Positions 1 through 35,809 of a stretch of 35,809 nt of DNA are shown here, in pieces. This stretch comes from Spirochaetaceae bacterium (lineage in GTDB: Bacteria; Spirochaetota; Spirochaetia; DSM-2461): the NCBI GenBank assembly GCA_016744925.1, contig JADGDJ010000021.1, positions 1-35,809 of the forward strand, in the 5' to 3' direction. Positions within the stretch are counted from its first letter, which is position 1. Each line of letters opens with the position of its first letter. The notes under the pieces are model-generated. The model saw only the letters and a program-made list of their open reading frames with translations. It did not search any database and had not been told where the DNA came from. Made by a program: the position numbers and the translations under genes.

Positions 1-1
1 T

Positions 2-226
2 GTAAATGGATTGATTTATGTATCTGTAATTGAACCCAAAGTCCATCATGAGAATATAGGTCAAATGCCCAATTACGGGTTTCCTTTTTTCACAACCGTA
101 AAAAAATATTATCAGATTGTGAATAACAAAAGACAATTATCAAAGTGGAGTTATGGGATTTATCTCGTAGAATCTTCCCTGACAGTACTAGTTATATTAT
201 CTGTTATTTTATTTACCGCTCATTAA
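2..226 (+). CDS. C-terminal end of an unknown membrane protein (5' end outside window)
   Basis: The frame is open from the first base of the window to a TAA at 224-226, so this is probably the last 74 codons of a gene that starts upstream. The TTG at 11 used by the ORF track has no visible ribosome site. The tail carries one clear hydrophobic segment (LTVLVILSVILFTA) just before the stop, preceded by a basic stretch (VKKYYQIVNNKRQLSKW), which fits a C-terminal transmembrane helix. I do not recognise the family. It is convergent with the permease gene at 280. Confidence 0.45.
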   Translation, partial: VNGLIYVSVIEPKVHHENIGQMPNYGFPFFTTVKKYYQIVNNKRQLSKWSYGIYLVESSLTVLVILSVILFTAH

Positions 227-235
227 ACCCTATCA

Positions 236-274
236 AAATCAGCCATCCCGTAAAATGACTGGTTCGGCTGATTT
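236..274. terminator. Bidirectional terminator-like stem-loop between convergent genes
   Basis: AAATCAGCC pairs with GGCTGATTT, a perfect 9-bp stem around a 21-nt loop. It sits between the stop of the plus-strand gene (226) and the stop of the minus-strand permease (280). T-rich stretches follow on both strands, but neither is a long U-run. Confidence 0.5.
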
Positions 275-279
275 ATAGA

Positions 280-810
280 CTATTTTTCTGATAGTTTTGC
301 GTATATCAGATCGCGATCCTTTTTTAATAGAATCTTCTCCATCAGAATTGATATAAAAAAGAATGCAGAAAAGCCTGTCACAATATGTATTGTCGTAAAG
401 GCCACTCCAAAAAAATTCAATTCGTAAAGAAAAATGGGTAGTTTGGTCGTGGTCCATGTTCCCAGAAAAAATACGATAAAGGCCAAGCGGGCTCCTTTTT
501 TAGCTAACAAAGCCGCAACAGGAAAAGCGACATATAAGGGACCGGCTCCGAATGTACCCAGGGCAAAAGACCAAAAATACCCTTTAAGCCCGGCATTCTC
601 TCCCATATGCCGAATAATAACTTCCCTTGGTATTAAAGCGTCAAGCAGGTTCACGATCAACAGAATCGGGGGGAGAATTGACAGCATCGTACCGACACTG
701 GAAAGTGAAATCCCCATTGCGCTAACAGCAGTCTCCCTTCTTACAAAAAACAGAATAAGAAAAGCCAATAGAGCAATTAGAGTCATTTTATATTTTTTTA
801 ATAGTTTCAA
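280..810 (-). CDS. DUF318/ArsP-like permease, second half-protein
   Basis: A 176-residue membrane protein with about four or five hydrophobic helices, resembling one half of the COG0701/DUF318 permeases (ArsP relatives). The core GENAGLKGYFWSF...GPLYVAFPVAALLAKKGARLA aligns by eye with GEESGVLG...FIAFPLGATLLEQGAGLA in the preceding half-gene, so the two halves look like homologous repeats of one transporter. Translation probably begins at the TTG at 810, which overlaps the previous stop (TTGA) and has GGGAGG six bases upstream. The stoichiometry is presumably a heterodimer. The substrate is not visible; the family includes organoarsenical exporters, but no arsenic genes are nearby. Regulation is likely through the PadR gene of the same operon. 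Confidence 0.75.
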   Translation of the reverse strand: MKLLKKYKMTLIALLAFLILFFVRRETAVSAMGISLSSVGTMLSILPPILLIVNLLDALIPREVIIRHMGENAGLKGYFWSFALGTFGAGPLYVAFPVAALLAKKGARLAFIVFFLGTWTTTKLPIFLYELNFFGVAFTTIHIVTGFSAFFFISILMEKILLKKDRDLIYAKLSEK

Positions 811-1295
811 AGTGAGCCTCCCATAAAAATAGTAACAACAAAGACAAATAATAGTGTCATAGCAAGGCTGCCTAAATTTCTATAAACGGCAAATTTTGTA
901 CCGAAATAAGATTGTTCCATAGATAAGGTGATAAAACCAATCCCCATCAATGCTGAAATAAACCCTGCGACCTGAGCCAGCCCCGCCCCTTGTTCCAGCA
1001 AAGTAGCCCCCAGGGGGAAAGCAATAAAACTGGGAAGGAAAGCCACAGCACCGGCAACAATAGAGAGACCGATTCCCAGAACCCCGGACTCTTCCCCGAT
1101 CACCCCAGAAATGGTTTCCGGAGAGAGAACTGCCAAACTCAATCCGATAAGCAGCAATATAAAACTCATTTGCGGGAGCAACCCCAAAAGACTTTTGATA
1201 GATTTTTTTACAGCCTTTTTAGTTTTTTGCTTATCCTTTAAGAATGAATAAACCAGCAACAATACTGATGCCGTATAAAATATGATAGATTCCAT
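807..1295 (-). CDS. DUF318/ArsP-like permease, first half-protein
   Basis: First of a pair of half-size permeases. The ORF track starts at 1310, but AAGGAG lies exactly in that five-codon extension and points to the ATG at 1295 (MESIIFYTAS), giving 162 residues. That ATG overlaps the padR stop in a TAATG junction, so the genes are translationally coupled. An N-terminal helix is followed by a lysine-rich cytoplasmic stretch (KDKQKTKKAVKKSIKS) and then about four more helices, with the motif IAFPLGATLLEQGAG that recurs in the second half. Known family: split DUF318 permeases occur in several anaerobes. Whether the pair exports metal, metalloid or something else cannot be read from the sequence. 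Confidence 0.75.
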   Translation of the reverse strand: MESIIFYTASVLLLVYSFLKDKQKTKKAVKKSIKSLLGLLPQMSFILLLIGLSLAVLSPETISGVIGEESGVLGIGLSIVAGAVAFLPSFIAFPLGATLLEQGAGLAQVAGFISALMGIGFITLSMEQSYFGTKFAVYRNLGSLAMTLLFVFVVTIFMGGSL

Positions 1296-1648
1296 TATTT
1301 CTCCTTGCATGATTCACCCGTGATTAGGGTGTATTTATCGAGGAATATCGTAAGATTATTCACTCTGAATCGGATCTCTTTCTCAAAACTTTCGAGCTCT
1401 GAGTATCCTTTTGTTTTCAATGTGTAATATTTTCTGACAGGTCCTTTTTGCGAATCGTCAAGGCGAACACAGATGCTTCCCTCCTCTTCCAACCTGTTAA
1501 GAGTTCTATAGAGGAAAGCACGATCCATTCTATTTTGAGGAATTAAATTATTGATTCTTTCCTGAATTTCCAAACCATATGCTTCTCCATCAGTAAGACA
1601 CAAAAGAATAAAGGCCTGAACATGCCGTCCCCTTTGAAATGGTCCCAT
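1295..1648 (-). CDS. PadR-family transcriptional regulator
   Basis: A 117-residue PadR-type winged-helix protein. The pattern QAFILLCLTDGEAYGLEIQERI...RTLNRLEEEGSICVR...GPVRKYYTLKTKGYSEL follows the family's helix-turn-helix and wing, with the typical RKYY.LT-like strand after the wing. The C-terminal helix that normally makes the dimer is short, as in PadR subfamily 2 proteins. The start at 1648 has AGGAGG four bases upstream of ATG. It leads an operon with the two half-permeases and is probably a ligand-responsive repressor of its own promoter, since a dyad overlaps the -35 element. The effector is unknown and may be the permease substrate. Confidence 0.85.
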   Translation of the reverse strand: MGPFQRGRHVQAFILLCLTDGEAYGLEIQERINNLIPQNRMDRAFLYRTLNRLEEEGSICVRLDDSQKGPVRKYYTLKTKGYSELESFEKEIRFRVNNLTIFLDKYTLITGESCKEK

Positions 1649-1677
1649 AATACCTCCTGCACACGAATAAAAGCCTT

Positions 1678-1693
1678 AAGCATCTAGATGCTT
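1678..1693. promoter_or_regulatory. 16-bp perfect palindrome at the padR transcription start
   Basis: AAGCATCTAGATGCTT is a perfect palindrome placed immediately downstream of the predicted -10 box, at about +1 to +16 of the padR transcript. It could be a second operator or a 5' hairpin. It does not share its half-site with the upstream dyad. Confidence 0.4.
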
Positions 1694-1700
1694 TACACAC

Positions 1701-1729
1701 ATACTAATAAAACTATATGCTATTGTCAA
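1701..1729 (-). promoter_or_regulatory. Sigma-70-type promoter of the padR-permease operon
   Basis: Reading on the minus strand, TTGACA (1729-1724) is followed after 17 bases by TAGTAT (1706-1701). The -35 matches consensus completely and the -10 at four of six positions. The start would lie near 1694, about 45 bases before the padR ATG. Confidence 0.7.
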
Positions 1730-1736
1730 CATATAG
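1713..1736. promoter_or_regulatory. Operator-like inverted repeat over the padR -35 box
   Basis: CTATATG-N10-CATATAG is a perfect 7+7 dyad and the -35 hexamer lies inside its spacer. PadR proteins are known to bind short dyads with spacers of about 8-10 bases, so this is the natural candidate for the autoregulatory site. The assignment is an inference from position and symmetry. Confidence 0.6.
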
Positions 1737-1774
1737 CTCCACAAAAACAGCCTCCGGATCTCCTTATTTTAAAG

Positions 1775-2644
1775 TCAATACTGATTCTGTTTGAGAACAT
1801 CCCTATGCAGGATATTTACTTTATAGCTCTTCTGAATCAGATCTTTCGCAAGACGTTCGGCAAAAGTCACAGAACGATGTTTCCCACCGGTGCAGCCCAT
1901 GGCGACCAGCAGGCAGCTTTTTCCCTCTTTCACATATAAAGGGAGAGAAAATCTGACCATATCCTGTATCTTTTCATAAAAAACCAGGCTCTCATCATGG
2001 TCCATAACATATTCCTGCACATCCACTTCCAGCCCGGTTCTCTCCTTCAATTCGGGGATGTAAAAGGGATTGGGCAGACAGCGCAGGTCAAACACGAGAT
2101 CAGCTTCGGGAGGTAACCCGTTTTTGAATCCGAAAGACATGCAGACTACTGTCAGCCCATCGGAATCGCGCTGTAAAAATAACTCAACAACCCTCCTCTT
2201 CAATTGAGAGGGTGCCATCAGAGAAGTATCGATAACAAAGTGTGCTTTCTCTTTCACTACTTGTAGAATTTGCCGTTCTTTGTCTATTGAATCAGCAATG
2301 GAATAGGATTCCTCTTCTGCAAGGTGATGCCTACGGCGTCCCTCTTTGTAGCGGTTGAGCAGAACTTTGTCTTCCGCATCGATAAACAGAATTTTGTAAG
2401 TGTAATTCTCCGATGTCAACTCATCGAGGCTGACGAGAAAATCCTCAAAGACCTGAAGCCCCCTGGCGTCTACAACGAGAGCGATTTTATCAATCTTTTT
2501 ACTTTTGTCATGAAGAATATCTGCAAACTGTACGATAAACTGGGGAGGAATATTGTCACTGCAGTAATATCCTATATCTTCCAGAGCATTGAGTACCTTT
2601 GATTTCCCCGCTCCTGACATTCCTGTTACAATTATAAAATCCAT
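1775..2644 (-). CDS. rapZ: RNase adapter protein RapZ (YvcJ family)
   Basis: A 289-residue protein of normal family length. The N-terminal P-loop GMSGAGKS (residues 8-15) and the C-terminal GCTGGKHRSV segment are hallmarks of RapZ/YvcJ. The family binds nucleotide. In E. coli RapZ guides RNase E to the small RNA GlmZ and so tunes glucosamine-6-phosphate synthesis; in Gram-positive bacteria the role is less clear. A spirochaete is unlikely to use the exact GlmZ circuit. The start at 2644 has AGGAG eight bases before the ATG. It follows the histidine kinase gene by 38 bases on the same strand, so it may be the last gene of the importer/two-component operon. A link to amino-sugar metabolism elsewhere in the window is possible but unproven. 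Confidence 0.92.
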   Translation of the reverse strand: MDFIIVTGMSGAGKSKVLNALEDIGYYCSDNIPPQFIVQFADILHDKSKKIDKIALVVDARGLQVFEDFLVSLDELTSENYTYKILFIDAEDKVLLNRYKEGRRRHHLAEEESYSIADSIDKERQILQVVKEKAHFVIDTSLMAPSQLKRRVVELFLQRDSDGLTVVCMSFGFKNGLPPEADLVFDLRCLPNPFYIPELKERTGLEVDVQEYVMDHDESLVFYEKIQDMVRFSLPLYVKEGKSCLLVAMGCTGGKHRSVTFAERLAKDLIQKSYKVNILHRDVLKQNQY

Positions 2645-2682
2645 TTACTTAACTCCTAAACTTGCATTGGCGGTAGGTGCAT

Positions 2683-4458
2683 TCACCGACCAGCCTGATT
2701 ATTTTTTTCATCGATGGGAAGGCTTACAGTAAATACACTGCCTTCACCTTCACGGCTATTGAGAGTAATATCTCCACCGAACTCATTGGCTATATGCCTG
2801 GCAATCGCCAACCCGAGACCGCTTCCGCCTATACGGCTGTTTCGAGATTTGGCCACACGATAAAATCTCTCGAAAATCTTCTCTCTATCTTTTTCAGGGA
2901 TTCCGATACCGTTATCGGTAACTTCTAAAATCAGATTCCGTCCCGACGTGGAAAGATTGACTCTGATAAGACCATGTTCAGGCGTATACTTGATTGCGTT
3001 TTCACAGAGGTTTTCAACAATCTGCCGAAACCAGCTGGGAATTCCTTTAAATGTTGGGATATTCTCCCCGATATCCAGACTAAAACCGATATGTTTTTCA
3101 TCAGCAAAAGGTTTCAGGGATTTATAAGCCTCTCGGACCAGGAGAGAAACCTCTATATTTTCTTCGTATGTCTTGGCAATTTTCCCTTCAATCTTTGAAA
3201 GTAGCAATAACTCCGAAATTAGTCTTTTCAGGCGATTTGTTTCGATATCTATTATGTCCAGAGATCTGGTTCTATCTTTATCTGAAAGCATTTTCCAAGT
3301 CTTCAGAGTCTCGACAAATCCGCTGATTAAAGTCAGAGGCGTACGCAGCTCATGGGAGACATTGGATATGAACTCTCCTCTCAGATTTTCCAGACGGCGC
3401 ATTTCCGTAACATCGACAATGACAGCCAGCACTCCGAACCGGTCATAGGGGATGTATTTATTGTTGATGAGAGTCACAATAACATCGAGCACTTTTCCAT
3501 CATCAGTATCCAGAGAGAACAGACTCTCTTCGCCGCTGGCATTGACCCATTCTGTCTGTTCCAGGATCTTAGTAAGAAGACTACTTATCTCTTCACTTTT
3601 TTTTCTGGTACTGAATAGGTCGGCTTTGTTAATATTGAGCAGACTTTCTGCCTGCCCGTTCACCATGCTGATCTTATTATTGGAGTCCACAGCGATAATC
3701 CCGCTTCCGATGCTGGAAAACACCGTATTGATTCGACTGTACTTTTTGTTATCCGCAATAATGAGATTGTTGTAACGGTTCAACAATACGTTGAAATGCT
3801 CTACCAGTTTATCCACTTCGGGGCTGGAACTCTGAATACTAATAATTCCGGTTCCACTTTCCATAGCCGCTTCAGTCGATTTCAACAGCAATTTAATCTG
3901 GGATTTGACACGTTGCCGAAAGTAGCTGATAAAAACAAATGTCCCGACGGCCATAAAGAGTAGAATAAAAAATAAAGTTTGAATTATTATCCGGCTAATC
4001 GATTTGACTCCCCGTACGGTTGTGATCAGTTCAATGAGTACCATTTCATCACCAACAGGGTGCGGAGGACGGGCGATACTCAGAACAAGAGAATCGTTTA
4101 GCCGGCTATTGAGGATTTTGTAAGAAGGTCGCCCTTTTTTAGCCTCAGCCAGTACAGAGTCGTAATACACTCCGGAGATGTTCTCCTTAAAAGAATCTGC
4201 CAGTAAGAGGGAATCTATAGTTGTAACAATGACTCTCGAATGTGAAATATCACCGTAATTTCGAGCCATCTCCTGAAAATCAGAATCATCGACATCTTCG
4301 CTTCCCAGTGCCTGGAACATCATGTCGATTAATACCAAACCGTTATTTCTGGCCTGAACCATATAGAGATTCACATTACGGAGGTAAAAAGAGAGCATTA
4401 TCACCATAAACAAAAAGATGAGAATAATGATTAATATGGAGTATTGTCTTGTTTTCAT
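2683..4458 (-). CDS. PhoR-like membrane sensor histidine kinase
   Basis: A 591-residue kinase. Transmembrane helix 1 is at about 7-26, an extracytoplasmic sensor region at 30-150, helix 2 at 157-178, a HAMP-like linker to about 235, and a PAS domain at about 240-350. The HisKA box VSHELRTPLT has the phospho-accepting His near 369. The ATPase part has an N box (ENLCENAIKYT, about 482-492), G1 (DNGIGI, 515-520) and G2 (GGSGLGLAIA, 544-553). The layout matches PhoR/WalK-type kinases. It begins six bases after the response regulator stop with no Shine-Dalgarno of its own, so translation is probably coupled. Being in the same unit as a binding-protein importer, it may sense that importer's substrate or a linked stress; phosphate is one option suggested by the PhoR architecture but nothing proves it. 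Confidence 0.92.
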   Translation of the reverse strand: MKTRQYSILIIILIFLFMVIMLSFYLRNVNLYMVQARNNGLVLIDMMFQALGSEDVDDSDFQEMARNYGDISHSRVIVTTIDSLLLADSFKENISGVYYDSVLAEAKKGRPSYKILNSRLNDSLVLSIARPPHPVGDEMVLIELITTVRGVKSISRIIIQTLFFILLFMAVGTFVFISYFRQRVKSQIKLLLKSTEAAMESGTGIISIQSSSPEVDKLVEHFNVLLNRYNNLIIADNKKYSRINTVFSSIGSGIIAVDSNNKISMVNGQAESLLNINKADLFSTRKKSEEISSLLTKILEQTEWVNASGEESLFSLDTDDGKVLDVIVTLINNKYIPYDRFGVLAVIVDVTEMRRLENLRGEFISNVSHELRTPLTLISGFVETLKTWKMLSDKDRTRSLDIIDIETNRLKRLISELLLLSKIEGKIAKTYEENIEVSLLVREAYKSLKPFADEKHIGFSLDIGENIPTFKGIPSWFRQIVENLCENAIKYTPEHGLIRVNLSTSGRNLILEVTDNGIGIPEKDREKIFERFYRVAKSRNSRIGGSGLGLAIARHIANEFGGDITLNSREGEGSVFTVSLPIDEKNNQAGR

Positions 4459-4464
4459 TATATT

Positions 4465-5154
4465 TTACAATGCGATTTTATAACCGACACCGCGTACAGT
4501 CACAATGGTAACGACCTGTTTTGAGTCTATGGTCAATTTCTTTCTCAAGTTTCTCATATGCACATCTATAATTCTGTCGTCGACCGCCTTATCCTTAGCA
4601 ATGATCTCTGAAAAAATCCTATCCCTGGATACGATAGCACCCCGGTTAAGAACCAGCATCTGCAGAATTCTAAATTCTGTCAGAGTCAGATTGATAATTT
4701 CTCCCGACCAGGTCACCTGATATTGCAATGTATCAATAATCATGTTGTTTATTTTGAGAATATTATCATTAGGATTGTGCTTATCAACTCTTCTCAGTAC
4801 TGCGGCAATTCTCGCAAAGAGCTCTTTCAATCCGAAAGGTTTGGTAATATAGTCATCGGCCCCCATTCCGAGTCCGATGACCTTATCCGTCTCTTCGCTT
4901 TTAGCAGTGACCATTATTATGGGTATATTCTCCAGAACAGGATCTGATTTAAGCCGGCGGCAGGTTTCAATCCCGTCGATTCCCTCGAGCATGAGATCGA
5001 GAATAATGAGATCGGGAAGCTCTGCCCTGGCCAGCTCAATCCCCTCTTCTCCGGAGAGAGAGGAAATCGTCGCATAACCCTGGTTCTTCAAGTTCATAGA
5101 GAGCAATTCAATAATATGCATTTCATCATCTATGATGAGAATTTTACGATAGAT
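4465..5154 (-). CDS. OmpR/PhoB-family response regulator, probable ATC start
   Basis: Receiver domain plus winged helix. The ORF track begins at the ATG at 5121, but that start would remove beta-strand 1 and the acidic pair; the in-frame upstream codons read KILIIDDE, exactly the expected receiver N-terminus. Between the preceding in-frame TAA (5181-5179) and 5121 there is no ATG, GTG or TTG. GGAGG (5165-5161) stands six bases before ATC (5154-5152), giving MYRKILIIDDEMHII and 229 residues. The phospho-Asp is then D53 (LIILDLML), with the conserved Lys in YITKPFG. The DNA-binding part ends with VTVRGVGYKIAL as in PhoB/WalR. The partner kinase follows after six bases. It is likely to regulate the importer operon. 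Confidence 0.88.
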   Translation of the reverse strand: MYRKILIIDDEMHIIELLSMNLKNQGYATISSLSGEEGIELARAELPDLIILDLMLEGIDGIETCRRLKSDPVLENIPIIMVTAKSEETDKVIGLGMGADDYITKPFGLKELFARIAAVLRRVDKHNPNDNILKINNMIIDTLQYQVTWSGEIINLTLTEFRILQMLVLNRGAIVSRDRIFSEIIAKDKAVDDRIIDVHMRNLRKKLTIDSKQVVTIVTVRGVGYKIAL

Positions 5155-5165
5155 AACCGACCTCC
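5152..5165 (-). promoter_or_regulatory. Ribosome site deciding a non-canonical ATC start
   Basis: GGAGG-TCGGTT-ATC is an ideal Shine-Dalgarno and spacing in front of an ATC codon. It is the only arrangement that supplies the complete receiver domain. Either ATC really is used, which is rare, or the base call or strain has lost an ATG. Confidence 0.5.
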
Positions 5166-5178
5166 AGCCGAAGAAATT

Positions 5179-6297
5179 TTAGAGAGCACTCAATTCGCCC
5201 TGACCCATGTTTTTCCCGTTTTCCGCATCAAATAAAATATACCGGTTTTCATGAAAATTTACAGCGATTTCTTTCCCTACCTGAAAGTCCGTCCCACGGA
5301 ATACAACACTTGTGAGAATTATCCCGTTAAAATCGATCTTGACGATAGTTTCCATCCCAGAGGGCAGTGTCGAATAGACAATTCCTTTCAGTTTGCCACC
5401 TTCTTCAATAGTGATATCTTCCGGTCTTATCCCCAATAACAGTTTCTGATTCTCTTGAACAGTCAGGCTCGAAGACACAGGAGTATACATCAGCTCCAGT
5501 TCTTTGCAATTGAGCAGAACTTCATCGAGATTGGTATTGTTTCCAGTTACTTCAAGTAAGTTTATATTGGGACTGCCCACAAAATCGGCAACAAAAGCAT
5601 TCCCCGGATTATGATAGACTTCCAATGGCGGATCGAACTGCTGAAGCAATCCCTCTTTCAACATACAGATTTTAGAGGAGAGAGTCATAGCCTCCAGCTG
5701 ATCATGGGTCACATAGACGAAAGTGGAATCAGTTTCCACATGCAGCCTTTTCAATTCAGTCCGCATCTCCATACGTAGTTTAGCATCGAGATTAGAGAGA
5801 GGTTCGTCCATAAAGAGAACCTTTGGACCCGTAGCAAGAGTTCGCGCTATAGCGACACGTTGCTGCTGGCCTCCCGAAAGCTCCGAAGGGTATCTTCCGG
5901 AGAATTCCTCGATTTTTAGCATCTGCAAGAGCTCAATGACTCGTTCTTCTACTTTATCTTTTTTCCATTTCAGGTTTTCCAGCCCGAAAGCGATATTTTT
6001 GTACACTGTCATATGTGGCCATAGTGCATAATTCTGAAAAAGAAATCCCACATCTCTTTTGTCTGGAGAGACATCAATCCCCTGTTCCGAAGAAAAGACC
6101 AGCTTATTGTCAATCCAGATTTCACCTTCTGTAGGTGTTTCCAGACCGGCTATCATTCTCAATGTCGTTGTCTTCCCACAACCCGAAGGCCCGAGCAGAG
6201 TCACAAACTCCCGGTCATTTATGTTGAGATTCAAATTATCCACGGCAAGAAATTTACCGAATTTTTTGGTTATATTTTTTAGTCTGATTTCAGGCAT
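5179..6297 (-). CDS. ABC importer ATP-binding protein (FbpC/PotA-like)
   Basis: A 372-residue ATPase with Walker [10 protein letters not shown] (36-44), signature [16 protein letters not shown], Walker [14 protein letters not shown] and a switch His in [13 protein letters not shown]-terminal TOBE-like region follows ([15 protein letters not shown]). This size and domain order match the CUT1/iron/spermidine class of importer ATPases. It follows the permease by four bases and precedes the response regulator by 24 bases. The stop is in the same frame as the regulator's coding frame, but a fusion by readthrough is not needed to explain either protein. Confidence 0.92.
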
Positions 6298-6301
6298 TAT
6301 T

Positions 6302-8095
6302 TCAACCTCCTATTCCTTTGTCTACAGATGCACCTGTAACTTTATTTACGATCACATTACTCAAAACGACGATACCGACAATCATCAGATTGATGGCATT
6401 GGCATATTGATTCCACCCTTTCTCATTGTACTGAAACAACATGGTGGTCAGAATTCTTGTAGAGGGTGTCACCAGCAAAATGAAAAGCGACAATTCCCGC
6501 ATACAGGAGATAAAAGGCAGCAGATAACCGGACAGAAAACTTGTTTTCTGAATGGGGATAATAATTTTTGTCATTCTCTTAAACCAGGAGATCCCCATAA
6601 TGGTTCCCGCCTCTTCAATCTCATTGCTCAACTGATGCATAGCGCTGACCCCGGAACGGGAAGCGAAAGGCAGATACTTTACAGCACCAATGAGAACCAG
6701 CAGTGCGAACGAGCCGTAAAGAGGAGGTATAAATCCCCTCCTGGCTGCAAACATGGAGAGATAAATCGCTCCGAATGCCATGCTGGGCATAAGATAGGGG
6801 AAAAATGCCAGGTTATTAACAGCTGTGGACAATCGGGAGTTTTTTCTTTTCACGATGGCGTATCCCGCTAGAATACCCAAAGTCCCGGCGATAAAGGCCA
6901 CAAGAACTGACAATTTAACACTGTTGAAAAACCCTGTGTAGATCGATGAGTTTCTAAAAATCCCCGGTTCGCCATTGGCGATCTGAGGGCTTCCCGATCC
7001 GATCCAGAATTGTGTCGTAAAATTGGTCAGGCTGTAATTTCCCGGTTCCATAATAAATGATTCCACAGCGAAAGATACAAGCGGTAGAATGCAGACAAGC
7101 AATATCATAGCCATAAGCAGCACCGATAATGGTGTTCTGATCGCTTTCAATCTGATGAGGGAAATGTTTGAACTCTTTCCGGTTATCGTCGTATAAGATC
7201 GCCTTTTACCAATGATCTTCTGATTCATAGCGAGGATAAAAACTCCGATGAGAATCATGATTAAAGCCATCAGATATCCGTATCCGGGATTCAGTCCATT
7301 GAGTGTTCTGAACATCTGCGTAGTCAGAACCTGATAACGAACGGGTGTTCCGAGAAATGCCGGTACAGCAAAAGCACTCATGGCGCTTGAGAAAACCAGC
7401 AGAAAAGTGGAGAGCATCGCCGGCAAAACGATGGGAATTGTCACTTTCCACATAATTTTAAATCTGTTGGCTTTGAGTATCAGTGCCGCCTCTTCGAGGT
7501 TGGCATCCATATTCCTCAGAATTCCTCCGATCAGAATATAAGCGAAGGGAGCGTAATGCATCCCCAGTACAATGACTATGGGAAAAGGTCCATAGGCAAA
7601 CCAATCGGGAGTCGAAATCCCGGTAAGTGATGTAAAAAATCCTGGGACACCTCCTACCAGATCATTTTTAAAGAAGTTCAGCCATGCCATGGCCAATGTC
7701 CACGAAGGCATGATGTAGGGAAATATAAAGAGTGTGGAAATCAGATTTTTATACCTGATGTCTGTCCTGGTTACGAGCCATGCGAAAAGTCCGCCGACAA
7801 GAATGGCAAACAGACAGGTCCCTGCGGAAATGCCCATTGTATTCATAAAGGGCTCATAAAAAATCTTTCCGCTATTGGCAGGATTAAATAAGACCTGTTT
7901 CCAGTGATAGAGAGTCAAATCGCCGACCTGCGACCCTTTTATTCTCATCAGTTCCGATGAATGGACCTTAAAGGTATCCATGATGATAGTAAAAAGAGGT
8001 ATAACAGTGAGGTACACAAGCACCACGGCCATCGTGACGAGAATAATATTATGAGGTTTCCTGATAAAGGATTTGAACCTGTTTCTTAAATTCAT
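6302..8095 (-). CDS. Fused two-domain ABC permease (FbpB/AfuB-like)
   Basis: A 597-residue membrane protein carrying two complete permease modules in one chain. Each module has an EAA loop: EEAALILKANRFKIMWKVTIPIVLPA in the first half and EEAGTIMGISWFKRMTKIIIPI in the second. Such fused permeases are typical of the ferric-ion (FbpB/AfuB) class, and also of some sugar-phosphate and aminoethylphosphonate importers. It couples to the ATPase four bases downstream and to the lipoprotein binding protein upstream. The substrate cannot be fixed from this sequence; ferric iron is the default family guess, while the neighbouring PhoR/PhoB-like pair leaves a phospho-compound open. Confidence 0.88.
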   Translation of the reverse strand: MNLRNRFKSFIRKPHNIILVTMAVVLVYLTVIPLFTIIMDTFKVHSSELMRIKGSQVGDLTLYHWKQVLFNPANSGKIFYEPFMNTMGISAGTCLFAILVGGLFAWLVTRTDIRYKNLISTLFIFPYIMPSWTLAMAWLNFFKNDLVGGVPGFFTSLTGISTPDWFAYGPFPIVIVLGMHYAPFAYILIGGILRNMDANLEEAALILKANRFKIMWKVTIPIVLPAMLSTFLLVFSSAMSAFAVPAFLGTPVRYQVLTTQMFRTLNGLNPGYGYLMALIMILIGVFILAMNQKIIGKRRSYTTITGKSSNISLIRLKAIRTPLSVLLMAMILLVCILPLVSFAVESFIMEPGNYSLTNFTTQFWIGSGSPQIANGEPGIFRNSSIYTGFFNSVKLSVLVAFIAGTLGILAGYAIVKRKNSRLSTAVNNLAFFPYLMPSMAFGAIYLSMFAARRGFIPPLYGSFALLVLIGAVKYLPFASRSGVSAMHQLSNEIEEAGTIMGISWFKRMTKIIIPIQKTSFLSGYLLPFISCMRELSLFILLVTPSTRILTTMLFQYNEKGWNQYANAINLMIVGIVVLSNVIVNKVTGASVDKGIGG

Positions 8096-8128
8096 ATAAT
8101 ACTCTGCTTCAATAAGATTTTACGAAAG

Positions 8129-8152
8129 ACCGCACACATAAGCGTGCGGCCT
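8129..8152 (-). terminator. Intercistronic stem-loop after the binding-protein gene
   Basis: On the minus strand GGCCGCAC and GTGCGGTC pair around an 8-nt loop (one G-U pair), followed by TTTCG. It lies between the stop of the binding protein (8168) and the start of the permease (8095). The U-run is weak, so it is more likely an mRNA-stability or partial-termination element that raises binding protein over permease. Confidence 0.6.
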
Positions 8153-8167
8153 GTATCTTCAATGTGT

Positions 8168-9331
8168 TTAATAGATATAATTGTTGAGAAATTCCTCGAC
8201 AACTGCTCTGTTTTCAAAACAGTATTCAGGATCTTCCTGTACCAGGATCTTATCCCATGTCGATACGGGGTAATCACCTTCGAGAACAGCAATTTCAGGA
8301 TTGGACGAATAGGTACCCTTATTCACGCTCCATGGTTTGAATCCTTCATCTGTCAGAAGAAATTCGATAAACAGTTTTGCTGCATTTACATTTTCAGCAC
8401 CGCTGCTCATCATAGCGTAAATCGGATAGTAAAAACCGGAAAATGGTTCCATCTCCATGATGGGATCCAGTGCCAGGTTTTTGCTTTCTGTATAACGGAT
8501 TTTAGAAAATACGAACAGACCGGCCAATTGTTTTTCCTGACCCTTAATTCCGATGTTTTCTGCTGTAGTTGTATCAGAGCTTGTTAAAACAAGACCATTA
8601 TCAAAAATAGCTTTAATCCATTCATAACCGGCATTTTCAGTTGTCAGTTCAATCTCTTTTCCATAATAAGATTTATAAGCATCGGCGATCTGACCGGAAA
8701 TTTTATCGGAAGTAACCATTGTCATAAAGTTGGCATTTACACCTTCCTGGAAGGGATTTTTGAACTGAAATCGACCGGACCATGAAGGCTCTGCCAATTC
8801 CCAGATATTTGAGAAGGGGTATTCCGAAGTCTTTTCATTGTTGTATATAAAAACCTTATTGATGATTGAGAATACAAGGGGCTCCTGATATTTTGCAGGA
8901 ATGATATCTTTCATTGTAGGAGGAACATAATTGTAGAGATAACCGAGATTAACAAGCTCACCCATCATTCTTCCACCATCCTGAGCAAGAACAAAGTCTA
9001 CGCCATTAACGCCTGTACTTCCCTCTTTGGATACTTTTTCAATCAGCTCAAAGTCTTTTAAATTGGTGGCTTCCACTTTGATTCCATATTTCGCTTCAAA
9101 AGCTTCTGCAGCTTTGGAGATACGGCTAGTCACAGAATAAACTACGACTTTTCCTTCTGCCTGAGCGGCTGTTACCAACTCATCGTGAGTCATCTCTTTT
9201 TCAACGACTACAGGTTCTTCTTTTACAGAGACCTCTTCTTTTTTATCAGAAGCTCCACAGGCTGTGAACAGCACAAGTACTACCGATACAGCAAATAGAA
9301 GTGATACTTTTCTTTTTAATAGAGATACCAT
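8168..9331 (-). CDS. ABC importer substrate-binding lipoprotein (FbpA/AfuA-like)
   Basis: A 387-residue extracellular solute-binding protein. The signal segment SLLFAVSVVLVLFTAC ends in a lipobox-like LFTAC with Phe at -3, which spirochaetes tolerate better than enterobacteria; a charged linker (GASDKKEEVSVKEEPVVVEKE) follows. The mature part has the family pattern VVYSVTSRISKAAEAFEAKYGIKVEATN near the start and AAKLFIEFLLTDEGF near the end, as in the iron/polyamine-type binding proteins. A FYYP stretch could hold metal-ligating tyrosines, but this is only suggestive. First gene of the unit, with AAGGAAGGA upstream of ATG, its own promoter and two dyads. A stem-loop separates it from the permease. 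Confidence 0.88.
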   Translation of the reverse strand: MVSLLKRKVSLLFAVSVVLVLFTACGASDKKEEVSVKEEPVVVEKEMTHDELVTAAQAEGKVVVYSVTSRISKAAEAFEAKYGIKVEATNLKDFELIEKVSKEGSTGVNGVDFVLAQDGGRMMGELVNLGYLYNYVPPTMKDIIPAKYQEPLVFSIINKVFIYNNEKTSEYPFSNIWELAEPSWSGRFQFKNPFQEGVNANFMTMVTSDKISGQIADAYKSYYGKEIELTTENAGYEWIKAIFDNGLVLTSSDTTTAENIGIKGQEKQLAGLFVFSKIRYTESKNLALDPIMEMEPFSGFYYPIYAMMSSGAENVNAAKLFIEFLLTDEGFKPWSVNKGTYSSNPEIAVLEGDYPVSTWDKILVQEDPEYCFENRAVVEEFLNNYIY

Positions 9332-9362
9332 TCCAAATCCTTCCTTTATTTTTTCTTAATTC

Positions 9363-9384
9363 TACCTTAAGATTTCTTAAGGTA
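9363..9384. promoter_or_regulatory. Dyad in the leader of the binding-protein operon
   Basis: TACCTTAAGA-TT-TCTTAAGGTA is a perfect 10+10 inverted repeat located at about +2 to +23 of the predicted transcript, 30 bases before the start codon. It could be a repressor site or a leader hairpin. Its outer part with the flank, TTCTACCTTAA, matches the half-site TTCTACCTCAA of the upstream dyad at ten of eleven positions. Confidence 0.55.
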
Positions 9385-9392
9385 TTAAATTT

Positions 9393-9421
9393 ACAATATG
9401 CTCTGATTGTATATAAGTCAA
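9393..9421 (-). promoter_or_regulatory. Promoter of the importer/two-component operon
   Basis: On the minus strand TTGACT (9421-9416) is followed after 17 bases by TATTGT (9398-9393). Both boxes match the sigma-70 consensus well, and the spacing is ideal. Transcription would start near 9386. Confidence 0.65.
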
Positions 9422-9441
9422 GATGAATTTTGTATAGTTTA

Positions 9442-9468
9442 TGTTCTACCTCAAATTGAGGTAGAACA
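9442..9468. promoter_or_regulatory. 27-bp dyad upstream of the importer promoter
   Basis: TGTTCTACCTCAA-A-TTGAGGTAGAACA is a perfect 13+13 inverted repeat centred about 69 bases upstream of the predicted start, a usual position for an activator. It lies between the chemoreceptor stop and the importer promoter and has no U-run after it on the minus strand, so a terminator role is less likely. Confidence 0.55.
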
Positions 9469-9500
9469 AATTAAATCATACATAGGAACTATGGGATTAC

Positions 9501-9740
9501 ATTGTTAAAACATCAGTCGAATAAAGATTTTCAGACTCTAGCTGCAAATGCCTGGATTATCCGATCGGATCATGGAAGCCCTTATTCAATTATAAACCAT
9601 TTTTGATGTACATCCAGAAGATTGAGAGTTCTGCTATTAAAATTGACGAAGAGAAAAATGAAGAACGTCCGAATAAGCATGAACAGGAAAAATACCACTC
9701 ATCAATTCCCCCTGTTGAACATCACACTGACATTGCCTAA
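9501..9740 (+). other. Gene-poor stretch with two short overlapping ORFs, possible relic
   Basis: Between 9470 and 9736 there is no gene in the ORF track. On the plus strand a short frame (NKDFQTLAANAWIIRSDHGSP) ends in TGA that overlaps an ATG (TGATG at 9605-9609), beginning a 44-codon ORF at 9606-9740 (MYIQKIESSAIKIDEEKNEERP). The composition looks protein-like, but no ribosome site or family is recognisable. It may be the remains of a decayed, frameshifted gene, or chance. Confidence 0.2.
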
Positions 9741-11782
9741 AAGTCTTTAAAATCTTCATTGTTTGAAGCATAGATCTGTTTTGGATCGTTATCTAATTGA
9801 GGTAAAGCTATTTGCTTCTCACTATTGAGAGGTTCATGATCATGCATCTTTCCATTGCTTTTTTCCATGTTGCTTCGGTTTTTTTCCGAACGTATGCCCC
9901 TCTTTCCGATATTAAAAAATTGTATCATTTCCAGTAAAGTTAGAGCCTGAGCCGATAACTCTTCTGAAGTTGAGGCCAATTCCTCTGATGAAGCAGAATT
10001 CTGTTGAATAACTTCATCGAGCTGCAGGATAGCACTATTTATCTGTTCTGCTCCAATACGCTGCTCATTACTGGCGGCACTGATTTCCTGTACCAGTTCA
10101 GCGGTTTTCTGTATATCCGGAACCAGTTTTGTCAGTAGATTTCCGGCAGTTTCCGCAATCTGGACTGAGCTATTGGAAAGGGATCCTATCTCTCCAGCTG
10201 CAATTCCGCTTCTCTCTGCCAGTTTTCGAACTTCTGCGGCTACTACAGCAAAACCTTTACCTTGATCTCCTGCTCTGGCAGCTTCAATTGCGGCATTTAA
10301 CGCCAAGAGGTTGGTCTGTCGGGCTATTTCTTCAATTATGGATATTTTATCTGCTATCTGTTTCATTGCCGCTACTGTCTGAGAAACCGATTCACCGCTC
10401 AATTTTGCATCATCAACGACTTTGACCGCTATTTTTTCTGTCTGCATAGCATTATCGCTATTCTGCTGAATATTAGAGCTCATCTGCTCCATTGATGCAG
10501 AAACTTCTTCCGCTCCGGCAGCCTGCTCTGTGGCACCCTGGGACAACTGCTGTGCACTGAGGCTGATCTGATCACTTCCCTGAGAGACATTTTCAACTGA
10601 ATTGGTAATATTCTCAACAATATCTTTCAGCTGGGTATTCATATTTCCCATAGATCCAGCCAGCTGACCGATTTCATCATAACGATTTGTAAAACCGACC
10701 TGATGAGTTAAATCTCCTTCAGAAAGGAGCTGAGCATGGCTGGAAATCTGAATGATAGGATTTGATATTGACCGGCTGAATAAAAAAATGAAAAACCCCA
10801 TAATTAGCAATGCACCCAGTACCAGAAAAAGCACAAACCAGACCATCTTGATAAATGGAGCCATAATTTCACTTTCCGGTACAGCAATTGTAAGAACCCA
10901 TGGTTTATCGAGATATTTAATTTTCATGGGTGCCGCAATATGCCAGAATCCATCTTTAATAATGATTTCATCAAAAACCTGCGTCCTATCTGTATAAAAT
11001 GGAAATGCTTCGACAAGAGGTTTACCCAGAAATTCATTTGTGTAACCGACCAGAGTCTGTTCCGCCGTGTTGAGATAGGCAAAGCTGCCCTCATAGGGTT
11101 TGATCTTATCTATCTCTTTCTGAAAATAGGACAGCTCAATGGAATAACCGGTAACACCAATACTCTCTCCATTGTAGACAACAGCCTGACACATACTAGT
11201 TTCAAAAACTTCACCTATAGGAGGACCATAGTCCCAGAGATATGGTTCCGTAAGAACAAGTTTCTGGGTATTAAATGGAATATTCCACCAGCTATCATAT
11301 TCAAAGGGATCATATGTTAAGCTATGGAATGCTGAAACAACGGCTTCTCCATCCCATTTCTTTATTGAATAATTAGACCATTTGCTGTAATCAGGATCTC
11401 TGGTACCTCTCAATTCATAATGGTCGATATACCCTGGAAGAGTAATGCCCCATTGATTGAATGCAAGCAAATCTTCACTGTCGTTGAAGTTGTTCTTCAG
11501 ATATTGGGAGAGGATTTCTGCATTATTTTCGACTGGTTTCTCTATTGCCGAAATATACAAATTCCGAAATCCCTGAAGCTTCGTAGCTATGGGATTAATC
11601 TTATCCTGGAACAGATATGCCTGTGCTTCTGCAAGATTCTGCACTTTTTCAACTGTCTGATTCTGATAAAGCGCCGATGTCTGAGACATGATAAACAACG
11701 CAACGAGTATCATACCAATTCCCGCTAATGCAGCTGTTACCAATATCAATTTCAAACGTATTTTCATTTTATTAAAGATCAT
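9737..11782 (-). CDS. Methyl-accepting chemotaxis protein with Cache-type sensor
   Basis: Transmembrane chemoreceptor of 681 residues from the ATG at 11782 ([13 protein letters not shown]), which has GAGG seven bases upstream. The ORF-track start at 11854 lies upstream of the predicted promoter and is rejected. Helix 1 is near the N-terminus, followed by a long periplasmic region of double-Cache type (about 30-310, with [23 protein letters not shown] near its end), helix 2, a HAMP domain, and the signalling domain. The hairpin tip [40 protein letters not shown] is highly conserved in the family and is where CheA/CheW bind. No NWETF-like tether is present at the C-terminus. The ligand is unknown; the neighbouring amino-acid importer makes amino acids a guess in line with many dCache sensors. 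Confidence 0.93.
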
Positions 11783-11813
11783 GTATTTAACCTCATATAT
11801 TGAATATATAATA

Positions 11814-11842
11814 ATTATAGAATCCGTCGACTCTAAGCACAA
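11814..11842 (-). promoter_or_regulatory. Promoter of the chemoreceptor gene
   Basis: On the minus strand TTGTGC (11842-11837) is followed after 17 bases by a perfect TATAAT (11819-11814). The start would be near 11807, giving a 25-base leader. The -35 is weak and abuts a hexamer repeat. The remaining stretch to 11998 holds no gene I can support. Confidence 0.5.
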
Positions 11843-11858
11843 ATACAAATACAAATAC
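11840..11858. repeat. Hexamer tandem repeat (CAAATA)x3 at the chemoreceptor -35 region
   Basis: Three exact copies of CAAATA plus one extra C run into the -35 box of the chemoreceptor promoter. Short tandem repeats in such a place can change length by slippage, but three copies are few. Confidence 0.5.
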
Positions 11859-11998
11859 TATTAATTATAAAAATGCTCTTTACTAATCCTTAGTCATGTT
11901 CGTCCAAACCCCTCAGTTTTTTACTCTGAAGAGACAATCGCTCAGCTGAACAATTACATCTCCTCAGAATATCCAACCGGATTCAAAACATCGCGATA

Positions 11999-12742
11999 TC
12001 AGTGATCCAGTATCTGCGAAAGGAATAGTTTGGTCCTATCCTCTTTAGGATTATTAAAAATCTGATCGGGAGTGCCCTGTTCGATTATAACCCCTTCGTC
12101 AAAAAATACGATTCTGTCAGCTACGGCTTTAGCAAAAGCAATCTCATGAGTGACAACAAGCAGAGTCATATTGGAATGTGCCAGTTCTATCATAACATCG
12201 AGAACTTCTTTTATCATCTCCGGATCCAGAGCCGAAGTCGGTTCATCGAAAAGCATAATTTCCGGCTTCATAGCCAGAGAACGGGCAATGGCTACTCTCT
12301 GCTGTTGTCCGCCTGACAGTTGTCCCGGATATTTATGAGCCTGATCCTCAATTCCCACTCGTTTCAAAAGTGTCATAGCTGCTTCGAGGGCTGCTTCTTT
12401 GGAAACTTTTTTTACCCAGACCGGAGCCAGCATGATGTTCTGCAGAACTGTATAATGGGGGAAAAGATTGAAACTCTGAAATACCATACCCACTTCCGAG
12501 CGGATTTTATTGATATTTTTTATATTGTGGTTCATCTCAATATTATTGACGAAAAGCTCACCCTTCTGATGTTCTTCCAGATGATTGAGAGTTCGGATAA
12601 ATGTTGATTTACCCGAGCCGGAAGGACCGAGAATGACTACGACCTCCCCTTTTTTTATCTCTATATCGATCCCTTTGAGTACATGGAAATCTCCATACCA
12701 TTTCTGCAGACCCCTGCTCTTTATTATTATGTCTTCTTTCAT
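11999..12742 (-). CDS. aapP: Polar amino-acid ABC importer ATPase (AapP/GlnQ-like)
   Basis: A 247-residue ATPase of the PAAT (polar amino acid) class: Walker [10 protein letters not shown], signature [16 protein letters not shown], Walker [15 protein letters not shown] and switch His in VVTHEIAFA. The short length with no TOBE extension is typical of GlnQ/AapP. It is the last gene of the aapJQMP-order operon, beginning 12 bases after the aapM stop. It energises the AapQ-AapM pair to import L-amino acids from the periplasm. The symbol is assigned by order and by the size of the two permeases rather than by demonstrated specificity. Confidence 0.9.
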
Positions 12743-12754
12743 TTGTTCTTATTC

Positions 12755-13912
12755 CTATTTATCGTAATTCATTGACGCTTCAATCTTTCTGCTCGTTCTC
12801 GATATGCTAAAACAGAGAATGAAATATATTAGAGAGAGAAATAAAAGCACCTGCTGGCTGTCGCTCATAAACTCCGGGTTAGCTGCAATCGCAGTTGAAA
12901 TCCCCACCAGATCCAGAAGCCCGATTATTGAGATCAGACTGGTATCTTTTACCATTCCCGTAAAGCTGTTCACCAGCACGGGAATGATGTTTTTAATAAC
13001 CTGAGGTAGGATTATCAGCACCATTGATTGAAACTTATTGAAGTTCATGGCATAGGCGGCTTCGTATTGAGTTTTCGATAAACCCTGGAATCCCCCTCGG
13101 ATATTTTCGGCCATATAAGCCGCATGAAAAAGCACTATCCCGGCCATAGCCCGAAGCAGAACCCCGATGGTGATATTCGCCGGAAGGGCTAAGGGCAATA
13201 TGAGATATCCCAGAAAGAGAAGTGTGATGAGGGGGACACCCCTGATTATCTCAATAACGCCGATTGAAAAATACCTGATAACGATCAGCTCCGATCTTCT
13301 GCCCAGCGCGAGAAACAAACCGAGGACAAAGGAGAGAATGATCGAAGTGATGGATATGATCATTGAAAGAAGAAGTCCACCCCACAGGTTTGTTCTAACC
13401 AGCGGAAGAAATCCCTCGGGACCGGTAAACCCGTTTACCATGACATAAATAAAAGGGACAAATATTACCCAGCCTACAGCAGCTATAATCACAGCTTTGC
13501 CACCGAAAAGATATTTTCCAGACAAATATCCGACTACCTGGCAGATTGAGAGAGACAGGAGATACATTCTTGAGACGTGAGAGAATCCCAGACTTGCCAA
13601 AAGTGCCGGGACCAGGATTAGCACTAAGACTGTTCCCCTGATACCCTTTTTAAGGAGACTATAGGAGATTCCCGCCAGAAATGTCCCGACCAGCAGAATG
13701 AACCAGATTCTCCAGAGCTGATCCACCGGATAGGCACCGGTTAGAATCAGTTTGAGATTTCTTGGAATAACCACCCAGCTAACAGAAAAGATCCATTGAA
13801 CCATAGATCGGACTGCTTTAGTCAGAAAATAGCTCAAAAACAATGTGATAACAGCATTGTACCATGTGTTGAAAAGGTTATTTTTTGCCCAGATAATAAT
13901 TTTACTATTCAT
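12755..13912 (-). CDS. aapM: General L-amino-acid ABC permease AapM-like
   Basis: A 385-residue permease, longer than the usual 220-residue PAAT permease, as is typical of AapM. The N-terminal half has extra helices (WRIWFILLVGTFLAGISYSLL...). The C-terminal half holds the permease core with IEIIRGVPLITLLFLGYLILPL and the EAA-type loop ENIRGGFQGLSKTQYEAAYAMNFNKFQSMVLIILPQVIKNIIPVLVNSF. It abuts aapQ with the stop and start codons directly adjacent (TAAATG). Together with AapQ it forms the membrane channel. Confidence 0.9.
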   Translation of the reverse strand: MNSKIIIWAKNNLFNTWYNAVITLFLSYFLTKAVRSMVQWIFSVSWVVIPRNLKLILTGAYPVDQLWRIWFILLVGTFLAGISYSLLKKGIRGTVLVLILVPALLASLGFSHVSRMYLLSLSICQVVGYLSGKYLFGGKAVIIAAVGWVIFVPFIYVMVNGFTGPEGFLPLVRTNLWGGLLLSMIISITSIILSFVLGLFLALGRRSELIVIRYFSIGVIEIIRGVPLITLLFLGYLILPLALPANITIGVLLRAMAGIVLFHAAYMAENIRGGFQGLSKTQYEAAYAMNFNKFQSMVLIILPQVIKNIIPVLVNSFTGMVKDTSLISIIGLLDLVGISTAIAANPEFMSDSQQVLLFLSLIYFILCFSISRTSRKIEASMNYDK

Positions 13913-15100
13913 TTACTTTTCCTCCAACTGGATTTTGCTGTTGTAAATATTCATAATCAGAGAGGTTATCAGACTCAACCCCAGATAGATTGTCATAACG
14001 ACCAGGATCAGTTCCAGAGCCCGTCCGGTCTGATTGAGCAGAGTCCCGATAACGCTGAAAAGATCGGGGAATCCAATGGCGACTCCAAGGGAGGTATTCT
14101 TCGCAACTCCGAGATAGATAGAAGTCAGAGGCGGTATAGTGATTCTCAGAGCCTGTGGCAGAACGACAAGTCTTATTGTCTGAAAATTACTGAGACCGAG
14201 ACTGTGAGCCGCCTCGACCTGTCCTTTATCTACCCCCTGAATCCCCGCACGGATAGCTTCGGCAATATACGCCGAAGTATAGAGGATGAGTCCCGAAAAA
14301 AGACTGCCCCACTCGGAAGAAATGCTCAATCCACCCACAGGGTTGAATCCGTTTAGAGTAGGATAATCCATCACCATGGGAGAGTCGGGTAAAATGATCC
14401 ATCCAAGAGCTGATATAAAGACAACCAGAGAGAGAGACCAGAGAAAAACCATCGGTTTTCTTCCGGTTTTTTTTCCATATGCCCTGAGATACAAGCCGAA
14501 TACTACTGCCAGTAAAACGGCTACGGCGACAATATACAGGAAGAGAGTCCAGCCTTCCGCCGGTTTCAACCAGGCAATGGATAAACCACGGTTTGAAAGA
14601 AAAAGAGTTCCTCCCTTCCCACCGGTAGAGCTCTGAAAGGAACCGAGAATCAGAGCTTTTTTGATATGGGGCATCTCCATGAACACGGCTCTGTACCAGA
14701 AAAGCAATAAAACCAGAAGAGGGACATTTCTGATCACCTCGATATAAGCCAGAGCTATATTTTTTACAAGCCAGTTCTTTGAGATGCGGCAGAGACCGAT
14801 AAACAACCCGAGAAATGTAGAGAAAAGAATAACAATGAAACTGATTGTTATTGTATTTAATAGTCCGACGATAATAGCTCTGAAATTGGAGCTGGAATTG
14901 TCAAAGGGGATGATATGCTCGCCGATATCGATACCCGCCGCCAGAGAGAGGAATTTGAAACTAGGCAGCATTCCGCGGTTTGTCAAAGCGGTGATTGTGT
15001 TCCCATACATGGAAGCCACTATGAAAATGACGAGCAGAGCGAACAGAAATTGTCCCGCCGTCCGCAGAACTCTGTCGTCGTTAAGTTTTGTTAATTGCAT
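13913..15100 (-). CDS. aapQ: General L-amino-acid ABC permease AapQ-like
   Basis: A 395-residue permease. The first core section is IALAYIEVIRNVPLLVLLLFWYRAVF; a large insertion follows between the early helices, and then the EAA loop EAIRAGIQGVDKGQVEAAHSLGLSNFQTIRLVVLPQALRITIPPLTS. The split core with a long insertion distinguishes AapQ from simple HisM/GlnP permeases. The start at 15100 is preceded by AAGGA. It lies 64 bases after the binding protein, separated by a terminator-like stem-loop, and runs straight into aapM. Confidence 0.9.
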   Translation of the reverse strand: MQLTKLNDDRVLRTAGQFLFALLVIFIVASMYGNTITALTNRGMLPSFKFLSLAAGIDIGEHIIPFDNSSSNFRAIIVGLLNTITISFIVILFSTFLGLFIGLCRISKNWLVKNIALAYIEVIRNVPLLVLLLFWYRAVFMEMPHIKKALILGSFQSSTGGKGGTLFLSNRGLSIAWLKPAEGWTLFLYIVAVAVLLAVVFGLYLRAYGKKTGRKPMVFLWSLSLVVFISALGWIILPDSPMVMDYPTLNGFNPVGGLSISSEWGSLFSGLILYTSAYIAEAIRAGIQGVDKGQVEAAHSLGLSNFQTIRLVVLPQALRITIPPLTSIYLGVAKNTSLGVAIGFPDLFSVIGTLLNQTGRALELILVVMTIYLGLSLITSLIMNIYNSKIQLEEK

Positions 15101-15119
15101 TGAAAGTCCTTAAACAAAA

Positions 15120-15151
15120 ACACCGATAGAAACCAGGATATCTATCGGTGT
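15120..15151 (-). terminator. Stem-loop with U-run between aapJ and aapQ
   Basis: ACACCGATAGA and TCTATCGGTGT form a perfect 11-bp stem with a 10-nt loop; on the minus strand it is followed by TTTTTGTTT. This is a full intrinsic-terminator shape inside the operon, so it should terminate part of the transcripts and leave binding protein in excess over permeases. Confidence 0.75.
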
Positions 15152-15164
15152 CGATTTTAATGTT

Positions 15165-16244
15165 TTATCTGAATGGCGGGCTGTACAGCAGGCCTCCTCC
15201 TGTCCAGGGTTTGTTAAAACCTCGAGGAATTGATAAACCGGATTCCGGTCCAAAATGTTTATCGAACAGTTCACCATAATTTCCAGTTTTTTTAACCATG
15301 TTGTAAGCCCAATCATTGGAAAGACCCAATTTAGAGCCGAGTTCACTTCTCATACCGAGGAATGCCTGTTCCTCCGGTTTTTCCGTAGAGCTTTTAATAC
15401 TGTCGATATTGGCACTGGTGATTCCGTGCTCCTCTGCAAAAAACAATCCGTAGAGGCTCCAGTTGACAATGTCTCCCCACTGGTCGTCACCATGTCTCAC
15501 ACCGATTGCCAGAGGCTCTTTGGAAATCGTCTCGTCGAGGAGAGTATAAGCGGAGGGATCAGCAGTATTTCGCATTCTGGTCATCAGTCCCGATCTGTCA
15601 CCTGTCCATGCATCGGCACGGCCTTTTTCAAAAGCACCCATCAATTCATCGAGGTTTTCGAAGAGTACCGGTTTGTAGGTCAGATTTCTGGATGCCATGA
15701 TGTCGGAAAGGTTTCCCTCAGAAGTAGAACCTGTCAGAACGCAGATTGCTGCTCCTTCGAGATCGGCTATAGTTTTGATTCCGCTGTCTTTTCTGACCAT
15801 GAAAGTCTGACCGTCATAATAATAGGGAGCTGAAAAATCCAAAGAGAGGTCTGTATCTCTTGTCATTGTATGAGTTGCTGTTCGAATCAGAAGATCTATC
15901 TCTCCCGACTGAAGGGCGGCAAAACGCTCTTTCGATGTCAAAGGTCTAAACTGAACCTTTTCCGGATCCCCGAGAACAGCAGCGGCTATAGAACGCCCCA
16001 TATCCGCTTCGAATCCCAGATAATTACCATCGGGATCCAGGTAGGAAAATCCCGGATTTGATGCATTGACTCCGACGATAAGGTATCCTCTATCCATTAC
16101 TGTATCCAGAGTTGCTGTGGAATTACTTCTTTCAACTACCTGAGTTTCCGCAACAGGTGCAGCGGCTTGTTCTTTTCCACCACACGATATGATTGATGCT
16201 GCCGCTAACAGTGTTAGTAAAACCAGCATGATTCTTTGCTTCAT
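15165..16244 (-). CDS. aapJ: General L-amino-acid binding protein AapJ-like
   Basis: A 359-residue family-3 solute-binding protein. The signal MKQRIMLVLLTLLAAASIISC ends with a possible lipobox Cys followed by GGKEQ, so it may be a lipoprotein rather than a free periplasmic protein as in Rhizobium. Mature features are LDTVMDRGYLIVGVNASNPGFSYLDPDGNYLGFEADMGRSIAAAVLGD, FAALQSGEIDLLIRTATHTMTRD, and the C-terminal RGFNKPWTGGGLLYSPPFR that is characteristic of AapJ. AAGGGAG precedes the ATG. It leads the aapJQMP operon with its own probable promoter, downstream of the LuxR-type membrane regulator on the same strand. Confidence 0.92.
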   Translation of the reverse strand: MKQRIMLVLLTLLAAASIISCGGKEQAAAPVAETQVVERSNSTATLDTVMDRGYLIVGVNASNPGFSYLDPDGNYLGFEADMGRSIAAAVLGDPEKVQFRPLTSKERFAALQSGEIDLLIRTATHTMTRDTDLSLDFSAPYYYDGQTFMVRKDSGIKTIADLEGAAICVLTGSTSEGNLSDIMASRNLTYKPVLFENLDELMGAFEKGRADAWTGDRSGLMTRMRNTADPSAYTLLDETISKEPLAIGVRHGDDQWGDIVNWSLYGLFFAEEHGITSANIDSIKSSTEKPEEQAFLGMRSELGSKLGLSNDWAYNMVKKTGNYGELFDKHFGPESGLSIPRGFNKPWTGGGLLYSPPFR

Positions 16245-16320
16245 AATATCTCCCTTTACTGATACGAGCGCTGATCAGTTCGCTCTTCTTTTAATTGATT
16301 TTAGAAATATTCCTGAGGAA

Positions 16321-16350
16321 ATGGTATCCGGTGATTTTGGGAGCGGTCAA
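16321..16350 (-). promoter_or_regulatory. Candidate aapJ promoter
   Basis: TTGACC (16350-16345) and TACCAT (16326-16321) are separated by 18 bases on the minus strand, just after the terminator U-run of the upstream gene. The -10 is only a partial match. A further hairpin, GAGCG...CGCTC (16266-16285), lies in the leader. Confidence 0.4.
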
Positions 16351-16354
16351 ACAG

Positions 16355-16396
16355 AAAAAAAAAGAGCCTCGACGATAGTTACCTTAGTAATGCTCT
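16355..16396 (-). terminator. Terminator-like element after the 7TM-LuxR gene
   Basis: On the minus strand AGAGC...GCTCT encloses a 24-nt loop with an inner TTAC/GTAA pair and is followed by a run of T (nine A on the plus strand, the last shared with the stem). Overlapping, ACCTTAGT (16381-16388) and ACTAAGGT (16412-16419) form a competing stem that reaches the stop codon, so a regulatory switch or operator is also possible. Confidence 0.5.
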
Positions 16397-16418
16397 ACCC
16401 CGTGACCCATGACTAAGG

Positions 16419-18014
16419 TCACATACGGTCATGGCCGTTAAACAGCTTATTGAGTTTATTCCTGTTGGAGCAATTTGTTTTTCTATAGATATGAGACAGG
16501 TGGTTTTTAACAGTCCCCACAGAGATAAAGCATTTTTCGGCAATTTCGAGATTGCTATTTCCCTTTATAACGGCCTTTAAAATTTCTATTTCCCTTTCAG
16601 TCAGTTTGTATTTTTCAAATAATTCGGGAGAACCGATCGTTCGGGTTACTTTTTCATCTTTGAGATAGAGAATAAGATTGTCAATTTTCGAGAACAGGTA
16701 AAAACAGAAGATGAAAAAATAGGGGAAGAAAGAAAAAAAGATCAGAGATGGAGTGCCGGACTGGGTTGAGAACTGATCGTTTATAAAGATATTTAAGAGG
16801 ACTGACAAAGAGACTTCATCGGCCACGAGAATGCCAAGCATAAACAGTCGCATATTTATAAACAAAAGTACAAAAAGACCCGTTCCGAATGAGTGAATTG
16901 TATAGAGCGGCTCCTTCCTCCCCACATGGTCTGCCAACACAAACCCTGTATAGACAAAGCATAAAATCTGATGAATATCGAATAATAGATACAATTCAGT
17001 ATATTTTCCGGCGGGAAAGATAAGAACGGAGAGGATCAGCAGTAAAAACGTCCCTGAGAAAACGAAAACAGGCAGTGACCGTCTTCTTTTTATGTCATTC
17101 TCCGTAAGAACAAGCATTACCAGGGGACCGAGACAGTATGTGAAAATATATCTCAGTTTCTGAACGATTTCCCACGACAGATCCGGAAAGAGGCGAAGCA
17201 TTAACAGAGAGTCCGACACTGAGATTCTCATGGCCAGCGCGGTAAACAATAAAATGGAAAATATTTCTTTATGGTATTTTCTATATCTTAAATCGAGAAA
17301 CAACAGAAAAACAACCACCATCAGCGACGATATGATCCCCATTCCCGAGAAAATGATCTCCAGAGCATCGGCTGAGGAAACCTCATCGTCTCTGCCGATG
17401 AGTATATGCTGGAGCGGCCCCCCTCTATGATGGGTGTAATTTGAAATATGGAGAACGATAAAGATCTCTCCGGTTTTCGCGGAAAATGCCACTGTTCGGG
17501 GATTTGCCGCTGCCATGGATAACTCCGATTCAACGCCGGTCAGGCCGGAATTCAACATTCTCTCTCCGTTGATCCAAAGAGTGTAGGAAGAGTTGATGAC
17601 AGGAACCAGCAGGGCATATTTTTCTCCCGGTGAAAGTCCCGTAATCTTTAATCGGTAGGTGGCATAACCGTATGAGGATTTCGTCTGACTGGCTTCGCCT
17701 CTCGTAGTGATTCTATTCCAGGAAGCGGGAAAAGATGTAAATTCTCTTTCGGAAAGTGGGTATTCATTGGCCGCCTTAAAATCAGAAGGGAAATACAGTT
17801 TTTGCCAGTAGAACTCCCACTCCCCTTTAAGTAATAATTTCCCGTTTTCCGAAAATGCCAGAGACTGATAATTGAGGACCCCTTTTTTGGCAAAGGGGAA
17901 CTCTTTTTCATTGAGATTGATTCTATAGGAAAGATAGAAGAATGAGAAAAGCAACACAATCAGCAATAGGAAAAATGTCGTTCTTCCGCCTTCTATCCTA
18001 TCGATTATTTTCAT
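16419..18014 (-). CDS. Membrane-bound LuxR-type regulator with 7TMR-DISM sensor
   Basis: A 531-residue one-component regulator. An N-terminal helix (about 12-30) anchors an extracytoplasmic beta-rich domain of 7TMR-DISMED2 type (about 35-200, with GEWEFYWQKL and YRLKITGLSPGEKYAL). Seven hydrophobic helices follow (about 215-445), and then a cytoplasmic LuxR/GerE helix-turn-helix (about 467-525: LTEREIEILKAVIKGNSNLEIAEKCFISVGTVKNHLSHIYRKT). 7TMR-DISM sensors are known mostly fused to kinases or cyclases; direct fusion to a DNA-binding domain means it must act from the membrane or be released. It overlaps the aminotransferase-like gene by four bases (ATGA) and is followed by aapJ, so amino acids or related carboxylates are likely signals. 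Confidence 0.9.
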   Translation of the reverse strand: MKIIDRIEGGRTTFFLLLIVLLFSFFYLSYRINLNEKEFPFAKKGVLNYQSLAFSENGKLLLKGEWEFYWQKLYFPSDFKAANEYPLSEREFTSFPASWNRITTRGEASQTKSSYGYATYRLKITGLSPGEKYALLVPVINSSYTLWINGERMLNSGLTGVESELSMAAANPRTVAFSAKTGEIFIVLHISNYTHHRGGPLQHILIGRDDEVSSADALEIIFSGMGIISSLMVVVFLLFLDLRYRKYHKEIFSILLFTALAMRISVSDSLLMLRLFPDLSWEIVQKLRYIFTYCLGPLVMLVLTENDIKRRRSLPVFVFSGTFLLLILSVLIFPAGKYTELYLLFDIHQILCFVYTGFVLADHVGRKEPLYTIHSFGTGLFVLLFINMRLFMLGILVADEVSLSVLLNIFINDQFSTQSGTPSLIFFSFFPYFFIFCFYLFSKIDNLILYLKDEKVTRTIGSPELFEKYKLTEREIEILKAVIKGNSNLEIAEKCFISVGTVKNHLSHIYRKTNCSNRNKLNKLFNGHDRM

Positions 18015-19768
18015 GATTCAAGTATAGTCTTCAATTCCTCTTCTGTATATTTCTTTAAATCATCGCAAATCTGCCGTGAACTCTTTTTATTCAGAATCAT
18101 TGAAATGATTCCGGATGAGCTACCATTGAGAAGCAGATCCCGCTCCATCCGGCTGGAAAACGATTCAACGGCCTCCCGCCTTTCTCTCAACATTTCGAGA
18201 GATTCTATTGAGAGAGTTTCTAATTCCTTCAAAGCAGCCAGTTTTATAATCCCCTGTCGATACCTCTGGAAAAAGTCATGAAGGTCTTCGGCTTTCATCG
18301 CCAAAGTAGATCGAAGGATCAGATGATCGAGACCGGGTAGATTGGATGCCTCATATCCGAATTGGGAACCGGGACGGCAGATAATCCCCGTATTTTCAGC
18401 ACAGTGACCATAATTCATAAGGTATATCATCAGATCTGTACTGTCTTCAATCTGTAACGGTAAATTTTCCTTTCTTATTCGGGAAAGGATATACCACCCC
18501 GCATCGGGATCGTTGATCTCTACATATGTTTTGCCGATATAGTCATTGATTTCTCCTATATGATTTCTGGCGATCTGCAACTGCTTGCGGATATAGGAAT
18601 TATTTTGTTCAATCCATTCCCGGGAAGAAAAGGCATAAGCAGCGACAACTCCCGTTTCTGTGGAAACCTCAACGCCATCGGAACCCTCATGCCCCAGAAT
18701 CATTCCCATCCTGGAAATCAGGTTTTCCCTGTCGCCGGGCATAGAGATTCCACTGGAAGCAAATCCTATTCTGGCAGAGGCATATCCCAGAGTCTTCGAA
18801 GGTGAGACTATGGTTACCGTATAATCAAACATTCTCCCCCTGCTGTCTGAGAGAGATGCTATGGAAAAAATTTCCATATCTTTTTTCAGAATACTGCCGT
18901 TGTACACCTGGTCGGCTATGACATAAACGGGATTGTCCCGATGTTCAGTATTGTAATCCAGGACAGCATCGGCGATTCCCTGAATTTGCTCCCGGGGCAT
19001 GATCTCACCGGAAGGATTGGCTACAACACTGAAATAGACAGCTTTAATATCACCTCTCTGCTCCAACTCTCTGCGGATATGCTCTCTGTCTATTTTTTCG
19101 ATGACTTTCAGGCGGCTGTTGTGAAAAGAGGGCGCTTTGACCAGGCTCTGATAATGGCCGCGCGGTACGAGGATTGATCCACTATCGCTTTTGCGAAAAT
19201 CCCTTCCCTCCTCATCTATTTCAACATCTTTTGTCATCAATGCCGTAAGAAAAGTATTGAAGAGATTTTTAAAGCCGGTCCCCATGACTACCTGATCCAC
19301 CACAGCAGGCAAACCGAGGTTCACAAAATAGTTTTTCATCAGAAAAAGACTTTCTTCCTGGCCGTGGCAGAAATCCAGATATCCCGTCGATCCTATCTTC
19401 TGTTGAGAGCGTAAAGATAAAAAATGATCAAAAGATTTGCCCTTAAGAGAGGAGTTTATCCACAGATCCCTATAGGCTTCATCCAAATTAATAAAAAATC
19501 CTTTTTCCGGACAAAACTGTTTGATGAACTCAGAAAGAGGTATCGATTCTTTTTCCGATAGTGAAGAGATATAACCGAGTAGTGATGTGTGATTAATGGT
19601 GTGATGAACATGGGCGTCCAAAGCCATTCGATGAGGAGTAAAAAAGAACTGTCCCCCGACATGGGCATTTACGGCAATGGGGTTTCCCGATATTTTTGAA
19701 CTTTTTGTAGAGATTAATCGACCGATTTCGTTGTAGTGAACAACAGTACCAGGAACTATTTTTTTCAT
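18011..19768 (-). CDS. Fold-type I PLP enzyme, aminotransferase/decarboxylase-like
   Basis: A 585-residue protein with aspartate-aminotransferase-type motifs: MGTGFKNLF (162-170) for phosphate binding, NPSGE (251-255), DQVY (286-289; Asp to the pyridine nitrogen and Tyr to O3'), and SPSKTLGYASARIGF with the likely Schiff-base Lys at 325 and Arg at 333. It is much longer than a normal aminotransferase (about 400); it has an unusual N-terminal part (residues 1-140) rich in His (DAHVHHTINH) and a helical C-terminal tail. The length recalls aspartate 4-decarboxylase, but I cannot confirm that. AAGGA precedes the ATG by nine bases. It leads an operon with the 7TM-LuxR gene and lies upstream of the amino-acid importer, so an amino-acid substrate is expected. 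Confidence 0.75.
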   Translation of the reverse strand: MKKIVPGTVVHYNEIGRLISTKSSKISGNPIAVNAHVGGQFFFTPHRMALDAHVHHTINHTSLLGYISSLSEKESIPLSEFIKQFCPEKGFFINLDEAYRDLWINSSLKGKSFDHFLSLRSQQKIGSTGYLDFCHGQEESLFLMKNYFVNLGLPAVVDQVVMGTGFKNLFNTFLTALMTKDVEIDEEGRDFRKSDSGSILVPRGHYQSLVKAPSFHNSRLKVIEKIDREHIRRELEQRGDIKAVYFSVVANPSGEIMPREQIQGIADAVLDYNTEHRDNPVYVIADQVYNGSILKKDMEIFSIASLSDSRGRMFDYTVTIVSPSKTLGYASARIGFASSGISMPGDRENLISRMGMILGHEGSDGVEVSTETGVVAAYAFSSREWIEQNNSYIRKQLQIARNHIGEINDYIGKTYVEINDPDAGWYILSRIRKENLPLQIEDSTDLMIYLMNYGHCAENTGIICRPGSQFGYEASNLPGLDHLILRSTLAMKAEDLHDFFQRYRQGIIKLAALKELETLSIESLEMLRERREAVESFSSRMERDLLLNGSSSGIISMILNKKSSRQICDDLKKYTEEELKTILES

Positions 19769-19812
19769 AGAAGAATTTCCTTGACAATGAGAATATATTT
19801 CCTGGTTGGTTT

Positions 19813-19841
19813 ATATTAAAGAGGACGGCGCAGACTGTCAA
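19813..19841 (-). promoter_or_regulatory. Strong promoter of the PLP enzyme / LuxR operon
   Basis: On the minus strand TTGACA (19841-19836) and TAATAT (19818-19813) are 17 bases apart, close to the full sigma-70 consensus. The start would be near 19806, about 38 bases before the ATG. Confidence 0.75.
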
Positions 19842-19904
19842 TTATGTTCCTCTGAGAATAAATGCTGAAGTAGAGAAAGATTCCCCATTCCGATTCATTC
19901 ACAC

Positions 19905-20681
19905 TCAAAAACCGAGAGGGATACCATAATCATCAAAAGAAAAGAAGGCTGTCAGAACAATCGTCAGAATAGCCGCAAAGTATCGAACAACGAGGATGGC
20001 AATCATAATGGCAATCTGATATTTAATCGCCGTGAGAGGGAGTGCTCCCCCCAAAATCTGCCCGGTCATCATTCCCGGCAACGCTACGAGACCAATGGTT
20101 TCAATTGAGGCCAGTGTCGGATTGAGCGTTGTCATCAGAGCCTGCCGAAAATAAGGCCTGAGGGCTTCGATGCGGCTTCCGCTTAAGCTGAGAGAAGTGA
20201 AGTATTCCCGGCGGTTTTCATTAACTGAATTATAAAAATGATTAACTGCAACGATAATACTGTTCAGACTATTTCCCAGAAGCATTCCCGCCACAGGGAT
20301 CGTATACCTTGCCGCCAGAATGGTTTCGAGATCCACGATATAAGTATTGAAAAATATCAGCATGATCAGATTGGGGACTGCAAAAGAGAGGAACACAAGA
20401 GGGAGAAATCGAAGCTGCTGCTTGGAACAGCTTTTCATAACAGAGAAACTTGCGACTGTCATCATCAGAAGAACATAGGAAATATTGATAAGATTGTTAT
20501 CGAGCCTGAAGACATATTGTAGAAATACGCCGACTAATGATAATTGTATTATCATTCTCAAAATAGCCAGAATCATTCTCTTATTCAGTTTAAATCTGAG
20601 CTTGTAATTCATATAAGCCAGGGGAATAAGAAAGATAAGAAACCATAAATAATTCACATAGCTGATTCCACCAGTTTCCAT
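19905..20681 (-). CDS. fetB: FetB-like (UPF0014) metal exporter permease
   Basis: Membrane permease of the UPF0014/YbbM family, 258 residues when started at the ATG at 20681 (METGGISYVNYLW), the same length as E. coli FetB. The ORF-track start at 20732 would extend 51 bases into fetA and is rejected because TGATG couples the fetA stop to this ATG. Characteristic segments are RMIIQLSLVGVFLQYVF, PVAGMLLGNSLNSIIVAVN and ASIETIGLVALPGMMTGQILGG. In E. coli FetAB exports iron and helps in peroxide resistance. The same role in metal homeostasis is likely here; the ion is not proven. Confidence 0.88.
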   Translation of the reverse strand: METGGISYVNYLWFLIFLIPLAYMNYKLRFKLNKRMILAILRMIIQLSLVGVFLQYVFRLDNNLINISYVLLMMTVASFSVMKSCSKQQLRFLPLVFLSFAVPNLIMLIFFNTYIVDLETILAARYTIPVAGMLLGNSLNSIIVAVNHFYNSVNENRREYFTSLSLSGSRIEALRPYFRQALMTTLNPTLASIETIGLVALPGMMTGQILGGALPLTAIKYQIAIMIAILVVRYFAAILTIVLTAFFSFDDYGIPLGF

Positions 20682-21307
20682 CAAAGACCTCTTTTCCCAA
20701 TGGAGACTTTTCTTGTGATTGCATATTCCCATTGCGGATCATGAGAGACAATCAAAACCGTTTTCCCCGACTTGCCGATCCTGCTGACCACCATTTCTTT
20801 TAATTCCGAATCCAGAGCTGAAGTCACTTCATCTAACAACCAGATATCCCTGTCCAGAACCAGGCAGATGATAATCCCCAGCCTCTGCCTTTCACCGCCG
20901 GACAATTCCCGTATGTTTTTATGGATGAGATCCTGAGACAATTGAAACTCATCCATCAATTGCATTATTTTGGGCAAAGGAGAAGAGATATGTCTGTTAA
21001 TTTTATACTGAAAGATCTCTTCGATCAGGTCCTGAACGATTTCCTCGCGAAAATCGACGTCCTGACTGATATAGGAAATTTTTTGACGAACTGATTTTAA
21101 AGAGTGTTTATCAAGCGCTTGCCCGAAGAGAATCACTTCACCACTATGAGGTCGAATAAACCCGGGAATCATTCGCAGCAAAGAGGACTTACCACTTCCC
21201 GACGGACCGCTGAGCAGAATGAGTTCTCCTTTCTCCACCTTAAGATTAAAATTATCGTAAAGCGTATTTTCGCTATAAGTGAGACTTATATTTTTCAGTT
21301 CTATCAT
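20681..21307 (-). CDS. fetA: FetA-like metal exporter ATPase
   Basis: A compact 208-residue ABC ATPase with Walker [12 protein letters not shown]-loop SYISQDV, signature LSGGERQRLGI, Walker B DIWLLDEVTSALD and switch His in VSHDPQWEYA. The size and the adjacent UPF0014 permease identify the FetAB pair. The stop overlaps the fetB start by one base. Translation starts at 21307 with AGGA upstream. The promoter side is shared with the divergent ROK gene: a TTGAC appears on both strands of TTGACCTCGTCAA (21354-21366), although the -10 for fetA (GAAGAT) is poor. Confidence 0.88.
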   Translation of the reverse strand: MIELKNISLTYSENTLYDNFNLKVEKGELILLSGPSGSGKSSLLRMIPGFIRPHSGEVILFGQALDKHSLKSVRQKISYISQDVDFREEIVQDLIEEIFQYKINRHISSPLPKIMQLMDEFQLSQDLIHKNIRELSGGERQRLGIIICLVLDRDIWLLDEVTSALDSELKEMVVSRIGKSGKTVLIVSHDPQWEYAITRKVSIGKRGL

Positions 21308-21353
21308 ATTATTCCTATCGGATTCGCTGATGTTCTCATCTTCCCGATAATGT

Positions 21354-21382
21354 TTGACCTCGTCAATAACTCATGCTAATCT
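21354..21382 (+). promoter_or_regulatory. Promoter of the ROK / amino-sugar operon
   Basis: TTGACC, 17 bases, then TAATCT: a good sigma-70 promoter. Transcription would begin near 21389, inside the perfect palindrome that follows. Confidence 0.7.
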
Positions 21383-21385
21383 TAG

Positions 21386-21405
21386 TTTGTTGTAATTACA
21401 ACAAA
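21386..21405. promoter_or_regulatory. Perfect 20-bp operator-like palindrome for the ROK regulator
   Basis: TTTGTTGTAATTACAACAAA is completely symmetric and overlaps the predicted transcription start. ROK repressors of the NagC/Mlc/XylR type bind AT-rich dyads of this size, so it is the probable autoregulatory and operon operator. Confidence 0.65.
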
Positions 21406-21430
21406 TATTTGTAGGAGTTTCTTCATAAAG

Positions 21431-22543
21431 ATGGCTAATCAACAAAAATCGGACAATATAATTAAGGTTCTGGAAACCTTATGGAGTACCAAAGGCGCAA
21501 GTCGTGCCGAAATTGCCAGAGCCATCAGGGTAGACCGATCCACAGTTGGAGCCATCGCTGAAACTTTATTAAGAAAAAACTTTGCTTATGAGAAAAGCGG
21601 ATCTATCAATGCGGGAAACACAGGACGCCCTCCTGTGATTCTTCAGTTAAATGATCTTTTCGCTTATACCATAGGCATTGAAATTTCCGCCGACCTGATC
21701 CATGTGAAAGCATCTGGGTATTGCGGAAACATCCTCTTCGAAAAGGAACTTCAGAAAAAAGCAGATTCTGACCGGCTGGATGATCTTTTTATCTCAATAA
21801 TTAAAAAAACTGAAAAAGAGTTAAAAGGTAAAACACAATTGGGATTGCAGGCTGTCGTCATTGCAGTCAGTGGAATAGTCAGCAGAGAAAAAGGGAGCAT
21901 TTTGGCGAGTTCTGATTTGGGAATCAGAAGGGAATACGCTCTAGCTCAAATTGTTGAAAAAGCCGTTTCCGCTCCTGTGTGGATTCTCAATGATGCTGAT
22001 TCATGTGCACTGGGAGAACAACTTTATGGAGATAGTACACTAAAAGATTTTCTTTTTGTTCTCGTTAATAAAAGAATAAAAAATAGCCCGCCAGCTATCA
22101 ATGCGGGACTGGGAATCATTCTCGACGGCAATCTGAGAGAAGCCCACTCGGGTCGTGGGAGGGAATTTAGAAGCCCTCTTCTAGCACCGGATTCATCATC
22201 ACAATTCCTGGCGGCAGAACAGCTTCTGCAAGAAATGATATCACCGGAACAAGCCTGGAAAAATTTTATAAATGAATTAGGCTTAACATTGGCTTTCCTT
22301 GTTCACGCTTTAGATATTGAACACATTATACTCGGTGGAGATGCTGCAGGAGATGACTTTAAACTCTTCTCTGAAAGAGTTAGCTACCATGTAAATCATA
22401 ATACGGGAATATACGAAAGAGTTCCTGTAATTCTGAAGAAACCTACTGCCGGCTCTAGGCCTGTTGCCTATGGCGCTTCTGCCGCTGCTGTTAAATTACT
22501 GTTTCAGACAAGGCGGTTTTCAATTGAGAATATTGGTGTCTGA
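21431..22543 (+). CDS. ROK-family transcriptional regulator (NagC/XylR type)
   Basis: A 370-residue regulator. The N-terminal winged helix is SRAEIARAIRVDRSTVGAIAETLLRKNFAYEKSG (about 24-57), followed by a GRPP linker and the ROK fold (GIEISADLIHVKASG; VIAVSGIVSREKGSILASSDLG). The zinc motif CxCGxxGC of active ROK kinases is missing, as is the usual catalytic VEND pattern (it reads LNDADSCALG), so it should sense a sugar without phosphorylating it. GTAGGAG stands upstream of ATG. It heads the operon with a binding protein, two permeases, GH20 and NamZ-like genes, with a palindrome over its promoter. The effector is probably GlcNAc, MurNAc or a phosphorylated form. Confidence 0.9.
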   Translation: MANQQKSDNIIKVLETLWSTKGASRAEIARAIRVDRSTVGAIAETLLRKNFAYEKSGSINAGNTGRPPVILQLNDLFAYTIGIEISADLIHVKASGYCGNILFEKELQKKADSDRLDDLFISIIKKTEKELKGKTQLGLQAVVIAVSGIVSREKGSILASSDLGIRREYALAQIVEKAVSAPVWILNDADSCALGEQLYGDSTLKDFLFVLVNKRIKNSPPAINAGLGIILDGNLREAHSGRGREFRSPLLAPDSSSQFLAAEQLLQEMISPEQAWKNFINELGLTLAFLVHALDIEHIILGGDAAGDDFKLFSERVSYHVNHNTGIYERVPVILKKPTAGSRPVAYGASAAAVKLLFQTRRFSIENIGV

Positions 22544-22568
22544 CACCATATAAATAACGGAGGAATAT

Positions 22569-23792
22569 ATGAAAAAAATGTTTTTTGCATGCCTGATGGT
22601 TCTGCTAGTATTTTCAGTATCGGCTGGTGGAGCCACTGAAGAAACTCCAGATAAACTGGTTTATCTCACACCGGCCTGGGGAGCTCCATCCGATGAAATT
22701 GTAGCAGCATTCGAAGCGGAAACAGGAATAAAGCTGGAAGTGGCAACGATAGATATCGAAGGATCCAGAAACCGGGTTTTAACAGCAGCAGCCGGGAAAA
22801 CCAATCCGGCAGATGTAATTTTTGTCAGTGCTGATACATATTCAACTTTTCAGAGTGCTGGTGCCATCCAATCTCTCGATAATCTGGCTGGAAAAGAAAT
22901 GCTCGAGTCACTCACAGGAGTTGATCAGTTCATAATAGATAAAAGTCTTTGGGCCGTGCCTCTTTATCAACAGATGGTTATGCTAGACTACGACAAATCA
23001 GCTTTCGAAGCGATCGGAGTCTCAGTTGATGACATCACAACATGGGATGATTTTGAGAAAGCCCTTATGACTATGAAAGAAAAGGGACTTTACGAGTATC
23101 CCTATGCAGCGGGGATTCGTGCCTGGACCTGGTATATTACCGCTCTTTCTGCCGGATCAGATCTCTTTGATGAAGACAACAATCCACTTTTCGACGATCC
23201 CTCTGATCCCGGATACAAAGCATTCGAAAGAGTTCTCGGATTCTACAAAAAGGGCTTAATTTCCCCGGAGAGACTCAGTTCTCCCAACCCTCACCCCTCA
23301 TTCTGGTCCGGTCAGGCAGCAGTTCATCAGGCATGGCAGGGAAGTCTTGGAATTGCCAATAATGCAGAAAAAAGCCAGGTTGCTCCCAATGGTGCCTACC
23401 TTGTATTCCCCGAAGAGGGCAACACCTGGTTGCTTCCAGCCGGTTTAACCATCAGCAGTTTTACTGACTATCCAGAAGCATCAATGAAACTCGTCGATTT
23501 TCTTACAAAAGACATGATGCAGAGACACCTTTTCTCTGCCAACGGACTCTTTCCTGCAAATCTCGACACTTTTGCAGCTCTCGGTAATGAAAACGCTATA
23601 GAAGGTTACGAAGAAATGGCTGAACAGGGAAAACACATTGTGTCTCTCCCCTACGATCAGCCATGGTACATAGAATTTGAAAAAGAAGTAGAACAATCTA
23701 TGCTCAGGGTAGCCAGAGGCGACCAGAGTACTGCTGCAGCTCTCAAAGAGCTGGGAAATTTCGCAAGAGATTTAAAAGCTGAATACGAATAA
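22569..23792 (+). CDS. Sugar ABC importer substrate-binding protein (CUT1 type)
   Basis: A 407-residue family-1 solute-binding protein with a signal peptide (MKKMFFACLMVLLVFSVSA) and no lipobox Cys at the cleavage site, unlike the other two binding proteins here. Mature features are EIVAAFEAETGIKLEV, NPADVIFVSADTYSTFQSAGAIQSLD, DYDKSAFEAIGVS...TTWDDFEKAL and WSGQAAVHQAWQGSLG, which place it with oligosaccharide binding proteins. GGAGG precedes the ATG. It follows the ROK gene by 25 bases. No ATPase gene is in the operon, so a shared MsmK/UgpC-type ATPase must serve it. Likely ligand: amino-sugar disaccharides or muropeptide sugars, by context. Confidence 0.88.
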   Translation: MKKMFFACLMVLLVFSVSAGGATEETPDKLVYLTPAWGAPSDEIVAAFEAETGIKLEVATIDIEGSRNRVLTAAAGKTNPADVIFVSADTYSTFQSAGAIQSLDNLAGKEMLESLTGVDQFIIDKSLWAVPLYQQMVMLDYDKSAFEAIGVSVDDITTWDDFEKALMTMKEKGLYEYPYAAGIRAWTWYITALSAGSDLFDEDNNPLFDDPSDPGYKAFERVLGFYKKGLISPERLSSPNPHPSFWSGQAAVHQAWQGSLGIANNAEKSQVAPNGAYLVFPEEGNTWLLPAGLTISSFTDYPEASMKLVDFLTKDMMQRHLFSANGLFPANLDTFAALGNENAIEGYEEMAEQGKHIVSLPYDQPWYIEFEKEVEQSMLRVARGDQSTAAALKELGNFARDLKAEYE

Positions 23793-23800
23793 TTAACAAT

Positions 23801-23832
23801 CCGGCATTTCTCACAATAAAGAGAAGTGCCGG
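23801..23832 (+). terminator. Stem-loop after the sugar-binding-protein gene
   Basis: CCGGCATTTCTC and GAGAAGTGCCGG form a 12-bp stem (one G-U pair) with an 8-nt loop, followed by TTCTCATTT. The weak U-run suggests transcript stabilisation or partial termination before the permease genes. Confidence 0.65.
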
Positions 23833-23857
23833 TTCTCATTTAAAGGAAATAAATACA

Positions 23858-24754
23858 ATGAAAAATATGAACCTCAGATCTTGGCTTGATGATGAGAAAC
23901 ACCTGGCCTATGTGATTCTGATTCCCGCTATTTCACTGATTTTGACTTTCGGACATATTCCGGCACTCTCATCATTGAGATTGGCTTTTATGAAATACAA
24001 TATTAAAATGCCCGGAAAAATAGGCTATATAGGATTTGAAAATTTTGTCCATGTATTGACTGATCCCGATTTCCACGCATCTTTACTGAGAGTTCTTTTT
24101 TTCTTAATCTGTTCATTATTTCTTGTCTTAGCCATTGCGTTGATATTCTCCCTTCTTCTCAATCAGGAATTCAAAGGCCTCGGTTTGATCCGAACAATAG
24201 TGATCGTGCCATGGGCTATTCCTCCTGTCGTTTCGGGACATATGTGGAAATGGATTTTCAATGGTGAGTTCGGAGTTTTTAACGGTCTGCTGTTCCAGAT
24301 GGGAATCATAGAAGAATATCATTTCTGGTTAACCGGTCAAATCCCAGCCCTTCTTATCGCCTCGCTGATTTTTGTCTGGCGTTTTGTTCCTTTCGTAACA
24401 ATCCTTTTTCTCGGAGTGCTCCAGTCCATTCCGAAAGATATTTATGAAAGTGCATCTGTCGATGGAGCCGGTATAATAAGGCGTTTTACAGCAATCACAT
24501 TGCCTTCGCTTATGACAATAGGAGCTATAGCTATAGTCCTAACCGCCATAGCCGGTTTCAATGTTTTTGATGAAATATTTGCATTGATGGGATCTCAGGA
24601 AATAACTCAGACACCTATGATATATAACTATGAAACGACATTTATTATGGGCCGTTTCGGCAGAGGAGCTGCCATGGCCTATCTGACAGGACTCATACTA
24701 TTCTGTTTTTCATTTGTATATATGCGCATGTCACTCAAGGAGCAGGATGTATGA
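23858..24754 (+). CDS. Sugar ABC permease, MalF-like
   Basis: A 298-residue CUT1 permease with six helices. The N-terminal part HLAYVILIPAISLILTFGHIPALSSLRLAFMKYNI and the EAA loop YESASVDGAGIIRRFTAITLPSLMTIGAIAIVLT are typical of the MalF/UgpA side. AAAGGA lies upstream of ATG. The stop overlaps the next start in ATGA. Pairs with the following MalG-like protein. No ATPase is encoded nearby. Confidence 0.9.
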   Translation: MKNMNLRSWLDDEKHLAYVILIPAISLILTFGHIPALSSLRLAFMKYNIKMPGKIGYIGFENFVHVLTDPDFHASLLRVLFFLICSLFLVLAIALIFSLLLNQEFKGLGLIRTIVIVPWAIPPVVSGHMWKWIFNGEFGVFNGLLFQMGIIEEYHFWLTGQIPALLIASLIFVWRFVPFVTILFLGVLQSIPKDIYESASVDGAGIIRRFTAITLPSLMTIGAIAIVLTAIAGFNVFDEIFALMGSQEITQTPMIYNYETTFIMGRFGRGAAMAYLTGLILFCFSFVYMRMSLKEQDV

Positions 24755-25623
24755 TTTCAAAAAGAAAGACTCTTCAGACGGCCATTATATACAGCCTGTC
24801 ACTGATTCTGCTGCTTTGGAGCCTCAGCCCCATTATATGGATTTTCATTTCATCCATTTCATCGAGAGCGGATTTGTATTCTGTCCCTCCCCAATGGTTC
24901 CCGTCAAACCCGACATTGAAGGCTTACAATACAGTTCTGGTCGAAGGTGAGGGATTCAGAGGCGGTGGAGGGCAGTCGGCGTCAACACTTATTAGAACAG
25001 GACTATTTAACTCTATAATTATCGCTTCCTGCACGACTTTACTGGTTATGGCAGTAGCCCCGCTACTCGGTTATGTCTTCGGAAGGCTTCGCTTTCCCGG
25101 AAGGAATTTCTTCTTCTATCTGATTCTGGCTCTTATAGCCCTTCCCGGCTGGCCGATCATTATAGGACTTTTCCCCATGATGGCCACTCTGAAACTACTC
25201 GATACGAAACTAGGGCTGATCCTTTTACTCTTTACCTACAGGATCCCCTTTGAGATGTGGTTCATGACAGGTTATTTCCGCTCGGTTCCTTCAGAGATAG
25301 AAGAAGCCGCGAGAATAGACGGATGTACCAGGTTGGAGGCTCTGTATAAAATCATTATCCATATGGTCAAACCCGGCATTATTTCAGTTTCTATAATATC
25401 TTTTCTCCACTCGTGGAATACATTCCTCATCCCTTTAATCATGGCCTACACACTACAATCAAAACCGCTTACTGTGACCATTACAGAGTTCGTCGGCCAG
25501 TATTTTGTACAGTGGGAACTCATGTCAGCCGCAACAGTTATTGCGATCATTCCCCCGGTTATTATGGTGGGAATCTTTCAAAAATACATCATAAAAGGAC
25601 TCTCTGCCGGTGCAATCAAATAA
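24751..25623 (+). CDS. Sugar ABC permease, MalG-like
   Basis: A 290-residue CUT1 permease. It opens with ISKRKTLQTAIIYSLSLILLLWSLSPIIWIFISSIS, carries PPQWFPSNPTLKAYNTVL as MalG-type proteins do, and has the EAA loop EIEEAARIDGCTRLEALYKIIIHMVKPGIISVSIISFL. It overlaps the MalF-like gene by four bases and the GH20 gene by fourteen, so the three are tightly coupled. Confidence 0.9.
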   Translation: MISKRKTLQTAIIYSLSLILLLWSLSPIIWIFISSISSRADLYSVPPQWFPSNPTLKAYNTVLVEGEGFRGGGGQSASTLIRTGLFNSIIIASCTTLLVMAVAPLLGYVFGRLRFPGRNFFFYLILALIALPGWPIIIGLFPMMATLKLLDTKLGLILLLFTYRIPFEMWFMTGYFRSVPSEIEEAARIDGCTRLEALYKIIIHMVKPGIISVSIISFLHSWNTFLIPLIMAYTLQSKPLTVTITEFVGQYFVQWELMSAATVIAIIPPVIMVGIFQKYIIKGLSAGAIK

Positions 25624-27457
25624 AAATTCCCGGAGCAGAGCTCCGAGGTATTCTGGCCCGCCGAATAAACTATCCGACATGCTCGGTGATATCCCTTTTT
25701 CTCCGATCCGTATAGTCGATGATTCTTCGGGGTTCTGGAAATGCTCGGAGCCGGATTTAAAGAAATATACTTTAGGCGACCAGCTCCCTGAAAAAACATC
25801 ATTGAGGATAGGAGAGAACCCCGGTCTTTTAAAGTTGGGATATGATTCTTTCAGCATGAAAATTACACCGGAGGAAACACAAATCCTTGGTACGAATGAG
25901 AGGAGTTCTGTATATGCCATCAGGCTTCTGGGGGAATTTGCCACAATGGGTGGTGGAGAAGTCCCAACAGGGATAATTGAAGATGGATCCGTGATTGAAG
26001 ATCGCGGCTATATGCTCGATGTGAGTAGAGGAAGGATTCCCCGAAAACATCAATTCATCCGTCTTCTCGACTATTTAAGTCTGCTGCGCTACAACCATCT
26101 TGAGCTGTATTTTGAGCACACCTTTGCCTATAAAAACCATGAAACAGTGTGGAAAGACTGGTCCCCTCTTAGCTCTGAAGACATTATTTTTCTTGACAGA
26201 GAATGCCGGATTCGTGGGATAGAGCTGGTTCCCAATCAAAATTCATTCGGTCATATGCGTACATGGCTGGAACACAAAGAGTACAAACATCTTGCTGAAT
26301 GTCCCGAAGGATTTGAAGATCCCTGGGGATCATGGAGAGACTACCCCTTCTCATTTTCACCTGTTGAACCGGAAGTATTCACACTTCTCGAAGAACTCTA
26401 TGATGAATTACTCCCCCATTTTTCAAGTACCCGTTTTAATGTTGGTCTCGACGAAACCTTCGACCTTTCCCAGGGAAAAAGCAAACAGCTCTGTGATGTA
26501 TCGGGAAAAGGAAGAGTCTATCTCGACTACCTGAAACAAGTGCACCAGATGGTAAATAATAGGAATCACAAAATGCTCTTCTGGGGAGACATAATCCAAA
26601 ACCATGAAGAACTGGTAGACGAACTCCCTCCCGAAGTTACCGCCGTGGAATGGGGATATGAGGATGATCATGATTTTGACGGACGAAGCCGCAAACTAAA
26701 AGAGAATAGAATAGAATTTATCAACGCTCCGGGAACCTCGCTTTGGAACACGGCAGCCGGTCGCTACAACATAGCTTGTAAAAACATTGACATCGCTGTC
26801 GATGCCTTGGAAAAATATGAAGGGACTGGTCTATTGCTAACCGATTGGGGCGACAATGGACACATCCCTCCCCCCGATTTATCCTGGCCTCTAATTGCCT
26901 ATTCAGCCTTCAGAAGCTGGCAGGGAATAGAGTTGGAAATTAAGAATCCGGTTCGTTGGTATTTAAAGTCCATTCTATTGGCTGAACCGGAACAGATTGG
27001 ACAATTGGAAAATATTTATTTGCACATATCCAATCTCGATGAAATGGCCGGCAGTAAGATTATGAACGGTTCCGTTTTATGTACGGCTCTTTTTACTTTT
27101 GATACACCCAACGGGAAAGGGATTCTCGACAATTTACCTCAAGAGAAAATTGGTATTTTTGAAACTCTCATTGAGCAGACAAAAAAAGAACTCAATGAAT
27201 TGGAAGGTAATATGAGTCCCTCGCTGGAGAAATTTGTGGAGGATATCAGATTCGCCCTCTTGCTTGCCTCCTACGGCCTGGAAGCCTTAAAATGGCATAT
27301 GAACTGTGGTATTCCGGAAAAAATCCAAAATAAATACAGTGAATTAGAAGCAAAACTCAGAACTCTCTGGCATAGGGACTATAGAGATGGTGGATATGAC
27401 TTTTCTATATCACACCTCAATAAAATTGTACTTCACTCAAATAAACAGGAGAAATAA
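25610..27457 (+). CDS. GH20 beta-N-acetylhexosaminidase-like enzyme, cytoplasmic
   Basis: A 615-residue protein with a GH20b-like N-terminal part (LGYDSFSMKITPEETQILGTNERSSVYAIRLLGEF) and a GH20 catalytic barrel beginning at DRGYMLDVSRGRIP. FNVGLDETFD carries the Asp-Glu pair expected for substrate-assisted catalysis, and LVPNQNSFGHM and LLTDWGDNGH are further barrel motifs. There is no signal peptide, so it should act in the cytoplasm on imported oligosaccharides, removing non-reducing GlcNAc or GalNAc. The start is uncertain: GTG at 25610 has AAAGGA ten bases upstream and overlaps the permease; ATG at 25679 has no ribosome site. The stop is directly followed by the next ATG. A long C-terminal helical region (about 450-615) is of unknown role. 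Confidence 0.82.
   Translation: MQSNKNSRSRAPRYSGPPNKLSDMLGDIPFSPIRIVDDSSGFWKCSEPDLKKYTLGDQLPEKTSLRIGENPGLLKLGYDSFSMKITPEETQILGTNERSSVYAIRLLGEFATMGGGEVPTGIIEDGSVIEDRGYMLDVSRGRIPRKHQFIRLLDYLSLLRYNHLELYFEHTFAYKNHETVWKDWSPLSSEDIIFLDRECRIRGIELVPNQNSFGHMRTWLEHKEYKHLAECPEGFEDPWGSWRDYPFSFSPVEPEVFTLLEELYDELLPHFSSTRFNVGLDETFDLSQGKSKQLCDVSGKGRVYLDYLKQVHQMVNNRNHKMLFWGDIIQNHEELVDELPPEVTAVEWGYEDDHDFDGRSRKLKENRIEFINAPGTSLWNTAAGRYNIACKNIDIAVDALEKYEGTGLLLTDWGDNGHIPPPDLSWPLIAYSAFRSWQGIELEIKNPVRWYLKSILLAEPEQIGQLENIYLHISNLDEMAGSKIMNGSVLCTALFTFDTPNGKGILDNLPQEKIGIFETLIEQTKKELNELEGNMSPSLEKFVEDIRFALLLASYGLEALKWHMNCGIPEKIQNKYSELEAKLRTLWHRDYRDGGYDFSISHLNKIVLHSNKQEK
25631..25645 (+). repeat. Small hairpin at the permease-GH20 junction
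   Basis: CGGAGC-AGA-GCTCCG is a perfect 6-bp stem with a triloop just after the permease stop and inside the first codons of GH20 if GTG at 25610 is used. It could be a processing or translational control element. Confidence 0.4.
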
Positions 27458-28675
27458 ATGAACAAATTCAAATTTGGAATCGAAGTTTTAGAAGACAAAA
27501 AAGTACTCTTGTCTGGATTAAAAGACAAACGGATCGCTCTGCTGGGACATCCCGCTTCTGTTGATGCTCAGCTCAGTTCTTCTGTTCTCAGAATGAAAAA
27601 TCTCGCTACTAAATATAATTTCAATCTCTCAGCGCTCCTGGGACCACAACATGGATTCTACGGTGAAAAACAGGATAATATGATTGAAAGTGATGATTCG
27701 AAAGATGATTCGACTGGATTAAAAATATTCAGTCTCTATGGAACAACACGTAGGCTGACAGAAGAGATGATCGACTCATTCGATGTCTTGTTTATCGATT
27801 TACAGGATGTGGGTGTCCGTGTTTATACTTTCCTGACGACTCTCTGTTATATTTTAGAAGATTTGTCCCGATACAAAGGCAAATCAGTCATAGTTCTGGA
27901 TCGCCCCAACCCTACAGGCAGAGCGATGGAAGGTCTTATTCTAAAGGAGGGATGGGAGAGTTTTGTCGGAGTAACATCTGTCCCCATGCAGCACGGTTTG
28001 ACACTGGGGGAATTTGCCTTATGGTATAAGAATAAAAAATCTCTCCCAACGCTTCTCACCGTTGTTCCCATGGAGGGATATACTCCGGAAGATATAAAGA
28101 ATGCCTGGCCGAAAGAGCGGATTTGGGTTCAACCTAGCCCGAATATGCCTGCGCTGTACACTGCCAGACCCTATGCGGGAACTGTAATACTGGAGGGGAC
28201 AACTCTTTCTGAAGCCAGAGGAACAACAAGGCCACTTTCAATGCTAGGACATCCCCTGGTGAATTGGGATGCCGTTTTATATTGGTTGAAAAAGAATGCC
28301 TCAGAAGCCTTAAAGGGATGTTTTATCAGACAAGTTATATTTCAACCGACTTTTCACAAACACGCCGGTATTCCGACTCCCGGTTTTGAAATTATTACAG
28401 AAGGTGAATTTTACAATCCTTCCCTTTTTAAACCCTATCTTCTTATTTCTGCAATATTAAAAGCCATCCATCAGCTCCAGCCGGAACTGGAATTATGGAC
28501 AACTCCTCCCTATGAGTATGAATATGAAAAAACACCTGTAGATGTCATAACCGGAGGGACAACATTCAGAGAATGGGTAGAATCTGAGAAATCAACCATA
28601 GGCGAAATGTCAGAGTGGATTGATCGGGATATTAAAAAATGGAAAGATGATGTCAAAATATATTATCTTTATTGA
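27458..28675 (+). CDS. namZ: DUF1343 / NamZ-like exo-N-acetylmuramidase (GH171), cytoplasmic
   Basis: A 405-residue protein with the DUF1343 signature blocks: FIDLQDVGVRVYTFLTTL, VLDRPNPTGR, VPMQHGLTLGEFALWY, WVQPSPNMPALYTARPYAGTVILEGTTLSEARGTTRPLSMLGHP. This family includes Bacillus NamZ (YbbC), which removes non-reducing MurNAc from peptidoglycan fragments. Bacillus NamZ is secreted, but this protein starts MNKFKFGIEVLEDKK with no signal peptide, so it should act inside the cell. AGGAG precedes the ATG, which follows the GH20 TAA with no gap. The paired GH20 and GH171 activities would remove GlcNAc and MurNAc alternately. Deviation: EGTTLSEARGTTRPL replaces the usual EGTNLSEGRGTTRPF. The symbol is by homology only. 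Confidence 0.85.
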   Translation: MNKFKFGIEVLEDKKVLLSGLKDKRIALLGHPASVDAQLSSSVLRMKNLATKYNFNLSALLGPQHGFYGEKQDNMIESDDSKDDSTGLKIFSLYGTTRRLTEEMIDSFDVLFIDLQDVGVRVYTFLTTLCYILEDLSRYKGKSVIVLDRPNPTGRAMEGLILKEGWESFVGVTSVPMQHGLTLGEFALWYKNKKSLPTLLTVVPMEGYTPEDIKNAWPKERIWVQPSPNMPALYTARPYAGTVILEGTTLSEARGTTRPLSMLGHPLVNWDAVLYWLKKNASEALKGCFIRQVIFQPTFHKHAGIPTPGFEIITEGEFYNPSLFKPYLLISAILKAIHQLQPELELWTTPPYEYEYEKTPVDVITGGTTFREWVESEKSTIGEMSEWIDRDIKKWKDDVKIYYLY

Positions 28676-28713
28676 GGCTTAATAAAATCGAGAATCAATT
28701 AACTTTTTCACAG

Positions 28714-28734
28714 GGGGGGCACAAACAGCCCCCT
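28714..28734 (+). terminator. Terminator-like hairpin ending the amino-sugar operon
   Basis: GGGGGC-ACAAACA-GCCCCC is a strong GC stem soon after the namZ-like stop (28675). The U-run afterwards is poor (TCTCATTTCC), so efficiency is uncertain. From here to 28863 I see no gene. Confidence 0.5.
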
Positions 28735-28863
28735 CTCATTTCCATCTGTGTTTTGATAAGAAAACATCTCCCGCCATTCGCCCCCAATTCTATTTTAGAG
28801 GGGAAAATCACCTTTAAAAATGATGACACAACATAAATCTTGAACAATCACTCAAAATAATGA

Positions 28864-28892
28864 TTGACCATTGGTGATTTACAAGCTAACTT
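28864..28892 (+). promoter_or_regulatory. Promoter of the DsbA-like/DsrE-like pair
   Basis: TTGACC, 17 bases, then TAACTT. The start would be near 28899, about 40 bases before the gene start. Confidence 0.55.
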
Positions 28893-28906
28893 GAACGAAC
28901 ATTCAA
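28891..28906. promoter_or_regulatory. Imperfect dyad over the -10/start of the DsbA-like gene
   Basis: TTGAACGAACATTCAA has TTGAA/TTCAA arms and is symmetric at 12 of 16 positions. It overlaps the -10 box and start, a place for repressor binding. No regulator gene adjoins it. Confidence 0.35.
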
Positions 28907-28938
28907 CTTATATGTCAATTTTAATAAAAGGAAATGAG

Positions 28939-29565
28939 ATGAGAATAGAAGTATGGTCAGATTATGTATGTCCCTTCTGTTATATAGGGAAAAGAAATCT
29001 GGAACTGGCTCTGAAGCAAACAGGTATGGACCAGGAAGTGGAAGTTATCTTTAAATCTTTTGAATTGGATCCTAATTCTAAAAAACAATATGATAAAAAT
29101 ATCAATCAGTTGATGGCTGCTAAATACAGGATGACTTTGGAACAGGCAATAAAAGCAAACAACAGAATCATAAGAGCTGCCAAAGAGGTCGGATTAGAAT
29201 ACAATTTTGATAATTTGAAACCGACAAATACCTTTGATGCTCATCGCTTATCCCATTTAGCTGAGTCAAAGGGAAAACTGAATGAATTCACTGAAATTAT
29301 GATGCACGGTTATTTTACGGAATCGCTGAATATTTCTGATTTTGAAGTTCTCTTGTCCATAGCAGAGAAGATTGGTCTGGACAGAGAGGAAGCAGCTGCT
29401 GTTCTTAAATCCTCTGAATACACTGAAGACGTGAGAAAAGAAGAATCTGATGCCTATAATCGAAATATTGGGGGAGTTCCTTATTTCCTATTTGATGGGA
29501 AAGACGCTATCTCAGGGGCTCAACCGGTAGAAACATTGGTACAAATAATTAAGAGAATAAAATAA
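28939..29565 (+). CDS. DsbA-family FrnE-like thiol oxidoreductase
   Basis: A 208-residue cytoplasmic protein from the ATG at 28939 (MRIEVWSDYVCPFCYIGKRNLE), which has AAGGA upstream; the ORF-track start at 28864 is inside the promoter. The thioredoxin-fold active site is CPFC (C11-C14), with a helical insertion in the middle and the cis-proline loop GGVPYFLFDG near residue 182. This is the FrnE/2-hydroxychromene-2-carboxylate isomerase-like DsbA branch, which lacks a signal peptide. FrnE-type proteins are linked to disulfide handling under oxidative stress. It is followed after 19 bases by a DsrE-like gene, pointing to a thiol or sulfur-related task. Confidence 0.88.
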   Translation: MRIEVWSDYVCPFCYIGKRNLELALKQTGMDQEVEVIFKSFELDPNSKKQYDKNINQLMAAKYRMTLEQAIKANNRIIRAAKEVGLEYNFDNLKPTNTFDAHRLSHLAESKGKLNEFTEIMMHGYFTESLNISDFEVLLSIAEKIGLDREEAAAVLKSSEYTEDVRKEESDAYNRNIGGVPYFLFDGKDAISGAQPVETLVQIIKRIK

Positions 29566-29584
29566 TAAAACAGGAGAAAAATAC

Positions 29585-29923
29585 ATGGAAAATGATTTAG
29601 TAATTCTTTGGACAAATGCTGATCCCATAACGGCGAAGCTGATGGTATTTATGTATGCTGAAGCAGCAAAAACCCGCGGATGGTGGGAAAATGTGAAAAT
29701 TGTAGTGTGGGGATCTACTGCCAAATTAGTTGCCGAAAATAAAGAAATTCAGGAACAATTGCTCGATCTTAAATCCAAGGGAGTCGAAATTAGCGCATGC
29801 ATTGCCTGCGCTAAAGAACTCGGCGTCGTAGACGAACTGTCAGAATTAGGGATTGAGATAATATCCTGGGGACCGCCTCTTACGGAATTGATTAAAAATG
29901 ATGCTAAATTAATAACTATTTGA
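29585..29923 (+). CDS. DsrE/DsrF-like small protein
   Basis: A 112-residue protein with the DsrE-like alternating pattern: LVILWTNADPITAKLMVFMYAEAAKTRGWWENVKIVVWGSTAKLVAEN, then LKSKGVEISACIACAKELGV with two Cys near the usual sulfur-carrier position, and a C-terminal ISWGPPLTELIKND. The family includes sulfurtransferase subunits and uncharacterised relatives. AGGAG precedes the ATG. Co-transcribed with the FrnE-like gene and closed by a terminator; a joint role in persulfide or disulfide metabolism is an inference. Confidence 0.82.
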   Translation: MENDLVILWTNADPITAKLMVFMYAEAAKTRGWWENVKIVVWGSTAKLVAENKEIQEQLLDLKSKGVEISACIACAKELGVVDELSELGIEIISWGPPLTELIKNDAKLITI

Positions 29924-29940
29924 TAATTTTTAAGCTTTTC

Positions 29941-29971
29941 TCCCGCATCTAAACTTATGCGGGATTCTTTT
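29941..29971 (+). terminator. Intrinsic terminator after the DsrE-like gene
   Basis: TCCCGCAT and ATGCGGGA form an 8-bp stem with an 8-nt loop, followed by TTCTTTT. Confidence 0.75.
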
Positions 29972-30036
29972 GCCGTAGAAAGGAACTATCCCAACTGGTA
30001 AAACTAAAATACACTATGTAGTTGAGGGGTGCAAAC

Positions 30037-30633
30037 ATGTCCGATAAAAATGAAAAACATATATCAATTTCTCAGAAACAAAAAGAAAAAGTTGATTCGG
30101 GAATTGCCAGAGCTCAGGAAGAGAGAGGAATCGTTCTACTGATTACGGGAAACGGCAAGGGGAAAAGCACAGCCGGCTTTGGAGTTGTTTCCCGCAGCGT
30201 CGGCCATGGATATAAAGCTGCTGTAGTTCAGTTCATTAAAGGGAAATGGGATTGCGGGGAGAGGAATCTTCTTGAGCGGAACGGGGTTCCTTTTTCTATA
30301 ATGTCAACAGGATTTACATGGGACACCCAGGATCGGGAGGCCGATATTGCCGCTGCAGAAGAGGTTTGGAAAGACGCTTTACAATACCTGTCGGATCCGC
30401 AGTATCATGTTGTCCTGCTCGATGAATTAACCTATATGCTTGGATTCAAATACCTGGAGAAACAGGATGTAATCGATGCTATTAAGAATAGACCCAAAGA
30501 ACAGTCTGTAGTAATTACAGGGCGCGGGGCAGTTACAGAATTAAGGGAATTGGCAGATACGATAAGCGATATTCAGGATACGAAACATGCCTACAAATCC
30601 GGCATTAAAGCCCGGAAAGGTATTGACTGGTAA
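30037..30633 (+). CDS. cobO: Corrinoid adenosyltransferase (CobO/BtuR type)
   Basis: A 198-residue protein with a P-loop TGNGKGKST (37-45), VQFIKGKWDCGERN, and LDELTYMLGFKYLE, matching the CobA/CobO/BtuR family that transfers the adenosyl group of ATP to cob(I)alamin or cobyrinic acid a,c-diamide. The ATG at 30037 has GAGGGG upstream and is chosen over the TTG at 30022. It stands alone, with no other cobalamin genes and no recognisable cobalamin riboswitch in the 110-base leader. In a strain without full synthesis it would activate scavenged corrinoid. Confidence 0.92.
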   Translation: MSDKNEKHISISQKQKEKVDSGIARAQEERGIVLLITGNGKGKSTAGFGVVSRSVGHGYKAAVVQFIKGKWDCGERNLLERNGVPFSIMSTGFTWDTQDREADIAAAEEVWKDALQYLSDPQYHVVLLDELTYMLGFKYLEKQDVIDAIKNRPKEQSVVITGRGAVTELRELADTISDIQDTKHAYKSGIKARKGIDW

Positions 30634-30797
30634 AGACCAGGAGCAGTCCACAAAGAGACTGACTGAATTTTACTGCAGATCATAAGATCTCTTAATGAAA
30701 TATTGAAAATTTTTGAAAATATATCGCATAAATATAAACAGTAATATTTTATTTTCCAGTAGAAAAAATATTTACAAGTCATAGATGAACGGATAAC

Positions 30798-31892
30798 ATG
30801 GATGCAATGGATAACCTTAAATACCTCAGTACAATCGAAAATCTCTGTATAGAGAATGGGAAATTACAGGCTATTATTGAATCCAGTACAAACGGAATAA
30901 TTGAAATTGACGGTAGTGGGAACCTGCTATCCTCCAATCCTGCCTTTTATCAGATGATCGATATCAATCCTCAGGATAATAAACACAAAAACCTCGCAGA
31001 AATACTCTCTTCTCCCGATCTGAATAAGGAACTTCAGATATTAATATTAGGCGAAGAAGAACTGCTGATTAAGGGATTTCATATATTTCGGGAAGATAAT
31101 AATAGAGACACAATGAAATATCTGGAAATCAAATTTTCCAAAGTTCCCGTAATGGATAATTTTTACATTGTCGGAATAGTCAAAGACAAAACAGATATAA
31201 TGAAAGCCCTGAATAATAGAGAAGAGTATATAAGCACACTTCTCGATATCATACACGAAATAAAAGTGGATAATCGAGATTCAATCTACCATATAGCCTC
31301 ACTGGTTGAACTGCGGGACTTAACTACCGGCAAACACCTGGAAAGAGTCGAATCGTATACAAAAACTCTGGCCACTGAATACATGCATGCCTACTATAAA
31401 AGGGACGGGAGACTAACCTACGATTTTGTGGATGATATGGCCGTATCTTCTATCCTTCACGATATTGGTAAAGTCGGAATCTCAGACACTATTCTTCAAA
31501 AACCCGATGTGCTGACTTATTCCGAATTCGAATCCATTAAAGAACATACGATTATTGCCGGCGAAGCACTGAAAGAGTATAAGGGGCAAAAAGATTTTCT
31601 CGCAATGGGAAGAGAAATTGCCACCTATCACCATGAGAAATGGGATGGAACAGGTTATCCGACAGGAAAAAAAGGGGAAGAAATACCTCTCTCCGCCAGG
31701 ATTGTGTCTCTCTGTGATACATATGATGCCTTAGTCACGAAAAGACCATACAAAGAAGCCTTCACCCATGAAAAAGCTATAGAAATAATACAAGAGGAAA
31801 AAGGTATATCATTCGACCCGGAAATTGTAGACCTCTTTTTAAAAATACATAATAGATTTCTTAAAATCAGAGAGGATTACGAAGACTTATAG
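30798..31892 (+). CDS. PAS-HD-GYP protein, probable cyclic-di-GMP phosphodiesterase
   Basis: A 364-residue soluble protein. A PAS domain spans about 20-135 (IIESSTNGIIEIDGSGNLLSSNPAFYQMI), a short helix links it, and an HD-GYP domain spans about 155-350. The metal-binding set is intact: H180 (GKHLERV), HD at 221-222 (LHDIGKVG), H250, HH at 278-279 and D307 (CDTYDAL), with the GTGYP signature at 284-288. Enzymes of this type cleave cyclic-di-GMP; some act on cGAMP. It may sense a small molecule or redox state through PAS. The upstream 160 bases are AT-rich with no clear promoter. The stop overlaps the stop of the opposite-strand P-loop gene by six bases. Confidence 0.9.
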   Translation: MDAMDNLKYLSTIENLCIENGKLQAIIESSTNGIIEIDGSGNLLSSNPAFYQMIDINPQDNKHKNLAEILSSPDLNKELQILILGEEELLIKGFHIFREDNNRDTMKYLEIKFSKVPVMDNFYIVGIVKDKTDIMKALNNREEYISTLLDIIHEIKVDNRDSIYHIASLVELRDLTTGKHLERVESYTKTLATEYMHAYYKRDGRLTYDFVDDMAVSSILHDIGKVGISDTILQKPDVLTYSEFESIKEHTIIAGEALKEYKGQKDFLAMGREIATYHHEKWDGTGYPTGKKGEEIPLSARIVSLCDTYDALVTKRPYKEAFTHEKAIEIIQEEKGISFDPEIVDLFLKIHNRFLKIREDYEDL

Positions 31893-32414
31893 TCCCAATT
31901 CTCTCAGGATAGAGGATGCCTGCTTTTCAACAGGTTCAAAGGGAATTTCAATTATCCGAAACCCAAGATTATCATAGACTCGTACTATTTCCCTGTGTAT
32001 ATCCAAAGCTTCATTAAAGCTGTGTGGGCGGACATCATCCTGAATATAGATCTCTTTTTGAGGCTTCATCAAAAAAACTAGATTATTATACCCCTCTACA
32101 GCCTCTTGTTGGTATTCATTCCCGGAAAGTCCGCCCATATGTAGATAGGCAATAATATCCCCGATGGCTCTGTCGACAAAGGCAAAAGGGTAGGTATTAT
32201 TCTTCTGCTTCATCATTTCTAAATAACAAAGTCGGGCAAAACCGGACAGATTTTTCCAGGGGAGCATATGACTCTTTTCCTGCAAATTCCTTTCTATAAG
32301 AATTCGGGGAACCTCATCAAAAGTGTCAAAATCAGAGTTTTTTAAATATTCAAGCAAAGTGGTCTTACCACTACCGGGACCTCCGGAAATTATGATCAGT
32401 TCACCTGAGGTCAA
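31887..32414 (-). CDS. AAA_28-type P-loop NTPase/kinase-like protein
   Basis: A 175-residue protein with Walker A SGGPGSGKTT (9-18) and the AAA_28 pattern: FDEVPRILIERNLQEK after the first helix, and AFVDRAIGDIIAYLHMGG in the middle, as in NadR-like and Ttd14-like kinases. VRPHSFNEALDIHREIVRVYDNLGF resembles the lid and later helices of this group. The start at 32414 overlaps the end of the RelA/SpoT-domain gene by four bases, so the two proteins are co-produced. The substrate is unknown; a nucleoside or nucleotide kinase or a regulatory NTPase are options. Confidence 0.8.
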   Translation of the reverse strand: MTSGELIIISGGPGSGKTTLLEYLKNSDFDTFDEVPRILIERNLQEKSHMLPWKNLSGFARLCYLEMMKQKNNTYPFAFVDRAIGDIIAYLHMGGLSGNEYQQEAVEGYNNLVFLMKPQKEIYIQDDVRPHSFNEALDIHREIVRVYDNLGFRIIEIPFEPVEKQASSILRELGL

Positions 32415-33553
32415 TCGTCCAATTTCCCTTCAATCACATCCGGGTTTCTATGCTCTATTAAATCGGGAAAAGCTCCTTTCGTCCTTAAAAGCTCTTCGAC
32501 TTTTTCAGGAGAAGGACCCATAATAGAGAGCAATTCTTTCTGTGTTTTTTGCAGCAATTGCATATCCTCTTCAGAGATTTCCAGAGGTTTGAAATCTTCC
32601 GAATTCATAAATTCAGCTAATCTCCCCTGTATCCCCTTAAAAAGATCACTATCGAGAAATGAGTCCAGCCATGGAAAATCAAAATCATCATCATTGCTAT
32701 TATCCTCTTTAAGAAGATCCGCAATATTTCTATTGATATTCGCTTTCTCCAGATTTCCGATTTCCAGAGATTCAATCTGCCTGTAGAGCTCTTCAATTAC
32801 TTTATTTTTATCTTCCAGTTGTTTCTTATGTTCATTCTGACGTTTTTTCTCTTTCTTTTTAAAGTAGCGCATATAAGAACCGAGTTCATCGGCATCACCA
32901 GCCAACCGATTGAGTATTGAAGAGAGCCTCACTAGAAGATCATTATTCATTTCATAGGGATAGCGCACACGGTGATCGATTTCCCCCCAGGCCTCTTCGA
33001 ACAAAGTTCTCACCTGTACTTCTACGAGATAGTCTTCATTCTTAGGTCTTGTCTTCATTGTGTAATGGACTGACCTATAACCGAATTTATGCTCTCTTAC
33101 CTGACAGTTATTCCTTTTGTAAAAATTGACGATTCTCTCATTATCTCCATGACGGACAAAGGCGACAGGATCTTCTGCCAGATCCCAGTTCTCGCAGATA
33201 TATTTGTGAATATTCAGCCAGTCCTCTTTGAAGAGATGTAGCGCTCTGATACCTATTAAATCTTTTATCTCTGTTCGAAAGTTATCGACATTTATGATTC
33301 TATTTTTATTTTCACACTTCTTTCTTATGATTTTTTCAAGAAGATGCTCCGAGTCTTTCAGACGATAATTTATTGAGTGGATAACAGGGCTGCTTATCAT
33401 CTGGTCGATAACAAATCGACCGACAGCATCGAGAGTTTCATGAAGTTTTTCGTATTCTTTTTTTACAGCCTTTAAATCGGCCCAATCAATATCGGCATCT
33501 TCCAGAATATCATCGGAAAGATTATACCGTGAGTAGAAGTCATTTTTTCTCAT
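32411..33553 (-). CDS. RelA/SpoT synthetase-domain protein with coiled coil
   Basis: A 380-residue protein. A synthetase-type nucleotidyltransferase domain lies at about 55-200: EIKDLIGIRALHLF (95-108), KFGYRSVHYTM (156-166, G-loop with the Tyr that stacks on guanine in RelA) and VEVQVRTLFEEAWGEIDHRVRYPY (177-200). No HD hydrolase, TGS or ACT domain is present. A charged coiled coil follows (about 228-268, KKKEKKRQNEHKKQLEDKNKVIEELYRQIESLE), and then an acidic C-terminal part. It resembles the COG2357 class of small alarmone synthetase relatives, whose members make (p)ppGpp or act as toxins. Divergent from the RNase HII-like gene across only 42 bases. Confidence 0.85.
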   Translation of the reverse strand: MRKNDFYSRYNLSDDILEDADIDWADLKAVKKEYEKLHETLDAVGRFVIDQMISSPVIHSINYRLKDSEHLLEKIIRKKCENKNRIINVDNFRTEIKDLIGIRALHLFKEDWLNIHKYICENWDLAEDPVAFVRHGDNERIVNFYKRNNCQVREHKFGYRSVHYTMKTRPKNEDYLVEVQVRTLFEEAWGEIDHRVRYPYEMNNDLLVRLSSILNRLAGDADELGSYMRYFKKKEKKRQNEHKKQLEDKNKVIEELYRQIESLEIGNLEKANINRNIADLLKEDNSNDDDFDFPWLDSFLDSDLFKGIQGRLAEFMNSEDFKPLEISEEDMQLLQKTQKELLSIMGPSPEKVEELLRTKGAFPDLIEHRNPDVIEGKLDD

Positions 33554-33595
33554 CTCTATAAAATAATGCCTTGCCTATAAATAGTCTATAAAAGT

Positions 33596-34519
33596 ATGAT
33601 AATTTCCATGTATAAATCATTTTCCGGAATAGATGAAGCGGCTCTCGGCCCCGTACTCGGACCCTATTGTTGCGGGTTGGCATCATTCAACATAAAAAGC
33701 GACCTGGAGCTATTCCAGTTGTTCTCTGAATTTAAAGCTGTAAAAATCTGTGACAGCAAGAAACTCTACACTTCAGGAAAATCTATCAAAGAACTTGAAA
33801 ATACCGCATTATCTTTCTTTTTGAGTTTCTTCAACACCGGGGCGGATAATTTATTTGAGTTCTTGTCAAAGCTCTTAATCCATGAGAAAACACTCGCTGA
33901 ATTATCAGTTATTCCCTGGTTCAAAAAAATGGAATCGCTAAAACTACCGATTTGTTGCAACAACGAGGAAATTCAGCAGAACAGTGAATCTCTGACCAAT
34001 TTTTTAAAGGAGAAACAAATAGAGATCGGAAGCATCAAAGTGGATGTCGTATCGGCAGAGGAATTTAACCATCTTCTTTCAGAAGGTTTTAACAAAAGCC
34101 AGTGCTGTCAAAAGATTCTGAGTCCCCTCCTTGTCGAATCTCATACAAACAAGTCGCGGATAACTGTGGATAGGCAGGGTGGAAGACGGTATTACGGAGA
34201 GTGGCTGATTGAAATATTCCCCGGCACTCCCCTTTCGATAAAACAGGAAACACAGGATTGTTCCAGCTACAATATCGGTAGTTCACTCATGCAATTTCAG
34301 GTTAAGGGTGATGATAAATACCTTGAAACAGCCCTTGCGTCTATTTTTTCAAAATATATACGGGAGCTGATGATGATTTGTTTCAATAATTACTGGAATG
34401 AAATAACCCCGGGCATAAAAAAAACAGCCGGTTACCCCCAGGATGGCAAACGATTCATCAAAGAATTAGACTCTCGGGGTGTAGAATACAACAAAGAAAA
34501 GCTTATCAGACAAAAGTAG
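33596..34519 (+). CDS. Divergent RNase HII-like protein
   Basis: A 307-residue protein that I recognise only by RNase H-fold motifs. SGIDEAALGPVLGPYCCGLA (10-29) parallels the G-x-DEAGRGPxxGPxVAAA block of RNase HII, and CDSKKLY (52-58) its DSKKLS. ITVDRQGGRR (D192) sits where the third acidic residue is expected. QVKGDDKYLETALASIFSKYIREL (235-258) parallels KADxKYxxVSAASILAKVTRD. D13, E14, D192 and D239 could therefore form a complete active site. It is about 100 residues longer than RNase HII, with a large insertion between motif 2 and D192, and AGRG has become AALG. No ribosome site is visible; ATG 33608 is an alternative start. True function unknown. Confidence 0.6.
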   Translation: MIISMYKSFSGIDEAALGPVLGPYCCGLASFNIKSDLELFQLFSEFKAVKICDSKKLYTSGKSIKELENTALSFFLSFFNTGADNLFEFLSKLLIHEKTLAELSVIPWFKKMESLKLPICCNNEEIQQNSESLTNFLKEKQIEIGSIKVDVVSAEEFNHLLSEGFNKSQCCQKILSPLLVESHTNKSRITVDRQGGRRYYGEWLIEIFPGTPLSIKQETQDCSSYNIGSSLMQFQVKGDDKYLETALASIFSKYIRELMMICFNNYWNEITPGIKKTAGYPQDGKRFIKELDSRGVEYNKEKLIRQK

Positions 34520-35231
34520 ATTTCACTTTTTCTTCTATCTGAGTTTTTACAGCATCACGAAGATCCTTTGTCTTCTTGTATTGATCAAATTTTATGGGCT
34601 TTAAAATATCCACGATTATCTTCGTCTTGTGTTTGAATGTATATCCTTCAATAACGGAATCATGGGAATAGCTGATGGCTACGGGAAGAACACTAATCTG
34701 CTTCTTCTTCGCAAGTAAAAATCCTCCACTGAGAAACTCTCCCAACTCTTTCCCTCTGTAGCGAGTCCCCTCGGGAAAGATCATAATGGAATTCCCTATA
34801 TCTAGATTGTGTTCACATTTTCTCATCATCTCCAACTGACTTTTAGGATCTGTCCTGCTGATGAAGATTGTTTTATCCAGGACCATATTCCAACCTATAA
34901 AAGGTACTCTCTTCAGAGAAGCCTTGGAAATCCATTTGAAATGCATAAAAATGTTATGAATCGCCGAAATATCTAAAAGAGAGGTATGATTGGGAGTCAC
35001 AACATATGTCTCTCCCTCTTGGATATTTTCCTTTCCCCTCACGTCTACTGAGAGAAAAGGATTCAAAACTATATAGAGAGAACCCCAGATATTGGCAATA
35101 AAATGAACCAACTTCAATTTTTTATCGAAGAGAATCGTGAATATCCAGGCAGTCAATGAGATGGGAAACATTACCAGCTTTATGGCCGGTAAAATAATAA
35201 TCCAGTAAAAAATAGATACTAAAATTTTCAA
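34506..35231 (-). CDS. plsC: 1-acyl-glycerol-3-phosphate acyltransferase (PlsC family)
   Basis: A 241-residue membrane-associated acyltransferase. Motif I NHTSLLD (81-87) holds the catalytic His-Asp, motif II is FISRTD, motif III FPEGTR (152-157) binds the glycerol phosphate, and motif IV is near VLPVAISY. Two hydrophobic helices at the N-terminus (about 3-35) attach it to the membrane. It makes phosphatidic acid from lysophosphatidic acid. The start is a TTG at 35231 with AGGAG seven bases before it. The 3' end overlaps the convergent RNase HII-like gene by fourteen bases. The genome may have other paralogues, so the symbol is a family label. Confidence 0.9.
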   Translation of the reverse strand: MKILVSIFYWIIILPAIKLVMFPISLTAWIFTILFDKKLKLVHFIANIWGSLYIVLNPFLSVDVRGKENIQEGETYVVTPNHTSLLDISAIHNIFMHFKWISKASLKRVPFIGWNMVLDKTIFISRTDPKSQLEMMRKCEHNLDIGNSIMIFPEGTRYRGKELGEFLSGGFLLAKKKQISVLPVAISYSHDSVIEGYTFKHKTKIIVDILKPIKFDQYKKTKDLRDAVKTQIEEKVKSTFV

Positions 35232-35290
35232 TATATAACTCCTAAATTTTACTGAATTATATTTTTAATTACAGCACGTGTAAAGCTATA

Positions 35291-35809
35291 TCATTCGTCT
35301 AGATCACTCATTTCTATAGGGATCCAAATGACGTCATCTGCATCTGCATAATCATAGTGAACATTTAAGGTAAATGTGTATTCATCATTATCTGAATCAA
35401 CAGCCATAACATCATAGGAAACTTCATCTTCTCCGGCAGGTGCGAGTAGACTCAACGTGTCATAGGACATGAGCGTCTGCTCATCATCCATCATATCGAC
35501 ACCCCACATCTCTGAGTCACTGGGAGAGACAAAAAGATACAACATCTCATAATCAGTCTGATTTTCAAACTGCACTTCAAGAAAATCCATTTCAGGATTA
35601 TCATCATCGAGATCATCTTCTGTTATAATGATGTTTGCCTCTCCATCGTCACTGAACAATTCATCAAAAAGTACAAATGTATTACCATCTTCATCAATTG
35701 CCATAATATCAAAATTATTTTCATATTCCGGGTAGGAAATATAAAAACTCAATAGGTTTTTATTTTCCAAAACGCGTTCGGACCCGAGAATATCAAAGCC
35801 CCATTCACC
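35291..35809 (-). CDS. 3' part of an acidic beta-repeat protein (5' end outside window)
   Basis: The frame is open to the window edge, so the ORF-track TTG at 35770 is probably internal. The readable 172 residues contain two related units of about 75-80 residues. One starts EWGFDILGSERVLENKNLLSFY and continues NNFDIMAIDEDGNTF...ANIIITEDDLD; the other starts LYLFVSPSDSEMWGVDMMDDEQTL and continues VSYDVMAVDSDNDEYTF...VIWIPIEMSDLD. The shared frame is WGxDxx...L...(Y/F)DxMAxDxDxxxxxF...DLD. Very rich in Asp and Glu with almost no Lys or Arg. The LYVSPSDSxxWG-type repeat is familiar from secreted or periplasmic bacterial proteins of unknown function. Acidity and DxDxD-like loops suggest calcium binding, unproven. 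Confidence 0.65.
   Translation of the reverse strand, partial: GEWGFDILGSERVLENKNLLSFYISYPEYENNFDIMAIDEDGNTFVLFDELFSDDGEANIIITEDDLDDDNPEMDFLEVQFENQTDYEMLYLFVSPSDSEMWGVDMMDDEQTLMSYDTLSLLAPAGEDEVSYDVMAVDSDNDEYTFTLNVHYDYADADDVIWIPIEMSDLDE

Follow-up and report, generated by a model that had tools for sequence, protein, structure and literature searches.

What does a spirochaete do with a sugar importer encoded next to two glycoside hydrolases that both appear to stay in the cytoplasm? The window, a 35,809-nucleotide stretch of contig JADGDJ010000021.1 from a Spirochaetaceae bacterium, carries on its + strand six genes, as called from open reading frames: a ROK regulator, a solute-binding protein (SBP), two ABC permeases, a GH20 enzyme and a NamZ-like protein (Table 1). 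A first, sequence-only reading of this locus proposed that sugars built of GlcNAc and MurNAc are imported intact and dismantled inside the cell. From family assignments, gene order in other genomes and a candidate regulatory motif, we consider that the operon probably serves the intracellular breakdown of imported MurNAc/GlcNAc cell-wall sugars (probability about 0.6), the core of that reading being more likely right than wrong.

Table 1. Features of the NamZ operon, in positions of the window.
Feature	Position	Strand	Basis
Perfect 20-bp palindrome TTTGTTGTAATTACAACAAA, likely ROK operator	21386..21405	.	Near copies before ROK-NamZ and MurQ-like gene in G414, G465
ROK-family transcriptional regulator, 370 aa	21431..22543	+	Pfam ROK 55 bits; 36.5% identity to ROK of G414 NamZ operon
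Solute-binding protein of sugar ABC importer, 407 aa, signal sequence	22569..23792	+	SBP_bac_1 105 bits; 67% to G436 NamZ-operon SBP
12-bp stem-loop between binding-protein gene and first permease gene	23801..23832	+	Inside 65-base gap
ABC permease 1 (MalF-like), 298 aa	23858..24754	+	BPD_transp_1; 65% to G436
ABC permease 2 (MalG-like), 290 aa	24751..25623	+	BPD_transp_1; 72% to G436
GH20 beta-N-acetylhexosaminidase, 615 aa, GTG start, no signal peptide, GH20C-like	25610..27457	+	Glyco_hydro_20 58 bits; nearest solved structures streptococcal GH20C/GcnA
Codons of GH20 Asp281-Glu282 catalytic pair	26450..26455	+	Invariant in seven homologues
NamZ/GH171-family protein (DUF1343), PQHG subfamily, 405 aa, no signal peptide	27458..28675	+	NamZ_N 220 + NamZ_C 100 bits
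NamZ codons, residues 63-77 (PQHGFYGEKQDNMIE), Gln64 + Glu77 = subfamily signature	27644..27688	+	101-row alignment

The intergenic gaps, in gene order, are 25, 65, -4, -14 and 0 bases. The overlaps of 4 and 14 bases and the zero gap before NamZ, from which six tightly coupled genes had been proposed, are thus present, and with gaps of 25 and 65 bases ahead of them the tight coupling is limited to the last four genes. The span given at first, 21354-28734, likewise narrows to an operon proper of 21431-28675 with the palindrome upstream. All six proteins exceed the curated Pfam cut-offs, including the GH20 domain (57.7 bits against 22.3), the two NamZ domains (gathering scores of 26.9 for NamZ_N and 25 for NamZ_C) and BPD_transp_1 in the permeases (33 and 58 bits), which upholds the original family calls; a search of NCBIfam returned no family name for the GH20 or the NamZ-like protein. 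The importer is represented in the operon by the binding protein with its signal sequence and the two permeases, and, as already remarked from the sequence, no kinase, etherase or MalK-type ATPase gene is found among the six. The PDB matches of the binding protein were weak and mixed, and are uninformative on the substrate. Note that the source genome is a fragmented bin (413 contigs, 87% complete, 4.3% contamination), so that gene absences from it count as weak evidence.

The AlphaFold2 model of the NamZ-like protein (pLDDT 96) matches the fold of 4k05 (TM 0.82, E 3.6e-29) and of 4jja (TM 0.72), two Bacteroides fragilis DUF1343 proteins that are the only solved structures of the family we found, at 28% and 25% identity, respectively, in the structural alignment. 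However, the operon protein reads PQHGFYGEKQDNMIE where 4k05 and 4jja carry PEHG, read directly, and where NamZ of Bacillus subtilis presumably carries PEHG too. The glutamate of PEHG is reportedly discussed in the founding NamZ paper. In an alignment of 101 rows, Gln64 and Glu77 are kept in 72/72 PQHG rows, all of which also have QDNM, and Glu64 is found in 29/29 PEHG rows, where position 77 is mostly Val, Ile or Gly. Most rows came from a genome scan baited with the QDNM motif, which by itself accounts for part of the linkage of Gln with QDNM; the selection of Spirochaetota rows was independent of QDNM, and just four of these carry Gln. The rows with Gln make up a single clade (support 100/99), where the proteins of the window and of genome G256 cluster with those of Bdellovibrionota and some Pseudomonadota, and H65, D114, D148, R149, E185 and E246 are strictly conserved in both branches. 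By its alignment, the operon protein is thus a member of a separate PQHG subfamily and, with Gln in place of the motif Glu, lies outside the branch of the B. fragilis structures. The label of NamZ-like GH171 holds for family domains and fold but not for the PEHG branch, and on this comparison the transfer of NamZ function to the operon protein is less direct than had been assumed; we found in the literature no assay of any PQHG-branch protein.

The GH20 stop codon, an in-frame TAA, immediately precedes the NamZ ATG, and another in-frame TAA lies six codons upstream of the GH20 GTG. No shift of either start could therefore add a signal peptide, and neither N-terminus is hydrophobic, so the first reading's statement that both hydrolases are free of signal peptides survives correction of the starts. 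By simple hydropathy, as distinct from SignalP, a hydrophobic N-terminus is also absent in 70/72 PQHG and 21/27 PEHG rows. Judged in this way, cytoplasmic NamZ homologues are common and location alone is not new; we no longer regard a cytoplasmic NamZ as unusual in itself and have dropped, with that view, the earlier stress on intracellular location as a distinct layout, since most homologues examined share this feature.

What sets the operon apart is better seen by comparison with B. subtilis, whose NamZ (YbbC) is the founding GH171 enzyme (the NamZ paper is cited in PMC10936207) and whose gene cluster reads murQ-murR-murP-amiE-nagZ-ybbC (PMC5061867). Both systems have a protein of the same sequence family, linked to an N-acetylglucosaminidase and to a putative or known use of MurNAc. 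The operon differs in that its NamZ carries no signal peptide, an ABC importer stands in for the MurP PTS, GH20 for the GH3 enzyme NagZ, and ROK for MurR.

A DUF1343 relative is present in 102/345 Spirochaetota genomes, and relatives at about 51% identity or more occur in only five genomes across our two samples together (the window's, G256, G414, G465 and G436). The listed genomes of the window's genus and family hold no close NamZ orthologue, so the distribution of the operon is patchy. A survey of gene order, proposed in the first reading, covered the other four. In G436, a distant spirochaete, 36 bases and no GH20 gene separate an orthologous importer from the NamZ gene behind it. G414 and G465 share the order ROK, NamZ, GH3 NagZ (NF003740, 390 bits, cut-off 207), SBP and permeases, the G465 contig stopping in the first permease; GH20 lies on the opposite side of the ROK gene, and these importers are more distant from that of the window than is the one of G436. 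In G256, NamZ adjoins GH84. Members of one NamZ clade are thus found beside GH20, GH3 and GH84, N-acetylglucosaminidase families unrelated to one another, which suggests that NamZ is the constant part and that its partner changes family.

A second gene tends to accompany the same clade. In G414 the NamZ locus also encodes a GlcD-like FAD oxidase and a MurQ-like protein of 585 aa, and the window genome encodes a 586-aa MurQ-like protein, 50% identical to that of G414, following the genes of a different sugar importer on contig C167 (G000:C167). Of the genes joined in the B. subtilis-type recovery cluster, GH20 and NamZ lie together in the window with the MurQ-like gene on another contig, and MurQ-like, NagZ and NamZ genes lie together in G414. 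The MurQ-like gene occurs in 4/345 Spirochaetota genomes, including both close-NamZ genomes of that sample, and in 4/5 close-NamZ genomes once G414, G465 and G436 are added; by our own arithmetic, the chance of finding it in 2/2 close-NamZ genomes is ~1 in 10,000, but these genomes are related to each other and the query came from such a locus. A region of G256 contains the MurQ-like and GlcD-like oxidase types with two PEHG NamZ genes, a canonical MurQ and a BadF-type kinase, and G360, from the window's family, has a single ROK-SBP-permease-permease-MurQ-like operon like that on C167. As MurQ yields GlcNAc-6P and D-lactate (PMC5061867), a lactate oxidase role for the GlcD-like gene of G414 would make sense.

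Among NCBIfam families, the 585-aa relatives of the window genome's own gene best match MurQ, the MurNAc-6-phosphate etherase, at 152 and 156 bits, just below the cut-off of 168 (NF003915). The MurQ-like protein differs in being twice as long and in scoring under the curated cut-offs, and could instead be a GKRP-like regulator. No canonical MurQ above cut-off is found in the window genome, where the MurQ-like gene itself reaches 55 bits against 302 (TIGR00274); an assignment of this 55-bit match to GlmS was rejected, the frame being that of the 586-aa protein. The etherase expected outside the operon thus has a candidate on contig C167, albeit one with sub-threshold scores.

The palindrome provides a further connection. 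It ends 25 bases ahead of the ROK ATG, and a scan of 1.6 Mb of sequence with up to 4 mismatches located the motif in the window and, in both G414 and G465, ahead of ROK-NamZ and again ahead of the MurQ-like gene, a result that links the NamZ operon to the MurQ-like gene in these relatives. Random sequences with the dinucleotide make-up of loci L146 and L147 gave zero copies. In G360, a five-mismatch copy stands just before the importer/MurQ-like operon (0.11 expected); in the window genome, the C167 operon runs off its contig on the upstream side. G256 has one copy within an ORF (L034:1043, present in two loci that overlap), which was treated as chance.

Outside the spirochaetes, PQHG NamZ genes are often near genes similar to those of the AmgK-MurU salvage of Pseudomonas (PMC5371407). 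In Nitrospirota, the AmgK-MurU-like genes are fused and overlap the PQHG NamZ gene by 4 bases or nearly touch it, and in Thermodesulfobacteriota they lie 3.2-5.7 kb downstream; for the members tested, MurU and AmgK were the best or near-best families, with scores under the curated cut-offs. In several spirochaetes (e.g. G250, G324, G326 and G338), DUF1343 relatives of lower identity are found close to a canonical MurQ; among such relatives the motif, read in G256 only, is PEHG. Taken over the entire DUF1343 family, the MurQ and AmgK-MurU-like neighbours point towards MurNAc. Neither an AmgK-MurU relative nor a BadF-type MurNAc kinase was recognised in the window genome, whose BadF-family matches were rejected as MurNAc kinases because they resemble dehydratase activators by length and neighbours.

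We propose the following pathway. The ABC importer would take up a small MurNAc sugar, MurNAc-GlcNAc, GlcNAc-MurNAc or short chains; in the cytoplasm, GH20 would remove beta-GlcNAc, and the NamZ-like GH171 beta-MurNAc, from non-reducing ends, the ROK repressor presumably controlling the operon from the upstream palindrome. Free GlcNAc would pass to the NagA- and NagB-like enzymes, for which genes are present in the window genome, and MurNAc would be phosphorylated by a postulated kinase and handed to the putative MurQ-like etherase. Like the kinase, the importer ATPase and the order of cutting are presumed parts of the scheme, and we infer the alternate clipping of chains. Intact import followed by intracellular dismantling, as first suggested, draws support from gene context, namely the importer-NamZ pair of G436, the NagZ and GH84 partners and the operator of the MurQ-like gene, and is weakened by the PQHG branch and by NamZ-free GH20 operons. 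If the pathway is true, spirochaetes can import intact disaccharides of the cell wall and break them down internally, with neither a PTS nor secreted enzymes.

More tentatively, at somewhat less than even odds, PQHG proteins may constitute a separate, widespread intracellular GH171 branch whose active site has been remodelled (Gln64 plus the new, invariant Glu77) and which releases MurNAc from sugars that are imported or recycled. This MurNAc would supply AmgK-MurU-like salvage in Nitrospirota and Thermodesulfobacteriota and, in spirochaetes, the double-length MurQ-like etherase, with GH20, GH84 or GH3 partners interchangeable under a ROK regulon. A large GH171 branch would then gain a role and a testable change of catalytic residue, the MurQ-like protein would be a candidate new form of etherase, and the regulon motif could serve in tracing the missing kinase and transporter parts.

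The complete Glu-to-Gln swap, coupled with a new Glu in a separate clade of high support, could also mean that PQHG proteins are not exo-beta-N-acetylmuramidases, acting instead on another acidic amino sugar or linkage or merely binding sugar, and the PQHG gene of Desulfobulbales, between GlmS and LpxD-FabZ-LpxA, does sit in a lipid A setting. We regard this as quite improbable, given that the branch keeps the fold and the six strictly conserved residues of its PEHG counterpart and has NagZ, MurQ-like and AmgK-MurU-like genes for neighbours.

The GH20 enzyme raises the question of whether the importer is rather meant for chitobiose or other GlcNAc oligosaccharides, the NamZ-like protein having a side role or an occasional co-substrate. 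Several Trp, in addition to the catalytic pair, are conserved across the seven GH20 homologues, and the best profile and fold matches are GH20C of Streptococcus pneumoniae and GcnA of S. gordonii, which agrees with such a use, although the structural alignment shows an identity of only about 15% and the model reaches a pLDDT of just 72. Homologues 34-38% identical occur in SBP-permease-permease-GH20 operons without NamZ in G142, G049 and G006, the latter two with a GH9-like gene downstream, and this distribution is compatible with chito-oligosaccharides as substrate. We nevertheless hold such a use to be unlikely, as the permeases of these NamZ-free operons are just 23-33% identical to those of the window, whereas the far closer importer of G436 is paired with NamZ. 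The patchy distribution and the contamination of the bin could finally suggest genes joined by chance, with no pathway in this organism; this seems highly improbable in view of the orthologous NamZ operons with ROK or importer genes in other spirochaete genomes, and of the same-family genome G360, whose MurQ-like operon is like that of the window genome.

Genes for NamZ of the PQHG type, to which the NamZ of the window belongs, lie close to AmgK-MurU-like genes, either fused or paired, that adjoin them or lie a few kb downstream (L087, L090, L091, L094, L100, L069 and others among loci L038-L117), and this proximity suggests a role of PQHG-type NamZ in MurNAc salvage. In Desulfobulbales, the PQHG NamZ gene is flanked by GlmS on one side and by LpxD-FabZ-LpxA on the other (L072, L078, L082, L083, L095, L106, L108, L111 and relatives), which is an amino-sugar and lipid A setting. 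Within the clade of the window's NamZ, a protein of ~180 aa is encoded directly upstream of NamZ at ten loci from its Bdellovibrionota and Pseudomonadota members (L038, L040, L042, L043, L044, L046, L056, L058, L059 and L061); the one such protein scanned had no Pfam match.

In the spirochaete G256, three DUF1343 genes of two types are found inside 30 kb of a single contig (L034, L035). The same contig encodes MurQ and a MurQ-like protein of double length, and has genes for a BadF kinase and an epimerase as well as a beta-lactamase-like gene. In genome G163, a distant GH20-like gene lies ~50 bases downstream of the MurQ-like gene (L158:8620-12291); no NamZ was detected in this genome at the threshold used. 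GH20 homologues also occur between a sugar importer and a GH9-like gene, which comes directly afterwards in L129 and is separated from the GH20 gene by one other gene in L130. Genes in this order could act in chito-oligosaccharide use.

PEHG-type DUF1343 genes are present on plasmids of haloarchaea, organisms without murein (L162, NZ_CP096661.1; L163, NZ_CP119799.1). The gene in L162 neighbours NagZ, an anhydroMurNAc kinase and a peptidoglycan recognition protein, a set that looks like that of an archaeon scavenging bacterial cell wall.
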